Origin: Kiritimatiellia bacterium
GTDB lineage: Bacteria > Verrucomicrobiota > Kiritimatiellia > UBA8416 > JADHWI01
Reading direction: 5' to 3'
NCBI GenBank assembly: GCA_016783565.1
Contig: JADHWI010000022.1
Coordinates: 1 to 37,757, forward strand
Length of the DNA stretch: 37,757 nt
The notes beneath the pieces were generated by a model, which was not told the DNA's origin, searched no databases, and worked only from the letters and a program-made list of their open reading frames with translations. Below, in pieces: positions 1 to 37,757 of this stretch (within the stretch, counting starts at the first letter, position 1; every line of letters starts with the position of its first letter). The position numbers were made by a program, and so were the translations under genes.

Positions 1-359
1 TCGGTGACTGCGTCCGATCCGGGGCGAGCACATCGTCAGAAGATGAGAAGGACCTGTCAAAAGTAAGCATCAATCTGGATTTATATGAAGCGATAACAAG
101 CGGTTATTTATCAACGGCCGGCGAACTTCTTTCGGAGAAAGAAATTGAGCTGTTACCATTTTCAGCAAAACTCATTACATTCGAAATTGGCCTGAGATTC
201 CTTACCGACTACCTCGAGGGTGACGTATATTTTAGAATTCATCGTGAAAACCATAATCTGGATCGGTGTCGCGTTCAGCTTGAAAAAGTGAAAGCAATGC
301 AGAGACTTGAATCTGAAATTAAAAGAATGGTCGCATCATGCAGAGGGTGCACCATATGA
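1..359 (+). CDS. C-terminal part of NahK-like phosphotransferase (partial)
   Basis: The third forward frame is open from the window edge to a TGA at 357-359 and encodes about 118 residues. It contains GDCVRSGAST near the start and RFLTDYLEGDVYF followed by HNLDRCR near the end. These match the C-terminal part of the aminoglycoside-phosphotransferase-fold family that includes N-acetylhexosamine 1-kinase, which phosphorylates an amino sugar with ATP in the cytoplasm. The catalytic loop lies upstream of the window, so the substrate cannot be judged. The gene converges on the radical SAM gene across about 80 bases in which I see no clear terminator. The family call is from remembered motifs. Confidence 0.72.
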   Translation, partial: GDCVRSGASTSSEDEKDLSKVSINLDLYEAITSGYLSTAGELLSEKEIELLPFSAKLITFEIGLRFLTDYLEGDVYFRIHRENHNLDRCRVQLEKVKAMQRLESEIKRMVASCRGCTI

Positions 360-438
360 GACGAAACGAAACTCGTTCAGGATGCCCTGCCCTGTATACA
401 AGGAGAAAGATCACGTACGACGGAGCCCCCATACCGTG

Positions 439-1881
439 TCACCGAAGAAAGGTTGGCAGACCAATTCGTCGCCCGCCATCGAGATAATCCTCGCGCAGAA
501 CCGCACGCACGTGGTCGTCAGGCAAGGCGAGTTTTTGCACGAGAAAGTCGAATAACACCCGACACAGCTCTACAAGGCCGAAACCCTGGCGTCCCTGACG
601 TGATTCCAAAAATCGACTAAATCGATCAAACGCCTTAAAGGCCGAAGGCGCATCGTGCCAGATCAACGGAACACTTCGTGGCAAAAGCTGTCGATTCACG
701 ACACGATCCCAATGCATGGCAAATCGCGTGACCCCATCCAGGTAGGTCGCAGTCATCGTGCTCGTGCACCTGATCTCATAGGGGGGACCTTCACTGAACA
801 TCATCTGCCATTCAGCCGCGCGATTGCCAATCGGCGCACCATGCAATCGCTTCAATATACCAACCTGCATTTCGGATGGATTCAACCCCACCAGGCGGTC
901 CACGCCCGCTTCAAACGATGCAGGCGTTTCACCGGGTAGGCCGGCAATCAAATCCGCATGCACATCAGCGTGCGCCTCTTCAACCAGGAAGCGAATGCCC
1001 TCTTCGACCGCAGACACATTAAGCCTTCGCCCTACCCGCTCAGCCACTTCGGGATTGAACGTCTGTACCCCCACCTCCACATGCAGCGAACCGGCAGGAA
1101 ACGCACACATCATCTTCTTCAGTTTCGGCGGAAGGCGATCCGGAGTCATCTCAAGGTGCAGAACCATTCCCTCCCGCCACCGATCGAGAAAGAACTGCAA
1201 CACACGTAAGGCGCGCACCGTATCCAGATTGAAACTACGATCAACAAATTTGAAGCGCAATGCTCCGCGCGCCAGAAGTTGCTCAAATGACGACAACACA
1301 CGCTCGATCGAAAACGTACGTACGAACCGGTCCAAAGAAGACATGCAATACTCGCAACCGTAAGGGCAGCCACGACTGGTCTCGACATAGATAACTCGGC
1401 TGGCAATGTCTTCCTCTGTATATTCCTCATACGGCAACGCAATCGAATTCAGATCTACAGGTGGACACTGGATGAGCCGTGGGATCGTCTCCCCATTTAA
1501 CAACCCCCTACAGACATCAGGCAACACCTGTTCTGCATCGCCACACAAGACGCAAGTTGCTGCGCACGCAAGCTCTGACTCCGTGTCATAAGAAATCTCG
1601 GGGCCACCCAGAACCACAAAAACTTCAGGTGCCTTTGCGCGCAACATCCGCACAACAGCCTCAACCACCGTACGGTTCCATATGTATACGCCCAGCGCTA
1701 CAATAGCTGGATCGGACTCAAGAATGGATTGAACGATGACATCGGGAGTATCGTTAATTGAAAATTCCCTGCAACACGAACGGCACCGCATATCCCCCAG
1801 GTTGGCAATCAAATAGCGGAGACCCAGGCTGGCATGAGCATAACGCGCATTAATAGCAACGATCACAATATCATGCGTCAC
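439..1881 (-). CDS. B12-binding domain radical SAM protein (DUF4080-like)
   Basis: The protein is about 480 residues. The N-terminal 130 or so residues form a cobalamin-binding-type Rossmann domain (VIVAINARYAHASLGLRYL, then VVLGGPEISYD). The radical SAM core follows, with the cluster motif CPYGCEYC, a CX3CX2C pattern that binds [4Fe-4S] and SAM. The C-terminal third resembles the DUF4080 extension. The substrate is unknown. The open frame extends to an ATG at 1965, but that start would overlap the upstream kinase by about 70 bases. GTG at 1881 (MTHDIVIV) or GTG at 1887 falls just after the kinase stop and is preferred. It is the last gene of a minus-strand operon with the hybrid kinase. Confidence 0.85.
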   Translation of the reverse strand: MTHDIVIVAINARYAHASLGLRYLIANLGDMRCRSCCREFSINDTPDVIVQSILESDPAIVALGVYIWNRTVVEAVVRMLRAKAPEVFVVLGGPEISYDTESELACAATCVLCGDAEQVLPDVCRGLLNGETIPRLIQCPPVDLNSIALPYEEYTEEDIASRVIYVETSRGCPYGCEYCMSSLDRFVRTFSIERVLSSFEQLLARGALRFKFVDRSFNLDTVRALRVLQFFLDRWREGMVLHLEMTPDRLPPKLKKMMCAFPAGSLHVEVGVQTFNPEVAERVGRRLNVSAVEEGIRFLVEEAHADVHADLIAGLPGETPASFEAGVDRLVGLNPSEMQVGILKRLHGAPIGNRAAEWQMMFSEGPPYEIRCTSTMTATYLDGVTRFAMHWDRVVNRQLLPRSVPLIWHDAPSAFKAFDRFSRFLESRQGRQGFGLVELCRVLFDFLVQKLALPDDHVRAVLREDYLDGGRRIGLPTFLR

Positions 1882-1895
1882 ATTCACGCAACTTT

Positions 1896-4706
1896 CTACC
1901 GCCGGTCCAGGCGATGACGCACAGCATTGGCTAAAGACATCATATCGTACGGTTTGGAAAGCCAATCCGCACCCAGCTCCTGCGCAACTATTGAACGTGC
2001 GTTTGTCGCTTGTCCACTTGCAATAAGCACCTTCTGCGCAGGAAAAATCTTGAGCATGCGTTCGTACGTTTCCAAACCATCCATGCCGCCCTCCATGATC
2101 ATGTCCAAAATCACGAGATCGAAAGGAGGCTCTCCACTGCCGATATCACCAAGAACGTGCAATGCTTCTTCTCCGCTTGCAGCCTCCCGCAGCCTGTACC
2201 CCAGCCGCGACAAAGCCTGCGTTACTAAAAACCGCTGCGACGGCTCATCATCCACAATCAACACCCGTTCAGTCCCTGTCGGCATGGTTCCGCTCTGTAC
2301 ATTACCTTCCGATTTCTCTCCCATATCTTTCGGAATATACAACGAAAAAGTGGTACCCTCGCCAGCCACACTGGACACATCAACGAAACCATCATGATCC
2401 TTAACGATACCGTGGACAATCGAAAGACCAAGGCCACTGCCACTGCGCTCGCCCTTCTTTTTTCGAGTAAAGAACGGCTCGAAAATTCGAGGAAGATCAT
2501 CCGCATCAATCCCCTTCCCGCTATCAGACACATCAATAACCCCGTAATGCCCGGCCTCTATAAACTCGTATCCTTCAATCTGCTCTTCCAGCACAACTTC
2601 GCGAATCGATACAACAAGGTGCCCTTTTTCATCCATGGCTTCTGCAGCATTCTGAAGCAAATTCGTAACAGCCCGTGTGATCTGCCCCACATCACCCAGG
2701 ATCGGAATCGCATGATCCGCTGAACGTGTTTCAACATCCACATGTGGATGAGCGGTTCGCACGCTATCACCCCACCCCGATTCATTAACCATCGCAAGAA
2801 TGTCGCTGACATCCATTGGTGCACGCTTCATCCTTTCGCGCCGGCTGAGAACCACCAGGTCACGCACCACTTCTGCAGCTCGATCAGCAGATGACTGAAT
2901 CACATCCAACGACTGCCTTATATCCCTCTGCACATTGGGATCTCCTTCCAATGACGCCAAGTCCTCTTGCACCAATTCCGGCAGAGCCACAATCGGCCCA
3001 AGAATATTATTGAGATCATGCGCTACGCCTCCAGCCAGAACACCGAGGGACTCAAGCCTTTCGGCACGGTTCAGCCTTTCCCGCAGCGCCTGCTCGCGGG
3101 CTTCAGACTCCTTGAGCTGCGTAATCTCCTGGACCGTGCCAATTGAACGAAGCGGCGTTCCGTCATCGTCATAGACTGTCCGGCAAATCTCATTCACGTA
3201 CTTCACCCGGCCATCCGGCATGAGCAGACGATGAGTCATCTCAAACAGAGTCCTGTTCTTAAGCGAATCCTGGTATGCTTTATCGACCGCAACACGATCA
3301 TCCGGATGAACGAGGCCAAGAAAGGATTCATATGAGGAAGCAAAATCGTCTCGATCCACCTCAAAAAGACCGTAGATGCTATCGGACCAATGTAATGCGT
3401 TGCACTTAATATCAAGTTCCCATTGTCCCATGCGGGAAATACGTTGCGCCTCCTCAAGTCGCTCCTCACTATCTCGTAACCGCTGCAGGGCCTGCACGCG
3501 TTTCGTCACATCGATAAACGAACAGGCAAAACGCATCGGCATCGGACAAAACGCCACGACTTCAAAATACTTCCCCAAAGCTTGAGAATAGTGCTCAAAA
3601 CGACAAGGCTCCCCCGACAAAGCGACCCGACCAAACGTTTGAATCCAATGCTCCTCAGTATCAGGCAACACCTCGCGTACCGTATGACCCACCACGGTCT
3701 CAGCCTTAAGTCCCGTCAGTCTTTCAAACGCAGGATTCACTGCGAGAAATCGGTAATCAACCGGCTTCCCATCATCATCCAGAATAATGTCATGAAGCGC
3801 AAAACCATCAACCATGCCATCAAAAAGGAGCTGATAGTCCGAGGCGCTCTCCCGTCGCTCTATCTCTGCTGAGATTCTGGCTGCAAAAAGCTCTAACACT
3901 ACCCGTGCGTGATCAGCTTCGCGGCGGGACAAGGCGCTCTCATTCATGGCTGCGACAACACCTAAGGATTGCCCTTCCGAATCAAACAACGGAACACCGA
4001 TGTAACTAGCCACATCCATTTGAGACAGGAGGGAGTCCTCCGGAAACTTCTCCCGAACATCATTCATATAGAGACAGGAGGTATTACCCACAACCTGCGC
4101 ACTAGGCGTGCCGGGAAGGTCATAAGAATAATTGTCAACGCACTTATTATGCGCCCAGACGGCGAGAGTATCCACCCTGCCTGAATCCGGATCGCCATGC
4201 AATCGACCGACAAGAACATGGGGCATTTCAATGGCGCGCGACAACTGCTCCACAATAACCGGCAAAAACTCTTCCCCGCTAACCGTTGCCATACCGGCGA
4301 TAATGTCCATGAATGCCTTCTGGAATCCGGTCTGTTGAGTGGAGTCCAGCATGGCACAAGCAAACCCAAAAACATGCCCATTGGCATCACGCATGTAATC
4401 CCATCGGACCTCAATCGTCAGGGTGCGACCATCTCGCGTCAGGTTTCTGGCAACATAGGGTGTAGGATCCGGCTGATTCTCTGCCAACCATTTAAGATAA
4501 CCCGGCAACGCTTCCTGATTGGGGCCGGGCTCCTGTAGATCCCATACGTGCATTTCCAGCAGCTCTTCGGCGGAATACCCCGTGATGCTTGAGTACGCCG
4601 CATTGGCAAACAAGATACGTCCTTCAACATCACACTCATACAACGCCGCTGGAATCCGCTCAACCAGTTCAGCAACGTCAACACATGATTTCGAACTATC
4701 ACGCAT
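1896..4706 (-). CDS. PAS/GAF hybrid sensor histidine kinase with receiver
   Basis: The 936-residue protein has no evident membrane segment. Domains in order: PAS (about 10-125, with FANAAYSSITGYSAEEL), GAF (about 135-290), PAS (about 300-415), a PAS with PAC-like tail (about 425-545), HisKA (motif GGVAHDLNN, His near 580), HATPase_c (NLLQNAAEAM, DSGKGI, GSGLGLSI) and a receiver (about 810-930; VDDEPSQ, VILDMIMEGG, LSKPYD). It should autophosphorylate and pass phosphate to its own receiver. The architecture is common in environmental bacteria. Its stop lies 14 bases before the preferred radical SAM start, and the truncated Cache gene lies upstream on the same strand. The signal and output are unknown, since no DNA-binding response regulator adjoins it. 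Confidence 0.9.
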   Translation of the reverse strand: MRDSSKSCVDVAELVERIPAALYECDVEGRILFANAAYSSITGYSAEELLEMHVWDLQEPGPNQEALPGYLKWLAENQPDPTPYVARNLTRDGRTLTIEVRWDYMRDANGHVFGFACAMLDSTQQTGFQKAFMDIIAGMATVSGEEFLPVIVEQLSRAIEMPHVLVGRLHGDPDSGRVDTLAVWAHNKCVDNYSYDLPGTPSAQVVGNTSCLYMNDVREKFPEDSLLSQMDVASYIGVPLFDSEGQSLGVVAAMNESALSRREADHARVVLELFAARISAEIERRESASDYQLLFDGMVDGFALHDIILDDDGKPVDYRFLAVNPAFERLTGLKAETVVGHTVREVLPDTEEHWIQTFGRVALSGEPCRFEHYSQALGKYFEVVAFCPMPMRFACSFIDVTKRVQALQRLRDSEERLEEAQRISRMGQWELDIKCNALHWSDSIYGLFEVDRDDFASSYESFLGLVHPDDRVAVDKAYQDSLKNRTLFEMTHRLLMPDGRVKYVNEICRTVYDDDGTPLRSIGTVQEITQLKESEAREQALRERLNRAERLESLGVLAGGVAHDLNNILGPIVALPELVQEDLASLEGDPNVQRDIRQSLDVIQSSADRAAEVVRDLVVLSRRERMKRAPMDVSDILAMVNESGWGDSVRTAHPHVDVETRSADHAIPILGDVGQITRAVTNLLQNAAEAMDEKGHLVVSIREVVLEEQIEGYEFIEAGHYGVIDVSDSGKGIDADDLPRIFEPFFTRKKKGERSGSGLGLSIVHGIVKDHDGFVDVSSVAGEGTTFSLYIPKDMGEKSEGNVQSGTMPTGTERVLIVDDEPSQRFLVTQALSRLGYRLREAASGEEALHVLGDIGSGEPPFDLVILDMIMEGGMDGLETYERMLKIFPAQKVLIASGQATNARSIVAQELGADWLSKPYDMMSLANAVRHRLDRR

Positions 4707-4789
4707 ACCTCATGCCCCCTCAAAGTGCTGTACACAACGTTTAAAGTATGCGCTCCCAATATAGAAATGTCCAGACAGCATAGCTCGGT

Positions 4790-5341
4790 CTATATCCAGA
4801 ATACGACCTTGCAACGTTTGTTCAATGACGAGGAATAACATCCTCGTGCGTGAAACGTCTTCCTCCACCAGGCCTCATCTGCCTGCCAATAGTCAGTCGT
4901 GGGGTTGGTCGCACCTATTAAACATCCGAAACGATCTGTGACCATGATCTCCGCAAACACAGGATACATCCGACTGAACACATTCAAATGCTGAGCCAGG
5001 GGACCGGTCAGAATCGTACGCAAGGGTTCATCATCGGGCGACAACTCAGGCCAAATCTCTTCAACCTGTTGAACCCGTTCCATGTTCAGCGGGGCAAGCT
5101 CGACAGCCTGTACCAGATCGAGCAACGGGCTGATCTCAATCCAATTCCGCACATGCGAGAACTCATTTCGAACGCCGGTTTCCATCGCATCGGCAAGCTC
5201 CTTTGCAATGGTCAGATACAAAATCCCCTTTTGCTTCAGGTAATAGGACTCACCTATCCGCCGGACGTAAAAAAGACCAAGCAACAACGGCAAAAGAAGA
5301 GCCACTGAAACGATCCCAACCAATTTCGTGCGAATCTTCAT
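4790..5341 (-). CDS. Truncated Cache-like membrane sensor fragment
   Basis: The protein is about 183 residues from an ATG at 5341, chosen because GGAGG lies eight bases upstream; an ATG 15 bases earlier has no such site. One N-terminal membrane segment (VALLLPLLLGLFYV) precedes an extracytoplasmic region whose phrase ATNPTTDYWQADEAWW is typical of the first half of double-Cache sensor domains. The protein then ends abruptly in a Cys/Ser/Lys-rich tail with no second membrane segment and no signalling domain. It may be the relic of a longer sensor or a short accessory to the kinase downstream. A second frame stays open from about 4874 to 4713 and stops just before the kinase start, so a frameshift is possible. 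Confidence 0.55.
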   Translation of the reverse strand: MKIRTKLVGIVSVALLLPLLLGLFYVRRIGESYYLKQKGILYLTIAKELADAMETGVRNEFSHVRNWIEISPLLDLVQAVELAPLNMERVQQVEEIWPELSPDDEPLRTILTGPLAQHLNVFSRMYPVFAEIMVTDRFGCLIGATNPTTDYWQADEAWWRKTFHARGCYSSSLNKRCKVVFWI

Positions 5342-5522
5342 AACGACGACCTCCATCGTTGCGGACCGCCGTCATGTTACAACAGGGATCGAGCATACGA
5401 CAACCCTTCTCATTAAGAAAATCATTCATAACCGACCACCGAAAGCCACCGACTATATCGCGGGCGCGCAGCAACATAAAAACAAGCTGGCATCCTGCCC
5501 GTCACTGCGCTATGAAGAACCC

Positions 5523-6674
5523 ATGTTTGACAAGACCGATGAACGCTTTCCGATCAAGACACAGCGCACCGATCTCAATCACTGCGGAATCGCTCCGCTG
5601 TACTCCGGTGCTGCAGAGGCTGTACGCGAATTCTGTGAAGCACGCGTCCAACGCGGAGTCCTGGGCGCCTCAACATACGGGACCATCCAAAAAAACTTTC
5701 GTCGATGGGCCGCCAGATTACTGCGTACAACCGCATCCAACGTCTCGTTCATGAAGAATGCTGCAGAGGGTCTGAGCGCCATTGCTGCAGGCTACCCGTT
5801 CAAACCTGGAGACGAGGTTATCAGTTACATCCATGAATACCCTTCCAACCATTACCCCTGGCTGTTACAGGAACGTCGCGGCGTCAAACTCAAGCTACTT
5901 CCGAACCGCTCTCTCTCTCAAACCACTGACAACAACCGACCTTGCGCGTGGTCACTGGATGACCTGGAAACGCTTGTCTCCGCTCGAACCCGCATCGTTG
6001 CAATCAGTCACGTACAATTCACCTCCGGTTTCGCCGCAGACCTGCAACAACTCGGAGCATTCTGTCACGAGCGCGATATCGACCTCGTGGTGGACGCCGC
6101 CCAGAGTCTCGGCTGCCTGCCGGTTCACGCAGAGCCCTGGCACATCTCAGCAGTGGTCAGTTCGGGCTGGAAATGGCTGATGGGGCCCATCGGATGCGGC
6201 CTGCTCTACACATCACCCGCACTGCGAAGCAAGTTACAGATTGTCATGGCCGGGGCCGACATTGTCACCCAGGGCGATGATTACCTCAACCATACCTGGA
6301 ATCCCTACTCGGACGCGCGCATGTTTGAGTACAGCACGGTTCAAATTGCCTACGAGGCCGGCCTGCTACGCTGCCTGCAGGAAATCTTTACGACCTACAG
6401 CTCAGAGCAGATACGCGATGAGATATTCAGCCTGCAGGATGTCTTCTGCGCCCACCTTGACACCAGCCGTCTCCGCCCTCTGGTATGGCCACAACAAAAC
6501 CGCTCCGGCATTCTTCCCCTCATTTGCGACTATCCTGAAGCCCTCTCACGCAAAGCGACCGACAAAGGTATCACCGTCACCTCAAGAGGTGGATATCTGC
6601 GCGTGGCACCCCATTTTTACAATGATGACGACCAACTCACCCGAGCCGCGCAACTCCTTTCATCACTAGCCTGA
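5523..6674 (+). CDS. Class V aminotransferase (PLP-dependent)
   Basis: The protein is about 383 residues from ATG 5523 (MFDKTDERFPI). The frame is open further upstream to 5328, but those residues are low in family similarity and overlap the divergent gene. It has the class V fold-type I features: DAAQSLG, with the Asp that pairs with the PLP ring nitrogen (about residue 191), and SGWKWLMGPIGCG, with the probable Schiff-base Lys near 216. NHCGIAPLY near the start and STYGTIQKNF further on fit the cysteine desulfurase/selenocysteine lyase/isopenicillin N epimerase branch. There is no catalytic Cys loop that would let me call a desulfurase with confidence. It stands alone, divergent from the Cache gene. 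The substrate is not predictable from sequence. Confidence 0.85.
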   Translation: MFDKTDERFPIKTQRTDLNHCGIAPLYSGAAEAVREFCEARVQRGVLGASTYGTIQKNFRRWAARLLRTTASNVSFMKNAAEGLSAIAAGYPFKPGDEVISYIHEYPSNHYPWLLQERRGVKLKLLPNRSLSQTTDNNRPCAWSLDDLETLVSARTRIVAISHVQFTSGFAADLQQLGAFCHERDIDLVVDAAQSLGCLPVHAEPWHISAVVSSGWKWLMGPIGCGLLYTSPALRSKLQIVMAGADIVTQGDDYLNHTWNPYSDARMFEYSTVQIAYEAGLLRCLQEIFTTYSSEQIRDEIFSLQDVFCAHLDTSRLRPLVWPQQNRSGILPLICDYPEALSRKATDKGITVTSRGGYLRVAPHFYNDDDQLTRAAQLLSSLA

Positions 6675-6793
6675 CACCTTTCTGTATTGATCCTCGACGT
6701 CGCACACGCTACCTTCACCTTCAGCGTTAGAGGCATAAACAGGTCGCGAGAGGCGACGTGCGCACAGAAGCCTCCGATTAGAAGGAAACAAGC

Positions 6794-7981
6794 ATGCCAA
6801 GACGAAAAGATATCATAGCCATTGTCGGTGCAGGAAAAGGGGGGCGCTACATCCTTGAGACGCTCCTGCGGATGAAAGACATCGAAGTCCGCTACGTGTA
6901 TGACAGCGACCCCAACGCGCCCGGCATGCTGCTCGCAAAGGAAAATAAGATTTTCTGCAGCACCGACACCACCTACCCCGAATTGTGGGGCAATCGCAAA
7001 ATCAGTATCATCCTTGAAGTCACAGGATCAGCCGCTGTCTTCCGTTCACTTGGCGGCCTGAAAGCACAAAGCACGTCCTTGATTGGCGCAAGAGGAAACC
7101 GCATGGTATTCGGCATGCTGGCATCCGAAAACCAGGTGCGACGCGATCTTGAACACTACAAGGACAAACTCGAGCACCTGGTAACTCAACGCACGTCTGA
7201 ACTTGAACAAGCCAACAAACAGCTCAACAACCGCCTGGAAGAGCTTGCCCAGCTAAACCGCAAGCTTGAAGATATCAGCCAGCAGAAGACCCAGTACCTT
7301 CTGCGATCCACACACCAACTGAAGGCCCCCTTTGCAGCCATACAAAGCTATACGGATCTGATCCTTCGTGGCTACACGGGGGAAATCCCTGAGAAAACGT
7401 GCGACATTACCAACAAGATCAAGCAACGCTGCGATACCCTCTCCACGGCCATCCGCGAGATGCTGCACTTGGCCAACCTTCAAGTCCTGACCGCCTCCGA
7501 ACTGGATATAGAAACCGTGGATCTCAATGCTCTTGTCAATAAAACCGTGGAAGAAACCAACATCCTGGCAGAGTCAGGGAACATCACTCTAACGTTCACC
7601 CCGGCATCAACACCTGTCAAGATTCAGTGCGATCCAGCAAAACTGACCGGCCTTTTGCAGATTCTGATCAGTAACGCAATAGACTATTCCCCGGCTCACT
7701 CCAAGGTCGTCGTGAGCATTCGCAGCACCAAAACCCGCATATCCATCCAAGTCAAAGACAAGGGAATCGGAATCCGCGACGACGCCCGAGAGAAAATCTT
7801 CTCGGAATTCTACCGGACAAACGAAGCCGCCGAAAAGAACCCGAACGGATCAGGCCTGGGACTCCCCATCGCAGGCCACATTGCGAGACTGCATGGATTT
7901 AAAATCAATCTGAATAGCACCGAAGGAAAAGGCTCCACCTTCTCCGTACGCATCCCCATCAAGAACAGCAAAGGCTCCTAA
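6794..7981 (+). CDS. Soluble histidine kinase with N-terminal Rossmann-like domain
   Basis: The 395-residue protein begins with a dinucleotide-binding-like domain (about 1-110): IVGAGKGGRYILE gives a GxGxxG loop after strand 1, and VRYVYDSDP gives an acidic end to strand 2, as in NAD-binding folds. A coiled coil (about 115-168) leads to a HisKA helix with STHQLKAPF and the probable phospho-His at 174. HATPase_c follows, with LISNAIDYSP (N box), DKGIGI and GSGLGLPI. No membrane segment is visible. AGAAGGA upstream supports the start. It converges on a single-domain receiver 15 bases away, a likely partner. The fusion suggests direct sensing of NAD(H) or a related ligand, which is an inference. 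Confidence 0.87.
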   Translation: MPRRKDIIAIVGAGKGGRYILETLLRMKDIEVRYVYDSDPNAPGMLLAKENKIFCSTDTTYPELWGNRKISIILEVTGSAAVFRSLGGLKAQSTSLIGARGNRMVFGMLASENQVRRDLEHYKDKLEHLVTQRTSELEQANKQLNNRLEELAQLNRKLEDISQQKTQYLLRSTHQLKAPFAAIQSYTDLILRGYTGEIPEKTCDITNKIKQRCDTLSTAIREMLHLANLQVLTASELDIETVDLNALVNKTVEETNILAESGNITLTFTPASTPVKIQCDPAKLTGLLQILISNAIDYSPAHSKVVVSIRSTKTRISIQVKDKGIGIRDDAREKIFSEFYRTNEAAEKNPNGSGLGLPIAGHIARLHGFKINLNSTEGKGSTFSVRIPIKNSKGS

Positions 7982-7996
7982 CGGGGCTCAACGGTA

Positions 7997-8389
7997 CTAC
8001 GAAAGCAATTCCGCCAACTTGGCTAGAAGAGCATCGGGACTGATCGGCTTTTCGACGAATGCATCAACAGGCAGATAAGAATCGTCACGATCATGGTCGG
8101 AAAATTTTCCGGGATACAATCCGCGTTCGTTAATGGCCGACAGCATCAAAACAGGAATCTTCGCTAAAGCCTCATCCGCGCGCAGCTCTCTGGCCATGCG
8201 GAAACCGGCGGATTCATCCTCGGGGAACATGACATCCAAAATTACCAGATCCGGAGCATATGCTTTAACGTTGGCTGTCAAATCGTTGTCATCATACTGG
8301 GCGGCCGTTTCATAGCCTGAGCCCTGAAGTACCATCGAAATGCTCTCAACAATGTCCCTGTCATCATCAACAATATATATCTTCTTCAT
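7997..8389 (-). CDS. Single-domain response regulator (CheY-like receiver)
   Basis: The protein is 130 residues from ATG 8389, preceded by AGGAGA. The ORF could extend upstream to 8479, but the receiver fold starts exactly at MKKIYIVDDD. The acidic pocket is D8-D10, the phosphoacceptor is D52 in LVILDVMFPED, the switch residue is S84 and the conserved lysine is K114 in EKPIS. The S84-K114 spacing is about eight residues longer than usual because of an inserted charged loop (about residues 90-106). There is no output domain, so it acts by protein contact or as a phosphorelay partner. The convergent histidine kinase is the obvious candidate partner; the FHA-sigma54 activator lies upstream on the same strand. 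Confidence 0.9.
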   Translation of the reverse strand: MKKIYIVDDDRDIVESISMVLQGSGYETAAQYDDNDLTANVKAYAPDLVILDVMFPEDESAGFRMARELRADEALAKIPVLMLSAINERGLYPGKFSDHDRDDSYLPVDAFVEKPISPDALLAKLAELLS

Positions 8390-8544
8390 TTCATCTCCTA
8401 TGCCAAATGTGATTCCATCACACCCATTACCCTTATCACTAAAAGCTCTATCACGACGCCACTCACGAGACAAGCTCAACCTGAAAAGAGAGTTAATTTA
8501 TACCTTCACTCACACCACCATGCGCTCACCTCAAAGGCAAATAA

Positions 8545-9891
8545 TCAGCGCAACTCATACTTGCGAATCAAGCGTTGTAAATAAGCCCGTTCAATACCCG
8601 CAAGCCGTGCGGCCTGAGACACATTGCCCTCAGCGCGCTTTAGCAAATCCTCCAAATAATTCCTTTCAAAATCACCTATCAATTCATTCTTGGCGTCTTT
8701 AAAGGGACGATCCGCCACAAAATCTGTATTCTTTTTTTCAGCACCACCGCGCAAGCGCCCCAGGCAAAGCAGCGAAGCCACATCAAGAGGTTCGTCCCCG
8801 CCATAAGAGGCAATCTCAATAACGTTACGAAGCTCGCGCACATTGCCCGGCCAATCATGTGCCTTCAGAATGCCAATCGTTCGATCCATGCTCTGTACCC
8901 GCGCCAACGCCTCGTTGCCACAGAATTCCGCGAGAAATTTCTCGGCAAGCAATTCAATATCGTCCTTTCGCTGTCGGAGTGGCGGCATCTCAATATGTAC
9001 CACCGATAAACGAAAATACAGATCCTCTCTGAATCGCCCCGCGTTCACTTCGTTCTCAAGTTTTTTGTTCGTGGCCGAAATAATACGTACATTAATATTT
9101 CGAACCTCGTTGCTGCCCACACGCTTAATCTCGCGCTTCTCCAGCACTCGCAGAAGCTTCGGCTGCAACTCAGGGTCCAAGTCGCTGATCTCATCCAGAA
9201 ATACAGTCCCGCCATCCGCATGTTCAAACGCACCTACACGCTCAGTCAATGCCCCGGTAAATGCCCCACGCGTATGCCCAAAAAGCTCACTCGCAATCAG
9301 CTCTTTTGCCAATGATGCGCAGTCAATCACAATGAACGGTCGCTCACATCGCTCACTATGCTTGTGAAGCTCATCCGCCAACACCTCTTTTCCCGTGCCG
9401 GTCTCCCCTTCAATAAGCACCGTCGCATCCGTTGCTGCATACCGTTCTGCCACATAAAAAACATGCCGCATGGGAACGCTATGCCCCAAAAGTGAACCAA
9501 ATGACTCACTCTGACTCAGTCCGTACTCCATTTGCTCAGGTAACGGACAAAAAACAAAACGGATATTACCCAACTGAATTTCTGTACCATGCGTGAGGAA
9601 TGCCTCGGTCACCTTGATGCCTTGCACCACCGTACCGTTCGTGCTGCCCATATCTCGAATCTTGTACCCCTCAGGCAGCACATCAATCTCACAATGACTG
9701 CGAGAAACCGTGGAATCTTCCAACACCAAATCATTCCCAGGCGCACCCCCAATGCAAAACGTGTTTTTGTCGACAATAAACTCACGACCCTGCATGGGCC
9801 CCGAAATGACCAGAAGCTTACACTTCTGGACAAAAACCTTGTCAACATCCTTTCGGATTATCAATGTCGGTGAATCACCTTCCATCGCCAT
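8545..9891 (-). CDS. FHA-domain sigma54-dependent transcriptional activator
   Basis: The 448-residue protein has an FHA domain (about 25-115; NDLVLEDSTVSRSHCEI, then MGSTNGT), which binds phosphothreonine peptides. The usual GR of the first loop reads GG here. A complete AAA+ sigma54-interaction domain follows (about 135-365), with Walker A GETGTGKE, the sigma54-contacting loop GAFTGA and Walker B VFLDEISD. A Fis-type helix-turn-helix closes the protein (GNVSQAARLAGIERAYLQ). The FHA input suggests control by a Ser/Thr kinase, and one is encoded at 19794-22640; any link is a guess. I found no convincing -24/-12 promoter in the intergenic DNA here. The start is ATG 9891; ATG 9885 is equally possible, as neither has a strong ribosome site. 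Confidence 0.92.
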   Translation of the reverse strand: MAMEGDSPTLIIRKDVDKVFVQKCKLLVISGPMQGREFIVDKNTFCIGGAPGNDLVLEDSTVSRSHCEIDVLPEGYKIRDMGSTNGTVVQGIKVTEAFLTHGTEIQLGNIRFVFCPLPEQMEYGLSQSESFGSLLGHSVPMRHVFYVAERYAATDATVLIEGETGTGKEVLADELHKHSERCERPFIVIDCASLAKELIASELFGHTRGAFTGALTERVGAFEHADGGTVFLDEISDLDPELQPKLLRVLEKREIKRVGSNEVRNINVRIISATNKKLENEVNAGRFREDLYFRLSVVHIEMPPLRQRKDDIELLAEKFLAEFCGNEALARVQSMDRTIGILKAHDWPGNVRELRNVIEIASYGGDEPLDVASLLCLGRLRGGAEKKNTDFVADRPFKDAKNELIGDFERNYLEDLLKRAEGNVSQAARLAGIERAYLQRLIRKYELR

Positions 9892-9958
9892 GTAGGCACC
9901 GCCTTCGTATTCTGTACGCCAATCGCCATGCGTTCAACTAAACGCACCCATATTAGAC

Positions 9959-9976
9959 TGCATACAGCAGTATGCA
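9959..9976. promoter_or_regulatory. Inverted repeat in the fhaA-argC divergent gap
   Basis: TGCATAC and GTATGCA form perfect 7-base arms around AGCA. The site sits in the 221-base gap between the divergent FHA-sigma54 gene and argC, about 28 bases upstream of the argC -35 box, where an operator could act. It does not resemble the E. coli ARG box. The binding protein is unknown. Confidence 0.35.
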
Positions 9977-10004
9977 AGCTGCAAATGCTCCCTGTGACTG
10001 CTGC

Positions 10005-10033
10005 TTGACAGGCCTCGCACTCACGGGCATAGT
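10005..10033 (+). promoter_or_regulatory. Probable sigma70 promoter for argC
   Basis: TTGACA at 10005-10010 is followed by a 17-base spacer and CATAGT at 10028-10033, four of six matches to the -10 consensus. Transcription would start near 10040, giving a leader of about 70 bases before argC. The argC ribosome site AAGGAG is at 10099-10104. Confidence 0.55.
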
Positions 10034-10112
10034 CTCAGCTTCAACGTACTGAGTCGCTATCGGAGGCCGGCATGCACCCAGTCGGTCTTTTTGAAAATAA
10101 GGAGAATCAAAC

Positions 10113-11171
10113 ATGATACGGGCAAAGGTGATCGGCGCATCCGGTTACGGTGGTGTCGGCATAACAGAGCTACTCACCAGGCATCCCGAGGCGCAAGCAG
10201 CGGCGTTGGTTGATATTGAGAACGTGGGCAAACCCATTTCTGAACTGTATCCACACCTGGACGGATTCTGCGACATGCCGCTCGTAGCACCAGAAGATCC
10301 CACAGCTCAGGCCGACGCAGATGTGATTTTTATGGCGACACCAGACGGCGTCGGCATGAAACTCGCCGGCGAAGCACTGAGCTCCGGGGCTAAAGTTATC
10401 GATTACAGCGGTGACTTTCGCTTTAACACGCCGAAAAGCTATGCACAATACGCGACACGCATCGGCTTGGATACGCAGCATGCCTCGCCCGACCTGCTTT
10501 CCGAAAGTACCTATGGTCTGGCTGAACTCCACCGGGACCGCATCAATACTAACACACGTATTGTGGGCAACCCCGGTTGCTTCGCGGTAAGCTGTATACT
10601 CGGTCTGGCTCCAGCGCTCAAAAAGGCGGTCGTGGAACCTCGCGGTCTGATTTGCGATTGCAAAACAGGTGTTTCCGGTGCCGGTCGAAAACCCCATGCG
10701 GTGTTTCATTATCCGGCACGCTACGAACAAATGAACGCCTACAAACTTGCCGGGCATCAGCACGTGTGCGAAATCGAGCGCGAACTGGGCCTGCAGGCAG
10801 GAACAGAGGTCGTAGTCACCTTCACGGCACAGGTGGTGCCTGTGTGCCGTGGCATTATGTCAACACTATACGGCACATTGACACAACCGCTTACCGAAGC
10901 GGATCTGCTGGATATGTACAAAGCCTTTTATGCCGATGATACATTCGTACGAGTCTATGGAAGCACGGCCGCAGTCGGGTCCATGCACGTACGCGGAACC
11001 AACTATTGCAACCTCGTGATCAGCGTTGACGAACGCGCCGGAAAACTGCGCATCGTTTCGTACATCGACAACCTTGTTAAAGGACAGGCCGGTTCCGCGC
11101 TTCAGAATATGAACCTGCTCTTCGGACTCCCCGAAGCGACAGGCCTGAGCATTCCCGGCGTATACCCGTAA
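10113..11171 (+). CDS. argC: N-acetyl-gamma-glutamyl-phosphate reductase
   Basis: The 352-residue enzyme reduces N-acetylglutamyl phosphate to the semialdehyde with NADPH in arginine synthesis. The N-terminal dinucleotide loop reads GASGYGGVGITELL, and the catalytic cysteine is in GNPGCFAVS (about residue 153), followed by the family segment around SGAGRKP. Length fits the usual type-1 enzyme of about 340-350 residues. The start is set by AAGGAG eight bases upstream. No other arginine gene is nearby; instead argC is followed 18 bases later by parB. Confidence 0.95.
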   Translation: MIRAKVIGASGYGGVGITELLTRHPEAQAAALVDIENVGKPISELYPHLDGFCDMPLVAPEDPTAQADADVIFMATPDGVGMKLAGEALSSGAKVIDYSGDFRFNTPKSYAQYATRIGLDTQHASPDLLSESTYGLAELHRDRINTNTRIVGNPGCFAVSCILGLAPALKKAVVEPRGLICDCKTGVSGAGRKPHAVFHYPARYEQMNAYKLAGHQHVCEIERELGLQAGTEVVVTFTAQVVPVCRGIMSTLYGTLTQPLTEADLLDMYKAFYADDTFVRVYGSTAAVGSMHVRGTNYCNLVISVDERAGKLRIVSYIDNLVKGQAGSALQNMNLLFGLPEATGLSIPGVYP

Positions 11172-11189
11172 GCAACCAGGAGAGATACC

Positions 11190-12074
11190 ATGAAAAAAGG
11201 CGGCCTCGGACGCGGTCTCGGTGCACTGATAAAGGACTCCGCAGAAACTGAACAAGAATCACAATCGGGCGTCACTATGGTGCGCGCCAGCCATATTCGC
11301 GCCAATCGCTGGCAACCGCGACGGTCGTTTGATGATGAAGCATTGCGCGAACTGACGGCATCCATCCAGGAGCACGGCGTACTGCAGCCGCTACTTGTGC
11401 GCACGTGCGACGATGGGTACGAACTGATCGCAGGCGAACGACGCCTTCGCGCCTCGCAGGCTGCCGGCCTGGAGTCCCTCCCGGTACTCATCACAGGTGC
11501 ATCCGACTCGGATGCCGTCGAAATTGCTCTGATCGAAAATCTGCAACGCGAAGATCTTAACATCCTGGAAGAAGCCGAAGGCTACCAGACACTGGGCGAT
11601 CAATTCAACATGACCCAGGAACAGATTGCTCAACGCGTGGGAAAACCACGCGCCAGCGTGGCGAATGCCCTGCGCTTGCTCGCACTGCCCACTGAAATTC
11701 GCCAACTGGTCTCGTCCGGAGATCTCTCCGCCGGACACGCCAAAATTATCTCTGGAATTGAGATTGAACAGGAACAGCTGTTCTTTGCGCAATTGACCGT
11801 TCGCGAGGGGCTATCCGTTCGTGAACTTGAGCGCCGTATCAAGAAAGCACGCCGAGCGCCGCGCAAACCGCGCGCTGTTCGGTATGACGTGCCGTCGGAA
11901 CATATGAAATATATCTCGGATCGCCTGCATACCTTCTTTGGAACCAGCGTACGCGTTTCGCCCTCTCGCACCTACGCAAACGGCAAAAAAGGGAAAGGCT
12001 CAATAGAAATTGATTTCTATTCAAACGAAGAACTGGACCGCATCCTGGAAGTACTTGGACTCACCGAGGACTGA
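11190..12074 (+). CDS. parB: ParB/Spo0J chromosome partition protein
   Basis: The 294-residue protein opens with the typical KKGGLGRGLGALI. The CTP-binding ParB/Srx domain follows, with GERRLRAS (the GERRxRA arginine motif) and ENLQREDLNILEEA, then the helix-turn-helix (MTQEQIAQRVGKPRASVANAL) that reads parS, and a basic C-terminal dimerisation region. ParB binds parS, slides on DNA as a CTP clamp and works with ParA in origin segregation. No parA is next to it in this window, which is unusual for a chromosomal parAB pair. GGAGAG precedes the ATG. I found no parS 16-mer in the window. Confidence 0.95.
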   Translation: MKKGGLGRGLGALIKDSAETEQESQSGVTMVRASHIRANRWQPRRSFDDEALRELTASIQEHGVLQPLLVRTCDDGYELIAGERRLRASQAAGLESLPVLITGASDSDAVEIALIENLQREDLNILEEAEGYQTLGDQFNMTQEQIAQRVGKPRASVANALRLLALPTEIRQLVSSGDLSAGHAKIISGIEIEQEQLFFAQLTVREGLSVRELERRIKKARRAPRKPRAVRYDVPSEHMKYISDRLHTFFGTSVRVSPSRTYANGKKGKGSIEIDFYSNEELDRILEVLGLTED

Positions 12075-12078
12075 GCAT

Positions 12079-13047
12079 ATGTCCGTCACCACCCGAGCCC
12101 GATCCAGCGCCACACATGTGTGCGCCATTGTGTTTCTGACCGTTGCGTCATCCTGTTCCCGCCAATCGCCACCGCCGCCGGCACCGGCCCCACTACCTGT
12201 CCATGCGCTCAGCGGCGAACGTGCACTCAGCGAAACACGTGACTTCATAGCCATCCACCCGCGCCACTCGGGATCGAAAGGCGCAGCACAGGCTGCCGAC
12301 CATATTGAAAATCGCCTCACAACGCTCGGATTGACTCCATCCCGCGACGTGTTTGTTGACCCCACGCCGAACGGACCCGTTACGTTTCGAAACATCTCAG
12401 CGGAACTGAAAGCCACAACCGTGGCTCAATCCACCCCCAACGCACTGATTGTACTGGCATCGCACTACGATACAAAATCAGGACTATCTGATTCCTTTAC
12501 AGGCGCAAACGACTCCGGCTCCAGCACAGGCCTTCTACTGGAACTTGCACGCGTGTGTGCAGCCCACCCACATCGGGGCAGCAATATCCTCTTTGCCTTC
12601 CTCGACGGTGAGGAATGCGTAAAGAAATATGGTCCGACAGACGGCCTGCACGGCAGTCGGCGCCTCGCAAAACGATTTACGGCAAATCCGGACCGTCCCG
12701 TACAAGCGGTCATCGTCATCGATATGATAGGAGACCGGAATCTGAACGTGACGTTACCATCCAACAGCAACCGCAAGCTTCTTCAAACCGTCCTAAAGGC
12801 CGCTCACCATACCGGACATCGCAAGAAATTCTCCTTGTGGCGCCGAGCTGTCCTCGATGACCATGTCCCCTTTCTCAACGCCGGCATTCCCGCAATTGAT
12901 CTCATCGACTTCGAATATGGCTCTCGCCCGGGCCGCAATGACTACTGGCATACCGAACAGGATACTCTGGACAAGCTCAGCGCACAAAGTCTCGAAGTCG
13001 TCGGTCAAACCGTCCTCGAAACCTTGAACCTACTCATCGCTCCATAA
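12079..13047 (+). CDS. M28-family lipoprotein peptidase / glutaminyl cyclase-like
   Basis: The protein is about 322 residues from ATG 12079, four bases after the parB stop; the longer frame to 12010 would lie inside parB. A hydrophobic N-terminus ending VASSC looks like a lipoprotein signal, followed by a Pro-rich spacer, so it should be anchored outside the inner membrane. The zinc-site pattern is SHYDT, GANDSGSS (Asp), DGEE (Glu), IDMIGD and DDHVPF (His). DDHVPF, together with a single-zinc-like arrangement, resembles glutaminyl-peptide cyclotransferases within the M28 clan. Aminopeptidase and cyclase roles cannot be separated from sequence alone. Confidence 0.85.
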   Translation: MSVTTRARSSATHVCAIVFLTVASSCSRQSPPPPAPAPLPVHALSGERALSETRDFIAIHPRHSGSKGAAQAADHIENRLTTLGLTPSRDVFVDPTPNGPVTFRNISAELKATTVAQSTPNALIVLASHYDTKSGLSDSFTGANDSGSSTGLLLELARVCAAHPHRGSNILFAFLDGEECVKKYGPTDGLHGSRRLAKRFTANPDRPVQAVIVIDMIGDRNLNVTLPSNSNRKLLQTVLKAAHHTGHRKKFSLWRRAVLDDHVPFLNAGIPAIDLIDFEYGSRPGRNDYWHTEQDTLDKLSAQSLEVVGQTVLETLNLLIAP

Positions 13048-13100
13048 TCATTGCTTCCTGCTTGTTTGCAGCAGCATCAGGATCTATAGTCGGTAGCATT

Positions 13101-13229
13101 ATGGATATGAAGATCATCATGATGTTTATTGCTGCGCTACTCGTTGCGGCAGCCATGGGATTCATCCTGACATGGTTTTTCAAGCGTCTGCGGAGCATTG
13201 AGGAAGAACGATGGGGAAACAAGGCATGA
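13101..13229 (+). CDS. Small single-span membrane peptide (42 aa)
   Basis: The frame ATG 13101 to TGA 13227-13229 encodes 42 residues: a hydrophobic helix (about 5-26, MMFIAALLVAAAMGFIL), a basic stretch FKRLR at its end and a short charged tail. The topology fits an inner-membrane micropeptide with a cytoplasmic C-terminus. Its end overlaps the nadE start, consistent with coupled translation. No strong ribosome site precedes the ATG, and the frame stays open further upstream, so the true start is uncertain. I do not recognise the family. Confidence 0.45.
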   Translation: MDMKIIMMFIAALLVAAAMGFILTWFFKRLRSIEEERWGNKA

Positions 13230-15121
13230 ACCGCGAGGCCGGGCTGCGCGTCAGGCTCGTCCAGATGGAAGTTCTGCCCGGCCGACCCGCAGAAAACACC
13301 GCCACCATTCTGCACGGTATCCGCGAAGCCATCGCGGAACGTGTGGACCTTATCGCCTTTCCGGAAATGGCCATCCCGGGTTACCTGATTGCTGACGAGT
13401 GGGAGCGGGATGCATTCGTTCGCGAATGCGAAGCCTGCGCCAATGAGATTCGCGACGCATCCCGCGGGATCATCACGGTATTCGGATCTGTGGGTGTCGA
13501 TCATTCACGCCGCAATGAAGACGGGCGCGTACGCAAATACAACGCGCTGTTCGTGGCAGAGGAGGCAACATTCAAAGGCCCGGAACGCGGCCCCTACCCG
13601 TTCGTCATCAAATCGCTGCTTCCCAACTACCGTGAATTTGACGACAGTCGCCATTTTTTCGATCTGCGCAAGCTGGCATTGGAAGAACAGCGCACCGTCG
13701 CCGATCTCGTGACCCCCGTAAGAACCTCACACTTCAGATTGGGCGGCGTATTATGTGAAGACGGATGGGACATGGACTACAACGTTTCCCCTCTATCCTT
13801 ACTTGGCGCACACAACCCGGATCTGTGCATCAACATCAGCGCGTCTCCATACACCCTCAACAAGAACAATAAACGCAACCGGGTCTTCTCCAACCAGGCC
13901 AGTCAAATCGGCGCGCCGCTTCTGTATGTCAACAACACGGGCATTCAGAATAACGGCAAAACCGTCTTCACCTTTGACGGCGCCTCATGCGTCTATGACG
14001 CCCATGGTCATGTAGTGGCACACCAGACTCCATTCGAGGCCGGAGCCTTGACGCTGGACATTCCCGACCCAAAGGCGACATTCGGAAATCCAGTCCCCCT
14101 CAAAGAAGACACCATTGCCGATGTCTACAAAGCCTTACGCTACGGAACCCAAAAATTCATGGATCTCTGCCATATACAACGCGTCGTGGTGGGCATTTCC
14201 GGAGGCATCGATTCCGCAGTGGTTGCCGCAATGTATGCAGATATTCTGCCTCCTGAGGATCTGCTCCTTGTCAACATGCCCAGCCGCTACAACTCCAACA
14301 CAACCATCTCGCTGGCACAAAAACTTGCCGACAACCTGGGGTGTTTCTGCCTCAATGTGCCTATTGAAGACAGCGTTCAGCTCACAAAGTCACAAATCAG
14401 CGGCACCGTTGCAACACGCAACGACGGAAGCACACTACCGCTTAACCTGACACCGTTCATGCTCGAAAACGTACAGGCACGCGATCGATCGTCACGTATC
14501 CTGGCCGCATTGGCATCTGCTTTTGACGGCGTCTTCACCTGCAATGCCAACAAATCTGAAGCCACAGTGGGGTACACCACCCTGTATGGCGATCTGGGAG
14601 GCTACCTGGCCAACATCGCCGACCTTTGGAAAAGCGAGGTGTTCGCACTGGCAGAGCACTGCAACACATCCGTATTCAGCCGCGAAATGATCCCACGCGG
14701 TATCATCGAGCTTCCGCCTTCTGCAGAACTTAACGCCAACCAGAATGTGGATGAAGGCAAGGGAGACCCGTTGCATTATCCCTATCACGACCGCCTCTTC
14801 AGCTCATGGGTAGAGTCCTGGCACAGAACCACACCGGAAGAGATTCTGGAATGGTACCTGGATCATGAACTGGAAGAAAAAATTGGTTGCAGCGAAAACC
14901 TGAGTACACTCTTTCCCACAACAGATGACTTTGTAAAGGACTTGGAACGCTGGTGGAATCTTTACCAGGGTATGGGCCTTGCAAAGCGTATCCAGGCACC
15001 ACCTGTTCTCGCCATTAAACGCCGTGCGTTCGGCTTCGACCACCGAGAATCACAACTCGGCCCGCGCTATACACGCCGATACAAAGCACTCAAACAGTCC
15101 GCATTAAGAAACGAAGAATAG
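13211..15121 (+). CDS. nadE: Glutamine-dependent NAD+ synthase
   Basis: The 636-residue enzyme makes NAD+ from deamido-NAD+, ATP and glutamine-derived ammonia. The N-terminal nitrilase-type amidase domain (about 10-290) has the Glu/Lys/Cys triad in FPEMAIPGY, the segment around SLLPNYREFDD and GGVLCEDGWD. The C-terminal synthetase domain has the PP-loop GISGGIDSAVV (near 330) and NANKSEATVGYTTLYGD. Length is typical of the bacterial two-domain form. ATG 13211 has AGGA six bases upstream and is preferred to ATG 13226, which would form an ATGA overlap with the small upstream frame. The stop lies in a palindrome shared with the convergent regulator. Confidence 0.96.
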   Translation: MGKQGMNREAGLRVRLVQMEVLPGRPAENTATILHGIREAIAERVDLIAFPEMAIPGYLIADEWERDAFVRECEACANEIRDASRGIITVFGSVGVDHSRRNEDGRVRKYNALFVAEEATFKGPERGPYPFVIKSLLPNYREFDDSRHFFDLRKLALEEQRTVADLVTPVRTSHFRLGGVLCEDGWDMDYNVSPLSLLGAHNPDLCINISASPYTLNKNNKRNRVFSNQASQIGAPLLYVNNTGIQNNGKTVFTFDGASCVYDAHGHVVAHQTPFEAGALTLDIPDPKATFGNPVPLKEDTIADVYKALRYGTQKFMDLCHIQRVVVGISGGIDSAVVAAMYADILPPEDLLLVNMPSRYNSNTTISLAQKLADNLGCFCLNVPIEDSVQLTKSQISGTVATRNDGSTLPLNLTPFMLENVQARDRSSRILAALASAFDGVFTCNANKSEATVGYTTLYGDLGGYLANIADLWKSEVFALAEHCNTSVFSREMIPRGIIELPPSAELNANQNVDEGKGDPLHYPYHDRLFSSWVESWHRTTPEEILEWYLDHELEEKIGCSENLSTLFPTTDDFVKDLERWWNLYQGMGLAKRIQAPPVLAIKRRAFGFDHRESQLGPRYTRRYKALKQSALRNEE

Positions 15122-15133
15122 AGCGCTCTATTC
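15116..15133. repeat. Perfect 18-base palindrome across two convergent stops
   Basis: GAATAGAGCGCTCTATTC is a perfect palindrome. It contains the GAA TAG end of nadE on one strand and the GAA TAG end of the XRE gene on the other. It could form a short hairpin in either transcript, but there is no T-run, so a classical bidirectional terminator is doubtful. Confidence 0.6.
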
Positions 15134-15529
15134 GTACGCTTTGGACAGCTGCTTCTTGACTGACCGCTTGCTCATTTTCTGCAATCCAAGCAATTTGCGT
15201 CGAGTCTCATTGCGCAATCGCAACTTGCCACCCTTGCATTCCCAAAGATATACAGCCTGCGACGACACGCCGCAAAGAATCGCAATCTCACGCTGCGATA
15301 ATCCAAGATTGTGCCGAAACTGACGTAACGAATCTGACGTAAACGCAACCGGTGAAGCTGGCGTTTCAACAGACATGGGCACCGAAGAACCTGTCACACT
15401 CTTCTCAAGTCTGACCAAGGCCGTCTTCAGTTCACGATTTTCCTGCTGCAATACTTTGATTGCAGCATTCGTTTCCCTTTTTACCGCTTTCGAGATTTCC
15501 TCTCGCAACACTTGTGTCAACGTAGCCAT
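15128..15529 (-). CDS. XRE-family transcriptional regulator with N-terminal coiled coil
   Basis: The protein is about 133 residues from ATG 15529, six bases after GGAGG. The N-terminus MATLTQVLREEISKAVKRE belongs to a small regulator family I recognise from planctomycetes and some proteobacteria, with a helical segment of about 50 residues likely to dimerise. A Cro/C1 helix-turn-helix follows (LGLSQREIAILCGVSSQAVYLWE), then a basic tail. The promoter region contains a near-perfect -10 box overlapped by a 9-base inverted repeat, suggesting autorepression. It faces nadE tail to tail. Its targets are not visible, though the same gap separates it from the lipid/lgt operon, which ends there. Confidence 0.85.
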   Translation of the reverse strand: MATLTQVLREEISKAVKRETNAAIKVLQQENRELKTALVRLEKSVTGSSVPMSVETPASPVAFTSDSLRQFRHNLGLSQREIAILCGVSSQAVYLWECKGGKLRLRNETRRKLLGLQKMSKRSVKKQLSKAYE

Positions 15530-15581
15530 CATCCACCTCCAGTTTGAGCTAAACAATCCCCCCAAGCTTTATAAGATACTT

Positions 15582-15622
15582 ATTATAAGGGATTCACCTA
15601 TAAGTCAACCGCTCTTATAGGT
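15582..15622 (-). promoter_or_regulatory. Promoter and operator of the XRE gene
   Basis: On the minus strand TATAAT (15587-15582) is preceded, after a short 15-base spacer, by TTGACT (15608-15603). ACCTATAAG (15596-15604) and CTTATAGGT (15614-15622) form perfect 9-base arms around a 9-base centre and overlap the -35 box. Two further TATAAG-type half sites lie at 15570-15575 and 15584-15589. The arrangement suggests a dimeric repressor covering the promoter. Confidence 0.6.
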
Positions 15623-15647
15623 AAATCTCTCAGAAAGAGAAAAACCG

Positions 15648-16439
15648 TTATGCCTTCCTGACGGGTGGAATGGGCCGACCAAGCTTACGAAGCACTGACT
15701 TCAGATCTTCCCATACATACTTTTTCATTTTCGCGTTGATCAATAAATCATCCGGATGAAAAGTCGGCATCACATCCACACCCTCAAACCGCAACCATGA
15801 ACCACGCACTTTGGTAATGCCTTGATCTTCGGGCAGCACGACAAGCCCATTAAGTGCCGTGGCACCCAATGCTACGATAGCTTTCGGGGCCAGCACATTC
15901 AGTTGTTGCTTTAAAAAGGGAAGACAAAGACTCATTTCCTGTGGCGCTGGAGCACGATTTTCGGGCGGCCGACACTTCACCACATTGCAGATAAAAACGT
16001 CCTCGCGCGCAAAACCCATCGCTGCGATCATGCGAGTCAACAACAGTCCAGCCCGGCCCGAAAACGCAACACCGGATTCATCATCATCTGCCAGCGGCCC
16101 ACCGCCAACAAAGACAATCTCAGGATGCGGATTGCCCTGCCCCGGCACTGTCTTGCTTCGGGAACGGTGCAGCGGACACTGAGTACAAGCGGCTACCTCA
16201 CGCGCAATAGCGGCGAGCTGTGCCGTCCTCTCTGTCACAGAATCCACCGCTGCGGATTCAAGAGGTGCATCCGGAACCGTGCGCTCAAAAGCATTCTCCG
16301 GACGGCTCAAGGCGGTGAGAACCTCGGGAGAGATAGGTTCCGTACCAACTTCCTCTTCGACCTGATATTCAATGTACGCCGACAGATCCGCAAGCACCTC
16401 ATCCAACGACGCCGTCACCTTGCTTTCTGATTCTGCCAT
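15648..16439 (-). CDS. Uracil-DNA glycosylase family 4-like protein, altered motif 1
   Basis: The 263-residue protein has an acidic N-terminal extension of about 75 residues, then the family 4 fold. Iron-sulfur cysteines fit C85, C88, C156 (KCRPPENR) and C172; FSGRAGLLL and ICNVVKCRPP are typical, and the C-terminal HP motif is HPDDLL. Family 4 enzymes excise uracil from DNA. The first active-site motif, usually GEAPG, reads GGGPL at 112-116, so the glutamate is glycine. The base reading (GGC GGT GGG CCG) is clear in this sequence. Activity may be lost or changed, as in the related phage-polymerase-associated homologues. It closes the operon with pssA four bases upstream. Confidence 0.85.
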   Translation of the reverse strand: MAESESKVTASLDEVLADLSAYIEYQVEEEVGTEPISPEVLTALSRPENAFERTVPDAPLESAAVDSVTERTAQLAAIAREVAACTQCPLHRSRSKTVPGQGNPHPEIVFVGGGPLADDDESGVAFSGRAGLLLTRMIAAMGFAREDVFICNVVKCRPPENRAPAPQEMSLCLPFLKQQLNVLAPKAIVALGATALNGLVVLPEDQGITKVRGSWLRFEGVDVMPTFHPDDLLINAKMKKYVWEDLKSVLRKLGRPIPPVRKA

Positions 16440-16442
16440 GGA

Positions 16443-17186
16443 TTATTGCCTCGCAGGAATGATCTGACGCTTCTTCCCTTCCGACACAATTGAGGCAATG
16501 TGTCGGCACAATCCCCCGATCACATAAACCTGCACAGCTGCCACACCGGCAACAATCACGCCAAAAACCACATTCCCTGCAATCAACGCCAGGAGAACAA
16601 GGAAAGCCATACTGGTTCCTATCTGCCATCCCCTGGGTTTCTCATAACGAACATTGGATACCTCAAGAAACAGAAAGAACGCCGCAAATACCCACATAAA
16701 AACTGACATCACTCCAAAAAGAACCCCCGTACGCTCAAGCCCTAAAGCCGGGGTCTGTGTGGCGAGCACCAACAGAGAGATCCATACCGCCGGAATCGGT
16801 ATCGGCAAGCCTCTGAAAACATGATGTTCACCCTCACCCTCCATTTCACAACCACGTGTAAAACGGAGCACGCCAACAGACACTGTGAAAAAAGCAATAC
16901 CCGTAGCAATTAACGGCTGATTCGTCAGCAGCACCCTGTAGAGAAGCACCCCTGGAGCCACACCAAAACAGACCGTATCCACATACGTGTCCAACCGTGC
17001 TCCGAAATCAGTAACACCTCCCAAGCGACGTGCCAAGGTGCCATCCAACCCGTCCAACGACGCTGCAATAATGATTAATCCCGCGGCAAGCGCGCCATTA
17101 TCATCCACAGCACAAAGAATCGCACGCATACCCACCAGGAGAATCGTGAACGTGAAACAGGTCAATAAACCATGGCGCCAATTCAT
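16443..17186 (-). CDS. pssA: CDP-diacylglycerol-serine O-phosphatidyltransferase
   Basis: The protein is about 247 residues from ATG 17186 (MNWRHGLL), just after the psd stop and preceded by GGAG; the longer frame to 17213 would overlap psd. It carries the CDP-alcohol phosphatidyltransferase signature DGTLAR, then eight residues, G, three residues, D, three residues, D (DFGARLDTYVD). There are about seven to eight hydrophobic segments. It joins serine to CDP-diacylglycerol to make phosphatidylserine in the inner membrane, and the adjoining psd then makes phosphatidylethanolamine. The pair therefore gives a complete PE branch. Confidence 0.93.
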   Translation of the reverse strand: MNWRHGLLTCFTFTILLVGMRAILCAVDDNGALAAGLIIIAASLDGLDGTLARRLGGVTDFGARLDTYVDTVCFGVAPGVLLYRVLLTNQPLIATGIAFFTVSVGVLRFTRGCEMEGEGEHHVFRGLPIPIPAVWISLLVLATQTPALGLERTGVLFGVMSVFMWVFAAFFLFLEVSNVRYEKPRGWQIGTSMAFLVLLALIAGNVVFGVIVAGVAAVQVYVIGGLCRHIASIVSEGKKRQIIPARQ

Positions 17187-17190
17187 CAGG

Positions 17191-17856
17191 TTACTCCTCA
17201 AGCAATCGGGCAATAGGCGTAACTCCCGCCACTACGCGATCCCCCTCTTTTACAAGTACTTCAACATCTTCCGCCGGCAGCAGAACATCCAACCGCGAGC
17301 CAAACTTCATCATTCCAAGCCGCTGTCCCCGTTCAACCGTATCCCCAAAATCCACCCATCCGACAACCCGCCGAACCACGGCACCCACAAGCTGCCGAAC
17401 CACGCAGCGCGTCGCATCTCCTTCAATCAAAAACGTATTACACTGATTTAAATCACTCGCTTCAACCAGATACGCGGCAAGATGCTTGCCTCGACGAAAG
17501 TCCACCGCCGTTACTCGACCTGAAATTGGAGCCCGGTTCACATGCACGTTATGCAGATTTAAAAACACCGTGACACGTTTGACCTCTGTGTTCAAGTACT
17601 CCTGCTCCTGAAACACGTCCACCGTGTCCACAACCCCGTCAGCCCCAGACACAATCAACTGGGGATCTGCAGGCGTAACCCGCGCCGGATCCCTGAAAAA
17701 GAAGCAAAGAGCTATACCGGACACCAAGGAGAATCCCACAGCGGACCACGCACTCCGCCGACACCTGACGCCGAAAATACGCAGCCATGCATAGAGCACA
17801 ACGCCAGCAACAGCAACCAGATCCAAATACGGCAAGACTTCGACTCTTACGGGCAT
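17191..17856 (-). CDS. psd: Phosphatidylserine decarboxylase proenzyme
   Basis: The 221-residue protein is the short form, as in Gram-positive, archaeal and many PVC genomes. Two N-terminal membrane helices are followed by the catalytic region with NLHNVHVNR and the self-cleavage site MKFGSRLDV, where the Ser becomes the pyruvoyl group. It decarboxylates phosphatidylserine to phosphatidylethanolamine. GGAG lies seven bases before the ATG, and the gene overlaps the end of the pseudouridine synthase gene by 10 bases. It is followed directly by pssA, so both steps should be expressed together. Confidence 0.94.
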   Translation of the reverse strand: MPVRVEVLPYLDLVAVAGVVLYAWLRIFGVRCRRSAWSAVGFSLVSGIALCFFFRDPARVTPADPQLIVSGADGVVDTVDVFQEQEYLNTEVKRVTVFLNLHNVHVNRAPISGRVTAVDFRRGKHLAAYLVEASDLNQCNTFLIEGDATRCVVRQLVGAVVRRVVGWVDFGDTVERGQRLGMMKFGSRLDVLLPAEDVEVLVKEGDRVVAGVTPIARLLEE

Positions 17857-18815
17857 TCAACGTCTCCATTTGCCGGCGAATTCTCATGCAAACTCGGTTG
17901 CATGTCAAGCGCATCACGAACCGTGCACATATCCTCAGGAACCGGTGCAACAAAGTGGAGCGACTCACCACTACAGGGATGCGACACCCGCAAACTGTAA
18001 GCGTGCAACATTTGCCGCCCCGCTACCACGGGCAACTTGCGATCCAATTGAGAGCGTCCGTACTGGCAATCCCCCACAACCGGATAGCCAATGTGCGCCA
18101 TATGCACACGAATCTGATGCGTACGTCCGGTACTGATCTGAACGCGTAATAGACTGGCAACCTCACAGGATGCCACCACAGCATAATGCGTTAATGCCTC
18201 ACGCCCTCTGGACGGACGCGCCGACATCTTCTTTCGATCGTGCCGACTTCGCCCGATAAGCGACTCCACTTTTCCCGTCCGGCGGGTCGGCGTTCCATGA
18301 ACCAGGGCATAATAAACCTTCTCTACCTCTCGCATTCTAAACTGCCGTGACAGCCCCTCCATGGCTTGTTCATTCTTGGCGACAACCAGTACTCCACTGG
18401 TATCACGATCCAAGCGATGAACAATTCCAGGACGCAACTCCCCGCCAACTCCGGCAAGATCATTGCAATGATACAGCAATGCATTGACCAGTGTTCCATC
18501 AGGATGACCCGGCGCCGGATGCACCACCAACCCGGCCGGCTTATTCACGGCGATGAGATGACTGTCCTCGTAGAGAACATTCAGCGGGATCGCCTCCGGT
18601 TCCAGCGTAACGGCCACCGGTGCAGGAATCTCTACACACACCACCATGCCATCGGTAACGCGGGTTCCCGGACTCAACGGCACCGCCTCAGAGACAATTG
18701 CACCCGAATGAATCAGAGCCTGAATGCGTGATCTGGACACATCGGGAAGCTGCCGCGTCAGCCAGCGGTCTACCCGCTCGCCGCGATCCGAAAGCTCTGC
18801 GGTGAATTCCTGCAT
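17847..18815 (-). CDS. rluD: RluA/RluD-family pseudouridine synthase
   Basis: The 322-residue protein has an N-terminal S4 RNA-binding domain (RVDRWLTRQLPDVSRSRIQALI) and a catalytic domain with VHRLDRDTSGVLVVAKN, where the Asp of HRLDRDTSG attacks the target uridine. LLRVQISTGRTHQIRVHMAH is the second conserved segment. Size and the S4 domain favour RluD, which modifies helix 69 of 23S rRNA, but RluC-like specificity is possible. It starts 13 bases after the lgt stop and overlaps psd by 10 bases. Confidence 0.9.
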   Translation of the reverse strand: MQEFTAELSDRGERVDRWLTRQLPDVSRSRIQALIHSGAIVSEAVPLSPGTRVTDGMVVCVEIPAPVAVTLEPEAIPLNVLYEDSHLIAVNKPAGLVVHPAPGHPDGTLVNALLYHCNDLAGVGGELRPGIVHRLDRDTSGVLVVAKNEQAMEGLSRQFRMREVEKVYYALVHGTPTRRTGKVESLIGRSRHDRKKMSARPSRGREALTHYAVVASCEVASLLRVQISTGRTHQIRVHMAHIGYPVVGDCQYGRSQLDRKLPVVAGRQMLHAYSLRVSHPCSGESLHFVAPVPEDMCTVRDALDMQPSLHENSPANGDVECP

Positions 18816-18828
18816 ACCCGTACCGCTC

Positions 18829-19641
18829 TCACTTCCTTCTGCAAAGCAACGCCGACGGTCGTCGGGATTGCTGCCACAGTGCCAGACCCAGAATCACAAG
18901 GAATAGGCTCACCCATTGCGAAATCGACACGCCGAGCCACACGGCTCGGTCATCCCCACGAAAACTCTCAAGCACAAAGCGCCCCACCGGATACAACAAC
19001 AAGTAGAATGCCGTGGTACTGCCACTTCGACGTCGACGTCGATAATGCACCCACAGGGCCGCATAAACCAACAAGTTAAAGGCCACTTCATAGAGCTGTA
19101 CCGGATGCACCGGCAAACTGACCGGCTTAAAACGCAACAGAGAATCCTGCGCGACCTGGGCGTACCACACACTGCTTTGCGCCGGGTACCGAACCCCCCA
19201 CGGCATGTCCGTCATACGCCCGAAACAACACCCGTTCAACAAACACCCCACCCGACCAAATGCATGCGCCAAAGGAACTGCCGTAATTACAAAATCAAGC
19301 AAATCAAGCACCCGGATGTGATGTTTGCGCGCAAACGCATAGATCGCCACGCCAGACAGCAGAAAACCACCATAATAGATCAGCCCACCCTTATGAATAA
19401 AAAGTACAGAGATGGGGTTCTCAACATACGACGGAAACTCATGAAGCACATATGCAATCCGTGCCCCCAGAATGCCGGATACCATCACCCAGAAGAGCAA
19501 ATCTGAGCAGAAATTCAGATCGCGCCCCTCCCGACGCCCCAACCATACCCAGTTCAGAAGTCCTGCGGCGAACCCCATCGCCATCAACACTCCATACCAA
19601 TGCACTTGAAGACCACATAGATTAAAACATATCGGACACAT
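18829..19641 (-). CDS. lgt: Prolipoprotein diacylglyceryl transferase
   Basis: The protein is about 270 residues from ATG 19641 (MCPICFNLCGLQVHWYG); ATG 19668 is possible but adds nine atypical residues. About seven membrane segments are visible. HWYG near the start, GARIAYVL, GLIYYGGF and the Lgt signature region HAFGRVGCLLNGCCFG are present, with HPVQLYE and GRFVLESFRGD in the C-terminal half. It transfers diacylglyceryl from phosphatidylglycerol to the lipobox Cys of prolipoproteins. A run of six Arg (HYRRRRRRSG) forms a cytoplasmic loop. It is the first gene of the operon with rluD, psd, pssA and the glycosylase. Confidence 0.94.
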   Translation of the reverse strand: MCPICFNLCGLQVHWYGVLMAMGFAAGLLNWVWLGRREGRDLNFCSDLLFWVMVSGILGARIAYVLHEFPSYVENPISVLFIHKGGLIYYGGFLLSGVAIYAFARKHHIRVLDLLDFVITAVPLAHAFGRVGCLLNGCCFGRMTDMPWGVRYPAQSSVWYAQVAQDSLLRFKPVSLPVHPVQLYEVAFNLLVYAALWVHYRRRRRSGSTTAFYLLLYPVGRFVLESFRGDDRAVWLGVSISQWVSLFLVILGLALWQQSRRPSALLCRRK

Positions 19642-19707
19642 GCTTACGTCGCTTCTCCCAACCCTCATTCTGTCAACACATAACCGAGTCTCTCACAATA
19701 TAGTTTG

Positions 19708-19725
19708 AGGAAAAACCTATTTCCT
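19708..19725. promoter_or_regulatory. Inverted repeat in the lgt-kinase divergent gap
   Basis: AGGAAA and TTTCCT form 6-base arms around AACCTA in the 152-base gap between the divergent lgt and kinase genes. The gap is AT-rich and must hold both promoters, but I could not assign -35/-10 pairs with confidence. Confidence 0.25.
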
Positions 19726-19793
19726 ATCGACATGGGTCCGTGCTGCAATTATTGTTATTATGAACTGGTGCGCATGCCGTTCCAAGGAGAAAG

Positions 19794-22640
19794 ATGGGAT
19801 CACAAGTCTTAAAAACTGGAATTGTAACAGAGCGATTCGATCAGCTGTTGTGTGCACAATGCGACAGCCCAATGGATATCAGTGAGATCGAACCCTTTGC
19901 ACGCATTGAATGCCCCAATTGTGGACACCCCGCGACCATACCCGCTAAACTGGGGCATTTCATACTGCTGGACCTGATCGGCACAGGCGGCATGGGTGGC
20001 GTGTATATTGCCGAGGATGCCTCTCTCGATCGACTGGTGGCGATCAAAGTCATGCTCGAATCGCTTGGGCGAAATGCAGAATCAATCGCTACCTTCACCC
20101 GTGAAGCCCAGGCAGCCGCGCGACTCAATCACCCGAACATAGCCCAGATCTATTCCATTGGCCAGGAAAGCGGACAACCCTACATCGTCATGGAACTGGT
20201 GGCCGGACAGGGTCTGGACCGCATCATCGACTCCGGGGAACGTCCCTCACAAGGCCAGATTATACGCGTGGCGATGGAAGTGGCGCAAGCCTTGCAGGCC
20301 GCTGATGAGACAGATCTCATCCATGGCGACATCAAGCCGGAGAACATCCTGCTCGACGAAAAAGGCCATGCCAAACTCGTTGACTTCGGACTCGCATCGT
20401 TAGCCGGACAGGGCAACACGGAGGGAATCTGGGGAACGCCCTATTACATCGCACCTGAAAAAGTGAGGGGCCATAAGGGCGACCATCGCTCTGATATTTA
20501 CAGTCTCGGAGCCACGCTGTACCACGTATTAAGCGGCACGCCTCCTTTCGATGGTGAAACACCGGTAGAAGTCGTAAAAGCACGGCTCGACAAAGACCCG
20601 ATTCCTCTCAGCGACCTACGCGAAGACATAAAGCCAGAGGTAGAACGACTGGTAATGCGCATGCTTAAGTCGAATCCCTCGGTGCGGTACCCCACCTATG
20701 CCTCTCTCATCGGTGATGTGCGTCGCACATTGGATGCCATCCCCCGTAGTGAAAGAAACAGCCGCCGCAACAAACGAGTCGGCGGACCCACCCTCGTGGT
20801 CACTAAACGCTCCCCACGCGTCACTCAAAACATAGACCTTCCTCCAGGAGAAAAGGCACTCCCAGGCAAACGCCCCAAACTGGTACTCAAAACAAAGCGG
20901 ACAAAACTAACCACAACCGCTTCGAAACGTACGATGACGACCCGGTCAAAACGCTCAATCACCACTGCCGCCAGAGATACAACCAAACACGCTGAAATTA
21001 AACCGAAAAAAACCGCGGTTGATCCGGAAGTAAAAGCACGCCGCGCCAGAAAACGCCGCGTCATCTTCTGGTCCATTCTCCTTGCTGCAGCCGTGGGTGG
21101 CGGCGCATTCTTCCTTTACTATCAACAACAACAGAAGCTAGCCGCCCGTCGTGAGGCATACGAACTGGCACAGTATCGCGAAGCAGCATCAAATACTTTT
21201 GCAGAAATCAGCCTACTGACCACAAACCTCAACGAGCAGGTGATCGCAGCAACCGAAATCGTACAAAGCGCAACCAACGCCATTGTCACCATTCGCGAAG
21301 CACCGCTGACGGATGCACTGCTTGAACGTCTCAAACCGCAAGGCGATGAACTGGTCAACGTTGCACTGGATAATGGCCAGGAAGAGGATTCGGAAGCCGC
21401 AACCGACACAAACGATGTCAGCGAAGCTGCGGCAGACACCAATGCCCCACCCGAGGACGCGGAGATTGAAGAAGATAATGGTGATGACGAAAAAGAAGAC
21501 CTACCGGAAGAGATCGCAGAAGCACCAGTAGATAATGACAACACCGTTAATCAATTAGTCTCGCCCCAGACCGGGGGGCTTGATGGACGTGAGGCTCCTG
21601 CAACCGGAGCAGAAACAGTGCCCCACGACACCGCAGAAGTCGAAGAAGACCGCGCCCAGGCTGAACAGGATAAACCCGCCGCGCCTCCCCCCCCACTGCT
21701 GACAGCCGAGGAAGAAGACTTTTTTGCCGCCGCACGCATTGCCATTGCCGTTGAAGCAAGACTAAAGGCATCGATAGATGAAGCTCAGAAAGCCGAAGAG
21801 GCCGCCCTCAGCAATCTGGAGAATGCACAAAATGCGGCTACATCTCTGACTGCAAAAGATAACGCCAACGCCATTCAGGAAGCCGTTGACAGCATAACAA
21901 AACACATTGAGAATGCGGACTTACTTCTGACGACATCCCGTGATGCTGTAAAACCACTCCTGAAGACGCTGACTGGCGTTTTAGAGGAACGAGAGGCGGC
22001 TCGACTTGCAGCCGAAGAAGCCGCTCGATTGCAAGCCGAAGCCGAAGAAGCCCAGCGCAAGGAGGCGGAAAGGCAAGCATTGATAGCCGCCGAAATCGAC
22101 CAGGCCGAGCAAGCCCTGTCCGCCGCAAGAATCTTGCTCCCTCAATATCGGTTTGATCAGGCTGTCAAAGACCTGGACAGAAGCTTGAAGGCCTGCCAGA
22201 CCGAAGAAGGTAAAGCCGTGTTTGCTCTGTACAGGGACAGATACAGACGCCTCGCCGATCTAAAAGCATTCACAATTGAGTGCCTGAACACCCTGCCACA
22301 ACCCTGGATATGGGGTCGCGGAAACAATGCTAAAGACATCATCAAGGCAGATCAAAATGAAATCACCCTCAAGGGGGGCAAGAAAGTAATCTGGGAGGGA
22401 GTCCCGATTGCCCAAATGCTCAAATTTGTCAACACCTACGCGCGACATGAAGACGTGCGCCTCCGCGATCAGTGCAACACCTTGCTTAACACAGCTATCT
22501 ACTGTAGGGAGCATGGTGGCGAAACGGCCGTAACGGCCTCGCGCTCGTATGCCCATCGTGCCCTCGCGGTATGCGCAGATTTGCGCGAAGAATCAGAGCG
22601 ACTCCTTACGTATCCGGAAGCCGTCGATACATTCGAATAA
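19794..22640 (+). CDS. Transmembrane Ser/Thr protein kinase with zinc ribbon and novel C-terminal domain
   Basis: The 948-residue protein starts with a CxxC/CxxC zinc ribbon (C20, C23, C40, C43). The kinase domain (about 54-325) has the glycine loop GTGGMGGVY, K85 in VAIKVM, HGDIKPEN in the catalytic loop (Asp near 179, with Gly replacing Arg, so a non-RD kinase), VDFGLA and GTPYYIAPE. A basic linker rich in Arg, Lys and Thr leads to one membrane helix (about 421-443). The extracytoplasmic part has acidic and coiled-coil stretches and a C-terminal domain (about 781-940) shared with the next gene's product. AAGGAG precedes the ATG. The ligand and targets are unknown. Confidence 0.92.
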   Translation: MGSQVLKTGIVTERFDQLLCAQCDSPMDISEIEPFARIECPNCGHPATIPAKLGHFILLDLIGTGGMGGVYIAEDASLDRLVAIKVMLESLGRNAESIATFTREAQAAARLNHPNIAQIYSIGQESGQPYIVMELVAGQGLDRIIDSGERPSQGQIIRVAMEVAQALQAADETDLIHGDIKPENILLDEKGHAKLVDFGLASLAGQGNTEGIWGTPYYIAPEKVRGHKGDHRSDIYSLGATLYHVLSGTPPFDGETPVEVVKARLDKDPIPLSDLREDIKPEVERLVMRMLKSNPSVRYPTYASLIGDVRRTLDAIPRSERNSRRNKRVGGPTLVVTKRSPRVTQNIDLPPGEKALPGKRPKLVLKTKRTKLTTTASKRTMTTRSKRSITTAARDTTKHAEIKPKKTAVDPEVKARRARKRRVIFWSILLAAAVGGGAFFLYYQQQQKLAARREAYELAQYREAASNTFAEISLLTTNLNEQVIAATEIVQSATNAIVTIREAPLTDALLERLKPQGDELVNVALDNGQEEDSEAATDTNDVSEAAADTNAPPEDAEIEEDNGDDEKEDLPEEIAEAPVDNDNTVNQLVSPQTGGLDGREAPATGAETVPHDTAEVEEDRAQAEQDKPAAPPPPLLTAEEEDFFAAARIAIAVEARLKASIDEAQKAEEAALSNLENAQNAATSLTAKDNANAIQEAVDSITKHIENADLLLTTSRDAVKPLLKTLTGVLEEREAARLAAEEAARLQAEAEEAQRKEAERQALIAAEIDQAEQALSAARILLPQYRFDQAVKDLDRSLKACQTEEGKAVFALYRDRYRRLADLKAFTIECLNTLPQPWIWGRGNNAKDIIKADQNEITLKGGKKVIWEGVPIAQMLKFVNTYARHEDVRLRDQCNTLLNTAIYCREHGGETAVTASRSYAHRALAVCADLREESERLLTYPEAVDTFE

Positions 22641-22685
22641 AAAAATACAATACGGTAGGTCAGCAATCTTTCTCATGGAGGAATC

Positions 22686-24404
22686 ATGGCAGGAAAAAAG
22701 CAACTAAAACTGAAAAAATCGATTCATAACACCCCGCCAGCTCATGAGCCAAAGCATTTCTCAGAAAAGGAAGGCGGTAAAATCGTCGTACACTCCAAAC
22801 GAAAATCGCAGAAGGCTGCACCGCATACTGACGAGGGCCAGCACGATCAACTGACTCAAAAACAAAAAAAACTCACAAAAACCCGCAAGAAAACCAGCCC
22901 CGCAACGATTGCGGTCGGTGTATTTCTGATCCTGCTGGCCCTTTTCGGTACGGCTTTAATGATCCACCATTACCGCGTCAAAAAGCTTGAAGCACTCACA
23001 GAAGCCTATCACCTCAAGCAGGCACAATCTGCTGCACAAGAAATTCTTCCTCAGTTTGCCGACCCCATCAAAGACCTTTCCAAGAGCGCAGCACGGGCAG
23101 ATGTCGTTTTGAGCAACGCATCGGAGACCGTTCTTTTTGTCACGGGAAAGCCTCTAAACCAGTACATTTCTTCTACAGCCCGACGGATGGAATTTCTAAA
23201 GGAACAGCAGGCCGCTGCTGCAGAAGCAGACAAAGTGAAGCCATCTGAGCAAGAAACACCGGAACCAGAGCCGGAACCGGAACCAAAGCCGGAACCGGAA
23301 CGACAAGAACCGCCCCGAGTGCATGGACGCGATGCACCCGTCGGCATAGACTTTCACCATACTGCCCCGCGCCGAAAAAGCACCCCGCGCGCACAGACTC
23401 GACCTGCACCGAAAATACCAAAAGTGTCCTCCAGTGACGGTCGCGATGCTCCGGCCGGAATCGATTTCCACCATGGTGCCCCGGTTTCGAGCTCAGGATC
23501 TTCAGTCCAACAGCCAGGCAACATAAAACTTAAATTCAACAATGACCCTGAAGTGGTCGCGCTTGCCCGAAAAGCAAAGACGGCACGAGATAAACTCCAC
23601 CAAAACTACCATAAAGCAACAACGTTACAAACCCAGACAGCCGACCTGGAATATGAAACCCTGCGCGCCAAGACATCACGTTCAGCCATAAAAAAGCGAG
23701 ATGCGATGCAGGGGCTACTCGAAGACGTACAGCATCTCGTCAAAATCAGTGAACAGGAACTGGCAGCGTTAATCAGACTCGGCGATGACATCACACGAGA
23801 AGGAAATGCAGAAAAAAAACGTCGTGATGATGCAGCTGAAGCAGAACGACTGCGGCGCGAAGCAAAGGCCTATCAAGCACTCATCGTGCGCGAGCGCAAG
23901 GCAGTCAGGCAAGTCTACGCATCCATTAAACCCATGATTCCAGAATATGATTTCGACGGCGCAGTGGAACGCCTCACACATGTCCACAAACAACTCAAGA
24001 CAAAGGAAGCCAAAGCCGATCTAGCCCCCTACCTGGAACGCATGGTGCTTCTGGCAAAATCAAAACAGGACATGATCGACAATCTGAACAAGGCCCGCTA
24101 TCGCTGGGGATGGGGTTCCGGCACAACCGCCGTGGACATCATCGGCGCAGACAAGCAGACCCTGTGGTTGCCGACCAAAAAAATTCCATGGAAGGAAGTC
24201 CCGTTCCCTCAATTCACAAAAATACTCAAGTACTATGTGGATATGACGGAAGAACGCTTGAGCACGCGCGCCGACCGCGCGCTCGCAATGGCCATTCTAT
24301 ACAACGAGAGCGATATGCCGGAACCATCCAAGGCCTCAAAAGCTCTGGCCATCCAACTGTTGAGTGCGATTCGAGATAAAGCGGAACGACTCCTGAAGGA
24401 CTAA
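22686..24404 (+). CDS. Kinase-less membrane partner sharing the kinase C-terminal domain
   Basis: The 572-residue protein has a basic cytoplasmic N-terminus (about 1-70, very Lys-rich), one membrane helix (about 73-94), a coiled-coil part, a Glu-Pro-rich stretch (about 190-208), two copies of GRDAPxGIDFHHxAP (214-228 and 252-266), a long helical region and a C-terminal domain (about 416-570). That domain aligns with the end of the upstream kinase: PxYxFDxAV, WxWGxG, AxDIIxAD, WxxVPxxQ and a final ERLL. I do not recognise a described family. It lies 45 bases after the kinase, with GGAGG before the ATG, so it is co-transcribed and probably works in the same membrane complex. Confidence 0.8.
   Translation: MAGKKQLKLKKSIHNTPPAHEPKHFSEKEGGKIVVHSKRKSQKAAPHTDEGQHDQLTQKQKKLTKTRKKTSPATIAVGVFLILLALFGTALMIHHYRVKKLEALTEAYHLKQAQSAAQEILPQFADPIKDLSKSAARADVVLSNASETVLFVTGKPLNQYISSTARRMEFLKEQQAAAAEADKVKPSEQETPEPEPEPEPKPEPERQEPPRVHGRDAPVGIDFHHTAPRRKSTPRAQTRPAPKIPKVSSSDGRDAPAGIDFHHGAPVSSSGSSVQQPGNIKLKFNNDPEVVALARKAKTARDKLHQNYHKATTLQTQTADLEYETLRAKTSRSAIKKRDAMQGLLEDVQHLVKISEQELAALIRLGDDITREGNAEKKRRDDAAEAERLRREAKAYQALIVRERKAVRQVYASIKPMIPEYDFDGAVERLTHVHKQLKTKEAKADLAPYLERMVLLAKSKQDMIDNLNKARYRWGWGSGTTAVDIIGADKQTLWLPTKKIPWKEVPFPQFTKILKYYVDMTEERLSTRADRALAMAILYNESDMPEPSKASKALAIQLLSAIRDKAERLLKD
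23325..23483 (+). repeat. Two copies of a 15-codon repeat, GRDAPxGIDFHHxAP
   Basis: Codons at 23325-23369 and 23439-23483 encode 15-residue units that agree at 13 positions, separated by 23 residues. DNA identity is lower than protein identity at third positions, so the protein motif appears to be maintained. A related DGREAP occurs near residue 597 of the upstream kinase. Confidence 0.75.
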
Positions 24405-24407
24405 CAC

Positions 24408-25544
24408 ATGCCCCTTCCTGAAGCTCAGGACTCAACAGTGACTACCAAACCCGAAAAAACGCCCCTGCACAAAACCCACTGCGACGCCGGTGCACGCATG
24501 ATGCCTTTCGGCGGCTTCGACATGCCGTTACAGTATTCCGGTATCGTCGCCGAGCATCGAGCAACCCGCTCAGAGGCGACGCTTTTCGACACATGCCACA
24601 TGGGAGAAATTCGTGTCCGCGGACCGCAAGCGGTCCGAGATCTGGATCGCCTCCTGAGTGCCAGCATGGCCACCATGCTGGTGGGGCAATGCCGCTATGC
24701 CCTCATGTGTACTGAAGACGGCGGAGTCATCGATGATCTCATTGTTTACCGCATGGATCAAAACGAGTTTTTTCTCGTCGTCAATGCCGGGACGCGTAAC
24801 AGCGATTTCGACTGGATTCAGAGCCAACTATCCTCCGACACACACGCCGTTAACGAGTCTGCCGACACAGCCAAAATTGATTTACAAGGTCCCCACGCAC
24901 CGCAAATACTACAAAACCTGACATCAACAAACCTGGCCTCCCTTCGATATTTTCGATGGACTCAGATCGCCTATGCCGGTCGCACGATTCTCGTGAGCAG
25001 AACCGGATATACCGGAGAAATCGGCTTCGAATTCTATTCCGACGCCAACACCGCCATACAGTTCTGGAATGACTGTGCCGAGCTCGGTGCGGTTCCCGCA
25101 GGACTGGGCGCTCGCGATACCTTGCGCCTGGAAATGGGACTCCCGCTTTATGGGCATGAGCTTAGCATGAACCGCAATGCAGGACAAAGCGGATTGGAGT
25201 TTGCCATTGCACGCGACAAGGCTTTTGTCGGCAGCGATTCCGTTCAAGATACCGTTTCTCGCAACCAGACATTGTGCGGCATTGTTCTCAGCGGCCGACG
25301 GGCAGCCCGCGCCGGCGACCGTGTGCAAGCAACCGATGGCCGTGACATAGGCATTGTCACAAGCGGTAGCTTTGGACCCTCCGTGGGATGTGCGATTGCC
25401 CTGGCATATGTCGAAACCGCAACAGCAACCCCAGAGTCACCAGTCATTCTCGCCGGAGCAGGGCGCCTCCAGGGCACCCTCACCCCCACACCTTTTTACA
25501 AAAACGGAACCGCACGCAAACCCATTGGAGATTTTCTGAAATGA
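24408..25544 (+). CDS. gcvT: Aminomethyltransferase (glycine cleavage T protein)
   Basis: The 378-residue protein transfers the methylene group of aminomethyl-lipoyl-H to tetrahydrofolate and releases ammonia. Typical features are MMPFGGFDMPLQYSGI, the segment around TLFDTCHMGE, DDLIVYRM, SRTGYTGEIGFEFY and GLGARDTLRLEMGLPLYGHEL. About 20 residues precede the usual start of the family, but AAGGA seven bases before ATG 24408 supports this start. It begins four bases after the membrane-partner stop, so there is no room for a glycine riboswitch and the gene may depend on the upstream promoter. Confidence 0.95.
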   Translation: MPLPEAQDSTVTTKPEKTPLHKTHCDAGARMMPFGGFDMPLQYSGIVAEHRATRSEATLFDTCHMGEIRVRGPQAVRDLDRLLSASMATMLVGQCRYALMCTEDGGVIDDLIVYRMDQNEFFLVVNAGTRNSDFDWIQSQLSSDTHAVNESADTAKIDLQGPHAPQILQNLTSTNLASLRYFRWTQIAYAGRTILVSRTGYTGEIGFEFYSDANTAIQFWNDCAELGAVPAGLGARDTLRLEMGLPLYGHELSMNRNAGQSGLEFAIARDKAFVGSDSVQDTVSRNQTLCGIVLSGRRAARAGDRVQATDGRDIGIVTSGSFGPSVGCAIALAYVETATATPESPVILAGAGRLQGTLTPTPFYKNGTARKPIGDFLK

Positions 25545-25597
25545 GTTTCTGCTTACCCCTCTTTATCTATATTCAGACTCACGAGGTGCTTTTATGA
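25541..25597 (+). CDS. Possible 18-codon coupling frame between gcvT and gcvPA
   Basis: ATG 25541 overlaps the gcvT stop as ATGA and the frame ends in TGA 25595-25597, overlapping the gcvPA start as ATGA. It would encode 18 residues starting MSFCLP, close to the gcvPA start MSFLPH. It may only be a spacer; there is no evidence that it is translated. Confidence 0.2.
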   Translation: MSFCLPLFIYIQTHEVLL

Positions 25598-26931
25598 GCT
25601 TCTTGCCGCACACTGATGACGAACGACGCCAAATGCTGGAGGTCTGCGGAATCCCGAACATGGAATCCCTGTTTGCCGATATTCCAAAAGATCTGAGCCC
25701 CGCATCCTTCGACCTGCCCAAAGGGAAGAGCGAAATGGAGGTTCTGACCACATTCCAGGCGCTGGCTGAAAAAAACTACTCCCATCTGGTCAACTTTCTG
25801 GGAGGCGGGTTCTACGATCATTTCGTTCCCACTGCAGTGGACGCCATTACGAGCCGAAGCGAATTCTATACGGCCTATACACCCTATCAACCGGAACTCT
25901 CTCAAGGCACCCTGCAGGCCATATACGAGTTCCAGACAGATATCTGCCGACTTCTGGACATGGATGCTGCCAACGGCTCAGTATACGATGGAGGAACCGC
26001 ACTCTACGAAGCATGCCAAATGGCACTGAACGCAACCAAACGTGAACGCATCGTACTCGATGGTGGAGTGAACCCGGTCTACAGAAAGATGCTCACCTCT
26101 TACACGGCAAACCTTGACATCCAATTCACCACGGTTCCCGTGAGTCACGGCCACAGCGATCGCGACCAGATCTTTGCCGCCATTGACGAGAACACTGCCG
26201 CCGTCATCGTACAGAACCCCTCATTCTTCGGTGTCATGGACGACCACAGCGATATCGTCGAACATTGCCATAAGCATGGAGTGCTGGTCATCCAATGCGT
26301 CTATCCAGTCGCAATGGCATTGCTCACCACTCCCGGCGAAATCGGCGTGGATATCGCCGTTGGCGAAGGTCAATCCCTCGGGATTCCACTGGCATTCGGC
26401 GGCCCATACCTCGGGTTCATGGCCACCACAAAAAAACTGGTCCGCCGCATGCCGGGACGCATTGCAGGCCGCACTGTCGATCGGAACGGCAAGGAAGCCT
26501 TTGTGCTCACCCTGCAGGCACGCGAGCAACACATCCGCCGCGAGAAAGCCACATCCAACATTTGCACCAATCAAGGACTATGCGCGCTGCGGGCACATGC
26601 ATACCTCAGCCTTATGGGACGCGAAGGTCTACGCGAGGTAGCGCAACTCTGCATGGACAAACGCGCCTATGCAGGAGAAAGACTCAACGCCATTCCGGGC
26701 GTGGAACTGATGACCCACAGTCCAACATTCAATGAACTAACCATCCGCCTACCTGCGGATGCCGGAGAAATCACAGGCGCCATGGTCGAACGCGGATTTG
26801 CACCCGGCTTGCCACTGGGCAGGTTCTACCCCGGCATGGAGAACTATCTCCTTGTTGCCGTCACCGAGAAACGAACCAAGCACGAGATAGGCTTACTCGC
26901 AGAAACACTGGAGGCCGTGCTATGTCAGTAA
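25594..26931 (+). CDS. gcvPA: Glycine dehydrogenase (decarboxylating) subunit 1
   Basis: The 445-residue protein is the N-terminal half-type subunit of the split P protein, which with subunit 2 decarboxylates glycine and loads the aminomethyl group on the lipoyl arm of GcvH. Family segments include FLGGGFYDHFVP, YTPYQPELSQGTLQA, FQTDICRLLDMDAAN, VYDGGTAL and GEGQSLGIPLAFGGPYLGFM. The PLP lysine is in the other subunit. GAGGTG lies five bases before the ATG. It overlaps gcvPB by 10 bases, so equal expression is likely. This two-subunit form occurs in many bacteria and archaea. Confidence 0.96.
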   Translation: MSFLPHTDDERRQMLEVCGIPNMESLFADIPKDLSPASFDLPKGKSEMEVLTTFQALAEKNYSHLVNFLGGGFYDHFVPTAVDAITSRSEFYTAYTPYQPELSQGTLQAIYEFQTDICRLLDMDAANGSVYDGGTALYEACQMALNATKRERIVLDGGVNPVYRKMLTSYTANLDIQFTTVPVSHGHSDRDQIFAAIDENTAAVIVQNPSFFGVMDDHSDIVEHCHKHGVLVIQCVYPVAMALLTTPGEIGVDIAVGEGQSLGIPLAFGGPYLGFMATTKKLVRRMPGRIAGRTVDRNGKEAFVLTLQAREQHIRREKATSNICTNQGLCALRAHAYLSLMGREGLREVAQLCMDKRAYAGERLNAIPGVELMTHSPTFNELTIRLPADAGEITGAMVERGFAPGLPLGRFYPGMENYLLVAVTEKRTKHEIGLLAETLEAVLCQ

Positions 26932-28373
26932 TCTTTACAAAAAGCGTGACCGGACGCCGAGGCGTCAAACTTCCCAATAGCGATGTACCGACCACAGGCA
27001 CCGTACCTCGAGAATTTGAGCGCAAGACCCCGCTTGAATTGTGCGAACTCTCAGAGCTGGACGTGGTACGACATTTCACAGAGCTGTCCACACGAAACGT
27101 TGGTATTGATTCCACGTTCTACCCCCTTGGCTCCTGCACCATGAAGTACAACCCAAAAGCCACAGAAGCGGTAGCCGGCATGCACGGGTTTGCGCATCTG
27201 CACCCCTTTCTTCCTCAACTGCGTCACGGAGGATCGCTGGTGCAAGGTGCCCTGCGCGTACTCTACGAACTGGAACATCACCTGGCCGAAATCACGGGAA
27301 TGCATGCCATCACGCTCCAACCGCTCGCCGGCGCGCACGGAGAACTCACCGGCATGATGCTGATTGCCGCATACCATCGCGACAAGGGAAACAAGAAAAC
27401 AGAAGTGCTGATCCCGGATGAAGCCCATGGCACCAATCCCTCCAGTGCCGCCATTGGCGGCTACAGCGTGCGTCCGGTTCCCACAAACCCGGAAACCGGC
27501 ATGCTGGATCTTAAAGCCCTGGAGGACATGATCGGTGAGCAGACTGCCGCAGTCATGCTGACTAACCCCAACACACTCGGTATCTTCAACTCTCAGATTC
27601 AGAAGATCACCGAAATCGCACATCGATACGATGCCCAGGTGTACTACGATGGCGCCAATCTAAACGCCATACTGGGACGCTTCCGACCCGGCGATGCGGG
27701 CTTTGACGTAGTCCATATCAACCTGCACAAAACCTTTGCCACGCCGCATGGTGGTGGCGGTCCGGGCGCAGGCCCCGTCGGTGTGCGTGAGCACCTGACA
27801 GACTACCTCCCCATTTCCCGTGTGATAAAGCGCGACGACAACAGCTATGCATTGAACTATGATTTTCCAAAATCCATCGGCTACATCGCACCATTCTACG
27901 GGAATTTTCTGATCTGTCTGCGCGCTTACGCATACATTCTGCTGCTTGGCGCCGAGGGTCTGAAAGATGTCAGTTCGCACGCCGTGCTCAACGCGAACTA
28001 CCTCAAGCAAAAACTCAGTACTCATTTCGACGTGGCCGTTCAGCACACCTGTATGCATGAGTTTGTGCTTACCGCACAACGTCAGGCCAAAGCTGGAGCC
28101 TCAGCTCTGAATATCGCAAAGGCCATCATCGATGCCGGGTTCCACCCCCCTACAGTATACTTTCCGCTGATTGTCAAAGAAGCACTCATGATTGAGCCCA
28201 CGGAAACCGAAAGCAAACAAACGCTCGACGCCTTTGCAGATGCGCTCATTGATATCGCAGAGCGCGCTGCCGTCGATCCCGCATTCCTGCACAACGCTCC
28301 CACCACCACCCCCGTCAGCCGTCCTGACGAGGTAAAAGCCGCCAGGAATATGGATATCGCCTTTCAGGGCTAA
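26922..28373 (+). CDS. gcvPB: Glycine dehydrogenase (decarboxylating) subunit 2
   Basis: The 483-residue subunit carries the PLP site of the split glycine dehydrogenase: INLHKTFATPHGGGGPG, with the Schiff-base Lys near 270. FYPLGSCTMKYNPK, EITGMHAITLQPLAGAHGE and DEAHGTNPSSA are all classical family segments. No GcvH or lipoate gene follows; the next gene is a metal regulator after a gap of about 120 bases. The start overlaps the gcvPA end, so translation is probably coupled. Confidence 0.96.
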   Translation: MSVIFTKSVTGRRGVKLPNSDVPTTGTVPREFERKTPLELCELSELDVVRHFTELSTRNVGIDSTFYPLGSCTMKYNPKATEAVAGMHGFAHLHPFLPQLRHGGSLVQGALRVLYELEHHLAEITGMHAITLQPLAGAHGELTGMMLIAAYHRDKGNKKTEVLIPDEAHGTNPSSAAIGGYSVRPVPTNPETGMLDLKALEDMIGEQTAAVMLTNPNTLGIFNSQIQKITEIAHRYDAQVYYDGANLNAILGRFRPGDAGFDVVHINLHKTFATPHGGGGPGAGPVGVREHLTDYLPISRVIKRDDNSYALNYDFPKSIGYIAPFYGNFLICLRAYAYILLLGAEGLKDVSSHAVLNANYLKQKLSTHFDVAVQHTCMHEFVLTAQRQAKAGASALNIAKAIIDAGFHPPTVYFPLIVKEALMIEPTETESKQTLDAFADALIDIAERAAVDPAFLHNAPTTTPVSRPDEVKAARNMDIAFQG

Positions 28374-28412
28374 CAAAGTAGCAATAAAACCGCACCACGT
28401 TATCCCGTGAAC

Positions 28413-28430
28413 ACTTTTCAATCGAAAAGT
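28413..28430. promoter_or_regulatory. Inverted repeat upstream of the DtxR/MntR-type gene
   Basis: ACTTTTC and GAAAAGT form perfect 7-base arms around AATC, between the gcvPB stop and the regulator-feoAB operon. Its size fits an operator of a dimeric metalloregulator, though it does not match the classical DtxR or MntR boxes I know. It could also be a weak end-of-transcript hairpin for gcvPB, but it is AT-rich and has no T-run. Confidence 0.4.
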
Positions 28431-28490
28431 CTCGACTTCCCCCCCACACTATGAAAAAGTTTTATGCTTCAAACATTGAGACCAACAAAC

Positions 28491-28955
28491 ATGACACAAA
28501 CAAGAGTAAAACAGAACGTCACAGCGACAATGGAGGATTACCTCGAGGCCATTCTCCATATCTCTGAGCAATCTGGACAAGCTCGCTCACGCGACATTGC
28601 AGAGCAACTCGGGGTCCACCGTTCGACGGTGACCTCTGCCTTGCGGGGGTTGGCCGAGAAGAGATTGATCAACTACGCCCCCTATCGTGCCGCTACCCTG
28701 ACCAGAAAAGGACGCCAGATCGCAGAACGAATTGGCCGGTCTCACGAACAAATTGAAACGTTCTTGCGAGACGTCTTGCTCGTACCCAAGCGTGCGGCGC
28801 GCGAGAATGCATGTCGCATGGAACATGTTGTAGATCGCAACGTGATCCAACGACTGGTAAAACTTGGCCAACACTTGCGCTCGCGACCCCGTCGAAGCCG
28901 CGCAACGCTTGCAAAAGCAATCAGCTCAACCACAAAGGAGACGCCGTCCCTATGA
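28491..28955 (+). CDS. DtxR/MntR-family metal-dependent repressor
   Basis: The protein is about 154 residues from ATG 28491; ATG 28464 is an alternative, and neither has a good ribosome site. A winged helix-turn-helix (SRDIAEQLGVHRSTVTSALRGL) is followed by the metal-binding dimerisation domain. Ligand positions are D16 and E19 in MEDYLEAI, H85 in SHEQIE, and C108, E111, H112 in ACRMEH. D16 is the MntR type, while C108 matches the DtxR/IdeR Cys. There is no C-terminal SH3-like domain. It overlaps feoA as ATGA, so it very likely represses the feoAB operon when ferrous iron (or manganese) is bound. Confidence 0.88.
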   Translation: MTQTRVKQNVTATMEDYLEAILHISEQSGQARSRDIAEQLGVHRSTVTSALRGLAEKRLINYAPYRAATLTRKGRQIAERIGRSHEQIETFLRDVLLVPKRAARENACRMEHVVDRNVIQRLVKLGQHLRSRPRRSRATLAKAISSTTKETPSL

Positions 28956-29212
28956 CCAAGCCGATATCTCTTAAAGAACTTGGTTTAAACCGCACAGCCC
29001 GGGTCGTCAAAATTGATGGCGGGCGGGGCATCGTGCAACGCCTTGCCGAAATGGGAATTTCCTCCGGAACCGAGCTACGCGTGGTGCGCGGAAAAGGCCC
29101 GATCATCATTGAAGTACGAAGACAACGCCTCGTGATCGGCCACGGTATGGTCCCACGCATCATGGTCGATCCCATTGAGCCCGCAACACCGGACGATAAG
29201 CCCATCTTATGA
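28952..29212 (+). CDS. feoA: FeoA, ferrous iron transport accessory protein
   Basis: The 86-residue SH3-like protein is typical in length and sequence: ISLKELGLNRTARVVKI, then RLAEMGISSGTELRVV and LVIGHGMVPRIMV. FeoA is a small cytoplasmic protein needed for FeoB activity. The ATG overlaps the regulator stop and the gene's TGA overlaps the feoB start, both as ATGA, so the three genes are translationally coupled. AAGGAG lies 11 bases upstream. The longer open frame to 28811 is not needed. Confidence 0.93.
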   Translation: MTKPISLKELGLNRTARVVKIDGGRGIVQRLAEMGISSGTELRVVRGKGPIIIEVRRQRLVIGHGMVPRIMVDPIEPATPDDKPIL

Positions 29213-31353
29213 TAGAAGAAAAAATAGTTGGCAACACAAAACGAACCGTACCAGCGCAGCCTGAGAAGTCTGAGTTCCGTGCAGCCCTCGGTGGCAATCC
29301 CAACGCCGGAAAGACGACGCTTTTCAATGCCCTGACGGGCGGACAACACCATGTGGCCAATTACCCTGGAGTCACCGTTACGGCCAAAGAAGGCCTCATG
29401 CTGCACAAGGGACACAGCACGTCGCTCATCGACTTGCCGGGCACCTACAGCCTTGCCGCCTACTCCCCTGATGAGCTGGTTGCGCGCAATTACGTCCTCG
29501 ACCAACACCCCGATGTTGTGATCAGCATCTGTGACGCCTCCAGTTTGGAACGCAGCCTGTACCTCGCCGTCCAATTCATGGAACTACGGGTTCCTATGAT
29601 TCTGGTTCTGAACAAGAGTGATCTTGCAGAAAAAAGCGGCCATATCTTTAACATTGAGATCCTTGAGCGCCTCCTGGGCATGCCCATTGTGCCTACGTCC
29701 GCACACCGCGAAGAAGGTATACAAGAACTTAAAGATGCCATTCTAAACATAGAAATACGTAAAGAACGCCCGCTGCCGGTAAAAGTAACCTATGGTCGCG
29801 AAATCGAAGCAGAGCTGGAACAACTCACGCCAATGGCAGCACAAGCTGCGGAACACCTGTCTCGCGATCCCCGATGGGTAGCGCTCAAACTTCTGGAAAA
29901 AGACGCCTATGTGCGCAACCGCCTAACAGGCGAATGCGGAACGGATGGAGCCTCTCTACTCACGCAGGCCGGTGAGGCCATCGGGCGCATTGAAAAGCAT
30001 TTTGGAGATCGTTCGGAAATCGTCATTGCGGATCAACGCTACGGCTTTATTTCAGGCGCCTGCCAGGAGGCAGTGACGACCACTTCCGAGATGCGCCACG
30101 ACATATCCGATCGCATTGATGACATCGTGACCAGTGAACTTTTGGGCATACCTATCTTTCTCGTGCTCATGTATTTTCTTTTCAAGTTAACCTTCACCCT
30201 GGGTGCCCCCGCGATGATGCTGATCGAAGCCACAGTCGGCTGGCTGGGAAATATCGTGTCCTCGCTATGGCCCGGCGGCACAGAGAATGCCCTCTGCTCT
30301 TTGCTGGTCGACGGAATTATCGGAGGCGTGGGCGGCGTACTCGTCTTCCTGCCAAACATTGCCCTGCTTTTCGTGGGCATTGCATTTCTGGAAGACTCAG
30401 GCTACATGGCGCGGGGCGCATTCATCATGGACCGCTTCATGCACAAAATCGGCCTGCACGGCCGCAGTTTCATCCCCGCGGTGGTAGGATTCGGATGCAC
30501 AGTTCCTGCCATCATGGCCACACGCGCACTCGAGAACAAACGGGATCGGCTGACCACCATGCTTGTCCTGCCACTCATGAGCTGTGGCGCACGCTTCCCC
30601 ATTTACACACTGTTTATTGCCGCGTTCTTCCCTCAACCCTGGCGCGCACCCATCCTGATGGGTATTTACCTGCTGGGCATTGCTCTGGCAGCATTGCTGG
30701 CCAAATTGCTGCGCAAAACATTACTAAAGGGTGACACATCGCTGTTTGTTATGGAACTGCCTCCTTACCGCATGCCCACCCCCCGCGGCATTCTTTCGCA
30801 TACCTGGGAACGCACGCGCCAATTCATCCGAAAAGCCAGCACGGTAATCGTGGTGGCAAGCTGTATCCTCTGGGTCTTAACAAATTACCCCAAGCCGGAC
30901 GCCGAACAGCTCGAGAACCTGACTACCGTCGAACAACAATCCGTAGAGCTGTCCACATCCATAGCTGGACGCATCGGCCATACCATAGAACCCATCATGC
31001 GCCCCATTGGATTCGACTGGAAAACCAGCACTGCCCTGATTGGCGCTTTCGCAGCCAAGGAGATCTTTGTAGCACAATTGGGCATCGTGTACTCACTGGG
31101 AGAAGCTGACGAGGAATCATACACGTTACGACAACGCCTTCGCGAGAATTACACACCCCTGCAAGCGCTATGCATCATGATCTTCTGCCTCATCAGCATC
31201 CCCTGTGTTGCAACAATGGCCACAATGAAAAGCGAAAGCGGCGCATGGCGATGGCCTCTCCTGCAATTCGGGGGACTCACATTACTCGCGTACCTGATCA
31301 CCCTCGTATTGTACCAGGGCGGCACCTTACTTGGTTTCGAATCCATGCTATAA
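29209..31353 (+). CDS. feoB: FeoB, ferrous iron transporter
   Basis: The 714-residue protein has an N-terminal G domain with GNPNAGKT (G1), the switch region NYPGVTV, DLPGTYSL (G3) and NKSD (G4), followed by a helical GDI-like region and a membrane domain from about 310. Two Gate motifs are visible: FIPAVVGFGCTVPAIMATRAL and, near it, LMSCGARFPIYTLF, with the conserved Cys residues. It imports Fe2+ across the inner membrane. No feoC follows. The next gene is 113 bases on and may have its own promoter. Confidence 0.96.
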   Translation: MIEEKIVGNTKRTVPAQPEKSEFRAALGGNPNAGKTTLFNALTGGQHHVANYPGVTVTAKEGLMLHKGHSTSLIDLPGTYSLAAYSPDELVARNYVLDQHPDVVISICDASSLERSLYLAVQFMELRVPMILVLNKSDLAEKSGHIFNIEILERLLGMPIVPTSAHREEGIQELKDAILNIEIRKERPLPVKVTYGREIEAELEQLTPMAAQAAEHLSRDPRWVALKLLEKDAYVRNRLTGECGTDGASLLTQAGEAIGRIEKHFGDRSEIVIADQRYGFISGACQEAVTTTSEMRHDISDRIDDIVTSELLGIPIFLVLMYFLFKLTFTLGAPAMMLIEATVGWLGNIVSSLWPGGTENALCSLLVDGIIGGVGGVLVFLPNIALLFVGIAFLEDSGYMARGAFIMDRFMHKIGLHGRSFIPAVVGFGCTVPAIMATRALENKRDRLTTMLVLPLMSCGARFPIYTLFIAAFFPQPWRAPILMGIYLLGIALAALLAKLLRKTLLKGDTSLFVMELPPYRMPTPRGILSHTWERTRQFIRKASTVIVVASCILWVLTNYPKPDAEQLENLTTVEQQSVELSTSIAGRIGHTIEPIMRPIGFDWKTSTALIGAFAAKEIFVAQLGIVYSLGEADEESYTLRQRLRENYTPLQALCIMIFCLISIPCVATMATMKSESGAWRWPLLQFGGLTLLAYLITLVLYQGGTLLGFESML

Positions 31354-31394
31354 TAAAATGTAAGAATCTATCACTAATATACTTACGCGTAGAC

Positions 31395-31421
31395 TTGACG
31401 AGATACAGAGCACGACAATAT
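31395..31421 (+). promoter_or_regulatory. Possible promoter between feoB and the FtsX-like gene
   Basis: TTGACG at 31395-31400 is a good -35 box, but the matching -10 region near 31416-31421 (CAATAT/AATATG) is weak. The 113-base gap also contains an AT-rich stretch. This is the longest gap in the second half of the window, so a promoter here is reasonable. Confidence 0.3.
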
Positions 31422-31466
31422 GGCGCTTTAGAGACACTTAATTAAGAATCAATTGTGGAGAATGGT

Positions 31467-32723
31467 GTGAGAGCCGGACATCTGTTTATCAGAGAATTGC
31501 GTTTTCGACGGGTGAGCGTCGTACTCGCAATTGTGGCCGCAGCAGCGGTGTCCGCCTGCGTGGTCGGTGCACGCAGTTTTTTAGCCGCTCACGATGCGGA
31601 AACTGAAAAGCTAATAGCCGCACTGGAAGAGCGTGCCGCCGATCGCATGGCTCAACTTCGTGATGACGCCAGGGTGTTTTCAAAAAACCTGGGATTCAAC
31701 ATCTTACTCCTGCCTGGAGATCAGGATGCAGGGCGCCTCTATGCAGAAAATCGCAGCACGGCTTTCTTCACCCGCAAGCAGGTTCAGGCTCTGGGCAGCG
31801 CCGAACTTGCCACATTGAATCATCTACTCCCCATGCTACGACACCAGATACATTGGGATCAATATGATGGCAACGTCATTCTGGTCGGCATTGAAGGAGA
31901 AATTTACATCAAGTCGCCAAACTTCCAGAAACCCATTGAAGAGCGTGTGGATGCCGGCATGGTTCACATTGGGAACGCCATTCATAAGCGCCTGAAACTT
32001 CAGATAGGCGCCCAACTGGAAATTGAGGGCGAGACATTTACCGTCAAGCGTGTGCTGCCGCAAAAGGGCAATATCGATGACATCAGCCTCCTGATGAACT
32101 TGGGAGACGCGCAGCGCTTAAGCGGGCAACCCGGAAAAATATCCGGCGTGCTGGCCCTGAGCTGCAACTGCGCAGCCGGCGACCTGGACCCGATCCGGCA
32201 AGAACTTGAACGCGTCGTGCAAGATGTGCAAGTCGTGGAGTTCTCAGTACGCGCCCAGGCCAGACAACGCGCCCGTAGCGCAATAGGAAAACGTACGAAA
32301 GAAGAAATGCAGGACATCACGGAAAGCCGCGCCATTCTCCGATCCCATGTTGCACAATTCGCCACACTGCTGGTATCCCTTGTGGTCGTAGGTGCCGCCA
32401 TATTCCTGACCGTGCTCACCTTTGCAAGTGTTCGTGAACGACGGTCCGAAGTGGCTCTGTTACGCGCCCTCGGACTCGGTTCGCTCTCCATCTTTGCGCT
32501 CATGCTTTACAAGGCCGTGCTGACGGGTCTGGCTGGTGGCATCTTCGGTTGCCTTGTTGGCGTATTAGCAGGACGCTGGATACTGGGAATCAGCGCCACG
32601 GCAACCACGCCATTCATGTTAAGCGTCATCAGCGCCACGGTAGCGATTGCCACGCTTGCATCTGCGTTGCCAGCCCTGATGGCCGCTCGCATTGACCCGG
32701 CAGTTATATTGAATCAGGAATGA
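31467..32723 (+). CDS. FtsX/MacB-like ABC transporter permease
   Basis: The protein is about 418 residues, starting at GTG 31467 (VRAGHLFIRELRFRR), which has GGAG six bases upstream; GTG 31455 is less well placed. One membrane helix near residues 15-35, a large extracytoplasmic domain (about 36-290) and three C-terminal helices give the FtsX/MacB topology. The motif SVRERRSEVALLRALGLG before the third helix is typical of this superfamily. Such proteins drive mechanical work on periplasmic partners rather than import. It pairs with the ATPase starting 51 bases later and with the exported protein after that. Confidence 0.88.
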   Translation: MRAGHLFIRELRFRRVSVVLAIVAAAAVSACVVGARSFLAAHDAETEKLIAALEERAADRMAQLRDDARVFSKNLGFNILLLPGDQDAGRLYAENRSTAFFTRKQVQALGSAELATLNHLLPMLRHQIHWDQYDGNVILVGIEGEIYIKSPNFQKPIEERVDAGMVHIGNAIHKRLKLQIGAQLEIEGETFTVKRVLPQKGNIDDISLLMNLGDAQRLSGQPGKISGVLALSCNCAAGDLDPIRQELERVVQDVQVVEFSVRAQARQRARSAIGKRTKEEMQDITESRAILRSHVAQFATLLVSLVVVGAAIFLTVLTFASVRERRSEVALLRALGLGSLSIFALMLYKAVLTGLAGGIFGCLVGVLAGRWILGISATATTPFMLSVISATVAIATLASALPALMAARIDPAVILNQE

Positions 32724-32774
32724 ATGTATGGTTGATCGTCCATTGATCGAATCATTCCGTTTGAGTTGAGAAAC

Positions 32775-33434
32775 ATGATAGACATTCAAAAAATCACCAA
32801 GACGTATCGCTCTGAAACAAAGGAACTACTTGTGTTGAAAGAGGCTACCGCCTCAATCAAACCCGGCACATTTGCGGCGATCTGCGGGCCAAGCGGTTGC
32901 GGCAAAAGTACACTGCTTCTCGTGCTGGGCGGATTGCTGCATCCCGACACAGGCCGGGTAATGATCGATGGTGAAGACCTGTTTGCCCTTTCCTCCGAGC
33001 GCCGGGCCCTCCGCAGAGCACAACTGCTGGGGTTTGTATTCCAGCGATTTCACCTCATCCCCTATCTGACGGTAGAGGAAAACATTGAAGCAGCGGCCAT
33101 TGCCCTGCGCGGATCGACAGACCAGGTTCGCGCAAAAGAACTGATGGACCAACTTAACATCACAGATCGTCGCACCCACGTGCCGGGAAAACTAAGCGTT
33201 GGAGAGCAACAACGTACCGCGCTTGCCCGTGCGCTCTACAATCGTCCCCGTGTTTTACTCGCAGACGAACCCACTGGCAACCTGGACCCTGAGAATGCCG
33301 AAATCGTTCTGAACGCATTTTCCGATTTTGCCAATGCCGGGGGAACCGTCATTATGGTAACGCACCACCCCGAAGCCGCCGAACAGGCCGACACCCAATG
33401 GTGGATAAAAAACAAAACATTAGTAAAGGGTTAA
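32775..33434 (+). CDS. LolD/MacB-type ABC transporter ATPase
   Basis: The protein is about 219 residues from ATG 32775; a TTG at 32766 would add three residues. Walker A is GPSGCGKST, the Q loop is FVFQRFHLIPYLTVEEN, the signature is LSVGEQQR (Val for the usual Gly) and Walker B is VLLADEPTGNLD, followed by VTHHPEAA. The DEPTGNLD wording and size fit the LolD/FtsE/MacB group that serves FtsX-like permeases, here the preceding gene. It ends one base before the next start. Confidence 0.92.
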   Translation: MIDIQKITKTYRSETKELLVLKEATASIKPGTFAAICGPSGCGKSTLLLVLGGLLHPDTGRVMIDGEDLFALSSERRALRRAQLLGFVFQRFHLIPYLTVEENIEAAAIALRGSTDQVRAKELMDQLNITDRRTHVPGKLSVGEQQRTALARALYNRPRVLLADEPTGNLDPENAEIVLNAFSDFANAGGTVIMVTHHPEAAEQADTQWWIKNKTLVKG

Positions 33435-33435
33435 C

Positions 33436-34506
33436 ATGATTATTCCATTCCCGAATCATACATCGCGCTTTTGCCTTCCTGTCCTGCTCAGTCTCATAAG
33501 CATGGCGTCTGCACGCGCCTGCACCGTTCCTGTTTTTCGCTATGCTCTTGAGCGATGGCCCCCGGATGCGCACATCATCAGCATCGCATCAAACGTGCCG
33601 TTGGATACGGCAACGCTGGACAGCGAATACCACGCCAACCTGTGGTTCCAGCGGGCCCCGGCAGACCAAACCAACGCGGTACGCGTCATCTATCCGGACA
33701 TCAATCAGGCCTGGTACAGCGGGGACTGGAAGCCGGATCTCCTTGCGCAACTTACAGACTCACCCTTGCGCCGCCGTATCGCCCATGAATTAATGACCGG
33801 AACCACTGCTGTTTTTGTCATGCTGGAATCAACGGATGCCACCTCAAACGCGACAACAAAAGCCATGTTCGAAAAGAGCCTGGCAGAACTAGCCAACGAG
33901 ATTGAACTTCCCAAGGAACTCGACTACGAAGACGAACAGGATGGTTGGAGCGGGGCGGGACACGGACAGGACGTGGGAACCATCCCCGTGCGCATCGACT
34001 TTTCAGTGCTGACAGTATCGCGTTCAGATGCCTCTGAAACGTTTCTAATCAAACAGATCGAAGGACTCGACACCGGATTTTCGAACCCGAAAGAGATCGT
34101 GATGGTTGCCGTATTTGGACAAGGGCGCATGATCCCATTGGCCGGCGAAGAGCTGGTTCCTGCCGTCATCAACGAGCTGTGCTGGTTTCTCTGCAGCGCC
34201 TGCTCGTGCAGAGTCAAAGCATTGAACCCTGGCGTTGACATGCTTCTCGCCGCAAATTGGGACGAAGCAAAACACAGCTACCCCAATGCGGTCACCACGG
34301 TATTGCCGAATGGTGAGACGTTCACCCTCGGCGGTACCGGCATTGTCGAGCAGGCTAGCACAGAAGAAGAGCAAAAGACGATGTCATCGCAGGCAACCCC
34401 TGAGGCAGACACCCCCGCGACCTCTAATCCCATCCCCCCTATTGCGTGGTTAGCCGTACTGACCCTCATCGTGACAGCCACTCTCACCTGGTTACTGAAG
34501 AAATAG
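33436..34506 (+). CDS. Exported Cys-rich tail-anchored protein, function unknown
   Basis: The 356-residue protein has a signal peptide (about 1-28, ending ASARA) so that the mature form begins CTVPVFRYALERW. A conserved-looking mixed alpha/beta domain follows, with a Cys cluster LCWFLCSACSCRV near residues 247-259, a Thr/Pro/Glu-rich linker and a C-terminal membrane helix (WLAVLTLIVTATLTWLL) ending KK. It would sit outside the inner membrane, anchored by its tail. I recognise the N-terminal motif from exported proteins of PVC bacteria but not a function. It starts one base after the ATPase stop, so it is probably the substrate or partner of the FtsX-like transporter. Confidence 0.7.
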   Translation: MIIPFPNHTSRFCLPVLLSLISMASARACTVPVFRYALERWPPDAHIISIASNVPLDTATLDSEYHANLWFQRAPADQTNAVRVIYPDINQAWYSGDWKPDLLAQLTDSPLRRRIAHELMTGTTAVFVMLESTDATSNATTKAMFEKSLAELANEIELPKELDYEDEQDGWSGAGHGQDVGTIPVRIDFSVLTVSRSDASETFLIKQIEGLDTGFSNPKEIVMVAVFGQGRMIPLAGEELVPAVINELCWFLCSACSCRVKALNPGVDMLLAANWDEAKHSYPNAVTTVLPNGETFTLGGTGIVEQASTEEEQKTMSSQATPEADTPATSNPIPPIAWLAVLTLIVTATLTWLLKK

Positions 34507-34514
34507 GGACGCGT

Positions 34515-36080
34515 ATGCATCGCAATAAACATAAATCCCTCACCCGTGCAAATCATACGGGTGTCATCGCTGTCTGCACATTTCTCTTACTCATCTTTTT
34601 GATCGCACTCCTGCTGAAGCAAGACAACAAAACGCATTCTTCCCGCCGTAACCTCGTGCTCTTCTGCGCAGCAGGCATGCGGCTGCCGATTGAACAAATC
34701 CGTCAGAATTTCGAACGCGAATGCGGAGTTACCGTTGATGTTCAATACGGGGGGTCCAATACTCTGCTCAGCCAACTTCAGGTGTCACGTACGGCAGACT
34801 TGTATCTCGCCGCTGACGACAGCTATCTTGAGATCGCCAGACAGAAAGAACTCGTGCGCGAAACGCTTTCCATCGCAACGATGGTACCCGTCGTGGTGGT
34901 AAAAAAGGGCAACCCCCGAAACATCAAAAACATTGCCGACCTGATCCAACCAGGAATTCGAATTGCGCTCGGCAACCCCGAACAGGCAGCCATTGGAAAG
35001 AAAACAAAACAAGCACTTCTAAACTCTGGACATTGGGATGCTCTGCAACGCCACGTGACACAATCCGGCGTATTCAAACCCACTGTCCCGGATGTCGCCA
35101 ATACCGTTCAAATCGGCAGCGTAGATGCAGGCATTGTCTGGTCCGCCACGGCTACACAAATACCTGAATTGGAAATCGTTCGCCTACCCGAATTAACAGC
35201 AGGAGCCAGTCAGATCACAGTCGGAATCACTAGCTGGAGCGAGCCTGCAAAAGAAGCCCTTCTCCTTGCCCGCTATATTTCAGGCGCCAATCGCGGGTTG
35301 AACACATTCAGAAAAATGGGATACGATCCCGTTCTCGGCGATCCCTGGGTTGCCAGCCCTGAGTTAACTTTTTTTTCCGGTTCCGTGAATCGTCGTGCAC
35401 TCGAACCGGTGATTAAACGGTTTGAGAAAAGGGAGGGGGTACGCCTGAATACGGTCTACAACGGATGCGGCATCCTGACAGCCCAAATGCGCACAATACG
35501 CGAAAGCAGCGACCCCGGCTTCCCGGATGTTTACATGGCCTGCGATGTCTACTACCTGGACACCGTGGCCGAGCTCTTTGGCGAGGGCACACGCATATCA
35601 CAAACCGATATTGTAATTGCCGTCGCAAAAGGCAACCCGAAAGGGATCGAAACACTTGCAGATCTGACAAAACCCGGCGTCCGCTTGGCCATCGGGCAAC
35701 CCGACCAATGCACAATCGGCGTGCTGACGCGTCGCCTTCTTGAATCCGCAGACCTTTACGAAAAGCTTCTCAACAGAAACGTGGTCACCCAAACAGCCAG
35801 TTCAGCCATGCTGGTTCCCGCAGTCACAACAGGTGCGGCGGATGCAACGCTTGCCTACAAGACTGACACGCTGGCAGAGAATGACCGCATCGATGTGATC
35901 ACTATAGACTCATCAGCAGCAAGAGCCGTACAGCCCTTCGCCGTGTCCAGAAAAACACCCTATAAACACATGGCAGCACGCTTGTTCAAAACAATTCTGA
36001 ACGCACGCCTTGACTTTGAAAAAGCGGGTTTCCAGTGGCGTCAAAAGGACATGCAGAAAACTGAAGAGGCGACACAATGA
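34515..36080 (+). CDS. Membrane-anchored double ModA-like binding protein
   Basis: The protein is about 521 residues from ATG 34515; the frame to 34446 overlaps the upstream gene. One N-terminal helix (about 15-34) anchors it. Two ModA-type solute-binding domains follow, at about 46-275 (LVLFCAAGMRLPIEQI, ADLYLAADDSYL) and 282-505 (LTFFSGSVNRRALEPV, PDVYMACDVYYL). Both carry the later segments KGNP, I/LADLxxPGxRxAxGxPxQ and a GxxDAxxxxxT-like stretch. Each lobe pair could bind an oxyanion such as molybdate or tungstate. The tandem fusion with a membrane anchor is unusual for a binding protein. It overlaps the permease gene as ATGA. Confidence 0.88.
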   Translation: MHRNKHKSLTRANHTGVIAVCTFLLLIFLIALLLKQDNKTHSSRRNLVLFCAAGMRLPIEQIRQNFERECGVTVDVQYGGSNTLLSQLQVSRTADLYLAADDSYLEIARQKELVRETLSIATMVPVVVVKKGNPRNIKNIADLIQPGIRIALGNPEQAAIGKKTKQALLNSGHWDALQRHVTQSGVFKPTVPDVANTVQIGSVDAGIVWSATATQIPELEIVRLPELTAGASQITVGITSWSEPAKEALLLARYISGANRGLNTFRKMGYDPVLGDPWVASPELTFFSGSVNRRALEPVIKRFEKREGVRLNTVYNGCGILTAQMRTIRESSDPGFPDVYMACDVYYLDTVAELFGEGTRISQTDIVIAVAKGNPKGIETLADLTKPGVRLAIGQPDQCTIGVLTRRLLESADLYEKLLNRNVVTQTASSAMLVPAVTTGAADATLAYKTDTLAENDRIDVITIDSSAARAVQPFAVSRKTPYKHMAARLFKTILNARLDFEKAGFQWRQKDMQKTEEATQ

Positions 36081-36922
36081 CGCCCACCACTAGAACATGG
36101 CGACCTCCGGGCAAACACTCAGATCGCGCTTTTATAGCTGTGTTCAGCATTATTCTAGCCACCTATGCCTTTTTGATTCTCCTGCTGCTTGTCGCCGACA
36201 TTGCCTACGTTGGATGGTCTCCTCAGAACAACTCTTCCTGGCCCTTCGCAGAAGCATTTCTCTCTGCATTTCGTTCCCCGGAGATACGGAGTGCGATGAC
36301 ACTGACGATGATTTCCTGCACGATCACAGCCATCCTTTCTGTTTTCGTGGCCATACCCGCAGGCTACTTGCTCTCGCGCTACCGCTTTCCGGGAAATCGT
36401 GCCGTGGACGCACTGCTGGATATTCCCATCGTGCTACCGCCCCTCGTAGTGGGATTGAGCCTTCTGATACTCTTTCAGTTTCTGCCACGCGGAATGCGTG
36501 AAGCCATTGTCTATGAGCGCCCGGCCGTCATCATTGCCCAGTTTGCAGTTTCCTGCGCATTTGCTGTTAGAATCATGCGCGCAGCTTTTGATCAAACCGA
36601 CGAGCGCTGTGCACAGGTAGCGCAAACACTGGGTTGCTCGCGACGCCAGGCCTTTCTGATGGTCGAACTGCCGGAGGCATGGCCCGGCGTACTCACTGCT
36701 GTCACCATAGCGTGGGCCAGGGCTCTAGGTGAATTTGGTCCATTGCTCATTTTTGCCGGTGCAACCCGCAACAAAACAGAAGTACTGTCGACCACCGTTT
36801 TTCTGGAATTGAGTATTGGCGATCTTTCAGCAGCGGTCACGGTATCATTGATCATGGTGACAGCCGCTGTGGCCGTCGTCCTGACCGCACGTACGTGGGG
36901 CTCACGGACATTTAACATTTGA
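36077..36922 (+). CDS. ModB-like molybdate/tungstate-type ABC permease
   Basis: The 281-residue protein has about six membrane helices and the binding-protein-dependent permease loop that contacts the ATPase: AQTLGCSRRQAFLMVELPEA, then GVLTAVTIAWARALGEFGP. LIFAGATRNKTEVLSTTVFLELS is the ModB/CysT-type continuation. It should form a homodimeric channel served by the double binding protein and the following ATPase. The start ATGA overlaps the preceding stop. Whether the ion is molybdate, tungstate or sulfate cannot be read from the permease. Confidence 0.92.
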   Translation: MTPTTRTWRPPGKHSDRAFIAVFSIILATYAFLILLLLVADIAYVGWSPQNNSSWPFAEAFLSAFRSPEIRSAMTLTMISCTITAILSVFVAIPAGYLLSRYRFPGNRAVDALLDIPIVLPPLVVGLSLLILFQFLPRGMREAIVYERPAVIIAQFAVSCAFAVRIMRAAFDQTDERCAQVAQTLGCSRRQAFLMVELPEAWPGVLTAVTIAWARALGEFGPLLIFAGATRNKTEVLSTTVFLELSIGDLSAAVTVSLIMVTAAVAVVLTARTWGSRTFNI

Positions 36923-36929
36923 GGAATGA

Positions 36930-37598
36930 ATGATTGTTCTGGATCATATCGACATCAATCAAGGCGCGTTCAGCGTGCGTAACGTGTGCATGAACATCCC
37001 GCAGAATGCCTACGCCGTCTTAATGGGAAGTACAGGCTCCGGAAAAACAACTCTTCTGGAAATCATTTGCGGCCTGCGCCAACCAGATTGCGGGCGAGTC
37101 CTGCTCAATGAATGCGACGTCACACACGCCACACCAGCAGCACGGGACGTAGGCTATGTCCCCCAGGACGGCGCGCTCTTTAAAACCATGACTGTCTTTG
37201 AGCAACTTGCCTTCTCTCTGGTCGTGCGACGAGAACACCATAGCGCAATTGAGACCCGTGTATCTGAGTTGGCCGGTCTCCTGGACATCGAGCATATTCT
37301 GGATAGAACCCCGGCAGGCTTGAGCGGAGGCGAGCGCCAACGTGTAGCCCTGGGGAGAGCCCTGTCCTTTCGCCCCGGCATCCTCTTACTGGACGAGCCC
37401 CTCACCGCTCTGGATGATGAAACCCGTTCACAGATCATGCACTTACTCAAACAGGTACAGCAACACACCGGCGTCACAGTCCTGCATGTAACCCACAACC
37501 GCAGTGAGGCGGAACAACTTGGCACAATGATGCTATGCATCAGCAACGGTTGCGTACAGGCCCTGACACAGGATAAGAAAGAAGAGAGTTACGTATGA
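36930..37598 (+). CDS. ModC-like ABC transporter ATPase, no TOBE domain
   Basis: The 222-residue ATPase has Walker A GSTGSGKTT, the segment VGYVPQDGALFKTMTVFEQL, the signature LSGGERQR, Walker B ILLLDEPLTALD and VTHNRSEAE. It ends soon after the ATPase core, so it lacks the C-terminal TOBE regulatory domain that binds oxyanion in full-length ModC. It lies seven bases after the permease gene, with GAGGA upstream, and overlaps the MoaD-like gene as ATGA. It powers the ModB-like permease. Confidence 0.92.
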   Translation: MIVLDHIDINQGAFSVRNVCMNIPQNAYAVLMGSTGSGKTTLLEIICGLRQPDCGRVLLNECDVTHATPAARDVGYVPQDGALFKTMTVFEQLAFSLVVRREHHSAIETRVSELAGLLDIEHILDRTPAGLSGGERQRVALGRALSFRPGILLLDEPLTALDDETRSQIMHLLKQVQQHTGVTVLHVTHNRSEAEQLGTMMLCISNGCVQALTQDKKEESYV

Positions 37599-37757
37599 GA
37601 ATTACGGTGGAATACACTGCACAACTTCGCATGCAAGCAGGCTGCGAAGCCGAAACCTTCGACCTGCCGCCTGACGCCAATCTCAAATGTGCTCTACAAG
37701 CCATTGTTATCAAACACGGAAAGGATGTTGCGGACCTTTTACTGGATGACACCCAAG
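37595..37757 (+). CDS. MoaD/ThiS-like sulfur-carrier protein (5' part)
   Basis: Fifty-four codons are visible before the window ends. MRITVEYTAQLRMQAGCEAETFDLP has the first beta-strand and the AxLRxxAG phrase of MoaD, followed by NLKCALQAIVIKHG as the helix. This ubiquitin-like family supplies sulfur for molybdopterin (or thiazole) synthesis through a C-terminal GG, which lies outside the window. The start overlaps the ATPase stop as ATGA. The neighbourhood of a molybdate/tungstate-type transporter favours the molybdopterin role. Confidence 0.75.
   Translation, partial: MRITVEYTAQLRMQAGCEAETFDLPPDANLKCALQAIVIKHGKDVADLLLDDTQ

Follow-up and report, generated by a model that had tools for sequence, protein, structure and literature searches.

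Why does a Kiritimatiellia bacterium encode an FtsX-type ABC machine in one run with an oxyanion-type ABC importer and a MoaD-like protein? The locus lies in the window, a stretch of 37,757 nucleotides that is one entire contig. Seven genes (permease, ATPase, exported protein, double binding protein, ModB-like, ModC-like and MoaD-like) occupy positions 31467-37757 of its forward strand (Table 1). The initial annotation read this run as uptake of molybdate or tungstate and cofactor building, with something done outside the membrane by the FtsX-type pair.

Organization of the locus

The seven genes had been described as separated by 51 bases or less, and this was borne out by the ORF calls and the sequence, with which Pfam and NCBIfam agree. 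The last gene is completed on a second contig, C45. Beyond the overlap, C45 carries the rest of moaD, followed by the genes of ThiF1 (255 aa), ThiF-rhodanese (377 aa) and TauE (168 aa).

Upstream of the cluster, the window encodes feoAB as well as a DtxR-type regulator. A conserved feoAB link was rejected, as feoAB was absent from the relatives' loci examined. A defence system was likewise rejected, PADLOC giving weak LolE-TM matches only.

Table 1 Features of the cluster and of the contig junction, in positions of the window.
Feature	Position	Strand	Remarks
FtsX/LolC/MacB-type ABC permease	31467..32723	+	PF02687; start GTG, alternative start at 31455
LolD/FtsE/MacB-type ABC ATPase	32775..33434	+	Gap of 51 to permease; TIGR02211
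Exported membrane-anchored protein	33436..34506	+	Gap of 1; outside all Pfam/NCBIfam families
Tandem ModA-fold binding protein (ModAA)	34515..36080	+	Gap of 8; TIGR01256, two SBP_bac_11 domains
ModB-like ABC permease	36077..36922	+	Overlaps ModAA gene; PF00528
ModC/WtpC-like ABC ATPase, 222 aa	36930..37598	+	Gap of 7; ABC_tran, NF040840
MoaD/ThiS-like ubiquitin-fold sulfur carrier, 5' part	37595..37757	+	Overlaps ModC-like gene; cut at contig end
139 bases identical to the end of contig C45 (genome G000, same genome)	37619..37757	+	Sequence match

Recurrence of the cluster in relatives

The gene order of the cluster recurs in other, distant genomes, and a chance arrangement is thus excluded. 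Neighbourhoods were counted over 57 loci with 4.5 kb of flank on each side. The exported protein has FtsX as a neighbour in 31 of them, LolD in 32, ModAA in 25 and ThiF1 in 21. PQQ-type propellers adjoin it in 37 loci, a count made with no background control, and TauE and ThiF-rhodanese lie near just 2. Among 144 relatives, ModAA co-occurred with ThiF1 in 17 of the 18 ThiF1 genomes (p 2e-17). The recurring gene order, the neighbour counts and this co-occurrence indicate a genuine composite cluster that is conserved throughout the PVC group. The earlier claim that the two ABC sets, the exported protein and MoaD belong together is upheld by the same order and co-occurrence. It was to fall if the two ABC sets occurred apart in relatives, and they do so in one direction: the exported protein, FtsX and LolD are often present without Mod genes, but whenever the tandem ModAA was present in the first 57 relatives, so was the exported protein (p 4.5e-7). 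TonB-dependent receptors adjoin the cluster in two relatives.

FtsX-type permease and its exported partner

The permease carries an FtsX domain (Pfam PF02687, E 1.8e-12, 47.8 bits against a cut-off of 25.5) and resembles LolC/MacB; the partner ABC_tran ATPase is LolD-like. As in LolCDE, MacB and FtsEX, the FtsX-domain permease has a large extracytoplasmic domain. Unlike in those systems, this domain contains a CxC motif (codons 32163-32165 and 32169-32171), whose cysteines are kept in 51/51 and 50/51 aligned relatives, and the machine has a predicted thioredoxin-like, membrane-anchored partner. Every LolCDE/MacB/FtsE model scores below its cut-off here: LolD model TIGR02211 gave 181 bits on the ATPase (E 1.7e-53, cut-off 308), and the LolC/E model gave 41.7 bits on the permease (cut-off 362).

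The exported protein has no family in Pfam or NCBIfam and no match among PDB sequences, which agrees with the initial impression that this part of the locus is not a familiar one; searches of the literature yielded no account of this cluster. One scan recovered 509 relatives. The label "Cys-rich" first given to the protein holds for the clustering of its cysteines (C249, C253, C256, C258) but not for their number, which is small. C29, C256 and C258 (codons 33520, 34201 and 34207) are near-invariant (91 of 92 relatives), and the motifs ACxVPVFRYALERW and CSCxVK..NPG were identified. Foldseek on the AlphaFold model (pLDDT 81.7) returned mostly thioredoxin/PDI-type matches, which were weak (best E 0.0078, none below 0.001). 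The layout, a signal helix, two thioredoxin-like domains and a C-terminal transmembrane helix as membrane anchor, is weakly predicted for the domains.

FtsX-LolD and the exported protein might be a trafficking or mechanotransmission machine of the LolCDE/MacB/FtsEX type that serves the neighbouring propellers, the Mod/MoaD set being a separate function in a shared operon. The permease's resemblance to MacB/LolC speaks for such a division, as does the exported protein's occurrence with propellers in 37 of 57 loci against 25 with ModAA. Nevertheless, we consider it improbable, given that ModAA never stood without the exported protein in 57 relatives and that conserved cysteines are found in both gene sets.

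Tandem binding protein and its transporter partners

ModAA passes the modA model TIGR01256 over two stretches (123.9 bits against a cut-off of 62.5), and its predicted AlphaFold structure (pLDDT 89.4) matches PDB 1wod (E 4e-19). In E. coli ModA, Ser12, Ser39, Val152 and Tyr170 touch the bound oxyanion (PMC8895017). Across the 50 ModAA proteins compared, the equivalents of Ser12/Ser39/Tyr170 are G/S/W in the N-domain and V or M/C/Y in the C-domain. The conserved cysteines of the pocket region are C51 (codon 34665), C318 (35466) and C343 (35541), and C318 and C343 are kept in 42 of 44 aligned relatives. Pocket mapping of the second domain places C318 at ModA Ser39 and C343 at ModA Ala58, with Cys in 48 of 50 proteins at each position. 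The Ser12 equivalent of this domain is Met, or Val in about one third of the proteins, including that of the window. The pockets are unlike ModA at most ligand positions, and the oxyanion-contact residues do not place ModAA with ModA.

The ModB-like permease matches PF00528 and falls below the modB model TIGR02141 (147.6 against 182.6). The ModC/WtpC-like ATPase reaches 161.2 bits where the modC-type model requires 285; NF040840 aligned over positions 1-211 of 347 only, below its cut-off, and the C-terminal part of ModC/WtpC is missing. The fold, the order of binding protein, permease and ATPase, and a TIGR01256 score above the cut-off are shared with ModABC and WtpABC. In contrast, the tandem binding protein, the cysteines at the Ser39 and Ala58 positions, the low ModB and ModC scores, the short ATPase and the presence in genomes without MoaC are particular to the system here.

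MoaD and the E1-like proteins

MoaD, joined across the C45 overlap, has 90 aa and ends in PISGG; the terminal GG is present in all 11 aligned MoaD proteins. The protein belongs to the ThiS family PF02597 (E 1.1e-9, 39.2 bits, cut-off 22.5) and fails the molybdopterin-synthase-subunit equivalog TIGR01682 (29.6 against 66.15 bits). In all 33 ThiF1 proteins compared, the catalytic Asp, the nucleotide-site Asp and the catalytic Cys are either substituted or deleted; by this signature, ThiF1 is a uniform clade of predicted pseudo-E1 proteins. ThiF-rhodanese retains both catalytic residues, Asp and Cys, in 10 of 10 proteins, passes the MoeB model NF006444 (457.9 against 449) and is a predicted competent MoeB-type E1. 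The MoaD/ThiS fold with C-terminal GG, and in this genome one competent E1-rhodanese, are common to the MoaD-MoeB, ThiS-ThiF and Urm1-Uba4 pairs. The locus differs from them in its main partner, ThiF1, which is without the catalytic Asp and Cys, and in that MoaE was not found in its own genome or in nine other carriers of the same order that were searched.

The succession of moaD, ThiF1, ThiF-rhodanese and TauE/SafE in this genome fits a sulfur relay, which we regard as possible and rather unlikely. ModAA-B-C would import thiosulfate or other sulfane-sulfur species, the rhodanese domain would take the sulfur, the MoaD thiocarboxylate would carry it and TauE would export leftover sulfite, with FtsX-LolD and the exported protein moving thiols or persulfide across the membrane. 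Every conserved cysteine is compatible with persulfide chemistry. Known MoaD-E1 operons with sulfate/sulfite ABC transporters likewise combine a ubiquitin-like protein, an E1 and an oxyanion-type ABC importer, but they also contain JAB, SirA and sulfur-assimilation genes (PMC1779556), none of which was seen here, where an FtsX machine is added. The scarcity of TauE and ThiF-rhodanese, near only 2 of the 57 well-flanked loci, also counts against the relay.

Relation to molybdenum and tungsten cofactors

The initial annotation expected a molybdenum or tungsten oxidoreductase, such as an aldehyde ferredoxin oxidoreductase (AOR), as the next gene. The C45 junction contradicts this: ThiF1, ThiF-rhodanese and TauE follow instead, the sequence past 37757 holds no oxidoreductase, moaE or moeA, and together with family searches the junction rules out an AOR or Mo oxidoreductase as the next gene. 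In Aromatoleum, the aor operon encodes a tungsten AOR with AorD (MoaD-like) and AorE (MoeB-like). The adjoining MoaD- and MoeB-like genes are shared with that operon, whereas the AOR gene is absent here, and AOR is absent from 37 of 40 carriers and present in 3.

MoaC, MoeA, MoaE and a Mo-oxidoreductase domain were not found in the own genome (85% complete). Only 13 of 21 ModAA genomes have MoaC, which was not found in four carriers of 95-97% completeness (G015, G094, G097 and G108). There is some enrichment of MoaC among carriers (ModAA p 0.014, ThiF1 p 0.008); the exported protein has no significant association with Moco (p 0.77). A MoaE-less Moco pathway was rejected as the explanation of MoaD and ThiF1, since MoaC occurs without MoaE in 22 genomes of the class, 15 of which are without ThiF1.

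The enrichment of MoaC, the modA score of ModAA and the MoeB score of ThiF-rhodanese all favour molybdate or tungstate uptake with maturation of a molybdopterin-type cofactor. That reading is nonetheless unlikely: several nearly complete carriers lack MoaC, most carriers lack AOR, the ModAA pocket residues are replaced relative to ModA, the following genes are not Mo/W enzymes, and a search for a riboswitch found none. The supply of molybdopterin, as first proposed, is not supported by the own genome, by the carriers without MoaC or by the pockets.

A proposed envelope system for a thiophilic cargo

The conserved cysteines suggest a sulfur-loving cargo (copper or reactive sulfur) over ordinary Mo-cofactor supply. 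From the observed gene content, recurrence, conserved cysteines and pseudo-E1 signature, we tentatively propose, at somewhat less than even confidence, an undescribed modular envelope system of the PVC group whose thiophilic cargo would most likely be a soft metal ion, for example Cu(I). Membrane-anchored ModAA would capture the cargo in a second-domain pocket of two cysteines, Met or Val, and Tyr, and ModB/ModC would bring it into the cell. In the cytosol, MoaD, on which the modified E1 ThiF1 would act, may provide activated sulfur, and here ThiF-rhodanese would convert MoaD into a thiocarboxylate. LolD would power the FtsX-type permease. Through its CxC domain, this permease may supply the anchored thioredoxin-like protein with reducing power or with cargo bound to thiols. 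The clients of that protein would be extracytoplasmic and might be the PQQ-type propellers whose genes lie beside its own in relatives.

This proposal is favoured because the exported protein, FtsX and ModAA, three partners on the extracytoplasmic side, all carry near-invariant cysteines, because C318 and C343 replace ModA Ser39 and Ala58 while Ser12 becomes Met or Val, and because the exported protein is predicted to be thioredoxin-like. The recurrence of the cluster, the co-occurrence of ModAA with ThiF1 and the exported protein, and the latter's lack of a significant Moco tie also argue for a thiophilic cargo, as do the TonB-dependent receptors and the DtxR-type regulator with feoAB. However, the conserved cysteines could instead form disulfides, the thioredoxin-like match is weak, ModAA reaches the modA cut-off, the Met is often Val, and the propeller link is uncontrolled. 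To our knowledge, MoaD/ThiF1 has no precedent in metal handling, and this is counted against the proposal.

NosDFY with NosL is a copper/sulfur assembly for N2O reductase. By analogy only, it is also an ABC pair with a periplasmic partner for thiophilic cargo; the permease, the periplasmic protein and the clients differ. It is a speculative, somewhat doubtful extension that the Cys-pocket importer, the CxC FtsX machine, the anchored tandem-thioredoxin protein and the ubiquitin-like carrier with its dedicated pseudo-E1 form one pathway, a PVC-specific relay that would carry sulfane sulfur or a thiophilic metal across the envelope.

Significance

If the proposal is true, the gene names "molybdate transport" and "MoaD" would be wrong across Planctomycetes, Verrucomicrobia and Kiritimatiellae. 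The widespread, uncharacterised family of the exported protein would gain a testable role in envelope metal or sulfur handling, and the uniform pseudo-E1 clade linked to a MoaD protein would be a new case of diversification among bacterial ubiquitin-like pathways.

Probable operon continuation across contigs

The seven genes of the operon at 31467-37757 (FtsX permease, LolD ATPase, exported protein, the binding protein ModAA, ModB, ModC and MoaD) were confirmed, in the order and spacing claimed by the initial annotation, by reading the window sequence. Pfam and NCBIfam searches agreed with all assignments except the exported protein, for which neither gave a family match. The genome is 2.4 Mb and 85% complete, and the window is the entire contig C4, so that sequence past 37757 is absent from this contig. 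The end of contig C45 from this genome, reverse-complemented, matches the window's final 139 bases exactly, and across the join the MoaD frame stays open to ...PISGG-stop. The order MoaD-ThiF1-ThiF-rhodanese-TauE was also found in one relative (G019), and its first three genes in another (G026). C4 and C45 probably adjoin, given the exact overlap, the uninterrupted frame and the matching gene order. A molybdenum or tungsten oxidoreductase had been expected as the next gene; none follows MoaD, and C45 continues with ThiF1, ThiF-rhodanese and TauE/SafE genes. Immediately upstream of the operon lie genes for a DtxR-type metal regulator, feoA and feoB, a linkage not seen in the relatives' loci read.

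Locations of features in the genome under study (G000) and in relatives (G, genome; C, contig; L, locus read)
Feature	Location	Size	Position or content
ThiF1, ThiF-type protein	L147:14424-15191 (G000:C45)	255 aa	after MoaD
ThiF-rhodanese protein	C45	377 aa	after ThiF1
TauE/SafE protein	C45	168 aa	after ThiF-rhodanese
Second ModAA-ModB-ModC operon	L238:5891-9309 (G000:C11), also L239		no exported protein, FtsX or MoaD
DtxR-type regulator, feoA, feoB	window 28464-31353		upstream of operon
TonB-dependent receptor genes	L218:8843-10795 (G028), L230:10739-12706 (G094)		inside or divergent from cluster
Shortened exported protein	L045:9843-10514 (G056)		first domain, no CSC
Two Acido-Lenti-1 RNA matches	L088:4397-4497		opposite strands, just upstream of exported-protein gene

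Distribution and gene neighbourhood

The exported protein was present in 17 of 57 relatives. Scanning named genomes yielded 509 relatives of this protein. Among the best 80, most belong to Verrucomicrobiota and Planctomycetota; Kiritimatiellae, Victivallales, Omnitrophota and Hydrogenedentota contribute a few, and one carries the label Deltaproteobacteria. Neighbours were counted in 57 loci flanked on each side by 4.5 kb or more. The exported protein had FtsX nearby in 31, LolD in 32, ModAA and ModB in 25 each, ModC in 24, ThiF1 in 21 and MoaD in 9. The reading of the whole order as one process was partly upheld: the long composite (core, ModAA-ModB-ModC and MoaD-ThiF1) recurs, but the core of exported protein, FtsX permease and LolD ATPase frequently stands without Mod genes.

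In these phyla PQQ-like genes are common. PQQ_2-type propellers were near 37 of the 57 loci, a raw count with no background rate, and of 93 genes for the exported protein 23 had a PQQ-like gene directly upstream (within 300 bases). TonB-dependent receptor genes accompany the cluster in two relatives, and RNA matches lie by the exported-protein gene in one locus (see table). At the G056 locus, ModAA-B-C is present and FtsX and LolD are absent beside the exported protein lacking CSC, a hint that FtsX and this domain may be paired.

Co-occurrence and molybdopterin genes

Co-occurrence was measured in 144 relatives, with ThiF1 counted at ≥49% identity (next matches, 41%). Tandem ModAA was found in 21 genomes, ThiF1 in 18 and both in 17 (p 2e-17, treating genomes as independent, with no phylogeny correction). 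The two are on separate contigs in G094 and G124, indicating that their tie exceeds mere adjacency.

MoaC, present in 53 of the 144, is enriched among carriers, yet absent from several nearly complete ones, and the exported protein showed no association with it (p 0.77, genomes again taken as independent). Searches of the window's own genome, of which 15% may be missing, gave no match for MoaC, MoeA, MoaE, AFOR or the Molydop_binding domain. In 22 of the 53 MoaC-bearing genomes Pfam gives no MoaE; molybdopterin synthase in this class may be divergent or replaced.

Conserved cysteines and the ModAA pocket

Near-invariant cysteines were found in the exported protein (C29, C256, C258), in ModAA (C51, C318, C343) and, as a CxC, in the extracytoplasmic domain of the FtsX permease. 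The ModAA fold is two ModA folds in tandem. In E. coli ModA the oxyanion is contacted by Ser12, Ser39, Val152 and Tyr170 (PMC8895017). In the alignment to ModA, C318 falls at the Ser39 position and C343 at the Ala58 position in 48/50 ModAA proteins, and Met or Val stands in for Ser12. Most second domains retain Tyr170; in most first domains it is Trp. The ModAA of the second operon (C11) lacks the C318/C343 equivalents and carries Cys-His in its second pocket, within a CHDP motif at the Ala58 region.

The AlphaFold model of the exported protein (pLDDT 82) shows a signal helix, two alpha-beta domains and a C-terminal helix. Its Foldseek matches were mostly of thioredoxin/PDI type, several spanning both domains. 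None reached E <0.001, and thus a tandem thioredoxin-like fold is likely, not established.

ThiF1 as a pseudo-E1

In all 33 ThiF1 proteins the catalytic Cys is missing, the Asp of DxTDN is Pro (CAPL in place of xATDN), the Asp after strand 2 is Gly, the first Gly of the nucleotide loop is Arg (motif SRxGG), and the Lys is also Arg. The Arg finger is retained, and the zinc cysteines in nearly all. The adjoining ThiF-rhodanese keeps all these E1 residues. With midpoint rooting, the ThiF1 proteins group as a single clade of modest support (0.57); this clade is conserved and tied to MoaD genes. The uniformity of these changes speaks against decay and in favour of a new role.

Discussion

Each part of the system is of a known or probable fold. 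Searches of libraries and open-access papers gave no system matching their combination, nor the Cys pocket, CxC machine or pseudo-E1 clade. Gene content, recurrence, co-occurrence and residue patterns were read directly from the genomes; from them we infer transport direction, partners and cargo. A thiophilic, Cu(I)-like metal is tentatively preferred as the cargo; the main rival, a sulfane-sulfur relay, is somewhat less likely. The best-supported general statement is that these genes form one conserved system, with thiol-based chemistry outside the membrane and sulfur-carrier chemistry inside.
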